Below, one piece after another: positions 1 through 64,000 of a DNA stretch of 64,000 nucleotides. The stretch is from Undibacterium sp. Jales W-56. Its GTDB lineage: Bacteria; Pseudomonadota; Gammaproteobacteria; Burkholderiales; Burkholderiaceae_D. The stretch is taken from positions 248,001 to 312,000 of the forward strand of contig NZ_JAJLQW010000004.1 in the NCBI RefSeq assembly GCF_025548535.1, in the 5' to 3' direction. Position 1 is the first letter of the stretch. Every line of letters starts with the position of its first letter. The notes below the pieces were generated by a model. The model saw only the letters and a list, made by a program, of their open reading frames with translations. It was not told where the DNA came from and did no database searches. Position numbers and translations under genes: made by a program.

Positions 1-46
1 CTGCCAATGCGATGGAGGTTTCCAGTGTTACAGTAGAATTTCTTCT

Positions 47-352
47 ATGCTTTCACAAATAACCATACACGGCATTGCTATTCACATAGAGCCAGAGGTG
101 CTTCATATTCAAAGTCGGAAGATGTTGTCGATTCTTTCGTCTTCATTCTTTGGCGGTGGGTTCCGACGTGCTCGCCACATCGTCAACGCCAATGTGTCTA
201 AGGATTATTGCTCAGATGACCCTGCGGCAGACTTGCTGAGCATTGCCAGTCGCCGCGGCATCGATCAACCGTTTGTTGGACTGCTGACGGCCGTGCCGTT
301 GCGCAATGCCAGAGTCGCGTTCTTCGAGGAGGATGACATCATAGTGCGGTAG
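47..352 (+). pseudogene. CbiZ-like adenosylcobinamide amidohydrolase, N-terminal fragment
   Basis: The translation carries the N-terminal signature of the CbiZ family (adenosylcobinamide amidohydrolase, a corrinoid salvage enzyme). Visible are GGGFRRARHIVNANV, then KDYCSDDPAADL, then VGLLTAVPLRNARV. The frame stops after about 100 residues, roughly half of the family's usual length of 200 or more, so the C-terminal half is missing. No stop separates the ATG at 47 from the left edge of the window, so the true start may lie outside; a GGAGG at 14-18 is too far upstream to serve this ATG. The 3' part overlaps the DUF4031 gene on the other strand, which suggests a recombination junction somewhere in about 290-352. 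The family call is fairly confident from motifs; loss of function is inferred. Confidence 0.55.
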
Positions 353-493
353 CGATGCGTGAGCTTGGAACCATGCGCGCTTAAGTCCGAGTGTATGAGC
401 AAATTGATGCAGTTCATCAAGTGAGTCGGCGACCAGATGGCACCAGTGACGTCCGCGCCAAGCTATCCGCACGTTATCAACATATACTCCCAA
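212..493 (-). CDS. DUF4031 domain protein
   Basis: Small protein of 93 residues with the DUF4031 pattern: an N-terminal VYVDNVRIAWRGRHWCHLVA stretch, then DELHQFAHTLGLKRAWFQ, then PHYDV. The family has no known function. The start is TTG at 493, with GGAGG ending four bases upstream; no ATG fits this frame, and the VYVD opening matches the family's N terminus. The last 25-30 residues are less convincing and are encoded antisense to the CbiZ-like fragment, so the C terminus may be altered by a rearrangement. The presence of the domain is well supported; whether the protein is complete is not. Confidence 0.6.
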   Translation of the reverse strand: MGVYVDNVRIAWRGRHWCHLVADSLDELHQFAHTLGLKRAWFQAHASLPHYDVILLEERDSGIAQRHGRQQSNKRLIDAAATGNAQQVCRRVI

Positions 494-1046
494 AACTCCT
501 CCAAAAATTACCCATCACAAATTGCTTACTATGATACTCAAAAAGTTGCGACTTTGTAACCACATTTTTTTCAGCTCCATTAACTCAGTAGCGAACTTGC
601 CAGCGTCCTAATCTGGGGCTGGAACTGGAATCGGAGGGTTTAAGCAGGAATCAGTGTGCACAATATATCCACCAATTGGCAAATTTCAGCGGATCGGAAT
701 GTGACGAAGATACATTTTTCAGTTCGTCTCCGATATTTGGAATTCCATTGGTTTTGCTGCACTCATTGCCAAAGACATAGCTGATTGGGATACAAGTACA
801 GCCTTGTCGCATGCATCCTGACGACGTGCCAATCGATGCGAGACGACCAACAAGTGATGCACTGTTGGATCGTATGTTGTTGATTTACATTTAAAAATGA
901 CCCATCGGGGGTGCGGTCAAGTTAACTGAGCTGGCCTCTAGAGTTGCGAATAGAGTGTGGCTTTCGCACTTTTAACCACGCTGATCTAACAGACACGTTC
1001 AGTTTAGATTTCGTTGAACGATAAATAAGAAGAGGAGAAGGACAAT
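494..1046. other. intergenic stretch without a recognisable gene
   Basis: About 550 bases with no reading frame that resembles a protein family on either strand. The stretch ATTTAAAAATGACCCATCGG near 888-907 resembles end sequences seen in some IS21-type elements, but no transposase or partner end was found. It is probably decayed mobile DNA. Confidence 0.4.
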
Positions 1047-1199
1047 ATGACAGATCTTGACAACATTTTGCAAAAAAAGAAGTAAAAAGCAAAATTCAGC
1101 GAAAAAACAAATTGGTCGCGGCAATGGGAAAGGGAAACGCACTTTGCGTTCGCAGCCTTTAACTGGGTCATTTTTCAGTCATCAGCAACACCCGGATAG
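1047..1199 (+). pseudogene. small reading frame with in-frame TAA, unknown
   Basis: An ATG with a good ribosome binding site (AGGAG at 1032-1036) begins MTDLDNILQKKK and then meets TAA at 1083. The same frame continues with protein-like sequence (KAKFSEKTNWSRQWERE, then HFAFAAFNWVIFQ) to TAG at 1197. If the TAA is a mutated codon, the original product had about 50 residues. The 3' end overlaps the convergent recombinase gene by 25 bases. No family is recognised. An alternative is a 12-codon leader peptide followed by chance coding-like sequence. Confidence 0.3.
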
Positions 1200-2521
1200 C
1201 GGGATGTTTGATCGACTTTTATCTGTTCAGCACGGCACACAAAAAACCGAGTTATCACCTCAGAAATGTCCTGCTTGATCTTCTTTGCCAGACGTTCATC
1301 AATTCTTGCCTTGTTGCCGGGCAGAATGAAGGGCATGCTCTCGCGACCCTTAAGTTTCATGATAGTTCGAATATACATACGGGTCGTCTCAAGATCCGCG
1401 TGTCCGAGCTGTCCTTGCAGAACTTCTTGAAACACAGTGGCGAGCCGTACATCGGGCTCAATATTATGTATTTGGCAGTAGTTCCAAAGCGTGTGAGTTG
1501 CACCCGTATGGCGCAGCATGTGAGGGTGAACTTCCAAACCTGTGCCCCTAAATGCGTCCTCGATCATGTAAGGCTTCACAGGTGCTCCGGTCCGAGTCAG
1601 CCAGAGAATATCTTCCGGACAGGTTCGTCGAGATTTGTCGCGAATGTTGCCGAACTCAAGCGTTGCGTTTGCCCGTTTCATGTAGCTCGAATCAAACAAT
1701 TCTTTCCGGTCTCGGTAATGTGGCTGGATGTAATCCTCATAGATGGCACGCAAAGTATCGCCATAAACATCGATTTCGATCAGCTTGCTTCGCTTGGTCA
1801 GAAGCTTGTAGCGCATTGAATTTCTGTCTTTGCGCTCGAACTCCGGCCAGAGTGGCAAATAGCGGTTGTGGCGATTGGCGTGCAGTGGCATCTCACAAAC
1901 ATCTGCGACACGCAAAAAGGTTTGCATCATTACTTGTGCCAGTACCGCATACACGGGATCAATCTCCTTGAGCGCCCGATACAGCTTACCGTAGTGATCA
2001 ATGCTGATCACCTGGTCTTTATAATCCTCTTTCAGTGTTGTCCGCTTATGGCTGTCATCTTTTTCATAGGTCGTAGAGTGACCATACGCCGTATGACTTA
2101 GGAAGTTATCGTCAAGATTCAGGGAACGACGCTGGACGGTTCGAGCAGGAAACCTGGCCCTTACGCGAATACCTTGCTTCTGAAGGTATGTGTAGAAATC
2201 CCGAATGCGCGTGATTCTGGAGTTGTAGGTCGTGGGGTTCGCCGTCCCCAGCTGCGCTTCGATGATTTTCTCGATATGGTCAGAGAAGTCCGCTTCCGTA
2301 TATTCGATGCCGTTATGTGCAAGCGCCTCAAGAAACGCCTTGAGGTCGTAGGCAATTTGGCGCAGAGAACCGCCTGTGACAGGAGCCATGTTCGGGGAGA
2401 TGTCACGGGGATAGTAGTAGCGCGTCACCAGAAACCCGTACAGGTGGGTGTGCAGGTGATATTTGTCCGTGAGCGGAACAGGTACCACTCTGCCTTCTGG
2501 CCACACTAGTTCAAGTTGCAT
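1175..2521 (-). CDS. tyrosine recombinase / phage-type integrase
   Basis: DNA strand-exchange enzyme of the tyrosine recombinase family, 448 residues. The N-terminal SAM-like core-binding region covers about 50-130. The catalytic set is visible: Arg204 in QTFLRVADV, a probable Lys at 243 (LLTKRSK), His334 and Arg337 in HPHMLRHTGAT, His374 in GQLGHADLETT and the nucleophile Tyr383 in RMYIR. The length and intact motifs suggest an active enzyme. The start is ATG at 2521 with GAGGA about nine bases upstream. It has no excisionase or phage genes beside it and lies among broken genes, so it probably mobilised the surrounding segment or is a remnant of a larger element. No att site or tRNA was found. 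Confidence 0.9.
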   Translation of the reverse strand: MQLELVWPEGRVVPVPLTDKYHLHTHLYGFLVTRYYYPRDISPNMAPVTGGSLRQIAYDLKAFLEALAHNGIEYTEADFSDHIEKIIEAQLGTANPTTYNSRITRIRDFYTYLQKQGIRVRARFPARTVQRRSLNLDDNFLSHTAYGHSTTYEKDDSHKRTTLKEDYKDQVISIDHYGKLYRALKEIDPVYAVLAQVMMQTFLRVADVCEMPLHANRHNRYLPLWPEFERKDRNSMRYKLLTKRSKLIEIDVYGDTLRAIYEDYIQPHYRDRKELFDSSYMKRANATLEFGNIRDKSRRTCPEDILWLTRTGAPVKPYMIEDAFRGTGLEVHPHMLRHTGATHTLWNYCQIHNIEPDVRLATVFQEVLQGQLGHADLETTRMYIRTIMKLKGRESMPFILPGNKARIDERLAKKIKQDISEVITRFFVCRAEQIKVDQTSRYPGVADD

Positions 2522-2755
2522 TTTCGTCTTCCTCAGATCGAATGGCGGTACATTCTACGCCAACCGTTGCCCGTATTCGTAGTTCGTCAGTCTAGATGGA
2601 TCCATCAAAGTCGATGGAGTCAGGTCTCCGCTGTCGCTTAATTACGTCAAACCGTGTCTGGCAACAAACTTGGCAACCTCCACTTTTAGATTTTTCATCA
2701 TGTTAAGGAAAACTTCTCCAAGGTATCGAATATACCTACCCAAAAACATGCAAGT

Positions 2756-2965
2756 TTATGCTTGAGGTCGGGAATTCAAAACTTTAATCTGGAATGAAGT
2801 CAATTCAGAGGACGACACACTTTTCTTTTTCTGATATATCATCAAGCCGTACACATTAGCCAGCGCTCGCGCTTCCTGACCAAGTGCAAGGCCATCAATG
2901 AGCCCATAATAACGCCAGGCGTTTATAGCTTGCTCAATCTCATTGATCGTATAGTCATTTTTCAT
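2756..2965 (-). CDS. DUF3717 family protein
   Basis: Protein of 69 residues with the DUF3717 layout: TINEIEQAINAWR, then an acidic/alanine-rich EARALANVYGLMIY followed by a lysine run. The family is common in Burkholderiales and has no assigned function. The start is ATG at 2965, four bases after the stop of the MazE/AbrB-like frame upstream, so the two may be translated together. The same frame stays open some way upstream, but the family begins near this ATG. Confidence 0.65.
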   Translation of the reverse strand: MKNDYTINEIEQAINAWRYYGLIDGLALGQEARALANVYGLMIYQKKKSVSSSELTSFQIKVLNSRPQA

Positions 2966-2969
2966 AGCA

Positions 2970-3137
2970 TCAGTTGGGTAATTTGTAATTAGATCCTTGG
3001 AGCCAGGGATTTTCCCAATGCGCCGAGTAGGAAGCGGCTAGCTCAGAGTTATTCAAAACAACACCTAATTCGTTACCAACCTCAGAGAGCCGCAGCACAC
3101 GTACTGATTTGGGTTCCGTGAGCAGCGCATTGCTCAT
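2970..3137 (-). CDS. short AbrB/MazE-like protein, possibly degenerate
   Basis: A 55-residue frame starting at ATG 3137. Residues 10-30 (VRVLRLSEVGNELGVVL) resemble the swapped-hairpin DNA-binding core of MazE/AbrB antitoxins, where the pattern is RxVGNSLGVVLP. The later part (SYSAHWENPWLQG) does not fit the family, so the gene could be frameshifted or a different small protein. There is no Shine-Dalgarno sequence at the ATG, and the upstream DNA is a transposase remnant, so the 5' end may have been replaced. No toxin gene is adjacent; the next gene is DUF3717. Confidence 0.3.
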   Translation of the reverse strand: MSNALLTEPKSVRVLRLSEVGNELGVVLNNSELAASYSAHWENPWLQGSNYKLPN

Positions 3138-3164
3138 GGAGGCAGTTCAGCATATTGGGCAAAT

Positions 3165-3373
3165 GAAGGCGGCAGTAACCACAGGCAGGGCATTCCCATT
3201 ATTCCCCGCGATTGTGCGTGACCGAGACATGCGGACAGGAGCAACGAACACGCATATCCGTCCGGCCAACGACTCACTACCAATGCTTCTTCACATTGCT
3301 CTTTAGTGCCATTTTGATCAAAAAAAGTTTCCAACGAAATCCCTTTTTAAAACTCCAATCGATTCATCGCCAT
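3165..3373 (-). pseudogene. IS1595-family transposase, N-terminal remnant
   Basis: Reading from ATG 3373 (GGGAG seven bases upstream) gives MAMNRLEF, a TAA at 3349-3347 where the family has Gln, then KGISLETFFDQNGTKEQCEE and RWPDGYAC. This is the N terminus of IS1595-type transposases, just before their zinc ribbon. The frame then shifts near 3248; a CPACGY zinc-ribbon piece appears in another frame at about 3170-3200. No DDE catalytic region follows. The element is therefore a short, multiply broken relic. Confidence 0.6.
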
Positions 3374-3456
3374 TTCGTCACTCCCGAAACGCTTTCAAAA
3401 CATAACTGTATGCATAATCAGTAGTATTTGCAAGCTTATCTGAGGTTGGTAACTAA

Positions 3457-3906
3457 TCAGGAGACGACAAGCACGTTTTCGCTGCACGATTTGATGGCAG
3501 CCATACTGAAATTAAAGGATCAGGTTGCAACGCGTTTGCAGTCCAAGACAATAAATTTCCCATGATGAATCGCATACGCACTAATCGTTCGAATCGGTAT
3601 GTCACCCAAAGCCAGAGTGTTTAATGCCGAGTGGCGCGCATTTGATTTATTGACCTTCTCGCCCACCAACACCATCACATCGACACCACGTTTTTGGATC
3701 CAGCATATTTTGAATAAAGCTGGTTGGAGTTCAATTTGAGCCCACCGTCTGTAACTATCGTGAGGAGCTTTCGCAAGAGCTGTCCAATATACCATTTCAA
3801 CGGTTAAGCGTCCGAATCTCTTGAAAGACGCCTGATTGGTTGGGTTTGAACCGGAACGAGTAGCATGGCTTCCACTGTGATACTTACTTAAAGGAAGCAA
3901 GTGCAA
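3457..3906 (-). pseudogene. phospholipase D-type nuclease (Nuc family), nonsense mutated
   Basis: The frame carries the middle and HKD region of small secreted PLD-type nucleases: KRGVDVMVLVGEKVNKSN, then IPIRTISAYAIHHGKFIVLD and KRVAT. At 3520-3522 a TGA stands where the family has the Gly of TGSFNF. Beyond it the same frame continues with the expected SFNFSMAA and SENVLVVS before a second stop at 3457. A single GGA-to-TGA change explains the first stop. The N-terminal third is poorly matched and lacks a clear signal peptide, so it is also decayed. Active enzymes are dimers using the HxK motif; this copy is almost surely inactive. Confidence 0.65.
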
Positions 3907-4068
3907 CCGTCTTTTTTTGGTTAACCTAGGTCTGGTGTGTGAGGTGTGTAACTTTAGGTCAACCGATTTACGTTTTTTTCGGTCGTCTGGTCGGTTGATA
4001 AAAATTCGGTTCTACCGCTCATCATATCTACGGTTCGACGGTCAACCGTTTTTAGATAATAATAAAAT

Positions 4069-5151
4069 GCGGACAATGCATCGAATGGGATTGAGCCAGC
4101 GTTTTCATGGGTCTATAACCGGAAAAAGCGCATGCACGACGGCGCCAGCAAAATCTATGAAGTCGCCGATCACGCCTGGCGTCTGTATCGCCACATGGGC
4201 AACGATGTCAGCGACGACAGCAAGCTGCCGCCGCAGTTTGTGACCGCGCTGAATATGTCGGCGACCGACCACATGAAGATGTTGCAAGTGGTGCAGCCTT
4301 ACATTGATTCCTCGATTTCAAAAACAGTGAATGTCCCTGCGGATTATCCGTATCAAGACTTCCAGAACCTGTATATGGATGCCTGGCATGCCGGCCTCAA
4401 AGGCTTGGCCACCTACCGTCCAAACAACATTCTGGGCAGCGTATTATCGGTCGCAACGGAAACCGCCCCTGCGGTCAACACGACGCCAGACGACGATCTG
4501 CTGCGCAAGCAATTCGATGGCCGCCCTTTCGGCGACCTCGAATCGGTGACCTCCAAAGTCCAGTACATGACCTATGAAGGGAAGAAAACCGTCTACCTGA
4601 CTGTCAGCTTCATCCACCTGCAAGGCATGGTCGGCGGCGAGCGCGTGACGATAGAGCGTCCGTTTGAATTCTTCATGCCGGCCGGACAAAAGAACGACGG
4701 CCAGCAATGGATCTCCGCCAGCATGCGCCTGCTATCGATGGCAGCGCGCTCCGGCGGCTCGATTGCCAAAGCGCTGGCTGATATGCGGGAAGTGGTATGG
4801 GACAAAGGTACGGTCCGGTGCGGCGCCATCACCAAAGAAGACGGTACCCAGGCGCCGCTATTCCATGAATCCGAAGTCGCGGCGATCGGTTATTCATTGC
4901 AGCGCATCCTGATCAAGCGCGGCTTTCTCGATGCCGCCGGCAATCAAGTTCCGGTGACTGTATTGGCAGAACAATTCCGCAACAAGAGCCTGGCCTATGG
5001 CATGGACGATCTGGCGTATGAGGCAGAGTCGGCCCCGGTCAGCTATCTCGCAACAGGCAAGAAATGCCCCGATTGCGGCGCCTATGCCTTGCAGAAAATC
5101 GATGGCTGCAGCCGCTGCGTTTCTTGCGGTTATGTGGGGGCTTGCGGCTGA
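4069..5151 (+). pseudogene. nrdJ: nrdJ C-terminal fragment, B12-dependent ribonucleotide reductase
   Basis: Adenosylcobalamin-dependent (class II) ribonucleotide reductase makes deoxyribonucleotides. Homology starts sharply at 4069 with ADNASNGIEPAFSWVYNRKK and runs in frame to the stop, about 360 codons. A TAA at 4063 closes the frame just upstream. Present are the SSISKTVNVPADYP segment of the barrel end, the TSCPD-like domain (about 4560-4840) and the C-terminal thiol tail KKCPDCGAY...CSRCVSCGYVGACG. Missing is the whole N-terminal part with the radical cysteine and the B12 site, so it cannot work alone. The first ATG (4132) could start a 339-residue product but has no good ribosome site. 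The break coincides with a change to AT-rich DNA upstream. Confidence 0.85.
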
Positions 5152-5202
5152 AGAGGCTCGCATGAGCTGCACACAATTTGAGCAGGATTAGATCGTCGAA
5201 TA

Positions 5203-5231
5203 CCCTCCGCTGTAAACCGGAGGGCATTTTT
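5203..5231 (+). terminator. intrinsic terminator after nrdJ fragment
   Basis: Perfect 7-bp stem CCCTCCG / CGGAGGG with an 8-base loop, followed by CA and five T. It lies 52 bases past the nrdJ stop. Confidence 0.75.
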
Positions 5232-5330
5232 CTGGTTCGCTACCAAGTTTATTGGGATCCTGATCAACAATCGCCTGGATGTAGCGCGATTCGCGCATCC
5301 AGTTCGGATACATCGCGGTAAAATTGTCCG

Positions 5331-5939
5331 ATGAAAATTACCGTACTCTTCCCTACTCTTACCGAAGCCAGCCTGTTTCAACGTGATGGCGTTAACACGA
5401 TCATCTCTGGTGTTGGACTGACGGCCACCGCCATCGCCACCCTGAAAGCGATACAGGCTGAGCAGGCGGATGTCCTGATCCTCGCCGGGATCGCAGGCGT
5501 CTATCCGCATTCGCCGCTCAAACTGTTTGATGTGGTGCTCGTAGAGAGCGAGTTGGAAGGCGACCTGGGATTTTTCACGGTGAACGGATTTGTCCACATG
5601 GCACACCTGCCTATCGCCATGGAATTCGAACGACGTCATACCTTGCACTGTCCGTCGATCACGACCAAAACCGCGTTCAAACGCGCGCGCAGTGTGTCCT
5701 TGAACGCCGCACTTGCGCCATTTATCGATACGGGCAATATCGATATTGAAAACATGGAAGGCGCTGCTTTTTTCCATGTTTGCCTGCAAGAAAATCAACG
5801 CTTTCTGGAATTACGGGCCATCTCCAATGTGGCCAGAATCGGCGACGATGATTGGGATATGCAGGCATCCGTCGAAGCGCTGACTGACGGCCTGCACCGG
5901 CTCATCGATGAGCTACAGCAAGCTAATGAACCTCACTAA
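5331..5939 (+). CDS. futalosine hydrolase-like nucleoside phosphorylase-family protein
   Basis: Protein of 202 residues in the purine/uridine phosphorylase superfamily, close in layout to futalosine hydrolase (MqnB), which removes the base from futalosine in the alternative menaquinone pathway. Visible are the Gly-rich ISGVGLTATAIATLKAI (25-41), LILAGIAGVYP (49-59), the substrate-site motif IENMEGAAFF (139-148) and RAISNVARIGDDDW. Length fits the family. No other mqn gene is in the window, and organisms of this kind normally use ubiquinone, so the substrate may be another nucleoside such as methylthioadenosine. The start ATG 5331 has only a weak ribosome site. It follows the nrdJ terminator and is probably transcribed alone. 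Confidence 0.65.
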   Translation: MKITVLFPTLTEASLFQRDGVNTIISGVGLTATAIATLKAIQAEQADVLILAGIAGVYPHSPLKLFDVVLVESELEGDLGFFTVNGFVHMAHLPIAMEFERRHTLHCPSITTKTAFKRARSVSLNAALAPFIDTGNIDIENMEGAAFFHVCLQENQRFLELRAISNVARIGDDDWDMQASVEALTDGLHRLIDELQQANEPH

Positions 5940-5954
5940 TGGACTGACACAAAA

Positions 5955-6103
5955 ACCAAAACCTCTCACTACAGCGACACGAAGACAGAAAGAAAAGGCA
6001 AGAGCAACTGGCTCGAAGAAGTGCGCGTATAAAAACGAAGCCGCAAGCCGGGTGCGCCGGTTGGCGCGAAATTGCCCGGAAAGCCGCATCCAGCCTGCGG
6101 GCG
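5955..6103 (+). repeat. dispersed intergenic repeat, copy A
   Basis: One of three related copies in the window. Order of parts: ACCTCTCAC leader (5961), an AGACAGAAAGAAAAG purine tract, a variable middle, an AAAACGA box, a left hairpin arm (6041-6057), a TTGGCGCGAAAT box (6061) and a right arm CCGCATCCAGCCTGCGG (6084-6100). In this copy the left arm has several mismatches. It lies between two convergent genes. Confidence 0.75.
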
Positions 6104-6175
6104 TGATGTACATGGCGGTAAGCAGCTTTCTGTTTTGCGTAAATCCCAGGGCCTGCCAACAATTAGATCGGAATA

Positions 6176-6199
6176 AAAAAGGAGCCGCAGCTCCTTTTT
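6176..6199. terminator. bidirectional terminator
   Basis: GGAGC-CGCA-GCTCC stem-loop with an A-run before and five T after, between the futalosine-hydrolase-like gene and the convergent parvulin gene. It can end transcripts from both sides. Confidence 0.7.
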
Positions 6200-6261
6200 G
6201 ACTTTGTCTATTGCCGCACATATCCTTACCTGCAGATATGTGCGACAAAACTCCAGCACGA

Positions 6262-7173
6262 TTATTTTTTCGCTGGCTCAGCCGTCTTTGTTTCCGCTGA
6301 AACAGCGCTTGCGGATGCAGACGCAGGTGCTGGCGCTGGCGCGGCAGCTTTTACCATCTCGATTTTCGCTTTGGTATGAATGTCGTCTAACAATTTCTTC
6401 AAACTCTCTTGCTGCACCTGCTGCTTCAAGCCATCCTTGATCTGTGCCAGCGGCGGAATCACTTTGGCGCGGGAATCTTCCAGCAAAATGATGTGGTAAC
6501 CAAATTGCGATTTCACGGGCTCTTGGGAGAATTTACCTTTCTCCAATTTGGCTACGGCCTCGCCGAATTCCGGCACCATGCGCTTAGGATCGAACCAGCC
6601 TAAATCGCCGCCATTGGCTTTAGAGCCTGCATCCAGAGATTTTTGCTTGGCAATGGCCTCAAATGCGCCAGCATCCTTTTGGAGTTTGGCGATAATGTCT
6701 TTTGCGTCCGCTTCTTTTTCTACCAGGATGTGGCGCGCTTTGTATTCATTGCCGGCCAGCTTGGTTTTGAGTTTGTCGTATTCGGTATTGAGTACTTCGT
6801 CAGTGATCACATTATTTTTCAGGTAGTCCTGAATGAATGCATTCGCCAGGATCGATTGCTTGGTCAATTCGGTCTGCTCAAGAACTTCCTGGGATTTATC
6901 CAAGCCCTTTTTAACGGCTTCCTGCGCAATCAATAATTGCATCGCCAGGTGATCGACGATTTCTTTGCGTGCCTCAGGCGTATCCGGCTGACCTTGCGCT
7001 GCACGTTGTTTCACCATCAAATCCACGCGGCTCTCGCTGATTGCCGTACCGTTGACGGTGGCTGCGGCCGGACCTGTCGCAGCCACTTCGGTTTTATTAC
7101 ACGCGGAGAGTGCCAGCATAGAAACAGCGCTTGCCAACAAAATACGGTGATGCATACGAGATTTGATCGTCAT
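6262..7173 (-). CDS. parvulin-type peptidyl-prolyl isomerase lipoprotein
   Basis: Periplasmic PpiC/PrsA-like foldase of 303 residues. The N terminus is a lipoprotein signal ending in LSAC (lipobox). A SurA-N-like helical region follows, then a complete parvulin domain at about 165-255 with ARHILVEKE, NGGDLGWFDPKRMVPEFGEA and SQFGYHIILLED. The C-terminal 30 residues are Ala/Pro/Ser-rich. The start is placed at ATG 7173 because AAGGA lies about eight bases upstream and the signal peptide begins there; the frame is open a further 26 codons upstream. It stands alone, with a terminator at its 3' end. It probably helps fold envelope proteins; EpsD-type chaperones are the nearest alternative. Confidence 0.85.
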   Translation of the reverse strand: MTIKSRMHHRILLASAVSMLALSACNKTEVAATGPAAATVNGTAISESRVDLMVKQRAAQGQPDTPEARKEIVDHLAMQLLIAQEAVKKGLDKSQEVLEQTELTKQSILANAFIQDYLKNNVITDEVLNTEYDKLKTKLAGNEYKARHILVEKEADAKDIIAKLQKDAGAFEAIAKQKSLDAGSKANGGDLGWFDPKRMVPEFGEAVAKLEKGKFSQEPVKSQFGYHIILLEDSRAKVIPPLAQIKDGLKQQVQQESLKKLLDDIHTKAKIEMVKAAAPAPAPASASASAVSAETKTAEPAKK

Positions 7174-7391
7174 GTTTTCATTCCTTTTCAATGAGGTAGG
7201 CTTAGTTGTGCTGCAGGCGGCTAAATTCGGTAGCGATGCAGCAAGCCGCACATATTAGCAGGATTAAATCCCTTGCAATACTAATGCCGTACGCACCACC
7301 TCATTTTCCGGCAAATTGCAGCGCCAATTCAAATATCTATATTATTAGGGCTTACCCAATACAGAAAACTGCTTGCCACGATCTGCATTGA

Positions 7392-7536
7392 ACCCGCAGG
7401 CTGGATGCGGCTTTCCGAGCCATTTCGTGTCAACAGGTGCACCCAGCTTGCGGGTTCGTTTTAATATCATCATTCCATGGAGCTGTTTACTCTTGCGCTT
7501 CCTCTGAGTCTCCGTGTCTCTGTGGTGAGAGGTTTT
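7392..7536 (-). repeat. dispersed intergenic repeat, copy B
   Basis: Same element as copies A and C, here on the minus strand. It has the clearest leader (CCTCTCACCACAGAGACACG), then a GAGACTCAGAGGAAG tract, ATATTAAAACGAACCCGCAAGC, and the right arm at 7394-7410. It lies between the 5' end of the parvulin gene and the 3' end of tolC. Confidence 0.75.
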
Positions 7537-7562
7537 GATTTTTGCGTCAATCCTATATAAAC

Positions 7563-7590
7563 AAAAACCTGCTTTCGCAGGTTTTTTTTT
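7563..7590 (-). terminator. tolC terminator
   Basis: AAAAACCTGC-TTTC-GCAGGTTTTT stem-loop with T-runs on both strands, 21 bases past the tolC stop. Confidence 0.8.
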
Positions 7591-7610
7591 GCAGGCTGAC
7601 TCTTGCCAAA

Positions 7611-8933
7611 TCAATGTTGCAACAAATCATTAATTTCTGCCAGGTCAGCTTCTTTCAAGGTTCCTGCGGCCGACTTTAAGCGCAAACCATTCATGATGGT
7701 GTCGTAACGTGCTTTGGCCAGATTCTGGCGCGTGGTGTACAGCTGCTGCTGGGCATTCAGCACGTCGATATTGATACGTACGCCTACCTGGTAGCCGAGC
7801 TTATTCGAATCCAGGGCGGATTGGGACGAAATCTCGGCCGCCTCTAAAGCCTTGACCTGTGCCAGGCCGCTATTCACGCCGAAATAAGCCTGGCGCGCTC
7901 CTTGCGCTGCGGTACGGCGCACATAATCGAGATCGCTCCTGGCTTTATCTTCCAAAGCGATTGACTCACGCACGCGGCTATCCACGGCGAAACCGGAAAA
8001 TAAGGGAATACTCCATTGCACGCCGATGGTCGTCGGTTTGCTAACGCCGGTACCGGACAAGGAATTGCCGCCCGATGCAGTGCGCCCGGTACTGGCGACC
8101 AGATCCACCGTTGGCATATGACCGGCGCGATTTTTTGAGATATCGCGCTGGGCGATTTCTAAAGCGACCTGCGATGCAACGACGCCGTAGTTCTGTTTCT
8201 CTGCGGAACCGACCCATTCATCGATACGCTCTGGCTGAGGCGAGCTGAGTTTGATTCCCCGTTTTAAACTCGCCAGATCACCGGCCTCTTTGCCGATGAT
8301 CTGTTGAAGTGCCGCACGTTTGATTTGCAGATCGCTTTGGCCGGCAAATTCTTGCGCAACGATCAGGTCGTAACGGGCTTGCGCTTCGTGCGTGTCGGTA
8401 ATGGTGGAAGTACCGACTTCAAAATTACGCTTCGCCGATGCCAGCTGTTCGGACGTGGCTGACTTCTGCGCCTGCAAAGTGGCGAGTGTATCTTGCGCTG
8501 CCAGCACATCAAAATACGCCTGCCCTACCCTGACGATCAGGTCTTGCTGCGCTTGGGCAAACTGCGCATCGCTGGCGATCACGGATAATTTACCCTGCTC
8601 ATACTGTTGCCAGTTGGCCCAGCGGAATAATGGCTGCGACAAAGCCAGCGTGTAGGTATTGGTGTAGCTGGTGCCCTTGCTGTCACGGCCGATATAGTCC
8701 GATTCAAAACTACTGTTGGTCCGCACATCGCTACCGCTCAACGCCACGCTAGGTAAAATGCCGGCACGGCCTTGTATCGATTTTTCTTTGCCTGCGACTT
8801 GCGAGGCGCGAGCGCTACTGTATTGCGCATCATTGACTAAAGCATCTTTGTAAATTTGCAGCAGGTCGCTGGCGCTGGCATCTAGCGACAGAAAAGCACT
8901 GGCAACCAGTGTGGCAATGATGGAATTACGCAT
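7611..8933 (-). CDS. tolC: TolC family outer membrane efflux protein
   Basis: Outer membrane channel of tripartite efflux pumps and type I secretion, 440 residues, the usual TolC length. A cleavable signal peptide (residues 1-21, ending ASASD) is followed by the two OEP repeats: LLQIYKDALVNDAQY... in the first half and QRDISKNRAGHMPTVDL...QWSIPLFSGF in the second, with long coiled-coil helices. The start ATG 8933 has GGAG six or more bases upstream. It is the last gene of a same-strand cluster tetR, methyltransferase-like, rhodanese, tolC, an order often seen in Burkholderiales. No inner membrane pump or adaptor is adjacent, so it probably serves pumps encoded elsewhere. Confidence 0.93.
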   Translation of the reverse strand: MRNSIIATLVASAFLSLDASASDLLQIYKDALVNDAQYSSARASQVAGKEKSIQGRAGILPSVALSGSDVRTNSSFESDYIGRDSKGTSYTNTYTLALSQPLFRWANWQQYEQGKLSVIASDAQFAQAQQDLIVRVGQAYFDVLAAQDTLATLQAQKSATSEQLASAKRNFEVGTSTITDTHEAQARYDLIVAQEFAGQSDLQIKRAALQQIIGKEAGDLASLKRGIKLSSPQPERIDEWVGSAEKQNYGVVASQVALEIAQRDISKNRAGHMPTVDLVASTGRTASGGNSLSGTGVSKPTTIGVQWSIPLFSGFAVDSRVRESIALEDKARSDLDYVRRTAAQGARQAYFGVNSGLAQVKALEAAEISSQSALDSNKLGYQVGVRINIDVLNAQQQLYTTRQNLAKARYDTIMNGLRLKSAAGTLKEADLAEINDLLQH

Positions 8934-9000
8934 GTAACACTCCGGGAGAGTAGTAGTTAGTTAAATGGTTGTTTGAGGTGTTGCACGTCAAACGTCTCAA

Positions 9001-9324
9001 TCAATAGGTCGGCATTGCAGTATCGACCGACTGTGCCCAAGCATGCACACCGCCAGTCAGGTTGATCACTTGGGTAAATCCTTGACGCTCTAAGAAATTG
9101 GCGACTTGCATGCTGCGCGCACCGTGATGACAAATACAGACGATGCTTGCATCAGGATCCAGCTCTTGCTGTCGCGCCGGTATGCTCTGCATCGGCATCA
9201 GCACAACACCTGGAATATGACAGGTTTCATGCTCCCAAGGTTCCCTGACATCGAGCAAAACCGGAGGATTTTTTGCCGTATCCGCCAACCAGTTTGCCAA
9301 CTCGGGTGCAGTTATATGTTGCAT
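9001..9324 (-). CDS. rhodanese-like domain protein
   Basis: Single-domain rhodanese (sulfurtransferase) of 107 residues, similar in size to GlpE. The typical LLDVREPWEHETCHIPG motif (23-39) and the active loop CHHGARS, with the catalytic Cys at 65, are both intact. It lacks a signal peptide, so it is cytoplasmic. It lies 67 bases upstream of tolC and 15 bases after the methyltransferase-like gene, so the three are probably co-transcribed. The physiological sulfur acceptor is unknown. Confidence 0.88.
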   Translation of the reverse strand: MQHITAPELANWLADTAKNPPVLLDVREPWEHETCHIPGVVLMPMQSIPARQQELDPDASIVCICHHGARSMQVANFLERQGFTQVINLTGGVHAWAQSVDTAMPTY

Positions 9325-9339
9325 GAAAATTTCCGCTAT

Positions 9340-9990
9340 TTAGAAAGTGAAACGCGATACGTGCCCGGATTGCGGCAAGGCTGGAACGACCGTTTCAAAC
9401 AAAGTCGTCGCTTTAAAACTGGAACCGGATTCACGGCGAATCAATTGCGCCTCCATGACCGGTGCCTGTCCGGTCACGACGAACAGACGACCGCCGACAT
9501 TCAGCATGTCCTGCAATCCTTGCGGCACGATTTCGAGAGAGCCGCTGACAACGATGACGTCGTAAGCCGCACCCTGCTGCGCAGTCAGGCCATTGGCTTG
9601 AATAATGCTCACATTTGAGACGTCGTTATCACGTAAATTTTTGCTTGCTGTCGCGATCAGTTCGGGATTGGTTTCAGTCACCGTCACATGCTTGGCCTGA
9701 TGCGCCAGCAGCGCTGCGAGATAACCGGTGCCGGCCCCGATCAGCCAGACGGATTCCGATTTTTTTGCTGCCACCTCTTGCACGATCCGCGCTTCCAGTT
9801 TGGGACTCAATGCAAAAGCGCCGCCGGCTAGCGGTAACTCGGTATCAAAGAAGGCCAGGCTTTTTTGGCTTTCCGGGAAAAAATTTTCGCGCTTGCAAAC
9901 GATCAGCAAATTCAATACATCCTGGTCCAGGACATTCCATGGACGGATTTGCTGCTCTATCATGTTGAAACGGGATTTTTCGATATTCAT
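9340..9990 (-). CDS. protein-L-isoaspartate O-methyltransferase family protein
   Basis: SAM-dependent methyltransferase of the Pcm family, 216 residues. The N terminus NIEKSRFNMIEQQIRPWNVL is typical of the proteobacterial tolC-linked members. The SAM-binding motif is WLIGAGTGYLAALLAHQA, followed by VTVTETNPEL and DVIVVSGSLE. The start is placed at ATG 9990 from family alignment; an ATG at 10029 in the same frame adds 13 unlikely residues. Canonical Pcm repairs isoaspartyl residues, but this subgroup has a diverged substrate loop, so repair activity is uncertain. Confidence 0.82.
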   Translation of the reverse strand: MNIEKSRFNMIEQQIRPWNVLDQDVLNLLIVCKRENFFPESQKSLAFFDTELPLAGGAFALSPKLEARIVQEVAAKKSESVWLIGAGTGYLAALLAHQAKHVTVTETNPELIATASKNLRDNDVSNVSIIQANGLTAQQGAAYDVIVVSGSLEIVPQGLQDMLNVGGRLFVVTGQAPVMEAQLIRRESGSSFKATTLFETVVPALPQSGHVSRFTF

Positions 9991-10150
9991 GGTATTTGCT
10001 CTGTCGCTATATAGGTGGAGAACCCGCATTTTATCAAAGCGCGCACCCCGATTAGAAGATTCCTTGTTTCCCGCCGCAAGAAGTCCGTTGCACTGATGCT
10101 CAGCGGCACTGACTTGTCCTTGAACGCAATCACTGACGGACTGTTTTGCT

Positions 10151-10783
10151 TTATCTGACCAGCAAACCGTGCAAAGCCATATCGATGTAATGCTCCAGAT
10201 AATTCTCCAGATCCTTGGTAGGAATCTGGCACACGCTATATGAATGCTTCCACATCATCATCATGATCATCGGCGCAATCAAAATTTTCGCCCCGATTTC
10301 CGGGTCTATCGCGCGCATCTCGCCACTGGCGATACCACGACGCAGCATGCCGACGATCATCGCATCGCCCGGAGCAATCACTTCATCGTGATAAAACTGC
10401 GCCAGGTCCGGGAAATTGCTCGCCTCCGCCATCATCAGCTTGCTCAGGCCGGACAGCTTGGTCTTGCCCATGCGCTCCCACCAGGTCGTCATAAACAAGC
10501 GAAACAAATCGGCAGTGCTGCCCGAAAAAGCCTGTATCAATTCGCCGGCCTCATCGATCAACGGCAAAACATTTTCGCGGACGACCGCTTTAAACAATTC
10601 TTCTTTGCTGCTGTAATACAAATACAAGGTCCCCTTAGATACTCCGGCGGCTCGTGCAACGTCATCCAGGCGCGTAGCCGCGAAGCCTCGGTCGACAAAC
10701 AAGTCAAGGGCGGCGGAGAGTAATTCTTGAGGGCGAGCATCCTTACGGCGCTCCCAACGTGGCTTAAATGGGCAAGACATCAT
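10151..10783 (-). CDS. TetR/AcrR family transcriptional regulator
   Basis: One-component repressor of 210 residues. The N-terminal helix-turn-helix is clear at about 17-62: ELLSAALDLFVDRGFAATRL followed by VARAAGVSKGTLYLYYSSKE. The C-terminal helical part should bind a ligand and is not assignable. Two adjacent ATGs (10783 and 10780) can start it. A TTACT-N8-AGTAA inverted repeat lies just upstream and may be its own operator. Its position at the head of the tolC cluster suggests control of efflux. Confidence 0.9.
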   Translation of the reverse strand: MMSCPFKPRWERRKDARPQELLSAALDLFVDRGFAATRLDDVARAAGVSKGTLYLYYSSKEELFKAVVRENVLPLIDEAGELIQAFSGSTADLFRLFMTTWWERMGKTKLSGLSKLMMAEASNFPDLAQFYHDEVIAPGDAMIVGMLRRGIASGEMRAIDPEIGAKILIAPMIMMMMWKHSYSVCQIPTKDLENYLEHYIDMALHGLLVR

Positions 10784-10799
10784 GGCGGGGAAAATTAAC

Positions 10800-10817
10800 T
10801 TACTTTTGAGTCAGTAA
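10800..10817. promoter_or_regulatory. candidate TetR operator
   Basis: Inverted repeat TTACT-TTTGAGTC-AGTAA, 17 bases upstream of the TetR start, overlapping an AT-rich stretch (AGTAATATAATC) that could be its promoter. It fits the spacing of TetR-family operators; binding is inferred. Confidence 0.45.
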
Positions 10818-11181
10818 TATAATCATCTATCCCGATAGCGTCAAGCAAAGAGCACGTCGATCCGCGAGAAGGAGTCTGACGGTTGCTTGCTCTAAGCACA
10901 ATAGAAATGCGACGAATGCGCAAATCAGCAGCCTGAACTGCGGCAAAACGGTTTTAATCCGCATTGCTGGAACCGGAGCAGCCTACAACTGCCATGACGC
11001 CCGTGCTGACCCGCTCGGGCCATGCAAACCAACTGCAGCAGCGAACGACCTGCGGTAACAACTTACCGGGCAAAAACATGATCCGGTAGAATATCTCCCT
11101 ATCCAGCCAAAAACGATCACCCTTGTTTCGACGCTACGCACTCCCGCCACAATAACTGCGTCATCTTGAATAAAGACCCAC
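10818..11181. other. intergenic stretch, nothing recognised
   Basis: About 360 bases between the divergent tetR and ykgJ-like genes. Frames on the minus strand here have no family resemblance. Apart from promoters nothing is seen. Confidence 0.4.
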
Positions 11182-11445
11182 ATGAACTGTCGCGACAACT
11201 GCGGCGCATGCTGCATCGCGCCCTCGATCTCCAGCCCGATTCCGGGTATGCCCAACGGCAAACCGGCTGGCGTGCGCTGCATCCAGCTCGCCGAAGATCA
11301 CCGCTGCATGATCTTCGGCCAAGCCGAACGCCCCGCATGCTGCGGCGGCTTACAGCCTTCGTTAGAGATGTGCGGTGAGACCCGGGAGCAGGCGATGCTC
11401 TGGATTGACGAGCTGGAACGGGTTACCGCTGTGGGGTCAATTTGA
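11182..11445 (+). CDS. YkgJ family cysteine cluster protein
   Basis: Protein of 87 residues with the cysteine pattern of the YkgJ/CxxCxxCC family: Cys3, Cys7, Cys10 and Cys11 in the first 11 residues ([10 protein letters not shown]), [14 protein letters not shown], then RCIQL, RCMIFG, ACCGG and MCGE. The cysteines probably bind zinc or an iron-sulfur cluster; the function is unknown. Length matches short proteobacterial members. It is the only gene in its unit, with no clear terminator. Confidence 0.85.
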
Positions 11446-11513
11446 GTTAGTTGATTTTTGACGTCCAATCAACCCAATTTTGATTGCCTGCGTACATTGA
11501 AAAGCTAAAAAAA

Positions 11514-11798
11514 ATGGAAATGTTGGCCTTAATACTGCTCCCAATCAAATTCTTGGCTTTCAATCCGGTTGCAACCGGGGCAATCGCATTATTGTTTTCG
11601 GTGCCGTGCGTGCTAACTTATCACTCGCCGCCGGCCAAATGGCTGCTCGGCATCTGTGCCGCATTTTGGTGGCTGTTCACATATATCGAAGCGACCACGG
11701 CCATCCAAACAAATATCCGGGTAGATCTGGTTTTACTAGGGCCGGTATATTTACTCACTGCCATTGTGGGAGTCATCGCACTTTTCAAAAGAAAATAG
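11514..11798 (+). CDS. small membrane protein, unknown
   Basis: Protein of about 94 residues with three probable membrane segments: LALILLPIKFLAF, a GAIALLFSVPCVLTY to LLGICAAFWWLFTYI stretch, and VLLGPVYLLTAIVGVIALF, ending in positively charged KRK. No family is recognised. The start could be ATG 11514, ATG 11520 or TTG 11484; none has a good ribosome site. It lies between the YkgJ gene and a lipoprotein gene, all on the plus strand. Confidence 0.55.
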   Translation: MEMLALILLPIKFLAFNPVATGAIALLFSVPCVLTYHSPPAKWLLGICAAFWWLFTYIEATTAIQTNIRVDLVLLGPVYLLTAIVGVIALFKRK

Positions 11799-12071
11799 AA
11801 GAAAACCGGTGCCGCGTAATCTGCCAGTGTTGAAAAAGTGTTGCGCGATCTGCCGGGTGTCCAGTTATTAATGGGATTGCTCATCAATAGAGTAATTATG
11901 TTTTTATTGCGACTCCAAATAATTTCAAATAAAAGCAAGGTAGAAGGTCTTGCACGCCGCATTGCATTATCGTATTGTCACGAACTCGCTTTGCTTACAG
12001 TATCAGACTAGGATTTATCTTAGCCATCCAGTCTCACTCTGCTTATTTCACTAATTTTAATATCCTCACAT

Positions 12072-12785
12072 ATGAGAAAACTACTAATCCCTTTGCTCTC
12101 AATCATCTTGTCAGCATGCGCTGCCATCAAACCACCTCTGTCTTCTGATAATCAAACATCGTCTTCCTACAAGCGCCCAGATGCGGGGGCGTTTATCGTA
12201 TTACTACCACCAGAGGTAGATGTCTATGAGTTGAAGGCAGGGATCGATATATTGAAAAGAGAATTGCACCAGCAACTAAGCGCCGCTGGATATAAAATCG
12301 CAATCATTGATCAAAACAGCTATGACACCATTTGGTCACAAGAAGTATCTATCGTGGGTGGCATTTATGATCCTGTAAATGGAAATTTAAAACGTACAGA
12401 GTACTTAAAAGCACTTTCTTTTCTCGTTCAACGCATCAGCGGAGAAACCAAAGCCACCCTAGTTTTACGGCCTAACTTAGTCTTGCGGACCGCTAAATTG
12501 GCAGGTAGTGCGGCCACTTGGGATGGACAGCAAAGACGTGTTCCGGTGCTTGGCTCAGCGAATGAAACATGGCGTTACGATGGCACAACCCAAGGATTAT
12601 CAGTCGAACTCACCGCATTCAGTACAGATGGCGCACTTGTCGTACATAGCTTTGGAGGTGCATCCCTGCCGTTTAGAAGTAATCTCCTGACAAGCAAAAA
12701 TGAGGTGCGGCCCGATTTATTTGCCGCAGAAAATGAATTGAAAGAAGCCGTCGAATTGTCCCTCAAACCCGTGTTGGGTCAATAG
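12072..12785 (+). CDS. lipoprotein, unknown function
   Basis: Protein of 237 residues with a lipoprotein signal peptide (MRKLLIPLLSIILSACA; lipid-attached Cys at 16). The mature part begins with a Ser-rich linker, then FIVLLPPEVDVYELKAG and a mixed alpha/beta region with no known signature. The layout (small lipoprotein answering in an alpha/beta domain near 40-100, beta-rich second half) is like several envelope-biogenesis lipoproteins, but no family can be named. It is probably monocistronic. Confidence 0.7.
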   Translation: MRKLLIPLLSIILSACAAIKPPLSSDNQTSSSYKRPDAGAFIVLLPPEVDVYELKAGIDILKRELHQQLSAAGYKIAIIDQNSYDTIWSQEVSIVGGIYDPVNGNLKRTEYLKALSFLVQRISGETKATLVLRPNLVLRTAKLAGSAATWDGQQRRVPVLGSANETWRYDGTTQGLSVELTAFSTDGALVVHSFGGASLPFRSNLLTSKNEVRPDLFAAENELKEAVELSLKPVLGQ

Positions 12786-13055
12786 AGTTTACTCGCGTGC
12801 AAATTAAGCAATCGCAGCGCGTGTACTCAACAATAGTCTGACACAAATACATACTCCTATCTAGTATTTTTTAATACCGCAATAGCAGTATGCAGATTAG
12901 CCTGTTTTTATGGCCAATACCTGGGAGTATCTGATTACCATCTTCATTGCTGAAATATTGAGCAGCGCACTGCAGGTGCGCATGTTAAGCTTCGTGCCGA
13001 CTAAATCCCGCGCTCATTTTTGAGTTTTTTTAACCTTTCTACTCTTTCGCCGACC

Positions 13056-13934
13056 ATGGATATTCTCTTCGCCGTAAAAATCATCATCATGGGTATCGTT
13101 GAGGGCTTGACAGAATTCTTGCCTATCTCGTCGACGGGTCATCTGATCCTGACCGGTAGCTTGCTGAACTTTACGACCGAGACCGCGAAAGTATTTGATA
13201 TCGTGATTCAGGCCGGCGCGATTTTTGCCGTGTGCTGGGAATATCGTCAAAAAATTGCCAGCGTGTTGCTCGGCCTGGCGAGCGATGCGAAGGCGCGTAA
13301 ATTTGCACTCAACCTGGTGGTTGCCTTCTTGCCGGCAGCGATACTCGGCGTCTTGTTCATCAAGAAAATCAAGGCCCACCTGTTTGCACCGGTGCCGGTG
13401 GCGAGCGCGTTTATTGTCGGCGGCTTGATTATCTTGTGGGTCGAGCGCAAGCGGGCCGACGCGAATGGCGGCAATGCGGCGGCTGACGGCGCTACCGATA
13501 GCCATGACGACCAGCATGCGCGCATCCACTCCATCGATGACATGACGATCGTCGATGCATTAAAAATTGGTTTCGCCCAATCATTCGGCCTGATCCCGGG
13601 CATGAGCCGCTCCGGTTCGACGATTATCGGCGGCATGTTGTTTGGTTTATCGCGCAAGGCGGCGACCGAGTTCTCGTTCTTCCTGGCGATCCCGACTTTG
13701 CTCGGCGCAACCGTGTTCTCGCTGTTTAAAGCGCGCAATGATTTGTCGGGCGCCGACCTGCCGATGTTTAGTCTGGGTACAATTGCGGCGTTTATCTCGG
13801 CGTTCTTTTGTGTGCGCTGGTTATTGCGTTATATCAGCTCGCATAATTTCAATGTGTTCGCCTGGTACCGCATTGCTTTCGGCATCATGATTTTAATTAC
13901 GGCTTATACCGGCACGATTGCATGGGTTGACTAA
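13056..13934 (+). CDS. uppP: undecaprenyl-diphosphatase
   Basis: Membrane phosphatase that recycles undecaprenyl pyrophosphate to the carrier lipid for cell-wall synthesis (BacA/UppP; bacitracin resistance). The two signature motifs are intact: [15 protein letters not shown] near the N terminus and [13 protein letters not shown] in the second half. The protein has 292 residues, slightly longer than the E. coli enzyme, because of a hydrophilic insert (about residues 130-160, rich in Asn, Asp and His). The start is placed at ATG 13056, since an upstream TTG would add residues not seen in the family. The gene ends three bases before recQ, so the two are co-transcribed. Confidence 0.93.
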
Positions 13935-13937
13935 GTA

Positions 13938-15767
13938 GTGACAGAAGCAAGCAATAACGCCAATCCCGCCCTGCACTTGTTGCAGACTGTATTTGGCTAC
14001 CCGTCTTTTCGCGGGCAACAAGAACAGATCGTCGATCATGTAGTGCGCGGTGGCGATGCGCTGGTGCTGATGCCGACCGGCGGCGGTAAATCCCTGTGCT
14101 ATCAAATCCCGGCACTGATACGGCATGGCGTCGGCATTGTGATCTCGCCCTTGATCGCATTGATGCAGGATCAGGTCGATGCGCTCGAAGAAGTCGGCGT
14201 GCGTGCGGCGTTCTTGAATTCGACTCAAAGTTTTGAGGAAGCCTTGCGCATCGAGAAGATGATGCGGGATGGCGAGCTCGACATGGTGTACATTGCGCCG
14301 GAACGCCTGATGACGCAACGCTGTCTGGAACTGCTGTCGGTCACGCCGCTGGCGCTGTTCGCGATCGATGAGGCGCATTGCGTCTCGCAATGGGGCCATG
14401 ATTTCCGCCCCGAATACATCAAGCTGTCGATACTGCACGAGCGTTTTCCCGAGGTGCCGCGGATTGCGCTGACAGCGACGGCGGATCAGCAAACCCGCGA
14501 TGAAATCATTCATCGGCTGCAACTGGAAAACGCGCTGCAATTCGTCTCATCGTTTGATCGCCCGAACATCCGCTATCAGATTGTAGAAAAGGCGAACGGC
14601 CGCAAGCAATTGCTCGACTTCATCAACGCGCAACACAGCGGCGATGCCGGAATTGTGTATTGCCTGTCGCGCAAAAAGGTCGAAGAGACTGCGGAATTTC
14701 TCAATGAAAACGGCATCACTGCCCTGCCGTATCACGCCGGCATGGCGCTGCCGGACCGGACTAAAAATCAAGCGCGCTTTTTGCGTGAAGATGGCATCGT
14801 GATGACGGCCACAATCGCCTTCGGCATGGGCATCGACAAACCCGACGTGCGCTTTGTCGCCCATCTCGACCTGCCCAAAAGCATAGAAGGTTATTACCAG
14901 GAAACCGGTCGCGCAGGTCGCGACGGCAGCAGCGCGAATGCCTGGATGGCGTATGGCTTGCAGGACGTGGTGCAACAGCGCCGCATGATCGATGAATCGG
15001 AAGCGAACGAGACCTTCAAGCGGGTGCAGGGCGTCAAACTCGATGCGATGCTGGGCTTGTGCGAAACGCTGAATTGCCGGCGCGTGCACATCCTCGATTA
15101 TTTCGGTCAGCCATCGCAGCCTTGCGGCAACTGCGACACCTGCCTGGCACCGCCGACCTCGTTCGACGGCAGCCTCGCTGCGCAAAAAATTCTGTCGACC
15201 ATCTATCGTGCCGATCAACGTTTTGCTGCCGGTCATATCATCGACGTGCTGCGTGGGGTAGATACCGATCGCGTCAAGCAATGGCGGCACGACCAGCTCT
15301 CGACTTACGGTATCGGTTCGGATAAAAGCGAGGCCGAATGGCGTGCGCTATTGCGTCAACTGATTGCGCTCGGCCTGGTGGCGGTCGATTACGACAACTT
15401 CAGTTCGCTCAAACTCACCAAAGAATCGCGGGCCGTCCTGAAGGGCGAGACCAAGGTCCAGCTGCGTCAGTACAAAAAGGCAGAAAAAGCCGTCAAGCAT
15501 AAACGCCAATCCGCCCGGGATTATGCCGAGGCGAACCTGTCCAGCATTGAACAGACCATCTTTGAAAAGCTGCGCTGGTGGCGGGTCGAGACGGCCAAGA
15601 AACACAATACGGCGGCCTTCATTATTTTTCATGATGCGACCTTGCGCGAAATCGCCAAAGCGCATCCGCGATCGATGGCGGATTTGCGCGGCGTCACCGG
15701 GGTCGGCGAGAAAAAGCTGGAACGCTATGGCGCCGAGATCGTCGCCCTGATCGCCGAAGTCGGGTAG
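13938..15767 (+). CDS. recQ: ATP-dependent DNA helicase RecQ
   Basis: 3'-5' DNA helicase acting in recombination and fork repair, 609 residues, the usual length. Walker A is [12 protein letters not shown] (Lys51), the DEAH box is at 144-147 with [14 protein letters not shown] after it, motif VI is [10 protein letters not shown], and the RQC zinc site is formed by Cys in LCETLNC and PCGNCDTC (about 374-400). An HRDC domain occupies about 535-605. The start is GTG 13938, three bases after the uppP stop, which implies translational coupling. Confidence 0.95.
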
Positions 15768-15777
15768 GCAGGCTGCC

Positions 15778-16467
15778 ATGTCGCGCTCGCAACGTCTGCT
15801 CCAACTCCTGCAAGTCTTGCGTCGCCATCGTTACCCGGTCAAAGGCGCCGACCTGGCAAATGAACTCGGAATCAGCCTGCGCTCACTGTACCGCGATATC
15901 GCCACCCTGCAAGAACAGGGTGCCAAGATCAATGGCGAAGCCGGTCTCGGCTATGTATTGCAACCGGGATTCAGCCTGCCGCCCTTGATGTTTTCTGAAG
16001 AAGAAATCGAAGCGATCGTATTAGGCTCGCGCTGGGTTGCCGAACGCGGCGATACCCATCTGGCAGCGGCGGCACGCGATGCCCTGGCAAAGATCGCCGC
16101 CGTGCTGCCCGCCGACTTGCGCCACGATCTCGACAGCAATGCCTTGCTGATCGGCCCCGGCGAGACGCTGAATAAAAATGATGAACAACTGAGCCAGATC
16201 AGGCGCGCGATCCGGACTGAACATAAATTGGATATCGCCTATCTCGATCAGCATGGCAAGCGCAGTCAACGCATAATCTGGCCATGTGCCCTGACTTTTT
16301 TCGATCGGGTTCGCGTGATTGTGGCATGGTGTGAATTGCGCCAGGAGTTCCGGCATTTTCGTACCGACAGGATTGCCGGACTCTGCATCATGGAGCAGAG
16401 ATTACCGCGCCGCCGTCAGGCTCTGCTCAAAGAGTGGAGAATCCTGGAAGGGGTGCAGGCGCAATAG
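15778..16467 (+). CDS. YafY-type HTH/WYL-domain regulator
   Basis: Protein of 229 residues with a DeoR-like winged helix (SRSQRLLQLLQVLRRHRYPV, then ISLRSLYRDIATLQEQGAKI) and a C-terminal WYL domain (about 135-205: LDIAYLDQHGKRSQRIIWPC...). WYL proteins usually sense a nucleotide or other ligand and act as regulators. It starts 11 bases after the recQ stop, so it may be part of the uppP-recQ unit; a role in DNA-damage control is possible but not shown. Confidence 0.88.
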   Translation: MSRSQRLLQLLQVLRRHRYPVKGADLANELGISLRSLYRDIATLQEQGAKINGEAGLGYVLQPGFSLPPLMFSEEEIEAIVLGSRWVAERGDTHLAAAARDALAKIAAVLPADLRHDLDSNALLIGPGETLNKNDEQLSQIRRAIRTEHKLDIAYLDQHGKRSQRIIWPCALTFFDRVRVIVAWCELRQEFRHFRTDRIAGLCIMEQRLPRRRQALLKEWRILEGVQAQ

Positions 16468-16549
16468 AAAAAGAGTCGCGCCATTACATAAGCAAGGATT
16501 AAAATTATTTGATAATATAGCAACACATTCAACGACATTCTCACTCCTC

Positions 16550-17005
16550 ATGCAAATCAAAACTTTCATTTGCGCCTTCGCTGTCGCGCTGTCTTTATCT
16601 GCTTGCGTAAGTACATCACCCTTGCCGAAGTTCAATGCGAAAGCAATTTCTCCGGTCGAAGCAATTCAACTGGCTGCCGCCGCACCGAATGGAGTAGCGG
16701 GTACTTTCGCCTTGCGAGTGAAAGCCACTGGTATGCAGGATAATCGGGTTTATTTGAATTCCGAAAGCGACTACCGTGATCAGCGCAATCTGTCGATAGA
16801 GATAACACCCGAAGCCGCCGCCAAAATGACGAAACTGCTCGGGGCGGATCCCTTGGTCGAACTAAAAGGTAAACAACTGCGTGTGGTGGGTACTGCACGT
16901 CGGGTCACGGTGTATTTTTTCATCGATGGAAAGCGAACCGACAAGTATTATTATCAAACGCATGTTCTGGTCAGCGATCCGACCCAAATCATGGTCGAAA
17001 ACTAG
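16550..17005 (+). CDS. small lipoprotein, unknown
   Basis: Protein of 151 residues with a lipoprotein signal (MQIKTFICAFAVALSLSAC, Cys19). The mature part is a single beta-rich domain: VAGTFALRVKATGMQDNRVY, ELKGKQLRVVGTARRV and KYYYQTHVLV. This alternation resembles an OB-fold, as in other small periplasmic lipoproteins, but no family is recognised. The start is ATG 16550; the same frame runs on upstream through the WYL gene region but only this start gives a signal peptide. A TGATAATATAG stretch at 16510-16520 could be its -10 region. Confidence 0.65.
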   Translation: MQIKTFICAFAVALSLSACVSTSPLPKFNAKAISPVEAIQLAAAAPNGVAGTFALRVKATGMQDNRVYLNSESDYRDQRNLSIEITPEAAAKMTKLLGADPLVELKGKQLRVVGTARRVTVYFFIDGKRTDKYYYQTHVLVSDPTQIMVEN

Positions 17006-17099
17006 CGATATGAGAAGGCGCGATCATCATGACCGCGTCTTCTAAGATCTCGGTATCTGAAAGTCTGGTTGGATTTTTTCAGCTCAATCGTTCAGATGA

Positions 17100-17471
17100 T
17101 TATTCCAGCGAGTGCAGGCCGACCATATTGCCTTCCGTATCGAAGATCAATGAAATAAATCCGTATTCACCGATCGACATTTTTTCTCGCTGTATGCGTC
17201 CGCCGGCGGCGACTACCCGCCCTTCTTCCACCGCGCAATCGGCACAACTGAAATACACCAGCGTGCTGTTGCCGCCAGATGGATAGCCAGGCATCCGGAC
17301 TAAGGATCCGCCGGCACCCCAGCCATCCATATTCGCCGGAAATGCCCACATGTCGATATCGGGACTGTTTAATTTTTCCAGAGTGATTTGAAACACGGTT
17401 TGATAAAAAGTCTTGGCACGCTCGATATCCTGGACATAGATTTCAAACCAGCCGACTGGATTTGTTTTCAT
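17100..17471 (-). CDS. VOC family protein (glyoxalase-like)
   Basis: Single vicinal-oxygen-chelate domain pair of 123 residues: GWFEIYVQDIERAKTFYQ at the N terminus and ISLIFDTEGNMVGLHSLE at the C terminus. Family members bind a metal and act on varied small molecules. The usual first metal ligand position is Glu10 and the last is near His120. The start ATG 17471 has GGAGA seven bases upstream. The substrate cannot be predicted and the gene stands alone. Confidence 0.85.
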   Translation of the reverse strand: MKTNPVGWFEIYVQDIERAKTFYQTVFQITLEKLNSPDIDMWAFPANMDGWGAGGSLVRMPGYPSGGNSTLVYFSCADCAVEEGRVVAAGGRIQREKMSIGEYGFISLIFDTEGNMVGLHSLE

Positions 17472-17680
17472 GGCAATCTCCTGAAAATGCGATCTTTGAA
17501 GAAAGTAATTGTCTTGAGAGCAGTAAGCTGATTCCCTAAGCTCACTCCTTGTAAAACCTCATGACGATACGCCAAAATAAGACGCTTGACATCACTTCCT
17601 TTTCGGCAATTCTGGCGCTGGCCTGATGTGTTTCGCCGGGCCTCTTCGTGCTTAATTGTGCTGCTTAATCTGGTGCTTCC

Positions 17681-19816
17681 TCACTCTATTGTCACGGTCA
17701 AATCCGTTCCTTTGGTCGCAATATTACCGGCATAATCCGCGGCAAAAACCCTGATGACATACTCACCGGCCGGCAGATCGGCAATACGCCAGCGACCTGT
17801 TTTAGCCATGCCATCCCGCACAATATTGGTCACCATGTAGTTAAATCGGGTTTCGGCATTGCCATGCGCCGTGATGCCGCTGTTGGGTGCATAAGCAATC
17901 TTGACGGCGTCATTGTCGGCAGGCAATTGGCTGAAGTCGAGATTGATCAAAGGCTGCTCATAGCCGGGCAAAGCGCTGCCATCCTTGCCCAGGATCTGGT
18001 AACCGACCTGGTACAAACCCAAGCGGCGTCTGGCGGTGTTGCCATCGATCTTGTCATGCGCATCAACCGCAATGCCCAGCTCGCTGGCGGCCTTGGCAAT
18101 ATGCACGCGGCCATCGCGCGCTTTAGCGAATGGCTTGCCATTCGGATCAAGCACCTGGATTTCGTCGATCACGGGCACGACCCGATCAAGGAACCCATCG
18201 AATGAAAAAATAAACGGATTGCGGTAACGACCGAATTCCTGATACGCCAGATGGACGTGAAACATCCGATTGATCGTTCCCACCACATCCCCGCTGGTGA
18301 AACGGGTGCCGCGCTTGACGCGTATTCGTTCCAGTTTGCCATCTGGACTGATGATCTGCGTGAATTTTTCCGGATCGATGGAGACATCCCGAATGCTGCG
18401 GCCGACGCGCATATGGATGTAACTCATCTTGTTGATCGCCAGGCCTTCGCTCAATTCGCCAAAGCCCCAGTTCGGCATCGGGTCGCTGATTTTTTCATCC
18501 ATGACCGCCAGCACACTCGCGCCCATGTCGCCTTGCACATCGAGGCCGTTATGCAAATGATCGCGGCTCTCGCCTTTGAAATTGCCGCGGACTTCACCGA
18601 CTACGCCAACGACTTCATGCCTTGCATGCTGCGGTTTTAACGGCCAGGGTAATTTGTTTGCTGCTGGCGTACTTAACGATTTCTCTTGCCGCTGGTGCAG
18701 GGCGTTGAGGCTGCTGTCTGTACTTGCTGAGAAGTTGAGCAGTTTTTGTATTGCATACGCATTGGCATCAGCCACCAGCAGGTCGCCGTTTTTTTGGAAG
18801 GCCATCCCGACCGGACGCCCGAATCCGATATCGGATTCTTTACCAGCCAATGCCTGTATTTGCCGATCCGGCGTCCAGCTTAAGATGCGCCCGTTGCGCA
18901 TTTCCGCGATAAATAACACGCCTTGTCTGCTCAGAGCCAAGGCGACCGGTCTTTTCAATAAAGCCTCTTTATCTTCCGCTAAAGAACGCACCACGGTACT
19001 GACCATACCGTCGCGATCGATGCGACGAACCGCATTATTGCGCGTGTCGGCAATCAGCAGTTCGCCTTGCGGATCGACCATGACGGCACAGGGTGTATCG
19101 AGCAATGCGTCCATACCAATACCATCGCTGTAACCGGGACGACTGCCTGCAATCGTCGTGACTTGCCCATCAGGACTGATGCGGCGAATTCTATCGTTAT
19201 AGGTATCGGCCACATACACATTGCCGCTTTGATCCGCGGCAACGCCGATCGGACCATTGAACATTGCAGTCTTGGCCGGGCCATCTTGAAAGCCTGCGAC
19301 ACCTGTCCCGGCGACTGTGCTCACCAGACCTTGCGGTGTGATTTTGCGGATCGCATTATTGCCAGTATCGGCAACCAGCAGATTGCCTGCGGCATCGATG
19401 GCGAGACCTGAGGGTGTGTTAAACGAAGCCGCTGCACCAAGACCATCAGCATAGCCTTCGCGTTCCCCGGCCAGGCTAGTCACCTGGCCCTGCGGAGAAA
19501 TTTTGCGAATCCGGTTGTTGTCGCCGGCATCGCTGACATACGTATTACCCGATGCATCAAGCACCACGCCATAAGGATCGGAGAAACGCGCCACGCCAGA
19601 TTCCGCATCCTTCAAGCCCGCCAATCCGTCGCCTGCGAACACAATTTGCGCGACGGGAGAAGCCAGCAGATCTGCCGGCGCCGCAGCCGGCCTGCCGAAT
19701 TGCTCTTTAAGCTTGCCGACACTGCCGGAGTCTTGAAAAAATACATAACCGCAAACTAAAGCGAGGCCAAGGATCGCGCCGGAGATAAGACGAAATTGGG
19801 ATTTTTTTAGAGACAC
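17681..19816 (-). CDS. NHL-repeat propeller fused to M23-type peptidase domain
   Basis: Envelope protein of 711 residues. An N-terminal signal anchor (about 9-27) is followed by at least five NHL repeats (about 65-365), each with the pattern DASGNTYVSDAGDNNRIRKI or its variants, which form a beta-propeller. After a linker comes an M23/LytM-like domain with both zinc motifs: HNGLD (His422, Asp426) and HVH (His520, His522). A C-terminal beta-sandwich (about 570-711) follows. Start is GTG 19816 without a clear ribosome site; no ATG lies near. M23 enzymes cut peptidoglycan cross-links or bind as regulators, so a wall or surface role is likely. The fusion itself is unusual. Confidence 0.75.
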   Translation of the reverse strand: MSLKKSQFRLISGAILGLALVCGYVFFQDSGSVGKLKEQFGRPAAAPADLLASPVAQIVFAGDGLAGLKDAESGVARFSDPYGVVLDASGNTYVSDAGDNNRIRKISPQGQVTSLAGEREGYADGLGAAASFNTPSGLAIDAAGNLLVADTGNNAIRKITPQGLVSTVAGTGVAGFQDGPAKTAMFNGPIGVAADQSGNVYVADTYNDRIRRISPDGQVTTIAGSRPGYSDGIGMDALLDTPCAVMVDPQGELLIADTRNNAVRRIDRDGMVSTVVRSLAEDKEALLKRPVALALSRQGVLFIAEMRNGRILSWTPDRQIQALAGKESDIGFGRPVGMAFQKNGDLLVADANAYAIQKLLNFSASTDSSLNALHQRQEKSLSTPAANKLPWPLKPQHARHEVVGVVGEVRGNFKGESRDHLHNGLDVQGDMGASVLAVMDEKISDPMPNWGFGELSEGLAINKMSYIHMRVGRSIRDVSIDPEKFTQIISPDGKLERIRVKRGTRFTSGDVVGTINRMFHVHLAYQEFGRYRNPFIFSFDGFLDRVVPVIDEIQVLDPNGKPFAKARDGRVHIAKAASELGIAVDAHDKIDGNTARRRLGLYQVGYQILGKDGSALPGYEQPLINLDFSQLPADNDAVKIAYAPNSGITAHGNAETRFNYMVTNIVRDGMAKTGRWRIADLPAGEYVIRVFAADYAGNIATKGTDLTVTIE

Positions 19817-20000
19817 GTGTGGACTGATTCACTGATTTTGGAGCGCGTAGTGTAGCGCAAAAAATTTTGATATTTCCGCTAAATCACCCATCGCTGCTGA
19901 CAGAAACTGACACCAGGGCCAGTGACAATGTCCTTGCAGCAGAATCGCAGAGACCCCTCAGGCTCTTCCATCAACAGTTATTTCTCACAAAGGACACATC

Positions 20001-20375
20001 ATGCCGCATCCTAATTTCATTCTTCTGTATGTAGATAATCCCCTCGCCAGCGCACAGTTCTACCGCGACATACTCGGTCTGACAGCGATCGAAACATCAC
20101 CGACATTTGCGATGTTTGCACTTGATTCAGGCATCATGCTTGGACTATGGTCAAAGCACACGGTAGTGCCGGCGCCGGCGCATCCCCAGATCGGAGGCAC
20201 CAGCGAAATCGCGTTCGCCCTGGAAACAAATGCCCAGGTTGATCAGACATATCGTGACTGGAAAGAACGTCATTTGCCTGTTATTCAGGAACCGGCTACG
20301 GTGGATTTCGACTACACCTTCGTGGCGACCGATCCGGATGGGCATCGCTTGCGCGTGTTTGCCGCGAGCCATTAG
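20001..20375 (+). CDS. VOC family protein, PhnB/glyoxalase-like
   Basis: Protein of 124 residues with two beta-alpha-beta-beta-beta modules: ILLYVDNPLASAQFYRDILG (8-27) and TFVATDPDGHRLRVF (near the end). A ribosome site AAAGGA lies eight bases before ATG 20001. Sequence around SGIMLGLWSK resembles drug-binding or lactoylglutathione lyase-like members, but no substrate can be given. It is monocistronic and ends before a hairpin shared with trmB. Confidence 0.83.
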   Translation: MPHPNFILLYVDNPLASAQFYRDILGLTAIETSPTFAMFALDSGIMLGLWSKHTVVPAPAHPQIGGTSEIAFALETNAQVDQTYRDWKERHLPVIQEPATVDFDYTFVATDPDGHRLRVFAASH

Positions 20376-20387
20376 CCGTTACCCAAT

Positions 20388-20430
20388 AAAAATGCGCCTT
20401 AGCGGACTGTATTGGCCGCTAAGGCGCATC
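20388..20430 (-). terminator. trmB terminator
   Basis: A perfect 14-bp stem ATGCGCCTTAGCGG / CCGCTAAGGCGCAT with a 10-base loop. On the minus strand it is followed by TTTTTATT, so it ends trmB transcripts; on the plus strand there is no T-run. Confidence 0.75.
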
Positions 20431-20491
20431 GAATATGCGGGTATTGCTGCGCTGTGCTTTACAGATTAAAACGCATTCGCGTTAAACAATG

Positions 20492-21211
20492 TTAACGCTT
20501 GCTGAAAACCAGATCCCAAACCCCGTGGCCGAGTTTCAGACCCCGGTTTTCAAATTTCGTGACCGGGCGATAGTCGGGGCGTGGCGCATAGCCATCGGCA
20601 GTATTTTGCAGGCCAGCTTCTGCACTCAGCACGTCGAGCATTTGGATCGCGTACTCTTCCCAATCGGTCGCGCAATGCAGGTAACCACCCGGAGCAATGC
20701 GCGAAGCGAGTAAGGCGACCAAAGGGCCCTGTATCAGGCGGCGCTTGTTGTGGCGCGCCTTGTGCCAGGGATCGGGGAAAAATACATGGACACCCGCCAG
20801 TGACTCCGGCGCAATCATATTGGTCAGCACTTCAAACGCATCGTGCTGAATAATGCGCTGATTTTTCAAGCCTAATTCACCGGTCAATTTCAACAAACTG
20901 CCGACACCCGGAGTATGCACTTCGACACCGATGAAATTCTTTTCCGGCACGCTGGCAGAAATTTTGGCACTGGTTTCCCCCATGCCAAAGCCGATTTCAA
21001 ACACGGTAGGCGCATGACGACCGAAGGCCGCATCGATATCTAATATCGCTTTTTGGTAGGGCAGCATGAATTGCGGCCCCAGCGTCTCTATCGCTCTTGC
21101 CTGTGCATCCGACAAGCGACCCGCACGGGTGACAAAGCTGCGGATGCGATGCTCGGTTGGATCGTAAAAAAGGGCCTTAGGCGCGCCATCGGCAGATTTG
21201 GAATCGGACAT
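20492..21211 (-). CDS. trmB: tRNA (guanine-N7-)-methyltransferase
   Basis: Makes m7G46 in tRNA. Protein of 239 residues, the usual size. Family motifs: [15 protein letters not shown] (SAM site, about 70-84), [32 protein letters not shown] (about 143-160) and [17 protein letters not shown] near the C terminus. The start ATG 21211 has only a weak ribosome site. Monocistronic, with a strong terminator downstream. Confidence 0.95.
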
Positions 21212-21390
21212 ACTTGAACTTAATAAGAGAGATGATGCGTGACTGGAAGCACCAGGATCATGCTCATAGAGATTTGATGGATTGATCGGTACGATTGATT
21301 AGTACCATACAAGGATAAGAGCGTATTTTACGCGGTTTTAAGCGTGCTTAGCAAACCGGGAGCCAGCCCTCAAGGATGCCCGCAACAAAA

Positions 21391-21424
21391 ACAAACGGGG
21401 CAATCATTGCTGATTGCCCCGTTT
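21391..21424 (-). terminator. porin terminator
   Basis: 14-bp stem AAACGGGGCAATCA / TGATTGCCCCGTTT with loop TTGC, followed on the minus strand by GTTTTTG. It lies 49 bases past the porin stop. Confidence 0.8.
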
Positions 21425-21472
21425 TTACTGCGAATTCACTTCCGCTTAATTCAGACCTGAGTCTGAATTAAA

Positions 21473-22543
21473 TTAGAACTGGTGACGTACACCAAATGTC
21501 AATTCTTTTACATCTGCGCCTTTAGAAGATGCGCCATTCTTTTGAGAATTTGCATCTTGTGTCAAGCCAGCGTATGCAGCGTACAAATCAGTGCGCTTAG
21601 ACAAAGCGTATTGGTAACCCAATGCGAATTGCTTAGCATCGCCAACTGTATCTGGCGTTGTTGTATTGATACGTGTGGAATCTTTGATTTTTGTGTAAGT
21701 AGCGATGACTTTGCTGGAAGTATCGACTGGTACTGTTACGCCCAGTGTGAATACTTTTTGATCCAGGGCCAAAGCAGCTTCGTCTTGAACTTTTTGGTAG
21801 ATCACGACTGGCTTAGCTACGCCGAAATCATAAGAAGCAGCGATTGTGTTTGCTTTCTTCGCATTGATTGGACCGCCAGCAACAGCTTGTGCGTTGTCTT
21901 TAGCGAAAGAGTAACCAACGTCCAGGCCGTTTGCCGTGTAACGCAGGTTCAGACCCAAAGCACGACCAGCGGATGTATTGCCAGCAACTTCACCGAAACC
22001 ATATGCGCCAACAGCAGAGAAACCACTCAGGTTGCCTGGAGTTGCGTACATGATTGCATTAGTGATACGGCCATTGGATGCGCCAGCAGTGTTAGCACCG
22101 CCGCCAACGAAGTACAAAGTGTTGTTGGACAAACCGCTGCCGTTGTTGATGTAGCCAGATGCAAACGGATCAAAGTTGTCGAAGAATTTGAAAGTTGGAG
22201 TCTTGTCACGGCCCAGATCGACAGAACCGAAATCGCCAGACAGGCCAACCAAAGAGCGGCGACCAAACGCCTTGCTGCCTTGACCAGATGTGCCATCATC
22301 AACGTTCAGGCCCATTTCCAACACGAAGTTTGCTTTCAAACCGCCGCCCAGATCTTCAGTACCTTTGAAGCCCAAACGTGAACCACTTTCTTGACCACTT
22401 TGCAGTCTGGAAACTTTACCAGCGCCAGTGTCCAGGCTTTGGAAGCCAGCGTCAACGATACCGTAGACGGTTACAGAAGATTGCGCGAATGCTGCGCCGG
22501 AGAAAGCACCGATTAGAGCCAGTGCGAGTAATGATTTTTTCAT
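21473..22543 (-). CDS. Gram-negative porin, Burkholderiales type
   Basis: General outer-membrane diffusion channel of 356 residues. Signal peptide MKKSLLALALIGAFSGAAFA, then SSVTVYGIVDAGFQSLDTG, which is the standard mature start of these porins, and the C-terminal FGVRHQF ending in Phe as needed for BAM-dependent insertion. The PEFxR-like loop-3 region is near DGTSGQGSKAFGRRSLVGL. Codon choice (many GCA, GTT, AAC) suggests high expression. A long AT-rich upstream region and strong terminator mark a single-gene unit. Confidence 0.95.
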   Translation of the reverse strand: MKKSLLALALIGAFSGAAFAQSSVTVYGIVDAGFQSLDTGAGKVSRLQSGQESGSRLGFKGTEDLGGGLKANFVLEMGLNVDDGTSGQGSKAFGRRSLVGLSGDFGSVDLGRDKTPTFKFFDNFDPFASGYINNGSGLSNNTLYFVGGGANTAGASNGRITNAIMYATPGNLSGFSAVGAYGFGEVAGNTSAGRALGLNLRYTANGLDVGYSFAKDNAQAVAGGPINAKKANTIAASYDFGVAKPVVIYQKVQDEAALALDQKVFTLGVTVPVDTSSKVIATYTKIKDSTRINTTTPDTVGDAKQFALGYQYALSKRTDLYAAYAGLTQDANSQKNGASSKGADVKELTFGVRHQF

Positions 22544-22973
22544 AGGGTAATATCCAGAAAATTATAAGTTTGGTCTTTGCTGCAACACAACAAATTTAGC
22601 AAGCAAAAACAAATTTGCAGGTTTTTTACAGCCTTGAGCACCAGAAGCGACTCAATGACAGAAGCCACAATACCTGCGGAAAATGACAACTTGATGAAAT
22701 TGGTAACAGTCCGTAAGCAAGATTGTACCTAGCGTTGCTTAAAAAATACACGAAGTGTTTTTCATAAGCTTATGGACAAAGCTTTGATACGCCAATTTCG
22801 ATTTGGTTCGCATTATATGCAAATTTTCAAAATGCTGCAGAGCATCAATCATGTAAGGTGCCAAAACTTTATTTCAAGTCAAGAAAAGCAAATATTTTCG
22901 CTTGAATTGTAAGTAAGTGTTTCAGATGCAGTCATACCAGTTGAAGCTAACGAGGCATAAGCCAATTAATTTA
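22544..22973. other. long upstream region of the porin gene
   Basis: About 430 AT-rich bases between the MFS gene and the porin start. No reading frame is convincing. It probably carries the porin promoter and a long untranslated leader; the GCAACACAACAAATTTAGC stretch just before the gene has no clear hairpin. Confidence 0.35.
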
Positions 22974-24254
22974 TTAGCCGACTGTCTCCCAGGCATTTTG
23001 CTGTTGATTCGACATGGCGCGCCAGTAATGGCGTCCGGTGTACCACAAACTCATGCCGATCACCGCAAACACGAATTGGCCTAGCGCCAGGGTCAATGCG
23101 GAATGATCCAGCGCAGGCGCCACGACACCGGCAACCACTGCGCCCAGCATGGTCACCGATGCCGATTGGCAAGAGGCGACAATGCCGCGAATAGTTGGAA
23201 ACAGGTCCAGCACCAGCAACGTCGCACCGGGTGCTACCAGCGACATGCCGAAACAATAAAAAAATAGCGGCAATACCGACCAGGGCAACATCGGCGGCCA
23301 GACTGCGTGATACGCGACATTGAATAAGGCAGCGCCAATCAAGAAAGCAAAACCGATATTCACCTGCTTCCATACCGATAATTTGCCAGCCAGGCGATTC
23401 GCGGCCAGGGCGCCGAGGAAAATACCGCCGACCGATGGCACAAACTGCCAGCCGAACTGATCGGCCCCCAAATGCAGGTGCCGCGTGATGAATGCAGGGG
23501 CAGACGAGACATACAAAAACAATCCTGCGAAATTAAATGCAATCGTGCCCGCCTTCAAATGAAACAGTGGCGACTTAAATACCTTTTTATAGCTATCCCA
23601 TAAAAATTCCGCGCTAAACGGCTGGCGCTTCTCTAGCGGTAAAGATTCTGGCAAACGCTTATAGCAAGCCCAAAACAACACCAGCGTGTACACGAACAAC
23701 AGCAAAAATATGCTGCGCCAGCTCAGGTAGCTCACGATCCAGCCGCCCAGTATCGGCGCGATCGCTGGCGCGATCGAAAAAATCATGGTGACCAAGGACA
23801 GCAAGCGCTCCGCAGGTGCGCCGGCATACAGATCGCGGATGATCGCCCGGCCGACCACCACGCCGGCACCGGCGGATACCCCTTGCAAAATGCGAAAACC
23901 CCACAGGTAATGAATGCTATGCACCGACGCACATCCGAATGAGGCCACCGCGAAAATCGCCAGCGACACCAGAATCACATTACGACGGCCGAAGGCATCG
24001 GACAAGGCGCCATGCCACAGCGTCATTACGGCAAACGACAACATATACGCTGTCAAAGTCTGCTGCACTTCTATCGCGCTCGCCTGCAAACTCGCTTGTA
24101 TTGCTGGAAAGGCCGGCAGATAGGTATCGATAGAAAACGGCCCCAGCATCGCCAGCGCTGCCAGCAGCGTGGCTAAGGCGCCTGTGCCGGCAACTTGCAA
24201 ATGTGAGGGGAATGAGGGCGGCGTTGCGGGAGCAGCAGGTGGAGTGGTCGACAT
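22974..24254 (-). CDS. Bcr/CflA family multidrug efflux MFS transporter
   Basis: Proton-driven drug exporter of the DHA1 branch, 426 residues with 12 predicted membrane helices. The family signature is visible: FSIDTYLPAFPAIQASL in helix 1, LSDAFGRRNVILVSL after helix 2 and LQGVSAGAGVVVGRAIIRDL in helix 4. The C-terminal 15 residues are polar. Its start ATG 24254 lies in a weak ribosome context. Drug range cannot be read from sequence. Confidence 0.88.
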   Translation of the reverse strand: MSTTPPAAPATPPSFPSHLQVAGTGALATLLAALAMLGPFSIDTYLPAFPAIQASLQASAIEVQQTLTAYMLSFAVMTLWHGALSDAFGRRNVILVSLAIFAVASFGCASVHSIHYLWGFRILQGVSAGAGVVVGRAIIRDLYAGAPAERLLSLVTMIFSIAPAIAPILGGWIVSYLSWRSIFLLLFVYTLVLFWACYKRLPESLPLEKRQPFSAEFLWDSYKKVFKSPLFHLKAGTIAFNFAGLFLYVSSAPAFITRHLHLGADQFGWQFVPSVGGIFLGALAANRLAGKLSVWKQVNIGFAFLIGAALFNVAYHAVWPPMLPWSVLPLFFYCFGMSLVAPGATLLVLDLFPTIRGIVASCQSASVTMLGAVVAGVVAPALDHSALTLALGQFVFAVIGMSLWYTGRHYWRAMSNQQQNAWETVG

Positions 24255-24320
24255 AATTTCACTTATTAAAACAGGAATATCACCACATCACATACGCGGC
24301 GATTTACAACATCTGGCAAC

Positions 24321-24349
24321 AACGGCGTCGTAGTCAGGACGCCGTTTTT
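24321..24349 (-). terminator. gabD terminator hairpin
   Basis: 9-bp stem AACGGCGTC / GACGCCGTT with an 8-base loop, 30 bases past the gabD stop. The T-run is better on the plus strand (TTTTT) than on the minus strand (GTTGTT). Confidence 0.5.
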
Positions 24350-24378
24350 GCTTAAATCCAGTCAATTCACGTTCTGGC

Positions 24379-25854
24379 TTAAATTCCACCCATGCATAAA
24401 TATTTCATTTCGAGATATTCATCCATGCCGTAACTCGACCCTTCGCGTCCTAAACCTGATTGCTTGACACCGCCGAATGGCGCGACCTCGTTCGAAATCA
24501 AACCCGTATTAATGCCGACCATGCCGTATTCGAGTTGCTCGGCAACCCGCCAGACGCGGCCGATATCGCGTGAATAAAAATACGAGGCCAGACCGAAATC
24601 GGTATTATTCGCAGCAGCGATCACTTCCGCTTCTGACTTGAACTTGACTACCGCAGCCACCGGGCCAAAGGTTTCTTCGCTCATGATCTGCATCGACTCT
24701 GTGACATTCGACAGCACCGTAGGTTCATAAAAAAGTGCGCCTGCCGCATGTTTCTTGCCGCCAGCCAGAATCCTGGCACCTTTAGCCAGGGCATCGGCGA
24801 CATGTTCCTCTACTTTTGCCACGGCCTGCTCATCGATCATCGGCCCCTGATTAACACCCGCTGCGAGGCCATTGCCGACCTGGATTTTTTTCGCGCCTGC
24901 AGCGAGTTTCTCAACGAAAACATCGTAGATCGATTCATGCGCATAAAAACGATTGGTACATACGCAGGTCTGCCCGGCATTGCGGAACTTCGACAGCAAA
25001 GCGCCCTCGACCGCAGCATCCAGATCCGCATCGTCAAACACGATGAAAGGTGCGTGGCCGCCTAATTCCAATGCCAGTTTTTTCACTGTCGGTGCGCATT
25101 GCTGCATTAAAATCCGACCCACCGGTGTCGATCCGGTGAACGATAAATGACGTACTACCGGGCTATCGCACAGAACTTTACCGACTTCAATCGAGCGCTC
25201 CGAGTCGGCGGTAATCACGTTCATCACACCAGCAGGCACACCGGCACGATGCGCGAGCTCTGCCATTGCCAGTGCCGATAAAGGCGTCTGTTCTGCTGGC
25301 TTGATCACGATGCTGCAACCGGCAGCCATGGCCGGAGCGACCTTGCGCGTGATCATCGCAATCGGGAAATTCCATGGCGTGATCGAGGCGCAAACGCCGA
25401 TAGGCTGCTTCAAGACGACCATGCGCTTGTCGCTCCAGGTCGATGCCATCACATCGCCGCAAACACGCTTGGCTTCTTCGGCAAACCATTCAATGAAACT
25501 GGCGCCGTAGATGACTTCGCCCTTCGCTTCGGCCAACGGCTTGCCCTGCTCTAATGTCATCAGGATTGCCAGGTCGTCCGCATTCGCGACCATCAGCTCG
25601 AACCATTTACGCATGATGGCGGCACGTTCTTTGCCGGTCTTCGCCGCCCATAGCGGGAAAGCCGCTTGCGCCGCGTCGATCGCGACCTGAGCCTGCTCAC
25701 CGCCGAGATTAGGGACAGTCCCGACCAGCGCATGCGTGGCCGGATTCGTCACATCAAAATTGTTTGACGCACTAATCCAGGTACCGTTGATATATGCCTG
25801 ATTACGCAACAAACCAGGATCTTTTAAATTGAAAGGGGGAAAACCTTGTTCCAT
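24379..25854 (-). CDS. gabD: NADP-dependent succinate-semialdehyde dehydrogenase
   Basis: Oxidises succinate semialdehyde to succinate in GABA breakdown. 491 residues, close to E. coli GabD. Catalytic Glu263 lies in ALELGGHAPF and nucleophile Cys297 in NAGQTCVCTNR; PWNFPIAMITRKVAPAMAAG and FTGSTPVGRIL are also present. The start is ATG 25854 with AGGAGA seven bases upstream; a longer frame begins 24 codons further up but has no such site. No gabT or regulator is adjacent. A related aldehyde dehydrogenase such as glutarate-semialdehyde dehydrogenase is the alternative. Confidence 0.88.
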   Translation of the reverse strand: MEQGFPPFNLKDPGLLRNQAYINGTWISASNNFDVTNPATHALVGTVPNLGGEQAQVAIDAAQAAFPLWAAKTGKERAAIMRKWFELMVANADDLAILMTLEQGKPLAEAKGEVIYGASFIEWFAEEAKRVCGDVMASTWSDKRMVVLKQPIGVCASITPWNFPIAMITRKVAPAMAAGCSIVIKPAEQTPLSALAMAELAHRAGVPAGVMNVITADSERSIEVGKVLCDSPVVRHLSFTGSTPVGRILMQQCAPTVKKLALELGGHAPFIVFDDADLDAAVEGALLSKFRNAGQTCVCTNRFYAHESIYDVFVEKLAAGAKKIQVGNGLAAGVNQGPMIDEQAVAKVEEHVADALAKGARILAGGKKHAAGALFYEPTVLSNVTESMQIMSEETFGPVAAVVKFKSEAEVIAAANNTDFGLASYFYSRDIGRVWRVAEQLEYGMVGINTGLISNEVAPFGGVKQSGLGREGSSYGMDEYLEMKYLCMGGI

Positions 25855-25924
25855 GAAAAAATCTCCTATTGTATTTTTTAGTTTAGCAATGAATTGAGCA
25901 TAAAGTGTGCTTAGAGCATAAAGC

Positions 25925-25962
25925 AAAACGGGCGAATCTGCTGTGCAGCTTCCGCCCGTTTT
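25925..25962 (-). terminator. terminator after the RlmL-like gene
   Basis: 10-bp stem AAAACGGGCG / CGCCCGTTTT around an 18-base loop that can itself pair (CTGCTGTGCAG). Minus-strand T-run TTTTGCTTT. Confidence 0.75.
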
Positions 25963-25970
25963 ATCATGAT

Positions 25971-27182
25971 TTAAGACAAGCTCTTAGGCTTGGCTTCTTC
26001 GCGCCGGTTAAATCCGGCGACCATATCGAAACGGAATAAACGACACTCCAATGCGCCGTTAAAGAACGGGGTTTTGCGCGACTCTTTCAGGCGCAGCATC
26101 TTCGGCAACCCCAGATCGGCTGTGAACAGGAACACGCTCCAGCCGGCAAAGCGCTGCTTCAAGGTCGAACTAAACGCGCTGAAAAAATCCTTCGCCATGT
26201 CATCTGGTTCTATGCTGCTGTCGCCACGCACACCGATACGTTCGCCGTACGGCGGATTGGTCAGCAAGACGCCTGGCAGCTCGGTCGGCGCTTTGATTTC
26301 CTGCGCCTCGATCTGCTTCAGCGGAACCTCGAAACGGATGCCTGCCTTATTCAGATTATTGCGTGTCATGACGATCATGTCGCCCGAAATATCGCTGCCA
26401 AAAATCGTCGGTTCTGCCGGCAGCGGATGCGGCTTAGCTTTAGCCTTGATCGCCTGCCATTCCTCGTCCTGAAAGCCGGCGAATTTCTCAAACGCAAATT
26501 CGCGACGCAAACCCGGTGGAATACCAGCGACCATCTGCGCCGCTTCGATCAGGATCGTGCCGGAACCGCACATAGGATCGAGCAAAGGTGTGCCCGGCTT
26601 CCAGCCCGTGGTGCGCAGCAAACCTGCGGCGAGATTCTCACGCAACGGCGCATCGCCGGTTTCCATGCGCCAGCCACGCTTGAATAAAGGCTCGCCCGAG
26701 GTATCGAGATAAAGCGTGAAGTTGCGCGCATCCAGAAAACCGACGATCCGCATATCCGGATTCTTGGTATCGACCGACGGCCGCTGGGTGAACTGATCGC
26801 GGAAACGATCGCAAATCGCATCCTTGATTTTCAGCGTCGTGAATTCCAGACTCTTGAGCGGCGACTTCACTGCGGTGACATCGACGCGAATTGTGTGATG
26901 ATAGCCAAACCAATCTTCCCAAGGCTGCGCCAGAGTCAGGTCGTAAATATCGTTTTCGTTCAGGTAGCCGGCATGCGCCATGCGCAGCAAAACGCGGGAT
27001 GCAATGCGGGAATGTAAATTGATGCTGTAAGCATCGCGCAACTCGCCGGAACAATGCACACCGCCCGGGACTTGCGTGTGCACATGCAGGGTTTTATCAA
27101 ATTGGGCAATCTCATTCAACTCTTCAGCGAGAGCGACTTCCAGGCCGCGTGGGCAAGGGCAGAAATACGAGTAACGTGTCAT
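25971..27182 (-). CDS. THUMP-domain class I rRNA methyltransferase (RlmL N-half type)
   Basis: RNA N2-guanine methyltransferase of 403 residues. The N-terminal ferredoxin-like and THUMP parts (about 1-150; CPCPRGLEVALAEELNEI, YDLTLAQPWEDWFG) are followed by the Rossmann domain with DPMCGSGTILIEAAQMVAG and the catalytic NPPYGERIG. It matches the first half of E. coli RlmL (m2G2445 of 23S rRNA) and lacks the RlmK half. The start is ATG 27182 with AAAGG eight bases upstream; a TTG 18 bases earlier is less likely. Confidence 0.87.
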   Translation of the reverse strand: MTRYSYFCPCPRGLEVALAEELNEIAQFDKTLHVHTQVPGGVHCSGELRDAYSINLHSRIASRVLLRMAHAGYLNENDIYDLTLAQPWEDWFGYHHTIRVDVTAVKSPLKSLEFTTLKIKDAICDRFRDQFTQRPSVDTKNPDMRIVGFLDARNFTLYLDTSGEPLFKRGWRMETGDAPLRENLAAGLLRTTGWKPGTPLLDPMCGSGTILIEAAQMVAGIPPGLRREFAFEKFAGFQDEEWQAIKAKAKPHPLPAEPTIFGSDISGDMIVMTRNNLNKAGIRFEVPLKQIEAQEIKAPTELPGVLLTNPPYGERIGVRGDSSIEPDDMAKDFFSAFSSTLKQRFAGWSVFLFTADLGLPKMLRLKESRKTPFFNGALECRLFRFDMVAGFNRREEAKPKSLS

Positions 27183-27318
27183 GGGGAACCTTTTATCCAA
27201 ATTAATTTTTAAAGGCTGAAGCTCTTGCTTAGCCGGTATTAAACATCAAACACTGCGTAAAAACCAAGGTGAGCATACGCAGCATTCGCTCACCTGATTA
27301 CAATTACCACTACGAAAA

Positions 27319-27921
27319 TTATTCTTGAAAAACACGTTCTAAAAAATCCAGACGATCCTGCCCCCAATAGCTTTCGCCATTGAAGACGAACCAGGGCACG
27401 CCGAATACATTATTCGCAATCGCCTCGTTCGTAAAACGCTCGTACTCGGCAGACACGCTGCCGGTTTCCGACGACTTCAGCAAGGCTTTGCCATCCAGAT
27501 CGCAGTCGAGCGCAATGCCGGCCAGCGTATCGGCATCGGCAATATTTTTTTGCTCTGCCCAGACTGCGCGCATGATGGCGCCAGTCAACTGCAACGCGGT
27601 TTCGGTACCGTGCGTCAGCTGTGCGGCAATGATCAGCTGCGCGGCTGTATCGGCAGCGACCGGGAAAAACGTCGGCTGCAAATTCATAGGCAATTCCAGA
27701 TGGGTACTCCAGCGCTGCATTTCCACCAGGCGGTAAGCCTGCCGTTGCGGCGCCCGTTTTGCCAGCGGCAGGCCGCCGGAAATCGCAAACACTTTACCTA
27801 AATCGACCGGCTTGAGATCAACTTTGACCGCATGCTTTTTCGCCAGATCGACGAAACGCTGATGTCCCAGATAAGCCCAAGGCGACTGCGGCGCAAAATA
27901 GTATTCACATACTCGGTTCAT
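27319..27921 (-). CDS. DsbA-fold isomerase (HCCA isomerase / kappa GST family)
   Basis: Protein of 200 residues in the thioredoxin-fold family of 2-hydroxychromene-2-carboxylate isomerases: EYYFAPQSPWAYLGHQRF (6-23), an inserted helical domain, and NVFGVPWFVFNGESYWGQDRL (about 172-192). The family is glutathione-dependent; the Ser in PQSPW is the typical catalytic or glutathione-contact position. Without naphthalene or chromene pathway genes nearby, the real substrate is unknown. ATG 27921 has AGGGAAC upstream. Confidence 0.83.
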   Translation of the reverse strand: MNRVCEYYFAPQSPWAYLGHQRFVDLAKKHAVKVDLKPVDLGKVFAISGGLPLAKRAPQRQAYRLVEMQRWSTHLELPMNLQPTFFPVAADTAAQLIIAAQLTHGTETALQLTGAIMRAVWAEQKNIADADTLAGIALDCDLDGKALLKSSETGSVSAEYERFTNEAIANNVFGVPWFVFNGESYWGQDRLDFLERVFQE

Positions 27922-27938
27922 CGTCGTTCCCTGGCGAA

Positions 27939-28361
27939 TTAAAACGGTTTAACTACCACGAGAACCACGACTGCGAGCAGCAAGAGCACGGGTACTTCGT
28001 TGAACCAGCGGAACCAGGTATGTGCGCGTTTGTTGTTACCCTGTTCAAATTTTTTCAGGATGCTGCCGCAGGCATGGTGGTAGCCGATCAGCAAAACGAC
28101 GATAAAAAGCTTGGCATGCATCCAGCCGCTGCCAGGGCCACGTCCAATGCCTGTCGCCAACCAATACCAGACCCCAAATCCAATCGCCGGGATCGACAAT
28201 ATGCTCATAAAGCGATACAGCTTACGCGCCATCAGCAACAAGCGCTCAGTCGTAACGGCTTCATTTTCCATCGCCAGATTCACAAAAATACGCGGCAGGT
28301 AAAACAGCCCCGCGAACCATGAAATCACGAACACAATATGTAGCGCTTTAATCCAGAGCAT
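27939..28361 (-). CDS. hemJ: protoporphyrinogen oxidase HemJ (CopD family)
   Basis: Inner-membrane enzyme that oxidises protoporphyrinogen IX in heme synthesis. 140 residues with four membrane helices; the conserved His8 in LWIKALHIVFVISWFAGLFY and the Arg/Lys pattern at MARKLYRFM fit HemJ. The start ATG lies two bases after the stop of the TOPRIM-like gene, and its AGGAAA ribosome site is inside that gene, so it is now read from the cassette transcript or an inner promoter. It also ends 17 bases before the isomerase gene. hemH is at 46.3 kb. Confidence 0.85.
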   Translation of the reverse strand: MLWIKALHIVFVISWFAGLFYLPRIFVNLAMENEAVTTERLLLMARKLYRFMSILSIPAIGFGVWYWLATGIGRGPGSGWMHAKLFIVVLLIGYHHACGSILKKFEQGNNKRAHTWFRWFNEVPVLLLLAVVVLVVVKPF

Positions 28362-28363
28362 AA

Positions 28364-28975
28364 TTAAAATTTCCTAAATTGGAGAATGGTTTCAGTCTCA
28401 AATGCATCGAATGAAGAGAGGCCTTGGAGAGTTGAAAAATCTTCGGTTAATTCGGTAACACGCGCCCTTTGTAAGTGTGGATTAAATTTTGCCAATGCTC
28501 GACCAGTTTTTTCTGAAGATGCGAGTAAAGCATCAAATAAAATTTCCTTAGGGTTAGCAAGTACTTCCCATTTATTTTTTGGCGGCAAACTTAACTTTAC
28601 TTTTCCATTGCGATTACCGGCGGCTGCTCGTATTGCCATTTCATCTGACAGAAGCCAAGCTTCTGTCATCCTGATTGGAATAATCGGCACGTATTTGTCA
28701 ATGCTAAGATTTACTGCTGAACTGATTTCTTTCATTCGGTCAGCATATGATTGATTCTCCACATCTCTGTGAACAAACAATACATCGCAAGGAAACTGCT
28801 CTAATGCAACAACTAATCGACGCTGTAAATCTAAGCCGATTTGCCCCAGGTCACGGGCAAATTGGCTTTGAAAATTCAATGTAGGAAAATTTTTACGAAT
28901 CACCCAATCAATAATTGGTATTAACATCGCGTCTGAACTGCCATCTGCCAGCAAGGTATAACGAATAATTTTCAT
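28364..28975 (-). CDS. small TOPRIM/DUF4276-like protein of an ATPase pair
   Basis: Protein of 203 residues encoded four bases after the ATPase gene. The N terminus RYTLLADGSSDAMLIPII resembles the glycine-acidic turn of TOPRIM-like domains (usual form EGxxD; here Asp replaces Glu). A second acidic site follows in DVLFVHRDVENQSY, then PIIPIRMTEAWLLSDEMAIR. These spaced acidic motifs suggest metal-dependent nuclease or related effector activity. This is motif reading, not a firm family match; the DUF4276 and RloB groups are the nearest I can name. The gene is AT-richer than its neighbours, and hemJ follows two bases later. Confidence 0.6.
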   Translation of the reverse strand: MKIIRYTLLADGSSDAMLIPIIDWVIRKNFPTLNFQSQFARDLGQIGLDLQRRLVVALEQFPCDVLFVHRDVENQSYADRMKEISSAVNLSIDKYVPIIPIRMTEAWLLSDEMAIRAAAGNRNGKVKLSLPPKNKWEVLANPKEILFDALLASSEKTGRALAKFNPHLQRARVTELTEDFSTLQGLSSFDAFETETILQFRKF

Positions 28976-28979
28976 CGTC

Positions 28980-30368
28980 TTATTTACTTAACAAATCTAA
29001 TTGATGTTTGTATTGCTGGATTAATCCAATCCGACCTTGATGAGACTCGTCATCTACAGCGCCAACTTGCAAGTAGTCCAGTAAAACACCAAAAGCTGCT
29101 GTATCAGCACCAGCACTCTCACTACGCCAAGTATTTTCGACGGGCCTGAAAGCCGATAAAGAAGCACCTTCACGCTTGTATGCTTGAGAAACGATAATAT
29201 CTTCAGACGCAATGTGTTTAACTACCAAAGGAGAATGAGTATTAATGATAATCTGGCGCAACGGATTATCGTTATTAATCGCAAATTCCGTATCCACCGC
29301 CATTTGATATAACAATTCTACGATAGCAGGGATACGCGCAGGGTGAATTCCATTTTCTGGTTCTTCCAAACAAATTACGCCACCTGACTCAGGATCAGCA
29401 CCGATAATGGAAAGCGCCAAAAATCTCAACGTACCATCAGATAAAGCCCTGGCTTCGTGTTTTATCTGATTCATGCTCTCCAAATATAAGGTTTTTAATT
29501 GCCTCTTTTCGTCGACATCTACAAATACGTTCTTTACATCAGGCAAGAGATTCGCTAATTGATTGGCGATTTCCTGATTTTTACCCAACCGATCTAAAGT
29601 TGCAGGTAAATGTTCACCATACTCAGAAACATGATTTTTAGAAAGAAAATCATCCGGCTTCCTGAGTGAGCTGGATTCCAGTTGCAGTAAGGTCCAGGAT
29701 TGCATCTCACGTCTGGCGGCCAAAGCAGTAGGTCGATCAATCGTGTTGATATTACTCAGTATGGTGCGGTCTGCTTTTGAAATTGGAATACTGATCGCAT
29801 TACCACTGGTCTGATCCTGGCGGATTTTGACGACGTTAGAATTTTCTTCTGTATAGATAAAATCAATCTTGCTGCTACCCACATAAGCAGAATCAAAAAA
29901 TTCTTTGGTAAGAGAAAAACCCAATTCCGACTTGGCACTACCTTTTTGAATAAAGTCCAAAGACTCGTGAACCAGCTCGATACCCTCTGGCGTTGTCGCA
30001 GTAGATTTTATGTACCTCAGACCAATTTTGTAGCGGAGATAAGTCACTTTAGGTTTCGCCTCTCGACTAAAATCATCAATGACTTTATCTCCCACCAACA
30101 TATCTGCTTCAAACTCCATCAATTGAGCTTGACTGGAAAATGTCTGGGTAAATAAAGAAGCGATGCTGGTTCTTTGTTTACCACTGTTTCTTATACTATT
30201 TGCTGCCTCAATGATGGAAGTATTAGATAAACCTTTGAGAAAAAGAATTGCATCAAATAGATTCGATTTTCCGACACCATTTGCGCCAGCAATGCATGTA
30301 AAAGGTCCGAAGCGCACCTCAACATCTTCCAGACTTTTAAATCCTTTGACACGCAATCTCGTCAACAT
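28980..30368 (-). CDS. SMC/OLD-like AAA (AAA_15/AAA_21) ATPase
   Basis: ABC-type ATPase of 462 residues. Walker A is GANGVGKSN (28-36); the signature-like ALSDGTLRFLALS is near 305-317; Walker B is GGVICLEEPENGIHP with two acidic residues near 330; the switch His is in INTHSPLVV near 375. The middle is an insertion of about 200 residues where OLD and RecF-like proteins have a coiled arm. It lacks a TOPRIM domain of its own, and the small protein encoded next seems to supply it. ATG 30368 has AGGGAAC upstream. It ends the region after proA; together with its partner it looks like a transferred two-gene cassette. Confidence 0.85.
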   Translation of the reverse strand: MLTRLRVKGFKSLEDVEVRFGPFTCIAGANGVGKSNLFDAILFLKGLSNTSIIEAANSIRNSGKQRTSIASLFTQTFSSQAQLMEFEADMLVGDKVIDDFSREAKPKVTYLRYKIGLRYIKSTATTPEGIELVHESLDFIQKGSAKSELGFSLTKEFFDSAYVGSSKIDFIYTEENSNVVKIRQDQTSGNAISIPISKADRTILSNINTIDRPTALAARREMQSWTLLQLESSSLRKPDDFLSKNHVSEYGEHLPATLDRLGKNQEIANQLANLLPDVKNVFVDVDEKRQLKTLYLESMNQIKHEARALSDGTLRFLALSIIGADPESGGVICLEEPENGIHPARIPAIVELLYQMAVDTEFAINNDNPLRQIIINTHSPLVVKHIASEDIIVSQAYKREGASLSAFRPVENTWRSESAGADTAAFGVLLDYLQVGAVDDESHQGRIGLIQQYKHQLDLLSK

Positions 30369-30393
30369 GGCTGTTCCCTATTTTTGATTTGAA

Positions 30394-31659
30394 CTAAGCA
30401 CGAACTTGGCCGTTGCCAAATACAACATACTTTAATGATGTCAGGCCTTCCAATCCCACCGGTCCGCGCGCATGCAATTTATCGTTCGAGATGCCGATCT
30501 CGGCACCCAGGCCGTATTCAAAACCGTCGGCGAAACGGGTCGAGGCATTGACCATCACCGAGGCCGAATCGACTTCACGCAAGAAGCGCATGGCGCGGGT
30601 GTAGTCTTCGGTAATGATGGATTCGGTATGTTGCGATGAATAGTGATTGATGTGCTCAATCGCTTCATCCATACCGGCCACCACTTTGACCGCCAGGATC
30701 GCCGCCAGATACTCGGTGCGCCAGTCTTCTTCAGTCGCACTGGCTAAATGCGGATAACCCGCCAAAATCTGTTGGGCCGCCGGATCGCAGCGCAATTCGA
30801 CTTGCTTGCTGGCATACAGCGTCGCCAATTCCGGCAAAATTTGCGGGGCGATGCCACGCGCTACCAGCAAGGTTTCCATGGTATTGCAGGTGCCGTAGCG
30901 ATGGCATTTGGCGTTGAAGGCGATATCCAGTGCTTTTTTCGGATCGGCCTTGTCATCGATATAGACATGGCAAATGCCGTCCAGATGTTTGATCATCGGC
31001 ACTTTGGATTCGCGCATCAGGCGCTCAATCAAGCCTTTGCCGCCGCGCGGCACGATCACATCGACATACTCGGGCATGGTGATCAGTTCGCCGACCGCAG
31101 CGCGATCGGTGGTCTCGACCACTTGCACCGCGTCCGATGGCAGACCGGCGCCCGCCAGACCTTGTTTGACTAATTTTGCCAGGGCCTGGTTGCAGTGAAT
31201 CGCCTCCGATCCGCCGCGCAGAATCGTCGCATTGCCGCTCTTGATGCACAAGCCTGCGGCATCGACCGTGACATTCGGCCGCGCTTCGTAAATGATGCCG
31301 ATCACGCCCAGAGGCACCCGCATCTGGCCGACCTGGATGCCGCTCGGACGGAATTTCATATTCGAGATTTCGCCAATCGGGTCGGACAAGCTGACGATTT
31401 GCTCCAGGCCGTCTGCCATGGTGGCAATCGCTTGGTCGGACAAAGTCAGTCGATCCAGCATGGCGGCGTCCATCCCATTCGCGCGCGCGGCGGCCAGATC
31501 GAGTTCGTTCGCGGCGCGTAAGGTCGCAGCCTCGCGGCGTATAGCCGCGGCGATCAGCGACAAGGCTTGATTCTTGGCAGCGGTATTCGCCTTCGCCATG
31601 GCACGCGAGGCCTTGCGGGCGCGTATGCCCAGGTCCTTCATGTAGTCTTTGATATCCAT
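30394..31659 (-). CDS. proA: gamma-glutamyl phosphate reductase
   Basis: Second step of proline synthesis: reduces glutamyl-5-phosphate to the semialdehyde with NADPH. 421 residues. Catalytic Cys is in [15 protein letters not shown]; other motifs are [18 protein letters not shown] and the C-terminal [15 protein letters not shown]. The start is taken as ATG 31659 ([20 protein letters not shown]); the frame extends 12 codons upstream through a repetitive ACACAAAGAAACACAC sequence that is unlikely to be coding. It lies downstream of holA on the same strand with a 185-base gap. Confidence 0.95.
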
Positions 31660-31844
31660 GTGTGTTTCTTTGTGTGTTTCTTTATCGGTTGCCACGGGCC
31701 ATATGATGATTAAACAGATACTCCACCGTGTATATTTTTAATGCGCAATACCAATATGCGGATCAATGCCTATTTTTTGACATACTCCCCAATAATTACT
31801 TGGCTCGCGCGGCGCGCCTGGCGGCACCCTGCATGGTGCAGATG

Positions 31845-32861
31845 CTACCCGCGCGCTACCCTGAGGCCCAACTGCAACAGCGCATCCCAGGCATCGCCCG
31901 CAAACGCTTTGGCACGCAAACCCTTGACCATCTTATCGACTTGCGCGGCTTCTTGCAGCGCGGCTTCCAAAGTGGCGAGGCTGACCCGGCGCAATGCCGG
32001 CTCCATCAATTTTTCACGCGGGCCCCAGATCCGGTATTCCTTGAGCAGCATGCCCAAGGACTTGCCCTGACTCATGCCGGACTTCAGTTTCAACAAGGTG
32101 CGCAGTTCTTCGGCGACCGCCCACAATACCAGCGGCAGCGCTTCGCCCTCGCCTTTCAAGCCTTCCAGCATACGCACCAGACGGGACACATTGCCGGCCA
32201 GCATGGCTTCATTCAGTTTGAAGACGTCGTAGCGCGCCACGTTCAGGACCGCATCATGGATCTGTTCAAAACTCAGCTTGCCTGGCGGATGCAGCAAGGC
32301 GAGTTTTTGGATTTCCTGGTGTGCCGCCAGCAGGTTGCCTTCGACCCGGTCGGCGATAAAATCCAGGCTCTGCCGATCGGTATTTTGTCCTTGCATAGAC
32401 AGACGCAGGGAAATCCAGTTGGGCAATTGCGCCCGCTCTACCAGCGGGATCTCGATATATACCGCCGCCTGTTGCAAGCTGGTGACCCAGGCCGCCTTTT
32501 GCGTCGCCCAGTCGAGTTTGGGTAACGTGATCAGGGTCAGGTTATCGGGCGATAAATTGCCCGCATATTCTTGCAAAGCCGCACCGCCATCCTTGCCGGG
32601 CTTGCCGGTCGGGATGCGCAGATCGATCAGCTTTTTATCGCCGAATAAAGACTGCGATTGATTCGCGGCGAGTAGTGCGCCCCATTTAAAGCTGCGCTCT
32701 ACGGTCAGGATTTCACGCTCCAGAAATCCCTGCGCTTTGGCGGCACGGCGGATTTTGTCCGCAGTTTCCAATGCCAACAGATGCTCGTCGCTGGTGATGA
32801 CGTACAAAGACGCCAGCGATTTAGTCAGATGAGCGTCGATTGCATCAAAGCGTAATTGCAT
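31845..32861 (-). CDS. holA: DNA polymerase III delta subunit
   Basis: Clamp-loader subunit that opens the beta clamp. 338 residues. N terminus MQLRFDAIDAHLTKSLASLYVI followed by TSDEHLLALETADKIR; central KLDWATQKAAWVTSLQQ; C-terminal helical collar with LRRVSLATLEAALQEAAQVD. The start is ATG 32861 with GGAGA nine bases upstream. A more distant ATG adds ten residues. It is downstream of leuS-lptE and probably in the same operon, with a hairpin repeat in the gap. Confidence 0.92.
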   Translation of the reverse strand: MQLRFDAIDAHLTKSLASLYVITSDEHLLALETADKIRRAAKAQGFLEREILTVERSFKWGALLAANQSQSLFGDKKLIDLRIPTGKPGKDGGAALQEYAGNLSPDNLTLITLPKLDWATQKAAWVTSLQQAAVYIEIPLVERAQLPNWISLRLSMQGQNTDRQSLDFIADRVEGNLLAAHQEIQKLALLHPPGKLSFEQIHDAVLNVARYDVFKLNEAMLAGNVSRLVRMLEGLKGEGEALPLVLWAVAEELRTLLKLKSGMSQGKSLGMLLKEYRIWGPREKLMEPALRRVSLATLEAALQEAAQVDKMVKGLRAKAFAGDAWDALLQLGLRVARG

Positions 32862-32903
32862 ATCATTGTTCTCCAAGGATGACAAAGTCATCCTCAGTCT
32901 TCG

Positions 32904-32927
32904 CCCTCTCCCGCCTGCGGGAGAGGG
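32904..32927. repeat. CCCTCTCCCGC palindrome
   Basis: Perfect 11-bp inverted repeat CCCTCTCCCGC / GCGGGAGAGGG with a two-base centre, followed by GATGGGGATGAGCG. This type of hairpin is a common dispersed element in proteobacterial intergenic DNA. It lies between lptE and holA and may affect mRNA stability. Confidence 0.6.
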
Positions 32928-32966
32928 ATGGGGATGAGCGCGGAGCGAGGGAATGCATCCGCATCA

Positions 32967-33470
32967 TCAATCCATTTTCAGCACAGCCAGGCGGCGCATG
33001 ATTTGCTGGACCAGATCGCTTTGCATATCGCGATACAGCAGCGCTTCTTCCGCTTCTTTTGCCAATACCTGGGATTCGTTAAAGCTGATATTGCGCTTCA
33101 GGCTGATGTCGGTCGGCGCCAGCAATTCTTTACCAGCCTCGTTACGCACCCTGAAACGAAACGTGTACAGCAGATTGTATTCACGTGCCCGGCCCTGGTT
33201 GTTCAGCGACAAAATCACTTTCTCACGCGTCTCGCCCAAGACCTCGATGATCACATCAACATTCTTGGCTTCGTTGACGATGAGGGTTTTGCCGTTCGCG
33301 CGAATATTGCGCTTTAACTCACCACCGAGCGGCGAACTGTCCGGCAAGCCAACATAGATGCTGGAAAACGGGAATACCACCGGCCCGCGCAAAGCAAAAC
33401 CGCAGGCAGATAGCATCAGCGCCGCGATCACGGCGATCAGTGAAGCCCAATGCTTATGTATACGATGCAT
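32967..33470 (-). CDS. lptE: LPS-assembly lipoprotein LptE
   Basis: Outer-membrane lipoprotein that plugs LptD in lipopolysaccharide export. Lipobox LMLSAC followed by GFALRGPVVFPFSSIYVG, which is the family start; later DVIIEVLGETREKVILSLN and EYNLLYTFRFRV. 167 residues from ATG 33470, chosen because it gives a normal signal peptide; ATG 33500 just two bases after leuS is also in frame and would add ten residues. The leuS-lptE-holA order is conserved in proteobacteria. Confidence 0.9.
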   Translation of the reverse strand: MHRIHKHWASLIAVIAALMLSACGFALRGPVVFPFSSIYVGLPDSSPLGGELKRNIRANGKTLIVNEAKNVDVIIEVLGETREKVILSLNNQGRAREYNLLYTFRFRVRNEAGKELLAPTDISLKRNISFNESQVLAKEAEEALLYRDMQSDLVQQIMRRLAVLKMD

Positions 33471-33502
33471 ACGCCCGCCCGAAGATAAGATCGTCATCAT
33501 GA

Positions 33503-36160
33503 TCAGGCGACGATGTTGATGAGTTTGCCCGGCACCACGATGATTTTTTTCGGCGTACCTTCGACAAAACGCTGCACATTCTCATTCGCCAGAGCCAGCG
33601 CTTCTATCGTCGCCTTATCCGCATCCTTGGCCACCGTGATGCTGCCGCGCAGCTTGCCGTTGACCTGGATCATCATTTCGATTTCTGTTTGCACCAGGGC
33701 CGCTTCATCGACTTGCGGCCAAGGTGTATTTAACAGATCGGTGAACGCGACAGCGTAGCCCAACTCTTCCCATAAGACATGCGTCAAATGCGGACAGGCT
33801 GGATACAAGACGCGCAACAGGACGCCGAAGGCTTCGCGCAAGACGGCTGCATGGCCCGCGCCTTCGAGCTGGAAGGCTTCCATCGTATTCAGCAACTTCA
33901 TCGCGCCGGACACCACGGTGTTGTATTGCATGCGCTCATAGTCGTAGCTGACCTGGCGCAAAATGGTATGCACTTCGCGACGCAGGGTTTTGCTGTCGGC
34001 ACTTAAGTCAGCGGTGACGGAACTCGCAGAACGCAATAATTCGGCATTTTTAAAACCAAAGTTCCAGACCCGGCGCAAGAAGCGGTGCGCGCCCTCAACC
34101 CCGGAATCATTCCACTCCAGGGTCTGCTCAGGTGGCGAGGCGAACATTACAAACAAGCGGGCGGTATCGGCACCGTATTGGTTGATCAGTTCTTGCGGAT
34201 CGACGCCGTTGCTCTTCGATTTGGACATGGTGGTCATCTCGTATTCGAGTGCCGAGCCATCCGATTTCAGGGTCGCGCCGGTGATCTGGCCTTGTTCATT
34301 GGTGATGACATTGACTTCATCTTCCCAGAAATAATTCTTACCCGCGCCTTCCGGCTTCTGGAAGAACGCGCCCTTCAAGACCATGCCTTGCGTCAGCAAT
34401 TTGGAGAACGGTTCATGCGCATCGATCAGCTTCAGGTCGCGCATCACCTTGGTCCAGAAACGCGCATACAACAGATGCAGAATCGCGTGTTCGATACCGC
34501 CGATGTATTGATCCATCGGCATCCAGTATTTGCTGCCTTCCGCGACCATCGCCTGATCGTTGCTGGCGTCGCAATAGCGCATGAAATACCAGGAACTGTC
34601 GACGAAGGTATCCATGGTGTCGGTTTCGCGCTTGGCAGGCTTGCCGCAACTTGGGCAGTCGACATGCAGGAAATCGAGACGTTTATTCAGCGGATTGCCG
34701 GAACCATCGGGGATGCAATCTTCCGGCAAGACCACCGGCAGATCTTTTTCCGGCACCGGCACCGCACCGCAAGCGTCGCAATGGATGATAGGAATAGGCG
34801 TACCCCAGTAGCGCTGGCGGCTGATGCCCCAGTCGCGCAGGCGCCAGGTGGTTTTTTTCTGGCCCAATTCTTTGGCTGCCATCAGTTCAGCGACTTTGCT
34901 GACTGCCTGTTTGCAGGTCAGTCCATTCAATTCGCCGCTATTGATGGTCAAGCCGCGCTGCTTGTCGCCATACCATTCGGCCCAGGCGTCAGTGGAATAG
35001 GTTTCGCCTTCTACGGCAACCACTTGTTTGATAGTCAGATTGTATTTTTGTGCGAAGAGGAAATCACGTTCATCATGCGCCGGTACACCCATGACCGCGC
35101 CGTCGCCGTAGCTCATCAACACGTAGTTACCGACCCAGACTTCGATTTGTTCGCCGGTCAAGGGATGCGTGACGAACAAGCCAGTCGGCTGGCCTTCTTT
35201 TTCACGCAAGGCCAGCTCGGCTTCGGTGGTGCCGCCTTTTTTGCATTCTTCGATGAAGGCAGCCAGACCCGCATTACCCGCTGCGGCCTGCGTTGCCAAC
35301 GGGTGCTCCGGTGCCACCGCGCAGAAGGTCACGCCCATGATGGTGTCGGCACGGGTGGTGAACACGTACATCTTGCCGTCCTGGATCAGCTTGCCGCTGG
35401 CATCTTTGATGTCATGTGTGAAGGCAAAGCGTACGCCCTCGGATTTGCCGATCCAGTTTTCCTGCATCAGGCGCACGCGCTCTGGCCAGCCGGACAGATA
35501 ATTCGGATCTTCCGGATTCGCCACGGCAGACAACAACTCTTCAGCGTAGTCGGTGATGTTCAAGTAGTAGCCGGGAATTTCGCGCTTCTCAACCAGAGCG
35601 CCGGAGCGCCAGCCGCGACCGTCGATCACCTGTTCATTGGCGAGTACGGTTTGGTCAATTGGGTCCCAGTTCACGACTTGGGTGCGGCGTTCGCAAATGC
35701 CGGCTTCCAGCATTTTCAGGAACAGCCATTGATTCCATTTGTAGTATTCCGGCGAGCAAGTCGCGACCTCACGCGACCAGTCGATCGCCAGGCCCATGGC
35801 TTGCATCTGGGTCTTCATGTAGGCGATGTTGTCGTAAGTCCATTTGGCAGGCGGCACCTTGTTTTTGATCGCGGCATTTTCTGCCGGCAGACCAAAGGCA
35901 TCCCAGCCCATCGGCATCAGAACGTTATAACCATTCATGCGCAGTTGGCGCGCCAGCATGTCGTTGATCGTGTAATTGCGCACATGACCCATGTGCAACT
36001 TACCCGATGGATAAGGCAGCATAGAGCAGGCGTAGTACTTTCCTTTCGGGAAGCGCGGGTCGTTTTCCACGGCCTTATACGCGTCAATTTTTTTCCAATG
36101 GGATTGCGCAGATTGCTCGATGTCGGCTGGTTTATATACTGAGCTGAATTTTTCTTGCAT
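33503..36160 (-). CDS. leuS: leucyl-tRNA synthetase
   Basis: Class I synthetase charging tRNA-Leu, 885 residues. The HIGH motif appears as HMGH in [16 protein letters not shown] (about 50-65), the KMSKS motif as [10 protein letters not shown] (about 642-651). The CP1 editing domain lies between, with [13 protein letters not shown] and the [10 protein letters not shown] segment. A zinc-type [10 protein letters not shown] site and [11 protein letters not shown] are also present. It begins the leuS-lptE-holA unit; a short gap (about 90 bases) separates it from exbD. Confidence 0.97.
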
Positions 36161-36250
36161 GGCGGGCTATATTTTCTAAATGCGAGGGAATCTTTTGAAC
36201 CTTCGATTATAACTGGTTCAGGGAGGCTGCTGGCTGCGGGACGCCTGAGC

Positions 36251-36733
36251 CTAGCGATTTTTTGCCGGTGCCGGCGGTTTCATTTCAGACTGGCCGCCAG
36301 AGCCTGCTGCGCCAGGATCGGTTACAAAGCCGATTTTATCCAAACCCTGCGCCTGCGCAACCGCCATGACCTGGGCGATGATCTCGTAGCGCGTTGCCTT
36401 ATCGGCACGCAATTGCAGCTCCGGCTGCGGTTGTTTTTGCGCAGCCTCGCTCAGCCTGACTTCCAGGTCGCGAAAGCTGATCGGGCTGCTACCCCAGAAT
36501 AGCTGCCCCTGCGCATTGAAGGATAGGCTGATGGTTGTGGGTTTTTCTGGTGCAGCGGTGGCTTTGGCGGCAGGCAATTCCAATTTGATCGCCTGGGTCA
36601 TTAAGGGAGCGGTGATGATGAAGATCACCAGCAATACCAGCATCACGTCGACCATGGGCGTGACATTGATGTCGGCCATTGCTGCCGGCACTTTGGTAGT
36701 GAAATCATTACGGCTGAATTTACCGAAGGCCAT
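36251..36733 (-). CDS. exbD: ExbD/TolR biopolymer transport protein
   Basis: Inner-membrane component of the proton-driven TonB energising complex. 160 residues: one membrane helix (MLVLLVIFIITAPLM) with the critical Asp in TPMVDVMLVL and a periplasmic domain with QLRADKATRYEIIAQVMAVA. The C terminus is Gly/Pro-rich. It starts seven bases after exbB, so the two are co-expressed. TonB is not adjacent. TolR is the alternative name, but tolA, tolB and pal are absent. Confidence 0.9.
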   Translation of the reverse strand: MAFGKFSRNDFTTKVPAAMADINVTPMVDVMLVLLVIFIITAPLMTQAIKLELPAAKATAAPEKPTTISLSFNAQGQLFWGSSPISFRDLEVRLSEAAQKQPQPELQLRADKATRYEIIAQVMAVAQAQGLDKIGFVTDPGAAGSGGQSEMKPPAPAKNR

Positions 36734-36740
36734 GATCCGC

Positions 36741-37403
36741 TCAGGCCTTGGTTAAATGGGCATGCAAGTCATAGGCAAACGCATCCAGCTCGGCCTGACA
36801 GATTCGGTTCAGCCGGTTAAACGCGTTATACGCCAGCACCGCCGGAATCGCCACCAATAAGCCGAGTGCAGTCATCATCAAGGCCTCGCCTACCGGTCCA
36901 GCGACTTGCGCAATCTGTACGTTACCGGCCGTTGCAACCGTCGTCAGCGCATGACAAATACCCCAGACCGTCCCCAATAAACCGACGAACGGCGCGGTGG
37001 CGCCGATCGAGGCCAGCAGGCTCAAACCCGCTTCCAGCCTGACTGTGGCGCGATTCAACTGTTGTCGTAATACGCGGGTCAGCAGATCGTCGAGACTGGC
37101 TTTGGCATTCAGGTGTGATTGCTGCGGTGCTTGCGCGATTGCTGCCAGTGCAATCGATTCTCGCGCCAGCGGAACGTACATCTCTTCAAAATCGGCCTGA
37201 TGCAGCAAGGCGAGTGCATCGGCCAGGCTCGGCGCTTGCCAGAAATTGGATAAGGACGCGGCAGCGCGGCGGATACGCCAGAACGACCAGGATTTGTACA
37301 GCAAAATGAACCAGCTCACTAGGGACATCGCCAGCAGTACATAGGCAATGAAGTGACTGAATTCATCCACTTGCGCCCAGTAGTGGGCAATCGTCGGATT
37401 CAT
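36741..37403 (-). CDS. exbB: ExbB/TolQ proton channel protein
   Basis: Partner of ExbD, 220 residues with three membrane helices. N-terminal helix at about 15-40 (FSHFIAYVLLAMSLVSWFILLY); the conserved SIGATAPFVGLLGTVWGICHAL and GEALMMTALGLLVAIPAVLAYN mark helices 2 and 3. The start is ATG 37403; the frame extends 16 residues upstream without support. The gene may be linked to dapB, 63 bases upstream. Confidence 0.9.
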   Translation of the reverse strand: MNPTIAHYWAQVDEFSHFIAYVLLAMSLVSWFILLYKSWSFWRIRRAAASLSNFWQAPSLADALALLHQADFEEMYVPLARESIALAAIAQAPQQSHLNAKASLDDLLTRVLRQQLNRATVRLEAGLSLLASIGATAPFVGLLGTVWGICHALTTVATAGNVQIAQVAGPVGEALMMTALGLLVAIPAVLAYNAFNRLNRICQAELDAFAYDLHAHLTKA

Positions 37404-37466
37404 AATAGGGTGAGCGGATTCAGGCGAACCGCGCAATAGCACGGGGCGCACTCAAGCGGCACCGGT

Positions 37467-38273
37467 TTAATGCAAACCCAGCACATCATACATATCGTAC
37501 AAGCCGGTCTGCTTATCCGCCAGGAAGCGGGCTGCACGCAAACTGCCGTGCGCATAATTGATGCGGCTGGACGATTTGTGGCTGATTTCCACGCGCTCAC
37601 CGATACCGGCAAACATCACGGTGTGATCGCCGACGATATCGCCGCCGCGTATCGTGGCAAAGCCGATCGAGGATGGATCGCGCTCGCCGGTCACGCCTTC
37701 GCGTGCAAATACGCCGACTTCGTTCAAATCACGGCCGAGCGCATCGGCGATGACTTCGCCCATTTTCAGGGCGGTACCGGACGGCGCATCGACTTTATGA
37801 CGATGATGCGCTTCGATGATCTCGATGTCATAGCCTTGCGCAAAACTCTTGGCCGCCATTTCCAATAATTTCAACGTCACGTTGACGCCGACACTCATAT
37901 TCGGCGCAAACACGATCGCTGTTTTACTCGCAGCGGCGGCGATCGCCGCCTTGCCTTCTTCATCAAATCCGGTAGTGCCGATGATCATCTTGATCCCATG
38001 TTCGGCACAATAGGCGAGATGCGTCAGCGTTCCTTCGGGTCGGGTAAAGTCGATTAAGAATTGCGCATCGGCCAGGCCTTTGGATAAGTCGGATTCAATC
38101 AACACGCCAGCTGGCTTGCCCATACTGGCCGCCGCATCGGTGCCGATGGAAGGCGAAGCGGCGACATCAATCGCACCCGCTAATACCATATCGTCGGCAG
38201 CAGCGATCGCTTCTATCAACATTTTACCCATGCGGCCGGAGGCGCCGGCCACGGCAATTTTCAATGCGCTCAT
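37467..38273 (-). CDS. dapB: 4-hydroxy-tetrahydrodipicolinate reductase
   Basis: Reduces HTPA to tetrahydrodipicolinate in lysine and diaminopimelate synthesis. 268 residues. NAD(P) loop [17 protein letters not shown] (about 6-22), [14 protein letters not shown], the catalytic [20 protein letters not shown] (about 155-174) and [19 protein letters not shown]. Start ATG 38273 ([12 protein letters not shown]); a GTG/ATG three codons upstream is less likely. It follows bamE by 14 bases and is probably co-transcribed with it. Confidence 0.96.
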
Positions 38274-38287
38274 GCTTGTCATCCCGA

Positions 38288-38875
38288 TTATTTTTTCTTG
38301 TCTTTATCCGTGGTCAGGATAGAAGATTCAGCCCTGACGCCGATCGCGGAAGTCGTGATGTGGGCGAGATAGTCTTTCTCGGTCGGCAAGTTGCCGCCTT
38401 CAAAACGTTGCACCGTATTATTTTTAAAGAATACTGCGACGCGGCTGGTGATCAGATCGCCATTCGGCTTTTGCAGGCGGAAAGGATAATCCCAGCGGTC
38501 TTCATGGAACATATCTGTCAGCAAAGCCGTGCCCAATAAAAAGCGCACCTGCTCACGGGTCATGCCTACCTTGAGCTGCGACATCATTTCTTGCGAAACA
38601 AAGTTACCTTGTTGAATCGTAATCCGATACGGCGAGATATAGCCCAGGAATTTGGAAACTCCCGAGCGCGTCACAACTTGCGCATCGGTCGATGCCGCTG
38701 TCTTTGACGTTTCGGTGCTGGCCACATTGGCGTCCGGGGCGACTGCAAGCTTGGTCGTTGGCTGTGTATCGACCATAGGATTGAACAGCGCACAGCCAGA
38801 CAAGCTTAAGGCAAAAACCATCGCCGTCAATCGTAATGGCGTGCCTCTGGATGCTTCGGGGAACAACAATCGCAT
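38288..38875 (-). CDS. bamE: outer membrane assembly factor BamE
   Basis: Small lipoprotein of the BAM complex, 195 residues. Lipobox LSGC (signal about 14-26) followed by a long variable segment rich in Thr, Ala and Asp, then the SmpA/OmlA domain (about 100-175): [40 protein letters not shown] and [15 protein letters not shown]. The start ATG 38875 is set by the signal peptide. Divergent from fur, as is usual in betaproteobacteria. Confidence 0.93.
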
Positions 38876-39063
38876 AGTGTTAACCTCAATGTGTGTGCAA
38901 CAGTGTACAGTTTGCAAATAGTTCACGGCATCAGCCGTGGCCCAACTCAAACGGATCTGCGGCGAATCGCAGGGAAATCGCCAAAAAATCAGCGCGTGAT
39001 TTACTTTGAGTTAAGCTTTAAACCCTATATCATAAAGCAGATAGACTCTTTTTAACCGAAAAC

Positions 39064-39501
39064 ATGACGAATTCCACTACCGATCTCAAATCCAGCGGCC
39101 TCAAAGCGACTTTGCCAAGATTGAAAATTCTGGAAATTTTCCAAAACAGTTCGATTCGCCATCTGACAGCAGAAGACGTCTATAAAATCCTGCTGAATGA
39201 AAATATGGACGTCGGCCTAGCGACGGTTTATCGTGTTCTGACTCAATTTGAGCAAGCCGGCTTATTGCATCGCAACCATTTTGAAACTGGCAAAGCGATT
39301 TTTGAGCTGAACGAAGGCACGCACCATGACCATCTGGTTTGTTTGGACTGCGGTTTGGTCGAAGAGTTCTTCGATGAGCAGATTGAAAAACGGCAACAAC
39401 TGGTCGCACTCGAACGTGGCTTTACCATTGCAGAACATGCGCTGGCGCTGTATGGCAACTGTACTAAACAAAATTGCCCGCATAAAACGCGTAAGATTTG
39501 A
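39064..39501 (+). CDS. fur: ferric uptake regulator Fur
   Basis: Iron-responsive repressor of 145 residues. Winged helix at about 1-80 ([47 protein letters not shown]), regulatory metal site [16 protein letters not shown] and C-terminal cysteines in CTKQNCPHK. These form the usual zinc and iron sites. It is the sole gene of its unit, with the repeat element (copy C) just downstream. Confidence 0.97.
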
Positions 39502-39574
39502 ATGGTGCAATAAGCAATTAGGGCAGACTGAATAATTTCCGGCTGAATTTTAGATTAATTACCAAGACGTGCGC

Positions 39575-39725
39575 AAAACCCCAGACCTCTCATCCCAGAG
39601 ATGCGGAGACGCAGAGAAAAAGCAAGAAGAAAGATTTCATCGGGTGTTGATATTAAAACGAAACCGCAAGCTGGATGCGGCTGTTGGCGCGAAATACCCT
39701 TGAAAGCCGCATCCAGCCTGCGGGT
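39575..39725 (+). repeat. dispersed intergenic repeat, copy C
   Basis: The most regular copy: ACCTCTCATCCCAGAG, GGAGACGCAGAGAAAAAGC, ATATTAAAACGAAACCGC, left arm 39664-39680, TTGGCGCGAAAT, right arm 39707-39723. The arms pair at 16 of 17 positions. It lies between the convergent fur and receiver genes and touches the receiver stop codon, so it may act as a terminator. Confidence 0.8.
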
Positions 39726-40105
39726 TACTTGTGAATTCTTACCGCGACGCCGGCAACCGTATCCAGTACACGTTGTGCGTTAAACGGTTTTACGATAAAG
39801 CCTGCGATCCCTGCCTTGACAGCCTCGCTGACCGTCTCCTGATCTTTATTGGCTGTGACCATCAATATTTTCACCTCCGGCAATACCTCTTTGATCCGCG
39901 GCAGAATTTCTAGGCCGCTGATTTTTGGCATCACGACATCGAGCAAAATAATGTTCGGTTTAAACTGGACCGCCAGCTCCAAGCCCGCGATGCCGTCAGC
40001 CGCTTCACCCACCACCTCATAATCTTCGCTCAAGATGAGGCGCAACACTTCACGCGTCGCTTCGTTGTCATCCACAATCAGGATGGAGATGTCTTTGCTA
40101 TCCAT
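39725..40105 (-). CDS. single-domain response regulator (CheY-like)
   Basis: Receiver domain with no output domain, 126 residues. The acidic pocket is in ILIVDDNEATREV, the phospho-acceptor Asp in NIILLDVVMPKISG and the switch Lys in IAGFIVKPFNAQRV. Start ATG 40105 (MDSKDISILIVDD); the frame extends upstream into hrcA but the domain begins here. It lies seven bases after the hrcA stop. The partner kinase is unknown; a role with the Pil-Chp system is possible but not supported by position. Confidence 0.88.
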   Translation of the reverse strand: MDSKDISILIVDDNEATREVLRLILSEDYEVVGEAADGIAGLELAVQFKPNIILLDVVMPKISGLEILPRIKEVLPEVKILMVTANKDQETVSEAVKAGIAGFIVKPFNAQRVLDTVAGVAVRIHK

Positions 40106-40112
40106 ACGTTTT

Positions 40113-41132
40113 TTACTGGCTGAGGGCATTGGAAAGCAATTTCGCCGTAATATCCACAATCGGAATGACGCGCTCATACGCCATGCGCGTCGGCCCTATA
40201 ACCCCCAGGGTGCCGACAATTTTGCCGTTGACGCCATACGGTGCAGTCACAATACTCATCTCATCCATCGGCACCAATTGCGATTCGCCGCCGATAAAGA
40301 TCTGCACCCCGGTTGCCTTGCTGGAGACATCCAATAGCTGCATCAAGCCGGTTTTCTGCTCGAACATATCGAACAATTTTCGCAAGGAAGTCATATTGTT
40401 CGACAAGTCCTGCACATTGAGTAAATTGCGCTCACCCGAAATGACCACTTCATCCGATTGATCCGACATCGCATCGCTGCCGGCCTCAACTGCCGCCTGC
40501 ATCAGGCGCGTCATGTCGTTTTGCAATTGGCGTAACTCGCTATTGATACGCAACCTGGCATCTTCAAAACTCAAGCCGCCAAAATTCTGATTCAGATAAT
40601 TCGCGGCTTGCACCAGCTGCGATGCGTTGTAATCGACATCGGTCAGCAGCAGGCGATTATGCACCTCGCCATTGGGCGCCACCACCACCAGCAAAATCCG
40701 CTTTTCAGACAGCCGCAAAAACTCTACCTGCTGAAAAATAGATTCATGCCGCGGCGTCATGACGACGCCGGCAAATTGCGACAGCGACGATAAAACCTGG
40801 GCCGCGTTAGAGATGATCTTTTGCGGGGAATTGGCGAACACATGCGCCTGCATCCGCGACTCCAGCGCGGTGCCGTCGATTTCCTGCACCGTCAGCAATT
40901 TATCGACAAACACACGGTAACCGCGCGGCGTAGGAATGCGCCCCGCCGACGTGTGCGGACTGGCGACAAAGCCCATCTCCTCCAGATCCGCCATCACATT
41001 GCGTATGGTTGCGGGCGATAGCTCCAGGCCGGAGATTTTAGACAAGGCACGTGAACCTACCGGCTGACCATCAGCAATATAGCGTTCTACCAGGGCTTTT
41101 AATAATGTTTGTGCGCGGATATCAAGTTGCAT
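40113..41132 (-). CDS. hrcA: heat-inducible transcription repressor HrcA
   Basis: Repressor of chaperone genes that binds CIRCE. 339 residues. N-terminal winged helix ([38 protein letters not shown]) and then the GAF-like regulatory part with [21 protein letters not shown] at the junction. Length is normal. No CIRCE element (TTAGCACTC-N9-GAGTGCTAA) was noticed in this window. In many relatives hrcA is divergent from nadK; here the ars genes lie in between. Confidence 0.95.
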
Positions 41133-41241
41133 GAAGATATTCTATGCCAGTGCGGACAAAATCACTTAAAAATCTATGGATAACAAGCTCTGCTGAGGAA
41201 ATTGCGATTGATACCGAGAGAAAATCCGTTTACTTTGATAT

Positions 41242-41265
41242 TTCAATCAATATAGAATTATTGAA
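41242..41265. promoter_or_regulatory. candidate ArsR operator
   Basis: TTCAAT-N12-ATTGAA inverted repeat, 15 bases upstream of arsR and overlapping the likely promoter (AATATAGAATTATTG). Such AT-rich palindromes with TTCAA-type arms are typical of ArsR operators. Confidence 0.6.
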
Positions 41266-41280
41266 TTAAAAAGGAATAGT

Positions 41281-41610
41281 ATGGAAACCAAACAAGCGGT
41301 TGCCGCACTCGCTGCCATTGCGCAAGATTCCAGGCTCGCCATCTTCCGCCTGCTGGTACAAAGCGGGCCGGATGGCGTGATCGCCAGCAAAATCAGCGAA
41401 AGCCTGGGGATTGCGCCATCGTCACTGTCGTTTCATCTGAAAGAACTGACGCACGCCAAGCTGATCAGCGCTACCCAGGATGGCCGCTTCATGATCTATG
41501 CCGCCAATTTCGCGACCATGAATGCGCTGCTTGGTTTTTTAACGGAAAACTGCTGTGGTGGCAACGCCTGCGCAATACCGCTGGCGAATCAAGCGGAGAC
41601 TGCGACATGA
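41281..41610 (+). CDS. arsR: ArsR-family metalloregulator
   Basis: Arsenite-responsive repressor of 109 residues. Winged helix at about 35-75 (ASKISESLGIAPSSLSFHLK). The C terminus carries Cys91-Cys92 and Cys97 (ENCCGGNAC), a candidate As(III) site of the type with C-terminal vicinal cysteines rather than the E. coli helix-3 CVC motif. AAGGAA lies seven bases before ATG 41281. The stop overlaps the start of the aquaporin gene by four bases (ATGA), so the ars operon is translationally coupled. Confidence 0.88.
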   Translation: METKQAVAALAAIAQDSRLAIFRLLVQSGPDGVIASKISESLGIAPSSLSFHLKELTHAKLISATQDGRFMIYAANFATMNALLGFLTENCCGGNACAIPLANQAETAT

Positions 41611-42311
41611 GTTCAATGAGTTTGTCACGACGACTGGTTGCAGAGGGCTTGGGCACTGCCTTCTTGCTCGCCATCGTGGTCGGCTCGGGCATTATGGCTG
41701 AGCGGCTGGCTGGCGGCAACGCGGCGATCGCCCTGCTGGCGAATGCGATTGCCACCGGCGCTGGCCTGGTTGCGCTGATTCTGATGTTGGGTGGCGTCTC
41801 GGGTGCGCATTTCAATCCGGTCGTCAGTTTATCGGAAGCCTGGCAAAAAAATCTGCCGTCGGCCGAAGTGCTTCCCTATATTACCGTGCAAATCCTGGGC
41901 GCTTTCGCCGGCGTCGCCGCGGCACATGGCATGTTCGATGATCCGGTGTTTTTTGCCTCGGAGCATATCCGTACCGGCATCGCGCAATGGTGGAGTGAAT
42001 TTATCGCGACCTTCGGTCTGATCGGCGTGATTATCGGATGCTCACGCAGTCGCCCGAACCTGACGCCGTTTGCCGTGGCGGCCTATATCACCGCGGCCTA
42101 TTGGTTCACCTCGTCGACCTCCTTCGCCAATCCCGCAGTGACGCTGGCACGCGCTGCCAGCAACAGTTTTGCCGGCATCCGCCCAGTCGATGCGCCCGGA
42201 TTTATCATGGCCCAATTACTCGGCGCTGCTGCGGCGACCTGGCTATTTGGCTGGCTCTATCCCCCCGGCAAAGTCGCATTTGACAAAGAATCAACAACCC
42301 GCGCCGACTGA
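41607..42311 (+). CDS. MIP-family channel (AqpS-like arsenite channel)
   Basis: Aquaglyceroporin-type channel of 234 residues with six membrane helices. The two pore loops are HFNPVVS (Asn70, variant NPV) and ANPAVTLARA (Asn175, NPA). A position between arsR and arsC suggests that it exports As(III) passively after ArsC reduces arsenate, as AqpS does in Sinorhizobium meliloti, where it takes the place of ArsB. No arsB or acr3 is seen. A plain water or glycerol function is less likely in this context. Confidence 0.83.
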   Translation: MSSMSLSRRLVAEGLGTAFLLAIVVGSGIMAERLAGGNAAIALLANAIATGAGLVALILMLGGVSGAHFNPVVSLSEAWQKNLPSAEVLPYITVQILGAFAGVAAAHGMFDDPVFFASEHIRTGIAQWWSEFIATFGLIGVIIGCSRSRPNLTPFAVAAYITAAYWFTSSTSFANPAVTLARAASNSFAGIRPVDAPGFIMAQLLGAAAATWLFGWLYPPGKVAFDKESTTRAD

Positions 42312-42335
42312 ACTCAACTAAGGACGTTTCCCAAC

Positions 42336-42755
42336 ATGACGATCACCATTTACCACAACCCAAAGTGCGGCACCTCGCGCAACACCCTAGCGCTGATTCG
42401 CAACACCGGCGAAGAACCGCACATCATTGACTATCTGAGCCATCCACCCAGCCGTGAAAAACTACGAGAATTGATCGCGGCTATGCATCTCCAGCCACGT
42501 GAATTGCTGCGTAAAAAAGGCACGCCTTACGAAGAACTGCAGCTCGACGATAGCAAATGGTCCGATGAAGAGCTGATCGATTTTATGATCGCCCATCCCA
42601 TCCTGATCAATCGCCCCATCGTGGTCACGCCTGTCGGCACCAGACTATGCCGCCCGTCCGAGCTGGTGCTGGATATTCTGCCGCTACCGCAATTGGGTGA
42701 ATTTATCAAAGAAGACGGCGAAAAAGTCATTGATGCGGACGGCTGTCGCGTCTGA
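42336..42755 (+). CDS. arsC: glutaredoxin-dependent arsenate reductase
   Basis: Reduces As(V) to As(III). 139 residues, E. coli ArsC-like. Catalytic Cys11 in HNPKCGTSRNTLAL, and the arginines of RELLRKKG and INRPIV, which hold arsenate. The last residues carry one more Cys (ADGCRV). AAGGAC lies upstream of ATG 42336. It completes arsR-aqp-arsC; the 24-base gap after the channel gene keeps the three in one operon. Confidence 0.93.
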   Translation: MTITIYHNPKCGTSRNTLALIRNTGEEPHIIDYLSHPPSREKLRELIAAMHLQPRELLRKKGTPYEELQLDDSKWSDEELIDFMIAHPILINRPIVVTPVGTRLCRPSELVLDILPLPQLGEFIKEDGEKVIDADGCRV

Positions 42756-42815
42756 GTATAGGATTAAGCTGGCCACAATTGTGCGATAGTCGCCATTCAA
42801 ATCTAAAGCTCTTTC

Positions 42816-43502
42816 TCAAAACATTGCCACCACATCATGCAAGCTAGTGACCACCGCATGCGGTTTGATGTGTGCATGATGCGGCTTGTCTTGCGCTAGC
42901 TGGTGGCGATTCATCCAGACGCCTTGCATGCCGACTTTTTGCGCGCCCTCTACGTCGAGCAATAGATCGTCGCCGACATACATGACTTGCTCAGGCGCCA
43001 GCTTCAGTGCGTGACAGGCCGCGGTAAAAATCCGCGGATCCGGTTTTGCGCAGCCGAAGCGATGTGCGGCGAGCGAGACTTTGAAATGCGCTGCGAGTCC
43101 GATTTCGTTCAGGTCGGCAAACCCGTTCGACACTGAGCCCAGGCTGACCCGCTGTCCCAGCGTCTGTAGCCCCGGCAAAACATCGTCATACAGGCTGACT
43201 TTATTTCTGGCATCAGCAAATACCGCCATTGCCTCATCGGCCTTGCTCACATCGACTTTAAATTCTTTAAACAGCCTGGATAACAAAGCGTGGCGCAGCG
43301 ACCAGAGATCGTATTCAAAACGCGGATTGGTTTTCACCAGTTTTTCACGATAAGTCCGCATCCGCTCTATCGAATAATGCCGGGCGACTTCGGGGGTATT
43401 GAACATCATCCACTGATACAGAGTCGCCTCGGCATATTGGATCACCGGCGCGACCGGCCACAAGGTGTCGTCTAAATCAAATAGAACTGCCTGGATCTGC
43501 AT
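42816..43502 (-). CDS. HAD-superfamily hydrolase
   Basis: Phosphatase of the haloacid dehalogenase fold, 228 residues. Motif I is LFDLDDTLWPV (nucleophile Asp at 9, then Asp at 11), motif II lies in LGSVSNGFADL, and motifs III/IV in KPDPRIFTAA and VMYVGDDLLLDVEGAQ. The cap is helical. Close relatives next to nadK in betaproteobacteria are annotated as nucleotidases or phosphoglycolate phosphatase-like; the substrate is open. Divergent from nadK. Confidence 0.88.
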   Translation of the reverse strand: MQIQAVLFDLDDTLWPVAPVIQYAEATLYQWMMFNTPEVARHYSIERMRTYREKLVKTNPRFEYDLWSLRHALLSRLFKEFKVDVSKADEAMAVFADARNKVSLYDDVLPGLQTLGQRVSLGSVSNGFADLNEIGLAAHFKVSLAAHRFGCAKPDPRIFTAACHALKLAPEQVMYVGDDLLLDVEGAQKVGMQGVWMNRHQLAQDKPHHAHIKPHAVVTSLHDVVAMF

Positions 43503-43541
43503 CTTTGCTCACTTTTCCTTTATTTCCTGCTGCGTCAGGGT

Positions 43542-43558
43542 ATTTGGAATATCCAAAT
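43542..43558. promoter_or_regulatory. palindrome in the HAD-nadK divergent region
   Basis: ATTTGGA-ATA-TCCAAAT inverted repeat, midway between the divergent starts. It could be an operator; no known regulator matches. Confidence 0.35.
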
Positions 43559-43619
43559 CAGATGCAATTATGGTCTAATCTGAGTCATCCCGTCATTCCA
43601 GCGACCAAATCTGACCCTT

Positions 43620-44513
43620 ATGACTTCTTCGGCCAAAACCATCGCACTCGTCGGCAAGTACAACGCCGCAGGTATAACCGAATCCCTGACCGAACTTGCC
43701 GGCTTCCTGCATCAGGCTGGTCACACCGTGGTGTTTGAAGAAGAAACCGCGCAAAACATTCTGTTAGACGGTTTTACCATCATGAGTGCCGCCGAGATAG
43801 GGAGGCTGGCCGATGCCGCGATCGTGCTCGGCGGCGATGGCACCATGCTGGGCATTGCACGTCAGCTGGCGCCCTATAACGTTCCGCTGATCGGGATTAA
43901 CCAGGGGCGGCTCGGATTTATTACCGACATCCCGATGGACAGAATGTTTCCCGTCATCACAGAAATGCTGGAAGGTAAATATGAGTCCGAACGGCGCAGC
44001 CTGCTGCAAGGAATGGTGATCCGTGACGGTAATCAGATTTTCAGCGGCATGGCATTCAATGACATCGTGGTGTCGCGCGGCGCCGGATCGGGCATGGTTG
44101 AGCTGCGGGTCGATGTCGATCATCACTTTATGTATAACCAGCGTTCCGATGGCTTGATCGTCTCGACCCCGACCGGATCGACCGCGTATGCGCTCTCTGC
44201 CGGCGGGCCTTTGCTGCACCCTAGCCTGAGCGGTATCGTGATGGTGCCGATTGCGCCGCATGCCTTGTCCAATCGCCCTATCGTGTTGCCTGACTCCAGT
44301 GAAATCGTGATTGAGATCGTGGGAGGGCGCGACATCAGCGTGAATTTCGATATGCAATCCTTCGCCAGCCTGATGTACCAGGACAAAATCATCATCCAGC
44401 GCTCGGCGCATACGATCACCTTTTTGCATCCGCGTGGCTGGAATTACTATGACACGTTGCGCGAGAAGTTGCACTGGAATGAATACCCCTCGGTCGAAGG
44501 GGCTTTACGTTAA
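43620..44513 (+). CDS. nadK: NAD kinase
   Basis: Makes NADP from NAD and ATP. 297 residues. The GGDGT motif is at 71-75 ([13 protein letters not shown]), and the NE/D region is [31 protein letters not shown] is the second family motif. Start ATG 43620, with weak ribosome site. It is followed by recN on the same strand after 112 bases, the order seen widely in proteobacteria. Confidence 0.96.
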
Positions 44514-44625
44514 AATACCATGATGTTTTGCTGGACCTGACCTGTCGGTGCAGCCATCATGGTGACGCTACATTCACTATGTTGCGATTCCGGTTTCCTT
44601 CAATTTTTATTCCCTGTAACCACCT

Positions 44626-46272
44626 ATGCTGCGCACGCTTGCTATCCGTGATTTTGTTATCGTCGATGCGATAGAACTGGAATTCTCCGCGGGTTTCTCC
44701 GTGTTTACCGGTGAAACTGGTGCGGGCAAATCGATCCTGATTGATGCCCTGAGTCTGACTCTGGGCGGCCGCGGCGACGCCAGCATGGTGCGCGAGGGTG
44801 CGGCACGGGCAGACATCTGCGCCGAGTTCTCGGTCGATGACAACGCCATGGCGTGGCTGAGCGCCAATGATTTTGCCAATGATGATCGGGAATTGATGCT
44901 GCGCCGCGTGATCGACAATGCAGGCCGCTCGAAAGCCTATATCAACGGCATCCCGGCAACGGCCAGCCAATTACGTGAACTCGGTGAATTATTGGTCGAT
45001 ATTCACGGTCAGCATGCGCATCAATCTTTATTGAAATCCGATGCCCAACGTGCGCTGCTCGATATGCAAGGCGGCCTGCAAACTCAGACGCAAGAGGCCG
45101 GGAAATTATTCAAGACCTGGCGCAATCTGGTCAGGCAAAGAGAAGAGTTCGAGCGCGATTCTAAAAATGTCTTACTAGAACGCGAGCGTCTGGAATGGCA
45201 AGTCAAAGAGCTCGATAAATTGCAGATCCAGCCCGGCGAATGGGAGAGCATCAGCCATGAGCATAGCCGTCTGGCACACGCTGCCAGCCTGCTCGAAGGT
45301 GCCCAGGAAGCTGCCGATCTGATTTCGGAAGCCGATCACCCCATGCTGTCGCAACTCTCGTCCTTGCATCAGCGTTTATTGAAATTACTCGAATACGATG
45401 TGGCGCTGCAACCGGTCGTCGATGCACTCGATTCGGCCCGGATTAATTTGCAGGAAACCAGCTATGCGCTGAATGATTACCTGAACCGGATTGAACTGGA
45501 TCCGGCACGCTTACGTACCGTTGAAGCCCGCCTGGAAATCATGCATGCCACTGCGCGTCGCTTCCACGTCGCACCAGAATCCCTGCATTTGGAATTAGCA
45601 ACTCTGTCGCAACAATTGCAGCAATTAGCCGATGCTTCAGATATCGAGGCCTTAAAAACCCAGGAAAAAAATGCCTATGCAGCTTACGAACAAGCCGCGC
45701 AAAAATTGTCCAAAGCGCGCCATAAAGTCGCTAAAGAATTGTCGGCGGCAGTCACCGCCGCGATGCAGGATCTCAGCATGAGCGGCGGCAGTTTTGCGAT
45801 CGCATTGCATCCCAGCGAAGCGGCCAGCCATGGGCTAGAGCAAATTGAATTCCAGGTTGCCGGTCACGCCGGCGTCCAGCCACGTTCCCTCGCAAAAGTC
45901 GCATCGGGCGGTGAACTGGCCCGTATTTCGCTAGCGATCTCGGTGATTACCTCGTGCGCGACCGCCACGCCGACCTTGATCTTTGATGAAGTCGATAGCG
46001 GCATCGGCGGCGGCGTTGCCGAAGTTGTCGGACGCCTGTTAAAACGCCTTGGGCAAGATCGTCAGGTCTTATGCGTCACGCATTTACCGCAAGTGGCGAG
46101 CCAGGCGAATCAGCACTTCCAGGTCAGCAAAGACAGCAGCAATGGCAAAACCCTGTCGCAGATCGACAGGCTCGACTCCAAGCAACGCGTAGAAGAAATC
46201 GCCCGTATGCTGGGCGGCATAGAGATCACCGCAACCACCCGTAAACACGCCAGAGAATTGCTGGCATCCTGA
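44626..46272 (+). CDS. recN: DNA repair protein RecN
   Basis: SMC-like ATPase acting early in double-strand break repair, 548 residues. Walker A GETGAGKSI (29-37), a long coiled-coil middle (about 160-360, rich in Glu, Gln and Leu), the signature ELARISLAISVI and Walker B LIFDEVDSGIGGGVAEVVG, then the H-switch VTHLPQVAS. The start ATG 44626 begins the usual MLRTLAIRDFVIVD. Probably damage inducible, but no LexA box was seen. Confidence 0.96.
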   Translation: MLRTLAIRDFVIVDAIELEFSAGFSVFTGETGAGKSILIDALSLTLGGRGDASMVREGAARADICAEFSVDDNAMAWLSANDFANDDRELMLRRVIDNAGRSKAYINGIPATASQLRELGELLVDIHGQHAHQSLLKSDAQRALLDMQGGLQTQTQEAGKLFKTWRNLVRQREEFERDSKNVLLERERLEWQVKELDKLQIQPGEWESISHEHSRLAHAASLLEGAQEAADLISEADHPMLSQLSSLHQRLLKLLEYDVALQPVVDALDSARINLQETSYALNDYLNRIELDPARLRTVEARLEIMHATARRFHVAPESLHLELATLSQQLQQLADASDIEALKTQEKNAYAAYEQAAQKLSKARHKVAKELSAAVTAAMQDLSMSGGSFAIALHPSEAASHGLEQIEFQVAGHAGVQPRSLAKVASGGELARISLAISVITSCATATPTLIFDEVDSGIGGGVAEVVGRLLKRLGQDRQVLCVTHLPQVASQANQHFQVSKDSSNGKTLSQIDRLDSKQRVEEIARMLGGIEITATTRKHARELLAS

Positions 46273-46348
46273 AGCGGTTAATCTGCTAAACGTATCTATT
46301 CAAAAGTCTCCGCTTAATTTCATCTACTGATAACACCAATAAAAAACT

Positions 46349-47455
46349 ATGCGCTTCCTGAAAGAACCCGATCATACGCACGGCAAAGCGACTAAAACCG
46401 GCGTCGTCCTGATCAATCTCGGTACACCCGATGCGCCCACCAGCCCGGCAGTCCGGCGCTACCTGAAAGAATTTTTGTGGGACCCGCGTGTGGTCGAGGT
46501 GCCGCGCCTGATCTGGTGGTGTATTTTGCACCTGATCATCCTGCCGTTTCGCTCGGGTCAGTCAGCCAAAAAATATGCTTCGATCTGGAGCAAAGAGGGT
46601 TCGCCGTTAAAAGTCCATACAGAAAAGCAAGCGATCCTGCTCAAAGGCTATCTGGGTGAACGCGGGCATGAGGTGCAGGTCGCCTATGCGATGCGCTACG
46701 GCTCGCCGAATATCCCGACGGTACTGCAAAAACTCAAGGAAGAAGGCTGCGAACGGATTTTGATTTTGCCGGCCTATCCGCAATACTCGGCAACCACGAC
46801 GGGATCGAATGCCGACGCCGTCTTCAGCTATTATCAACGCACCCGCAACATGCCGGAACTGCGTCTGGTACGCAGCTATCACGACCATGACGCCTACCTC
46901 CGCGCCCTGCGTTTTTCGATCATGAACCACTGGCAAAATAATGGCCGCCCTGAAAAACTCGTCATGAGTTTTCACGGCTTGCCAAAAGCCTTCCTGATGC
47001 GCGGCGATCCTTACCATTGCGAATGCTATAAAACCGCCCGCCTGCTGGCAGAGCAGCTGGGACTCAGCAAAGACCAGTATGTCGTCACTTTCCAGTCGCG
47101 CCTCGGGCGTGCCGAATGGTTGCAACCGTACACGGCTCCCACCGTTAAGGCGCTGGCGCAGCAAGGAACCAAGCGCATCGACGTGGTTTGCCCGGGCTTC
47201 ATCGCCGATTGCCTGGAGACGCTGGAAGAAATCGCGATCGAAGTACGCGATGAATTCTTGCATGCCGGAGGTAAAGAATTTAACTATATCCCCTGCCTGA
47301 ATGAGTCGCCGGAATGGCTGCGTGCGCTGGCTGAAATTACCGAACAGCACCTGATCGGCTGGCCGACCATGTTGAGCGTCAGCATGCGTGACAAACAAAA
47401 ACAAGATGCCTTGATCAGCCGCTCGGAATCCAGGCGTCTCGGCGCAACCCATTGA
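46349..47455 (+). CDS. hemH: ferrochelatase
   Basis: Inserts iron into protoporphyrin IX, the last step of heme synthesis. 368 residues, longer than the Bacillus form and typical of betaproteobacteria. [20 protein letters not shown] at the N terminus, the metal-site His in [12 protein letters not shown] and the catalytic Glu in [14 protein letters not shown]. It overlaps or abuts apaH, so the two are probably one unit. hemJ supplies its substrate. Confidence 0.95.
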
Positions 47456-47475
47456 TCCAGAAACCGAAACACAGT

Positions 47476-48321
47476 ATGCATGCAACGCCATCAGGCAAAT
47501 CCGACACCTACTTCATCGGCGACCTCCAGGGTTGCGCTGAGCAGTTACAGCAACTGCTGACGAAGATAGAGCGGCAGTCGCCGCAGGCCCGGTATTTGTT
47601 TGCCGGCGATCTGGTCAATCGCGGACCGCAGTCATTGGCAACCCTGCGGCTAGTCAAGCAATTGCATGAGCAGGGCCGTGCCGACAGCGTGCTGGGCAAT
47701 CACGACCTGAATCTGCTGGCGGTCGCAAACGGGATACGTACGGCGCATCGTAGCGATACGCTGGACGATATCCTGAACGCACCGGAGCGCGGCGAATTAC
47801 TCGACTGGTTGCGGCATCGACCGCTGGCCATCTGCCAGGACGATCATCTGTTGGTCCATGCCGGGCTAGTGCCGCAATGGTCGGTGCAGCAGACGATGGG
47901 ATTGGCGCATGAAGTAGAGGTGCAATTACAAAGCGCTGACTGGGTCGCGCTGCTCAGCCGGATGTATGGCAACACGCCCGCTCAATGGGATGATCAATTG
48001 CGCGGTGCCGACCGCCATCGTTGCATCATCAACGTACTGACACGCATCCGTTTTTGCAGTGAGGACGGCATCATGGATTTCGCGAGCAAAGACGGCGCCG
48101 CTGCCGCACCAAGCGGCTACTTGCCGTGGTTCGATGTGCCGCGAGCGAGTGACGGCAGCACAGTGGTATTCGGACATTGGTCAACATTGGGATTGGTCTT
48201 GAGACCGAACTTGATCAGCCTCGATACCGGTTGCGTGTGGGGCGGCAAACTGACTGCCGTGTCATTGCAAAACCGGGACGTGGTACAGATCGCTTGTCCG
48301 CAACAACAAAAACCCGGCTAG
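47476..48321 (+). CDS. apaH: symmetrical diadenosine tetraphosphatase
   Basis: Hydrolyses Ap4A to two ADP. 281 residues. The metallophosphatase motifs are in order: [40 protein letters not shown] and FGHWSTL. The start is ATG 47476, 21 bases after the hemH stop; a TTG at 47452 that overlaps hemH by four bases is the alternative. ApaH can also remove 5' caps of RNA in E. coli. Confidence 0.93.
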
Positions 48322-48334
48322 TTTTAGGGCCAAC

Positions 48335-49069
48335 TTATTCGGTGACGCCGAGCTGTTGCATCACCGCCGCCCGCGCTACCAGGGCGACTTCACGCCGGTG
48401 TGCGCCCTCGGTAGGGATCGACGGCAGACGCACCAATTCCGCGGTCATTTTGGGTGCTTGCAAAATCGCATGCATGCTTTCCACAAACGTCATGTCGCCG
48501 ATAAAATCGGCTGCCGCATGCAAGCGTCCTTGCGCATCGACGTAGCGCACCACCAGCGGCTGCACCGGGACACGCGCTTCGATCGCGGCTTCAAACAGGT
48601 TCGCATGAAACGGCAGCACGCGACCCTGTGCCGCCGTGGTACCTTCGGGGAAAAAAGCGATGCGCTTACCGGCTTCGATCTGATGCACCAAACCCTCGTA
48701 GATACGGCGCACGTCGCGTTGCCTGCCGCGCTTGAGAAAAATGGTACCGGCTTTTTCGCATAGCCAACCTAACAGAGGCCAGCCGCGGATATCGGCTTTG
48801 GCGACGAAGTGACAGGGGTGCAGAGTATTGATGACAAAGATATCCAGCCAGGACACATGGTTGGACACGATCATGGCACGCTCTGCGACCTCGCCGTCGC
48901 TGCGATCTTTGAACACCACAGTGACAGTACAAATCGCCAGCAATTTTTGCGACCAGCGACGCACCAGGCGTTCGTGCGTCTGCACCGATGTAAATGGAAA
49001 CACCACGGCACAAGTCAATAATCCGGCGAATAAATGGATCATCACCCGTGCGAAACGCCAAGCTATCAT
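48335..49069 (-). CDS. plsC: 1-acyl-sn-glycerol-3-phosphate acyltransferase
   Basis: Makes phosphatidate from lysophosphatidate at the inner membrane. 244 residues. A membrane segment at about 8-27, then the catalytic HX4D as NHVSWLD (about 73-79), the glycerol-phosphate site GTIFLKRG and FFPEGTTA. It is convergent with apaH, with 13 bases between stops. No other lipid gene is near. Confidence 0.9.
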   Translation of the reverse strand: MIAWRFARVMIHLFAGLLTCAVVFPFTSVQTHERLVRRWSQKLLAICTVTVVFKDRSDGEVAERAMIVSNHVSWLDIFVINTLHPCHFVAKADIRGWPLLGWLCEKAGTIFLKRGRQRDVRRIYEGLVHQIEAGKRIAFFPEGTTAAQGRVLPFHANLFEAAIEARVPVQPLVVRYVDAQGRLHAAADFIGDMTFVESMHAILQAPKMTAELVRLPSIPTEGAHRREVALVARAAVMQQLGVTE

Positions 49070-49230
49070 GCCTATCCTGTTTTTATATACTTAGTAGGAG
49101 TATTTTTTATCGCCGCGATATAATTTGCGCGAATAAGGCATTTTATGCCCATACTCCCCTATTTTTCGATACTGCAGCGTATTTTTGAGGTACTCGCAGC
49201 TTTTAAGAGACATTGACCGGGAAATCTCGG

Positions 49231-50514
49231 CTAAGAGAGATCAAATGCAATGTGACCGGAGACGATCGTCGCCTTCACCACTCCCGGCAATTCATAGCCG
49301 AGGAAAGGCGTGTGCTTGCCCTGGCTCGCCAATACTTTGGCATCGACAGTCCAGCGCGTGGCCGGATCGAACAGGCAGACATCGGCAACACTGCCGACAC
49401 TCAGTTGACCGCAACTCAGGCCTGCGACTTTTGCCGCCGCATGCGTGATGGTGGAAATCACTTTAGACAGAGACACTGCGCCGCGACTTTCTTCCGCCCA
49501 TTTCAAGGACAGCGACAGTAATAGTTCCAGTCCCGTCGCACCGGGCGACGCTTCGGCGAACGGCAACAGTTTTTCATCATCATCGACCGGCGTGTGATCC
49601 GAACAAATTGCATCGATGGTGCCGTCCACGAGGGCACGACGAATCGCATCGCGGTCACGCTGACTGCGCAAAGGCGGGGTCAGGCGCGCATTCGAATCGA
49701 AGTAGCCAATGTCGGCATCGGTCAGATGCACATGATGCGCCCCGACGTCGCAGGTCAGTAACAAGCCCTCTTGTTTCGCCTGCCTGACTAGTTCCAGACC
49801 GGCAGCCGATGAGATACGGCACAGATGCACTTTGGCACCGGTAGCCCGCATCAATTCAAACAGCGTATGCAGGGCAATCGTCTCCGACATCACCGGCACG
49901 CCAGCCAAACCTAAACGCGACGCCAGCGCTCCGCTATGCGCAACGCCGCCTTTGCCGATGAAGGCATCCTGCGGACGCAACCAGACGGTGTAGCCAAATG
50001 TGCTAGCGTATTGCAGGGCACGCTGCAATACATTGGTGTCGGCAATCGTGACTTCTGCCTGCGAGAAACCGATGCAACCGGCATCGGTCAGGGCGGCCAT
50101 CTCGGTCAGCGCTTCGCCCTGCAAGCCGACGGTCAAGGCGCCTAGCGGATAGACGTGGGCTTTGTTCTGGATCTTGGCGCGCTGCTTGAGCATCTCGACC
50201 AGACCGGACTCATCCAGCACCGGATCGGTATCTGGCGGACAGACTAAACTGGTGACACCGCCGCGCATGGCGGCTTGCAACTCGGATTCCAGCGTGGCCT
50301 TGTACTCAAACCCCGGCTCGCGCAAACGGGCGCTCAGGTCGACCAGACCGGGAGCGACAACCAGACCGGTGGCATCGATGGTTTTATTCGCGACAAAATC
50401 GGCCGGCGCCTGGCCGATCGCGACGATCTTGCCGGCGGCGATGAATACATCCTGCACTGCATCGACTTGATTCGCAGGATCGACCAGGCGGCCGTTCTTG
50501 ATATGTATTTTCAT
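49231..50514 (-). CDS. dihydroorotase-like protein, metal ligands lost (PyrC')
   Basis: Homologue of class I dihydroorotase, 427 residues, in the pyr cluster after pyrB. The active enzyme has HxH in DxHxHxREPG; here the segment reads GLVDLSARLREPG, so both zinc-binding His are replaced. Later family segments remain (CPPDTDPVLDESG, CSDHTPVDDDEK). By analogy with the non-catalytic PyrC' of Pseudomonas, it probably holds the aspartate transcarbamylase complex together. A true dihydroorotase should be elsewhere in the genome. The gap to pyrB is 69 bases. Confidence 0.88.
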   Translation of the reverse strand: MKIHIKNGRLVDPANQVDAVQDVFIAAGKIVAIGQAPADFVANKTIDATGLVVAPGLVDLSARLREPGFEYKATLESELQAAMRGGVTSLVCPPDTDPVLDESGLVEMLKQRAKIQNKAHVYPLGALTVGLQGEALTEMAALTDAGCIGFSQAEVTIADTNVLQRALQYASTFGYTVWLRPQDAFIGKGGVAHSGALASRLGLAGVPVMSETIALHTLFELMRATGAKVHLCRISSAAGLELVRQAKQEGLLLTCDVGAHHVHLTDADIGYFDSNARLTPPLRSQRDRDAIRRALVDGTIDAICSDHTPVDDDEKLLPFAEASPGATGLELLLSLSLKWAEESRGAVSLSKVISTITHAAAKVAGLSCGQLSVGSVADVCLFDPATRWTVDAKVLASQGKHTPFLGYELPGVVKATIVSGHIAFDLS

Positions 50515-50583
50515 GCTTGTACTTTCGCTCGTTCTTCTCTTATTCTGGTGTTCGTTGTGCGCTTTTTCTGGCCGCAGAATGGC

Positions 50584-51543
50584 TTAATTGCCCGCCACGA
50601 TGCTCATCACTGCCATCCGCACGGCGATGCCGAATGTCACCTGCGGCAAGATCACTGCCTGCGGCCCATCGGCCACGGCGGAATCGATCTCGACACCGCG
50701 ATTCATCGGTCCCGGATGCATGACGATGGCATCGGGCTTGGCCAGCGCCAGACGTTCTGGCGTCAGCCCATAGCTCTTAAAGTATTCCTGCGCCGATGGC
50801 AGCAAAGCGCCGCTCATACGCTCATTCTGCAAGCGCAGCATGATGATGACGTCAACGCCTTTGAGGCCTTCGTTCATATTATTAAAGACGCGCACGCCCA
50901 TTTGCTCCAGACCGCCGGGCAACAAGGTACGCGGCCCGATCACCCGCACCTCCGGCACGCCGAGCGTGGTCAAAGCGTGAATGTCAGAGCGTGCCACCCT
51001 GCTATGCAAGACGTCGCCGACAATCGCCACGGTCAGATTGGTGAACTCCTTTTTGTAATGGCGGATCGTGTACATATCCAGCAAACCCTGAGTCGGATGC
51101 GCATGGCGGCCGTCACCGGCATTCACTACGTGCACATGATTTTGCCGGGTGTCGTTCAGGTGCTTGGCAATCAGGAACGGCGCACCCGAGGTCGCGTGAC
51201 GCACCACAAACATATCGGCATGCATCGCCGCCAGATTGTCGATGGTGTCCAGCAGGGATTCGCCTTTGCTGGTGCTCGATGCCGCAATGTTCAGATTGAT
51301 CACGTCAGCCGACAAGCGTTTCGAGGCAATCTCGAACGTGGTGCGGGTGCGCGTCGAGTTTTCAAAAAACAGGTTGAACACGCTTTTGCCGCGCATCAGC
51401 GGGACTTTTTTAACATCGCGGTCACTCACGCTGACGAACGAAGAAGCGGTGTCCAGAATGTGATTGACGATGGATTTTGGCAAGCCATCGATGGTCAGCA
51501 AATGCTGGAGTTCGCCGTTTTTATTGAGCTGGGGATTATGCAT
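50584..51543 (-). CDS. pyrB: aspartate carbamoyltransferase catalytic subunit
   Basis: First committed step of pyrimidine synthesis. 319 residues. The carbamoyl-phosphate motif [19 protein letters not shown] (about 59-77), the aspartate-binding [14 protein letters not shown] and [15 protein letters not shown] are intact. Its start overlaps the end of pyrR by eight bases, which implies coupling. The length fits the type that forms a dodecamer with PyrC'. Confidence 0.96.
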
Positions 51544-52048
51544 GATCTATCGAGAAGCTAAGTTGACCACCGTCTGCGCGTTGCAGATTGACGGAACAGT
51601 TTTTTTCAAATTCGGCAGTGTGAGCGACGAAATCAGCGGCGATCGGCAACTCGCGCCCGCCTCTGTCCAGCAGGGCGGCCAGCATGATCTTGGCCGGGCG
51701 ACCGTAGTCAAATAATTCGTTGATTGCCGCCCGCGTGGTGCGCCCGGTGTACAGCACATCATCGACCAGGATGATGTTGGCGCCATCCACGTCGAATGGA
51801 ATCTGGCTGGGTTTGACTTCGGCATGCAAGCCCTTGGCCGCATAGTCATCGCGGTAAAACGAGACGTCGATAAAACCGGGCTTGCCGTTCAGTCCAAGGT
51901 CTTGCACCAGGCGCTCTGCCAGCCAGGCGCCGCCGGAATAAATACCGACAATGGCCAGGTGATCATCGGTGGCAACGCGGGCTTTAATTTGTGCCAGCAA
52001 TTGCTGGTACAGCGTTTCTGCATCGGGTAGTTGCGTAGAAGAGGTCAT
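51536..52048 (-). CDS. pyrR: PyrR regulator / uracil phosphoribosyltransferase
   Basis: Phosphoribosyltransferase-fold protein of 170 residues. The PRPP loop is [20 protein letters not shown] (about 92-111). In Firmicutes PyrR binds pyr mRNA; in proteobacteria the role is less clear and UPRT activity may dominate. No anti-antiterminator structure was recognised in the pyr leader. It overlaps ruvX by four bases (ATGA) and pyrB by eight. Confidence 0.92.
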
Positions 52049-52449
52049 GGGTTTTGGTCGAAATATTGTTGCAGAATGAGGGCCGCCGCCTGGGCATCGA
52101 TATGTTCGCCGCGTCTGGCATTCAGCACCGCAGACGAGTAGCGCTCGTCGACCAAGAGGGTCGGTACCGCAAAGCGGCCATGCAGCTGGTTGGCAAACCG
52201 GGTGCAGCGCACCGTCATCTCATGCCCGGCACCGTCCGGATGCATCGGCAAACCCACCACGCAGAGCGCTGGCTGCCAGTCTTTGATCAGGTGCGTGATT
52301 TCAGTAAACTTGGCGTCATTAGTTGCGGCATTGATGATTTTTAAAGCCTGGGCCTGCCGCAGCAGGGTATTGCCGACGGCGACTCCAATACGCTTTAATC
52401 CGAAATCAAATGCCAGGATGGTGCCAGATACATTGGCCGCAACATTCAT
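52045..52449 (-). CDS. ruvX: Holliday junction resolvase-like RuvX / YqgF
   Basis: RNase H-fold nuclease acting in pre-16S rRNA 5' maturation and proposed for junction resolution. 134 residues. AFDFGLKRIGVAVG holds the first acidic residue, VVGLPMHPDG the mid motif and LVDERYSSAVLNARRG the last. The start overlaps the yqgE stop by one base (TGATG-type coupling). Confidence 0.92.
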   Translation of the reverse strand: MNVAANVSGTILAFDFGLKRIGVAVGNTLLRQAQALKIINAATNDAKFTEITHLIKDWQPALCVVGLPMHPDGAGHEMTVRCTRFANQLHGRFAVPTLLVDERYSSAVLNARRGEHIDAQAAALILQQYFDQNP

Positions 52450-53135
52450 CAGGCGTGCCCCGCGTCGGCCGCGAGCATCGTCGGATCGATACCTAATAAT
52501 TTGATCGCTGCGGTAAAGCGATCTTCAATCGGCAAATCGAACATAATCCTGGCATCGGCGGCGACCGTGAGCCAGCCATTCGCGCCTATTTCCTGCTCAA
52601 GTTGACCCGCACTCCAGCCTGCATAGCCGATACTTACCAGGACCTGCGCCGGGCCGTCACCCAGAGCAACGGCTTCCAAAACGTCGCGCGACGTAGTGAA
52701 AGCGATCTGATCGGTGACTTTCAGCGAAGACGAAAACTTGCCTGCCGGTGCATGCAAGACGAAACCACGATCATCCTGCACCGGGCCGCCAAACATGACA
52801 GGCTGCTGGCGCATGGGGTGAGAATCGGGAATAATTTCAAGTTGTAAATCGATGCGATCAAATAGCCCGGCCAGCGTCATATCAGTCGGCCTGTTAATGA
52901 CTAGCCCCATGGCGCCGCGTTGATTATGCTCGCAGAGATAAATCACGGTTCCGCCAAAAATCGGATCATGCATCGCCGGCATTGCAATCAGGAAATGATT
53001 GGTCAGATTTAAGGTGGTATCGGAAGATGTGTCAGATCCGGCAGTGTCAGCAGCGCCCTCGACAGGAGCATCTGGCTCTTGTGGTGCGGATTCTGCCAAC
53101 GACTCAGAGTGAGGGGTTTTAATTTGCTTCGCCAT
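52449..53135 (-). CDS. YqgE/AlgH family protein (DUF179)
   Basis: Protein of 228 residues, with a poorly conserved acidic N-terminal 38 residues (rich in Ala, Glu, Asp, Ser) before the family domain that starts LNLTNHFLIAMPAM. Domain motifs: FGGTVIYLCEHNQRGAMGLV, RQQPVMFGGPVQ and VSIGYAGWSAGQLEQE. Function unknown; the fold is called AlgH, from an old and disputed link with alginate control. First gene of the yqgE-ruvX-pyrR-pyrB-pyrC' run. Confidence 0.9.
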   Translation of the reverse strand: MAKQIKTPHSESLAESAPQEPDAPVEGAADTAGSDTSSDTTLNLTNHFLIAMPAMHDPIFGGTVIYLCEHNQRGAMGLVINRPTDMTLAGLFDRIDLQLEIIPDSHPMRQQPVMFGGPVQDDRGFVLHAPAGKFSSSLKVTDQIAFTTSRDVLEAVALGDGPAQVLVSIGYAGWSAGQLEQEIGANGWLTVAADARIMFDLPIEDRFTAAIKLLGIDPTMLAADAGHA

Positions 53136-53306
53136 GCCATCATTTTAGCATTTTTAACCTGTTTTTTCGATGCCTGCTACCCCGGGTATCAACCCAAATT
53201 TTTGCTGCTTTTGTGCATCTTTTTCCTATTTTTTAGACTATCTGCATCTGTGCCGAGGCAAACTCATCACGACTCATAACAACCCATCATCAACAATGAC
53301 GAAACC

Positions 53307-54806
53307 ATGACTACCGCCCCTCCCCTGTTCGACCGCTCTCTGGTATGGTTCCGGAGAGATTTGCGTTGCTTTGATCATGCCGCCTTATATGCGGCGCTCA
53401 AACATAGTCAGTCGGTGTACTGTGTCTTTGTGTTTGATAAAAGCCTATTGCAGGACTTAGCGCCTCACGACAGGCGAGTCTGGTTCATCCATGCAAGTAT
53501 TCGGGAATTAGCGCGTGAACTGACGAAGTTGGGCGGCCAGTTGATCGTGCGTTACGGTATTGCCGAAGATGAAATCCCGGCATTGGCAGTAGAATTAAAA
53601 GTCTCAGCCGTGTTCGCCAATCACGATTACGAACCGCAGGCGATCAGGCGTGACGCCAATGTGCAGAATCGGCTGGCCAGTTTCGGCTGCGCTCTGCATA
53701 CGCGCAAAGATCAGGTCATTTTCGAAAAAGACGAAGTCTTGTCGCTGGCAGGAACCCCTTTCTCGGTATTCACCCCGTATAAAAATGCCTGGCTGAAGAA
53801 ATTTTATGCGGACGGTAGCGACTTTTTCAGCAAGCCCTATCCGGTTGATACTTATGCAAATCGTTTTGCATCGGATCTGCCGGACGCACTGCGTTCCATA
53901 CCCAGCCTGAAGGATATGGGTTTTAGCGATGCGCCCACGTCGCAGATGAACCTGCCGACGGGGATGTCAGGCGGCGCAATATTGCTGGAAGATTTTTTGC
54001 AACGGATACAGCGCTATGACCATGCTAGAGATTTTCCATCGGTCAAAGGGCCGTCGTATTTATCCGTGCATCTGCGCTTTGGCACCGTATCGGTGCGGCA
54101 TTTAGTACGCGAAGCCATGGCCTGTATGCGTACCGCAGCAGATCAGGCCGGGGCACAAGTCTGGCTGGCTGAATTGATCTGGCGCGATTTTTATTTCCAG
54201 ATTCTGCACCATCATCCGCACGTCGCAGAACGCTCGTTCAAGCCCGCTTATGATGCGATTCAATGGGAACAAGGTGCTCATGCTGAGCGCTTATTTGCTG
54301 CGTGGTGCGAAGCGCGTACCGGCTACCCTCTGGTGGATGCGGCAATGATGCAATTGAACCAGACCGGCTATATGCATAACCGCCTGCGCATGGTGGCAGC
54401 ATGTTTTCTGATTAAAGATCTCGGCATCGATTGGCGCTGGGGTGAACGCTATTTTGCCCGGCATTTGAATGACTTCGATTTATCCGCCAACAATGGCGGC
54501 TGGCAATGGGCATCGTCTTCCGGCTGTGATGCGCAGCCGTATTTCAGGATTTTCAATCCCATCACACAGTCTGAGAAATTTGATGCGGAAGGCAAATTCA
54601 TCCGGCACTATTTGCCGCAGCTCGGCAAACTGACGAATAAACAAATTCACGCGCCATGGCAGCATCACTCTGATGTATTGCGATCGGCCGGGCTCACATT
54701 AGGCAAAGACTATCCTCTACCCATCGTCGAACATGAGCAGGCGCGCACAGCGACCTTGGCGCGCTACGCAGTGGTGAAAAAAGCCGGCGAAAAAAATGCA
54801 CCTTGA
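53307..54806 (+). CDS. phrB: deoxyribodipyrimidine photolyase
   Basis: Blue-light flavoenzyme that repairs cyclobutane pyrimidine dimers. 499 residues. The N-terminal antenna-binding Rossmann part starts SLVWFRRDLRCFDHAAL; the FAD domain carries WLAELIWRDFYFQILHH, MHNRLRMVAACFLIKDL and NDFDLSANNGGWQWASSSG. The conserved FAD-site Arg, Asp and Trp are in these segments. Its last codons are inside the downstream terminator hairpin. Confidence 0.95.
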   Translation: MTTAPPLFDRSLVWFRRDLRCFDHAALYAALKHSQSVYCVFVFDKSLLQDLAPHDRRVWFIHASIRELARELTKLGGQLIVRYGIAEDEIPALAVELKVSAVFANHDYEPQAIRRDANVQNRLASFGCALHTRKDQVIFEKDEVLSLAGTPFSVFTPYKNAWLKKFYADGSDFFSKPYPVDTYANRFASDLPDALRSIPSLKDMGFSDAPTSQMNLPTGMSGGAILLEDFLQRIQRYDHARDFPSVKGPSYLSVHLRFGTVSVRHLVREAMACMRTAADQAGAQVWLAELIWRDFYFQILHHHPHVAERSFKPAYDAIQWEQGAHAERLFAAWCEARTGYPLVDAAMMQLNQTGYMHNRLRMVAACFLIKDLGIDWRWGERYFARHLNDFDLSANNGGWQWASSSGCDAQPYFRIFNPITQSEKFDAEGKFIRHYLPQLGKLTNKQIHAPWQHHSDVLRSAGLTLGKDYPLPIVEHEQARTATLARYAVVKKAGEKNAP

Positions 54807-54822
54807 GCAAGGTGCATTTTTA
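54796..54822. terminator. bidirectional terminator phrB / chpA
   Basis: ATGCACCTTG-AG-CAAGGTGCAT stem flanked by A-run and T-run; the left arm overlaps the last codons and stop of phrB. It also lies 49 bases past the chpA stop, so it can serve both. Confidence 0.75.
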
Positions 54823-54870
54823 AATTTACATCTGATGGATGATCTCTAGAAGACATCCGTTACGGTTTAT

Positions 54871-57800
54871 TTATACGACAACCGCTTCTTTACCCACAAA
54901 ACGCATAATCGCCCCGAGCAAATCATCTTCCCGATATGGCTTACCGAAGTATTCATTCACACCCAGTTCTTGCGCATAGTTGCGATGCTTGTCCGCTGTA
55001 CGCGAAGTGATCATGATGATAGGGATATGGCTGGTGCGTGCATCACTGCGGACATTGCGGGTCAGGTCGAAGCCGTCCATACGCGGCATTTCAATGTCGA
55101 CCAGCATGACGTCCGGCGTCACCGACTGCAATTGTTCCAGCGCATCGATGCCGTCTTTTGCCAAGACAACCTGATAACCCTCGCGCGTCAGCAAACGCTG
55201 GGTTACACGACGTACCGTCAGCGAATCATCGACTACCATAATCGTATGCTGGGTACGCAAGCCCTGAACCGGTGCGACCTGGGCATTCGCAGTACCAGCG
55301 CTGAGGTTCGCCACCGCCCCCATTTCCGGATGATCCTGCGTCGCTTGCTGGGTAGGATGACGCGCATGCTCATGTTCCATCCTGTGCGCCAAAGGTACCG
55401 GATTCAGAATCAGCACAATTTCACCTGAGCCCAGCACCGTTGCACCGGCAATACCGATCATACGCGCCAATTGCGGACCGATATTTTTAACCACGACCTC
55501 GCGGTTACCGACGATATCATCGACGTGAATGGCAACACGTTCGGTACCACTCTTCATGATCAGGATTGGCGAATACTGCTGCGCGATCGGCGCCACATCA
55601 TGCTCACCCAGCATCGATGACAAGTAGTGCATCGCAACCCGATTGCCTTGCCACACGATCGCACCATCGTTATATGCCGTCGCCAGCATGGCGGATTTCA
55701 ATTGCTGTACTTGCTCTACCAAAACGGAAGGCACCGCAAAGGTTTTGCCGCCGGATTTTAAGATCACGACTTGAGTCACGGCCAGTGTCAAGGGCAAATG
55801 AATCGTGAAATGCGCGCCTTTGCCTTCGGTAGAACTGACAGCAACACGACCGCCCAGGGAGGCGGCTTCTGAACGCACGACGTCCATCCCAACGCCACGA
55901 CCTGCGAGTTCGGTTACTTCACTGGCAGTAGAGAAGCCTGGTTCAAAAATCATGTTGACAACATCCAGGTCACTGGCATTTTCATCGTAGCCAATCAAGC
56001 CGACTGTTTTGGCTTTTTCACGAATACGGGACAAGTTCAAGCCCTGTCCGTCATCACTGAAATGGATCACAACTTCATTACCTTCTTGCCGGATCTCGAC
56101 TAATAATTCGCCGATTTCTTCTTTGCCGCTGGCACGACGGGCATCCCGGGACTCGATGCCATGCACAATTGCATTACGCAATAAATGCTCAAATGGTCCG
56201 ATCATTTTTTCCAAAACGCTACGGTCAATCTCCACCGAGGTACCGCGAATATCCAGGTTGACGCGCTTATCCACTTCTTTGGAAGTTTGACGGGTTACCC
56301 GATATAAACGTTCGGCGATACTGGCAAATGGGATCATACGGACACGCATCAGATCCTGTTGCAATTCACGCGTCAAACGCGCCTGTATATGCAAATCGTT
56401 CGATGCGCCGTCAATCGTGCGTGTCAAGTTGGTTTGTACCGTAGCCACGTCGCTGACGCTTTCGGCCATCATACGAGTCAGCTCTTGCAAACGGGTAAAT
56501 CGGTCGAATTCCAAAGGATCGAATTCACGATCGCCGGACATCGCCATACGCGAGGTGATTTGCGTCTCTGCCTGGATTTCTACTTCACGCAACTGATCGC
56601 GCAAACGGTTGACGTTTTCAGTCAATTCCGTCAATGAGGTACGCAAGGTGCCGACTTCGTTTTCCAGCTTGGAGCGTGAGATCGAAACTTCACCGGCCTG
56701 ATTGACGAGGCGGTCGAGAATATCGGCGCGAACCCGCACCAGAGGCACAGGAGCTGCCGGCGTTGCAGCTGCGGGAGTAGTGGCACGGCCAGGCACGAAA
56801 TTACTAAGCGCATTAGATGTCTGCAGCGGTATCACAGGTGCTAGGTTGATTAATTCTTTAGCTGCAGAACCGGTTTCAGCCGGGTTCGCAGCCGCTGCAT
56901 CCTGGTTCAATACTTCCTGGAATTGATCTAATTCCTGCGCCGGCGTCAGCGCTTCCGCAGCGCTTGGCGCCGCCACCTGAGCCTGTGGATTTTGCAGGCG
57001 ATCAAACAATTGCATGCTGTAATCATGACGCATGACCAGATCATCCATCAATGGCTGACGTGCTGCGCCGCCACCGGCGTGCATCAGATTCTCTACACGC
57101 GTTTCCATATCATGGGTATGTTGGCCCAACTCCATCGCCCCTGCCATGCGCGCGCTACCCTTGATGGTATGCATCAGGCGCAAGATGGATTGAGGGATCG
57201 CGGTCTCTTCAGGTTGCTGTTGCCAGGAACGCAGCAATTGCCCGACCATAGGCAATAAATCATGGCCTTCTTCGATAAACACCGGCAACAGATCGAGATC
57301 GAGATCATCCTTGATGCGCAAGTCAGGATCGGATGTCAGCGGAACGGCTTCATATAAAGCGTTTGCCGCGACCTCCTGATGTGGCGGCTCTGCCGGGGCC
57401 GTCACAGGCTCGGCGACGGCTTCAGCCAGCGGGGGCACGACCAGCGGCGGCGCCAGGTCTACGCTGACCAATGATGCAGGTTCCGGCTCAACCAGTGTAC
57501 CTGAGGCTGGACTTGTCGATGCCGCGGGATGCTCAAGCAAATCGGCGGCAATCGCCTGTTGCGTTTCCAGATCCAGCAAATGATCTTCTGGCTTGTTTAA
57601 GCTGGTGTCTGAAGGTGAAACCAGAGTCAACTCTGGCGCGGCGGCATCGTCGGCAACACTTAACCCGGATAAATCATTGATATCCAGTTTTTCATTGGTA
57701 GAGGTAATGAATTCATCATCTGCACCGACATCAGAACGCGCTATGACGGCCAGCAATAATCTATCAAGCTGGCGGACTTCGGTCGAGGCATGCTCCGCAA

Positions 57801-60800
57801 GCTCGGATAAAGCAAATTTTTTCAACATCTGCTTGACCGTTTCAACAGCGTGATCAAGCGTATCAAACTCCGTCTTATCCAGTGCGACCGGGTGACGCTC
57901 CAGTCTCTGAAGTACCATTTCCAGACTGTGGGCCAACTCCTGAACCGACTTCAGGCCGACCGTAGCGGAGCTGCCAGCCAGAGAATGTGCGGCGTGTACC
58001 GCATGTTTTGACACATTGCGATGCGGCTCATGACGCCACTCGGCAAAATCTTGTGACAAGAAGCGGACAATTTCATCCGTTTCTGCCATGTAGATCGTAT
58101 GCAAAGGCAAACTGATTTCTATATCGCCGATACGTTTTACGTTGTCATCTTGCGATTCTGCCGGCTTGGACAAGTCGGGAAATTCAAGAATCTGCGCAGT
58201 CACAGCTTCGGCGACGATGGTTTCTGTTACCGGTTCAGGAGCGGGAGTCGCTTCATGCGCCAAAGGCAGTTGCGTAACTAAGTCTAAATCGGCACCCAAA
58301 TCAACGATATGTTCCAGCTCTTGATGTGCATCGGCCAACGGCTCTATTGGCAGCGCATCTGGAAGATCCAGACGCTCTGCAATCGGATGCGGTTCCGGAG
58401 CTGATGCTGGCTCCGCCAAAGCGGCAGGAGCGGCGCCTTCTGCGCTGCCGGCCGGATTCAGCAACGCTGATTCGGTGATCGCAATCTCGGCGATATCCTC
58501 TACATGCTCAAGCTCGTCGGCTTCATTTTCATCGAATGCGGCAACCGCTTCAATCACGGCTTCCGGCTCTTCTGCGGATAGAATATCGATCGCGGCAGCG
58601 GGTGCAATATCTGCAATAGAAAGAGGTTCATCTTGAGCAGTTTCAAGTACCCGATGATCCGCTTCCACTATGACAGCCGGGATAACCGAAGCGACTGTCT
58701 CGGCCGGTGCAGCTACTGCTGCTTCGACATAGTGGAAATCTTGACCGGCTTTAATGCGTTCTGCCGCAGCGATCAGCGCCAGTCCGTTACGGCTGGAGAA
58801 TCCGGTATGTTTTAATTCTTCGACCCAGGCAAACAGGTCGTCGGCAGCCCGATCCAGCAAGGCATACAAATGTTCGCTGCCTTCACGCGACTCGGACAGC
58901 CACATGTTCATGACCTGTTCAATGCTCCATGCGGCTTCACCGAAGATGGTCAGGCCAACCATGCGTCCACTGCCTTTTAAGGTATGGAATGAGCGGCGCA
59001 GACTCGTGAGATGTTCTTGATTGCCTGGATCGCGTCTGGATGCCGGTACCGTTTCTCTGACAAAACCAAGAACCTCATCCGCTTCCATCAGAAATATCTC
59101 TAATAATTCTGCATCGATTGCTTCGTCATTGGCAGGCAACTCCGGGACATAGCTTGGCGCAGGCTCGCTGACCACAGGCGTCGTCGCCGCTACGATGTTG
59201 TTGAGCGCATCTTGCGAAATGGTGGCGTCTGCCTTGCCCAGCAAATCAATTGCTGCGCGGGCACGGGTACTCGCATCGGCATCATCCAGAAGGGTTGCTA
59301 CCGAGCGTTCCGATTCCAGAGAATCTTTTAACTGGGCTTGCAGCGCCTGATTTTCCGGCTCTTCCATCAATGAGGCGACCAGTTTTGAGGATTGCTGCTG
59401 CTGGTTGGCCAGCTCTTGTTCAGCGGTCACCACCGATTCTGCCGATGGTGCCGGCACCGAGTTTCCGGCAGATTCATTCAGCGAAGACGGCAGCAATTCT
59501 TTTTCCGCACTCTTCTCAAGCAGTCTTGAGCGTAATAATCCGGCCTTCGCGTCAAAACTGAATTTTTTCTTCGCCGTATCCGGTTGCGATTGCAAAATCT
59601 CGATGAAGAAAGTCAGGGCGCCGATATTTTGCGCCACATTTTGATGAGCGCTTTCAGCATGCTCGGTACCTGCAACTTCTGAGAATTGCGCAATGATTTT
59701 GCGTGCATGCTCAACAGCAAGCATCGCATCGTCCTGATCCAAAATGGCCAATGCACCGCCAATCTGATGCAAAATCGGATCAACTGGCGACAACACATCG
59801 ACACTGGCCGGATCACGGAAATATTCATCCAGGTTTTTTTCGACCTGGCGCAAACTGGACTGCATTTCTGCGACCAGTACCGACATGGTTTGCCTTTGCT
59901 GCGCTTCACGGGAAATTTCTCCCATCCATGCGGCCTGGGTAGCAGGCTCGTCGCCAGAAACCAGGGACAACAGACGCGCAGTGACTTCGTCAGCACGCTC
60001 AGCGAAGTGATCAGGTAAACGCGTTATATGATCAAGTGCGTTTTCTACAAACAACAAACTGGTGGCCAGTTCTATGCCTATCTTACTTTTTTCAGTGGTA
60101 TGCGCTGCGTGACGTGCGATGCCGCTCAACTCCCGCAGCAACTTCGACAAAGGAGGTGAATTCAGGTTCGAGCCATTCTCCGCCAGGTCCTTCATTTTTT
60201 GCGCAAAACGATCTGCAATACTGGCATCGCCATTGGCAATCCGGCCCCACAGATTTTTCAAGCTCGCGACTTGTTCTTTGGCTGTCGCCAGAACATTGGC
60301 AGCAATCTTGCCGTAATTCTTTTGATCGTAATCGACTGGAACTTGATTATCGAGTTGATACGCGCGACGGATTTGCGCAACAAAGGCTGAAGGATGATCG
60401 ACTTGAGCAATAAAAAATAATGCGTCCCGCAACAGTCGCTCTGGAATACTGGAAACGCCATCCACCAAACGACGAATCTGCAGATTGATGCGGCCGAAAA
60501 TTTGCTTTACATATTGTTTGTTCTCGATCGCTCCCTGCGCAACCGCTTCGGCAAATCCACGCATCACCAGCCAGAATGCTTTGGCTTGCGGGGTTACCTG
60601 GGCATGTTCGATCTCGCCAATCAAGTCGTGCATCGCCTGCACCGCACCCAGTTGTTGCGCATTGTCCTTGCTGGTCAAGACGGTCAGCAAGAGTTTTTCA
60701 AAACGTTGCCTCAAGCCGGTGTAATTCACTGCCGCCACATTGTGCGCAATCGTCAATTCAGGAATTTGCTCCTGCACCGACAGAGAGGGAAAGAATAAGT

Positions 60801-61248
60801 CGGCAGGATGAATGCGTTCCGCCCCTTTCAACTCAAGCAAGGCACGGTAGTAAGGGAATAAACGGACCGGCTGATGCGCGCTGCCAGACAACAGATCTTC
60901 GAGGTAACGCAAAATAGCGTGAAAAGCGTCATTGATGACATCGATATGCACCGGACTCATTTCAAGCTGGCCTGATTGCAGGCGCTCGATTAAATCTTCG
61001 ATGGTTTCTGTGACGATAGACACGCCATCGATATCCACAATCTGTAAGGCGCCATGCGCCTGATGCAGATAACTTTTGGCATGCAATAGCATCGTGGATT
61101 TGCTGTCGTCGTCCTGCGCAACAGCATCCGACAATAATTTTCCAGCACTGGTAATTGCTTCGCGAACTTCACCCATGACCCAAGACAATGGGCCGATATC
61201 AAACTGCTCCTGGGGAGTTTCTTGCGAAATTGAAAAATCAGACGTCAT
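54871..61248 (-). CDS. chpA: ChpA-type hybrid chemotaxis kinase (Hpt-CheA-CheW-receiver)
   Basis: Giant CheA-like kinase of type IV pilus (twitching) signalling, 2125 residues. A divergent Hpt-like region comes first (YLHQAHGALQ, His65). Hpt domains follow with phospho-acceptor His755 (FHTLKGSGRM), His1088 (AHSLAGSSATVG) and His1360 (MHTIKGSARMAG), separated by Ala/Glu/Pro-rich linkers. The kinase core has the dimerisation helices (about 1490-1570), the N-box at Asn1692 (NAIVHG) and GRGVGMDVV; then a CheW-like part (about 1820-1960) and a C-terminal receiver with Asp2051 (VMLVDIEMPRMDG). P. aeruginosa ChpA is longer, with more Xpt modules. It follows pilJ by 93 bases. Confidence 0.92.
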   Translation of the reverse strand: MTSDFSISQETPQEQFDIGPLSWVMGEVREAITSAGKLLSDAVAQDDDSKSTMLLHAKSYLHQAHGALQIVDIDGVSIVTETIEDLIERLQSGQLEMSPVHIDVINDAFHAILRYLEDLLSGSAHQPVRLFPYYRALLELKGAERIHPADLFFPSLSVQEQIPELTIAHNVAAVNYTGLRQRFEKLLLTVLTSKDNAQQLGAVQAMHDLIGEIEHAQVTPQAKAFWLVMRGFAEAVAQGAIENKQYVKQIFGRINLQIRRLVDGVSSIPERLLRDALFFIAQVDHPSAFVAQIRRAYQLDNQVPVDYDQKNYGKIAANVLATAKEQVASLKNLWGRIANGDASIADRFAQKMKDLAENGSNLNSPPLSKLLRELSGIARHAAHTTEKSKIGIELATSLLFVENALDHITRLPDHFAERADEVTARLLSLVSGDEPATQAAWMGEISREAQQRQTMSVLVAEMQSSLRQVEKNLDEYFRDPASVDVLSPVDPILHQIGGALAILDQDDAMLAVEHARKIIAQFSEVAGTEHAESAHQNVAQNIGALTFFIEILQSQPDTAKKKFSFDAKAGLLRSRLLEKSAEKELLPSSLNESAGNSVPAPSAESVVTAEQELANQQQQSSKLVASLMEEPENQALQAQLKDSLESERSVATLLDDADASTRARAAIDLLGKADATISQDALNNIVAATTPVVSEPAPSYVPELPANDEAIDAELLEIFLMEADEVLGFVRETVPASRRDPGNQEHLTSLRRSFHTLKGSGRMVGLTIFGEAAWSIEQVMNMWLSESREGSEHLYALLDRAADDLFAWVEELKHTGFSSRNGLALIAAAERIKAGQDFHYVEAAVAAPAETVASVIPAVIVEADHRVLETAQDEPLSIADIAPAAAIDILSAEEPEAVIEAVAAFDENEADELEHVEDIAEIAITESALLNPAGSAEGAAPAALAEPASAPEPHPIAERLDLPDALPIEPLADAHQELEHIVDLGADLDLVTQLPLAHEATPAPEPVTETIVAEAVTAQILEFPDLSKPAESQDDNVKRIGDIEISLPLHTIYMAETDEIVRFLSQDFAEWRHEPHRNVSKHAVHAAHSLAGSSATVGLKSVQELAHSLEMVLQRLERHPVALDKTEFDTLDHAVETVKQMLKKFALSELAEHASTEVRQLDRLLLAVIARSDVGADDEFITSTNEKLDINDLSGLSVADDAAAPELTLVSPSDTSLNKPEDHLLDLETQQAIAADLLEHPAASTSPASGTLVEPEPASLVSVDLAPPLVVPPLAEAVAEPVTAPAEPPHQEVAANALYEAVPLTSDPDLRIKDDLDLDLLPVFIEEGHDLLPMVGQLLRSWQQQPEETAIPQSILRLMHTIKGSARMAGAMELGQHTHDMETRVENLMHAGGGAARQPLMDDLVMRHDYSMQLFDRLQNPQAQVAAPSAAEALTPAQELDQFQEVLNQDAAAANPAETGSAAKELINLAPVIPLQTSNALSNFVPGRATTPAAATPAAPVPLVRVRADILDRLVNQAGEVSISRSKLENEVGTLRTSLTELTENVNRLRDQLREVEIQAETQITSRMAMSGDREFDPLEFDRFTRLQELTRMMAESVSDVATVQTNLTRTIDGASNDLHIQARLTRELQQDLMRVRMIPFASIAERLYRVTRQTSKEVDKRVNLDIRGTSVEIDRSVLEKMIGPFEHLLRNAIVHGIESRDARRASGKEEIGELLVEIRQEGNEVVIHFSDDGQGLNLSRIREKAKTVGLIGYDENASDLDVVNMIFEPGFSTASEVTELAGRGVGMDVVRSEAASLGGRVAVSSTEGKGAHFTIHLPLTLAVTQVVILKSGGKTFAVPSVLVEQVQQLKSAMLATAYNDGAIVWQGNRVAMHYLSSMLGEHDVAPIAQQYSPILIMKSGTERVAIHVDDIVGNREVVVKNIGPQLARMIGIAGATVLGSGEIVLILNPVPLAHRMEHEHARHPTQQATQDHPEMGAVANLSAGTANAQVAPVQGLRTQHTIMVVDDSLTVRRVTQRLLTREGYQVVLAKDGIDALEQLQSVTPDVMLVDIEMPRMDGFDLTRNVRSDARTSHIPIIMITSRTADKHRNYAQELGVNEYFGKPYREDDLLGAIMRFVGKEAVVV

Positions 61249-61341
61249 GCGTACCCCGCAAACTCAAAGGGCGATAAACCTTCGCTTATCGCCATGCATT
61301 TATGATATGGCTGCACATAAGGCACAGCCAATAGCTGAAAA

Positions 61342-63678
61342 TTAAGCAGCAACCCGGAAACGAGATACGGAGTTTCTAAGTTCTTCAGCCAACATCGACA
61401 ATTCACTAATGGAATGCGCAGTTTGTTGTGTACCGGTCTGAGTCTGCTCAGTAATCGTCAAAATATGCTGGATGTTCTGAGCAACGCCGTTCGCAGAAGT
61501 AGCCTGCTGTTCGGTAGCCAGGGAGATACCTTGAATCAGTTCCGCCAAACGATTGGAAACGCTACGGATTTCAGACAACGCCGTACCCGCAGCATCGGAA
61601 AGCTTGGCTCCCTCAACCACACCCTGCGTGGATTTTTCCATCGCGGCAACCGCGTCATGGGTATCGGTCTGAATCGTACGAACCAGCGCACCGATCTGCT
61701 TGGTCGCTTCAGCTGAACGCTCCGCCAGTCGCTGAACCTCTTCCGCAACCACAGAGAAGCCGCGTCCTGCCTCACCCGCTGACGCCGCCTGAATCGCCGC
61801 ATTCAGCGCCAACACGTTGGTCTGTTCGGTAATGTCGGAAATCAGTTCCGTGATCTCGCCAATCTCTTGCGAAGATTCACCGAGTCGTTTAATACGTTTG
61901 GAGGTTTCCTGGATCTGTTCGCGAATCTCGTTCATACCCTTGATCGCATTTTCCACCGCATGAGAACCTTGCTCTGCCGCTGCAACCGACTGGCGCGCAA
62001 CCTCGGCCGATTCATTCGCAGAACGCGATACGTCGGTAATATCCTGTGCCATGGTCACAACGATCTGACCGGCGTCAGAGATTTCGCGCGATTGCTGTTG
62101 CGACGCTTCCAGCAAATCGTTCGAAATACTTTGCGCCTGATTCGATGCAGAAGTAACCTGCGCTGCGGTTGAAGTTACGCGACCGACCAGACCGCGCAAT
62201 TCTTCCACCGTGTAGTTAACCGAGTCGGCGATCGCGCCGGTGATGTCTTCGGACACCGTCGCCTGAATCGTCAAGTCACCATCCGCCACTTCCTGCAATT
62301 CATTCATCAGCCGCAAAATCGCAGCCTGATTCTGATCGTTTGCCGCTTTCGCTTCCTCTTCCTGCTTTTGCGCTTGTAACATCTGGGCATCGGCCTCGAT
62401 ACGACGTTCATTCGCTTCTTTAGCGCGGTTACGGCTATCTTGCAACAGAACCAGAGCGATACCTGCCGCGGAAACCAGCGCCAGAACAGCGCTCAACAAC
62501 ATCAGCCAGAACGAGATGCTGATCGTATCTTGCTGCGCGGTATAAGTTTTTTGGAGCTTGGTAATTTTTTGCTTCAGATCTTCGTTTTCATTAAATACCA
62601 ATTGCTCGGACTGTTTCGCTGCAATAAAGTTTTGCAGGTTGCCGAGAATGCTGGAAACGGAAGTCTGGTATTCAGCAAACGCTTTTTGCAATTCGAGTAA
62701 TTTTTCACGGGTTGCCGCATCTTTAGTCGGCGTCAGACGCAATACATCGCTACCGTTCAGGAAGCCGTCAACCAGATCACGGAAGGTGTTGGTATCTTTG
62801 CCCAGCAAGAACGCGGTTTCAGGATTGACACCCTCGGAAGTCAGGAATTCATTTGCGCTACGTGCCAGGCGTTGCGTCAACATGACCAACTGGCCAGATG
62901 CCGAAATTTCGCGGGAATTACCGCCGCCCTGTACTTTTAAGGTGGAAATTTGTTCCGTGAGTTCCAGCAAGCCACCGGACAAGCCATTCAGTTTCTGTAG
63001 CGTCTGACCGAAACCAGTCAATTCTTTACGTAACTTCAAAATCGTCTCAGCGGCTTTGTCGGAGTTATTCCAGGCTTTTTTGGTGTCGGCCAATACGGGT
63101 TCAACCGAAGAGTCCGGTTTTTTCAGTTCACGGCCCTGGTAAGAAAGCCCGTTCAGCAGCACGTTCAGATCGCTGTTGATCTCACGACGACTTTCGTCCA
63201 GCTGTTTAAACGCTGCCGGATTACCCTGAATCGCATTCGGCGCCGCTTTACCGATACGCTGCGAGTGCATCAGCACCTCACCCGCGATCTGCGCCTGAGT
63301 GGAAATCAAGGTCGATTGCGCGGAGTTCAGATACACGAACAAAGCAACCGCCAACAGCGAGCCCACCATCAGGATCAGCAATACGCGGATTTGTCTCTGC
63401 AAAGGCAAATGACCGATCAAAGGGAGACGTATATCGCCGCCTTTTTCCAGTGCATCACCGATGAAAGTCGCGTCAGCACGCGGCACATGCGTACGCTCTG
63501 CGGCTACCTGTACGGATTCTGCTTTCTGCGCGCTGCCGGCATCTTCCGGGAGCATCTTCACATTACTCGCCTCTTCAATCGAATCGGCAGCATTATTGAA
63601 CTCCCGGACGCTTGATTCTGCTAAGTCAAGCTCTTGGTCTTGTTTTTTCTTGGACAAGGACGGTAGTTTAAATGCCAT
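61342..63678 (-). CDS. pilJ: type IV pilus methyl-accepting protein PilJ
   Basis: Chemoreceptor of the Pil-Chp system, 778 residues. A polar cytoplasmic start (1-95) leads to TM1 (about 97-117). The periplasmic PilJ-type helical domains cover about 120-380, and TM2 is near 386-410. A HAMP follows, then the signalling coiled coil (about 480-775) with the tip [19 protein letters not shown] and [20 protein letters not shown]. The C terminus lacks a CheR-binding pentapeptide. Signals are believed to come from pilin contact at the cell pole. Sixty bases separate it from the upstream CheW-like gene. Confidence 0.92.
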
Positions 63679-63738
63679 TACTAGGTCTCCTAAACGATTG
63701 AGAAGCTGTCAGCCAATCTAATGAAGATGGCTGACGAA

Positions 63739-64000
63739 TTACAAACCAATATGTAAAAAATCCTGATCTTGCACCAGCGCAGCCAAACTCAGTTGCGTCC
63801 AGATGTTTGCATCACGATCACGATATTTTTTGACGATCCAGGGTTTCTGACCGGGCCGGATGCCCCCGTCCGAACTCTCTTGTTCTTCCATTTCTGCCGC
63901 GTTCCTCAAACCCAACACCTGGCTGACCAGCAAGCCGCTGTTAAACGCCAGGCTCGGTGCGAATGCGACCACACGGCAGCTATGATCCAGATTGGTCACA
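63739..64000 (-). CDS. pilI: PilI/CheW-like coupling protein, C-terminal part (cut by window edge)
   Basis: Only the last 87 or so codons are in the window; the frame is open to the right edge. VVAFAPSLAFNSGLLVSQVL followed by LGLRNAAEMEE and PWIVKKYRDRDANIWTQLSL is the C-terminal half of a CheW-fold protein, most similar to PilI. Position upstream of pilJ agrees: the P. aeruginosa order is pilG-pilH-pilI-pilJ-(pilK)-chpA. No pilK methyltransferase gene lies between pilJ and chpA here. The GTG near 63999 is an internal codon, not the start. Confidence 0.75.
   Translation of the reverse strand, partial: VTNLDHSCRVVAFAPSLAFNSGLLVSQVLGLRNAAEMEEQESSDGGIRPGQKPWIVKKYRDRDANIWTQLSLAALVQDQDFLHIGL

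Follow-up and report, generated by a model that had tools for sequence, protein, structure and literature searches.

The repeat at positions 5955-6103 of the window (the whole stretch of 64,000 nucleotides of Undibacterium sp. Jales W-56 DNA analysed here) recurs twice more nearby, and this raises the question of what kind of sequence it is. The initial annotation had proposed a MITE- or REP-like element, possibly a terminator or a structured RNA. All three copies are present in the window with their parts in the order it gave, and the arm CCGCATCCAGCCTGCGG is identical across them; allowing up to three mismatches, this arm matched the window 5 times, whereas 100 shuffles averaged 0.43 matches and 0/100 reached 5. 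The limits originally drawn (5955-6103, 7392-7536 and 39575-39725) held for position but not for length, since terminal inverted repeats lie outside them. We set the outer limits by aligning 30 genome loci and window copy 1, with their flanks and in one orientation, and found that the repeat is a ~207-bp non-coding element bounded by terminal inverted repeats, (T)AGGACTTACGCAAAA...TTTTGCGTAAGTCCT(A). Both the hairpin and the ‘leader’ belong to the interior of this element, between its terminal inverted repeats.

Copy 1 is a full-length element of ~208 bp on the plus strand (5940..6147 by alignment; C15:253941-254146 by sequence model, 158 bits), with its left terminal inverted repeat, TGGACTGACACAAAA, at 5940..5954 and its right one, TTTTGCGTAAATCCC, at 6133..6147, both plus strand and located by sequence and alignment (consensus AGGACTTACGCAAAA and TTTTGCGTAAGTCCT, respectively). 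Its leader module, CTCTCAC followed by degenerate tandem 8-mers of the CACAGAGA/CACGGAGA type, occupies approximately 5961..6000 (plus strand), and its internal hairpin module occupies 6037..6103 (plus strand). Copy 2 is likewise full length and lies in the opposite orientation (7347..7554, minus strand; L020:1456-1663; C15:255348-255553, 170 bits), with the hairpin module at 7390..7456 (minus strand). Copy 3 (39566..39739, plus strand; C15:287566-287739, model positions 3-176) lacks the right end, with ~30 bases missing, and carries its hairpin module at 39660..39726 (plus strand).

Taking simple ORFs as gene calls, copy 1 is preceded by a gene for a phosphorylase-superfamily protein (PF01048; 5331..5939, plus strand), and between copies 1 and 2 lies a gene for a PpiC/SurA-like peptidyl-prolyl isomerase (PF00639; 6262..7251, minus strand), with an outer membrane efflux protein (PF02321; 7611..8933, minus strand) to the right of copy 2. 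Copy 3 is flanked by a Fur-family regulator on the left (PF01475; 39064..39501, plus strand) and a response regulator receiver protein on the right (PF00072; 39725..40177, minus strand). Two copies had been placed between convergent genes, as is the case for copies 1 and 3; copy 2 sits between two minus-strand ORFs. The description of the copies as strictly intergenic was nearly right, but the response-regulator ORF (39725-40177) runs into copy 3 with its final bases, at the 3′ end of the gene. At 39725-39739 the right end of copy 3 is missing where that ORF overlaps, and the end of the gene may therefore have been altered by the insertion of copy 3 or by a subsequent deletion. Matches in relatives to the genes flanking the window copies were ~76% identical or less.

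Copies in the rest of the genome were sought in the organism’s own assembly (G000, 4.19 Mb, 20 contigs). With copy 3 as the query, a first search listed at least 67 matches among the 40 of 142 candidates that were scored, the weaker of which were hairpin arms matched in reverse. A sequence model built from 29 copies (R1) gave at least 151 matches (150 of 1,834 candidates scored); some of these split a single copy into two pieces, and all copy counts should be read as minimum values. At least 87 distinct full-length copies, 170-230 bp long and with no transposase gene, were verified among 128 own-genome loci. The prediction of hundreds per genome was thus of the right order of magnitude, and the further copies that might have been absent turned out to be plentiful. 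The full-length copies have diverged considerably, with a mean pairwise identity of 0.76 and a highest value of 0.96 in 600 random pairs; the non-consensus rate in their 15-base ends was 0.11 across the 87 copies.

How these copies came to be inserted is recorded at their ends. Target duplications, which the initial annotation had suggested seeking, were found: 59 of the 87 full-length copies carried a 5-bp direct repeat in which at least 4 of the 5 bases matched, where shuffles gave 7.1 such copies (31 copies with 4/5 and 28 with 5/5; shuffles, 5.9 and 1.2). The other 28/87 matched at only 0-3 of the five bases, as expected for old copies; in the window, judged by eye, copy 1 shows no duplication at its ends and copy 2 only an out-of-register one. 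In a register test, the five bases starting one position outside each end matched in register, with background on both sides of them; the matching fraction was 0.72 for 46 own-genome end pairs (z 11.5) and again 0.72 for 37 end pairs in other genomes of the genus (z 9.5), the latter including a few alternative pairings of one site. This test led us to drop the TA duplication (IS630 type) that had been our initial guess. The insertion target approximates WTWAW, and the 30-base flanks are 64% A+T compared with 48% over all loci. Because a 5-bp duplication at the ends indicates insertion by DDE-type transposition, the repeat belongs to the non-autonomous DNA transposons known as MITEs. Repeats of the REP/BIME type, which a RAYT (Y1) transposase spreads, would equally be extragenic, multi-copy and hairpin-bearing. 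However, Y1 transposition makes neither target duplications nor terminal inverted repeats, both of which are present here (duplication in 59/87 copies), and the ends are common to DDE insertion sequences; we consequently give the REP-like reading, which the duplication contradicts, hardly any credence.

We then looked for autonomous elements sharing these ends. Scanning viral contigs with the end sequences revealed three separately inserted elements (L202, L204 and L236), each spanning 1,099 bp from AGG to CCT; their AGGACTTACGCA ends are perfect, and so are their 5-bp duplications (TAAAG, AACTC and GAATA), while 24 further viral-contig loci from the same scan did not have two good ends. From the chosen start, each of the three elements has an ORF of 324 aa, and those of L236 and L202 fit the NCBIfam family transpos_IS701_2 (E 1.6e-116 and 6.6e-115) and also match Pfam DDE_Tnp_1. 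Among plasmid genes near-identical to the viral-contig transposase, some are annotated as ISAba11 in Acinetobacter. More distant IS701-type elements on cyanobacterial plasmids, from Nostoc linckia (L361) and Planktothrix (L363), carry MITE-type ends, with one mismatch at one Nostoc end, and 5-bp repeats read by eye from the flanks (AAATT and ACAGT). A fragment from Nostoc ATCC 53789 (L364) had no such pair of ends. An element on a Polaromonas sp. H6N plasmid (L362) was also rejected as an insertion sequence with MITE-type ends: it is a distant element of IS701 type whose inverted ends, around GACCTTACGCA, are longer, related but different, and possibly a drifted form of the MITE/ISAba11-type end.

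Within the organism’s own family, a transposase search of 392 genomes found 8 with strong matches, 5 of them above the family cut-off, and 11 of the 15 loci were examined for end pairs. Two elements, both in genus g24 (L590 in G253 and L591 in G207), have transposases above the cut-off with open frames of ~350 aa, perfect 12-base ends at 1,109 and 1,108 bp, and duplications of 5 of 5. These were the only two of the 11 with perfect ends and a perfect duplication together: L593 has perfect ends and a duplication of 2 of 5, L595 has one end mismatch and 0 of 5, L597 has one poor end, and L592, L594, L596, L598, L599 and L602 have no end pair. When the MITE consensus was compared with nine insertion-sequence or remnant loci, eight shared with it no more than 12-17 end bases, apart from an extra, chance-like 12-base match in L595, and the remnant L332 did not match at all. 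The MITE-like reading was borne out by the inverted repeats at the termini, by the target duplication of 5 bp and by autonomous insertion sequences that match.

No ISAba11-type autonomous member was found in the organism’s own genome, where tblastn returned 0 and HMM search only one weak match, a fragment at C14:32924-33130 that lacks a pair of MITE-type ends and had also come up in the search for DDE_Tnp_1. Neither of the two DDE_Tnp_1 hits there qualified as the parent: the ends upstream of one (L031) belong to a MITE copy (C1:413650-413847) and not to the gene, and the other (L032) has no such end pair. An autonomous copy was also sought at 20 unpaired-looking ends (9 in the own genome, 11 in G060), and none was found; 12 ends had a partner 67-301 bp off, 4 had no partner, and 4 had distant partners only, with no duplication or poor ends. 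Across the genus, intact ISAba11-type transposases numbered 0/43 genomes by tblastn, run without a positive control, and 0/43 above the HMM cut-off. Weak transposase HMM matches occurred in 17/43 genus genomes, and two that lie beside ends were looked at closely: in G072 (L334) a transposase fragment immediately follows TAGGACTCACGCAAAAACAAAA, and in G069 (L332) a deleted, stop-ridden remnant sits between end-like sequences. Mover and passenger have thus not been seen together.

It could be argued from this absence of an intact ISAba11-type mover in the genus that the MITE is a passenger of a different IS family whose ends are alike by chance. That explanation is quite improbable, as 13-17 end bases and the duplication length are identical to those of ISAba11-clade elements in the same family, and ISAba11-type transposase fragments stand beside MITE-type ends within the genus. 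We favor instead, on the strength of ends, duplication length and nearby transposase fragments, a link to the ISAba11 clade: judged by sequence, the ~207-bp MITE was very probably moved in trans by a DDE transposase of this clade (IS701-like). Such a transposase, supplied in trans, would recognize the ends (T)AGGACTTACGCAAAA and insert the element at an AT-rich 5-bp target (~WTWAW), which would be duplicated, and the leader and hairpin would travel as cargo, as captured repeat modules. The mover itself appears to be a transposase that is now absent from this species, so that the copies, at a mean pairwise identity of 0.76, are presumably for the most part fossils.

Could the hairpin nonetheless be a functional structured RNA or a regulatory hairpin under selection, such as a riboregulator or an mRNA 3′ end stabiliser? 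Non-consensus rates across the 87 copies were lowest in the hairpin arms (0.08-0.09), followed by the loop and ends (0.11), the leader (0.12) and the linkers (0.28-0.29). Pairing was common, as 90.5% of the cells formed by 25 predicted pairs and 87 copies pair, compared with 32-40% when one side was slid by 1-3 columns, although the structure was itself taken from the consensus; one copy also folded far better than its own shuffles, whichever strand was taken (z -6.4 and -4.6). Column shuffles, however, yielded 90.3% paired cells (57/300 reached 90.5%), and compensatory double changes stood at the shuffled expectation (13 cells vs 11.2, with 101/300 shuffles reaching 13). An earlier set of 29 copies had double changes in 0/15 pairs. 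Conservation of base pairing, on which the initial annotation had staked its proposal, therefore holds in that most cells pair but not in the form of compensatory rescue. Private mutations showed no depletion within the hairpin, at 0.48-0.78 per site compared with 0.39-0.93 elsewhere, Rfam gave no match at gathering scores, and there was no clear orientation bias. Without a compensatory excess or a depletion of private mutations, a selected RNA is not supported; we judge it very unlikely, and the structured RNA of the initial annotation, having neither an Rfam gathering-score match nor an excess of covariation, is likewise not supported. We attribute the low variation of the hairpin to the source copies, and not to selection acting afterwards.

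A terminator role fared somewhat better. At least 5 T occurred in the 8 bases after the hairpin on the minus strand in 48/87 copies (a raw count with no shuffled control), and a pattern scan scored copy 3 as terminator-like on both strands (2 found vs 0.3 in shuffles), with a weak terminator-like pattern within the copy 2 hairpin at 7409-7421. These observations, and the placement of two of three window copies between convergent genes, would suit a terminator that transposition has spread and that is retained, or at any rate employed, as such, mainly on the minus strand, a reading compatible with a MITE origin. On the plus strand, however, only 9/87 copies have such a tail and the consensus lacks a T-run, and separate terminator-like hairpins already adjoin copies 1 and 2 (6176-6199 and 7563-7586). 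Gene context likewise offered little for it: the 87 copies divide into 46 between tandem genes, 19 convergent, 16 divergent, 4 in small ORFs and 2 unassigned, and within the tandem class the element is co-oriented with the genes 26 times and opposed to them 20 times, with no clear bias under crude longest-ORF calling. We consider a terminator kept or used as such unlikely; what survives of the suggestion is that the T-rich minus-strand tail in 48/87 copies makes incidental termination on that strand possible.

If the hairpin and leader are cargo, where else do they and the ends occur? The end pattern, at up to one mismatch, was found in 40/43 genus genomes, up to 246 times (119 + 127), against 0-2 per strand for a reversed-pattern control; two of the 40 (G081 and G099) were at the control level. 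We read 30 genus loci, of which 27 have an end pair, with lengths of 67-125 or 190-193 bp. These shorter Undibacterium elements share the ends of the MITE and, as a group, its 5-bp duplication, but by eye their insides differ and lack the leader and hairpin modules. The R1 model scored at best 187 bits in the own genome and 47 elsewhere. Some match was present in 33/43 genus genomes (56 candidates per genome scored), many of the matches listed covering the leader only (model positions ~5-85); G094 had at least 10 near-full-length matches (best E 8e-12) and G089 at least 1. In 60 family genomes searched, 4 matched, namely the own genome and three others whose matches were short and weak. One G094 cousin (L071) is flanked by the same gene pair as window copy 1 but runs in the opposite orientation, which suggests separate insertions into one tolerant spot in the two species (window 5331-7251).

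In relatives the leader arms are often palindromic and without MITE ends, and the leader is therefore a separate repeat module. At eight genus loci (L075-L082) we observed intergenic palindromic repeats with arms like CCTCTCA(A/C)CACAGAGACACGGAGACACAGAG, varied middles and no ISAba11-type ends. Nine own copies (L051-L057, L063 and L064) contain a second MITE-like insert with ends GGGAACTTCTAAAAACCC, 102-124 bp long in the seven measured, present in both orientations and always at the same internal spot, with identical 4-bp repeats (TCAA or TAAA) in seven of the nine by eye. The second insert thus has a fixed landing site within another MITE. At four own-genome loci (L585-L588) the hairpin module occurs without ISAba11-type ends and, by eye, adjoins pieces of this second MITE, as if it too had picked up the module.

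Beyond the genus, scanning GTDB for pairs of ends separated by 192-222 bp yielded at least 116 stretches with at least 117 elements. The hosts among those listed include many cyanobacteria, Poribacteria, Hymenobacter and large sulphur bacteria, as well as three Undibacterium assemblies and a few others. A perfect 5-bp duplication flanked 71 of the 117 elements, against 1.0 in shuffles (48/80 in the first 80 loci). The exact core arm had no match in a separate GTDB scan, which may not cover the own genome, and plasmid similarity searches with the MITE and two ~102-bp cousins gave chance-like hits only. A cyanobacterial record (L436) and a viral contig (L116, with no target duplication) combine MITE-type ends with CAGAGGCACAG- or GAACGAAGAGAACGAAG-type purine tracts; these might serve as repeats for transposase binding or might simply be there by chance.

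It is a plausible but slightly less than even prospect that ISAba11-type ends are a multi-phylum MITE chassis, the same 12-16 end bases enclosing varied interiors in Undibacterium, the cyanobacteria, Hymenobacter, Poribacteria and the large sulphur bacteria. In this species the interior would have been put together from intergenic repeats of other kinds, namely a CACAGAGA leader and a hairpin, with a second MITE joining later at a single fixed position. If this is true, with modular capture and copies outlasting the local transposase gene, one transposase clade would be a principal source of the intergenic repeats of several phyla. This modular make-up is the most interesting part of the Undibacterium MITE. 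More practically, an unexplained ‘leader plus hairpin’ repeat becomes an element of known chemistry with defined ends, and the signature of AGGACTTACGCA ends plus a 5-bp duplication can serve to annotate similar repeats across many genomes. It also carries a caution, in that a conserved-looking hairpin cannot be read as a functional RNA without a covariation test.

Literature searches found nothing on MITEs in Undibacterium or on hairpin-bearing intergenic MITEs of betaproteobacteria, nor on the end strings AGGACTTACGCA and CACAGAGACACGGAGA; for GCGTAAGTCCT they returned, by title, human and fungal genes only. The Undibacterium MITE adds a new member to a known class of elements and is not a new RNA. 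Correia elements (NEMIS) are high-copy intergenic MITEs in a betaproteobacterium, with ends and a target that differ from those described here. The closest likeness is to the ISAba11 clade (IS701-like; NF049921 transpos_IS701_2), whose members have the same (T)AGGACTTACGCA ends and 5-bp duplication as the MITE, as measured on L202, L204, L236, L361, L363, L590 and L591; these elements are ~1.1-1.3 kb with a transposase ORF, whereas the MITE is ~207 bp and non-coding. The family was described by Rieck et al., 2012, as cited in PMC7326120. A parallel is offered by MITEAba12 of Acinetobacter (PMC6382973), which is likewise tied to an insertion sequence by ends and target duplication only, with the co-resident ISAba12 proposed as its mover; unlike the MITE here, it has GGCTTTGTTGCA... 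ends, a 9-bp duplication and a length of 113 bp.
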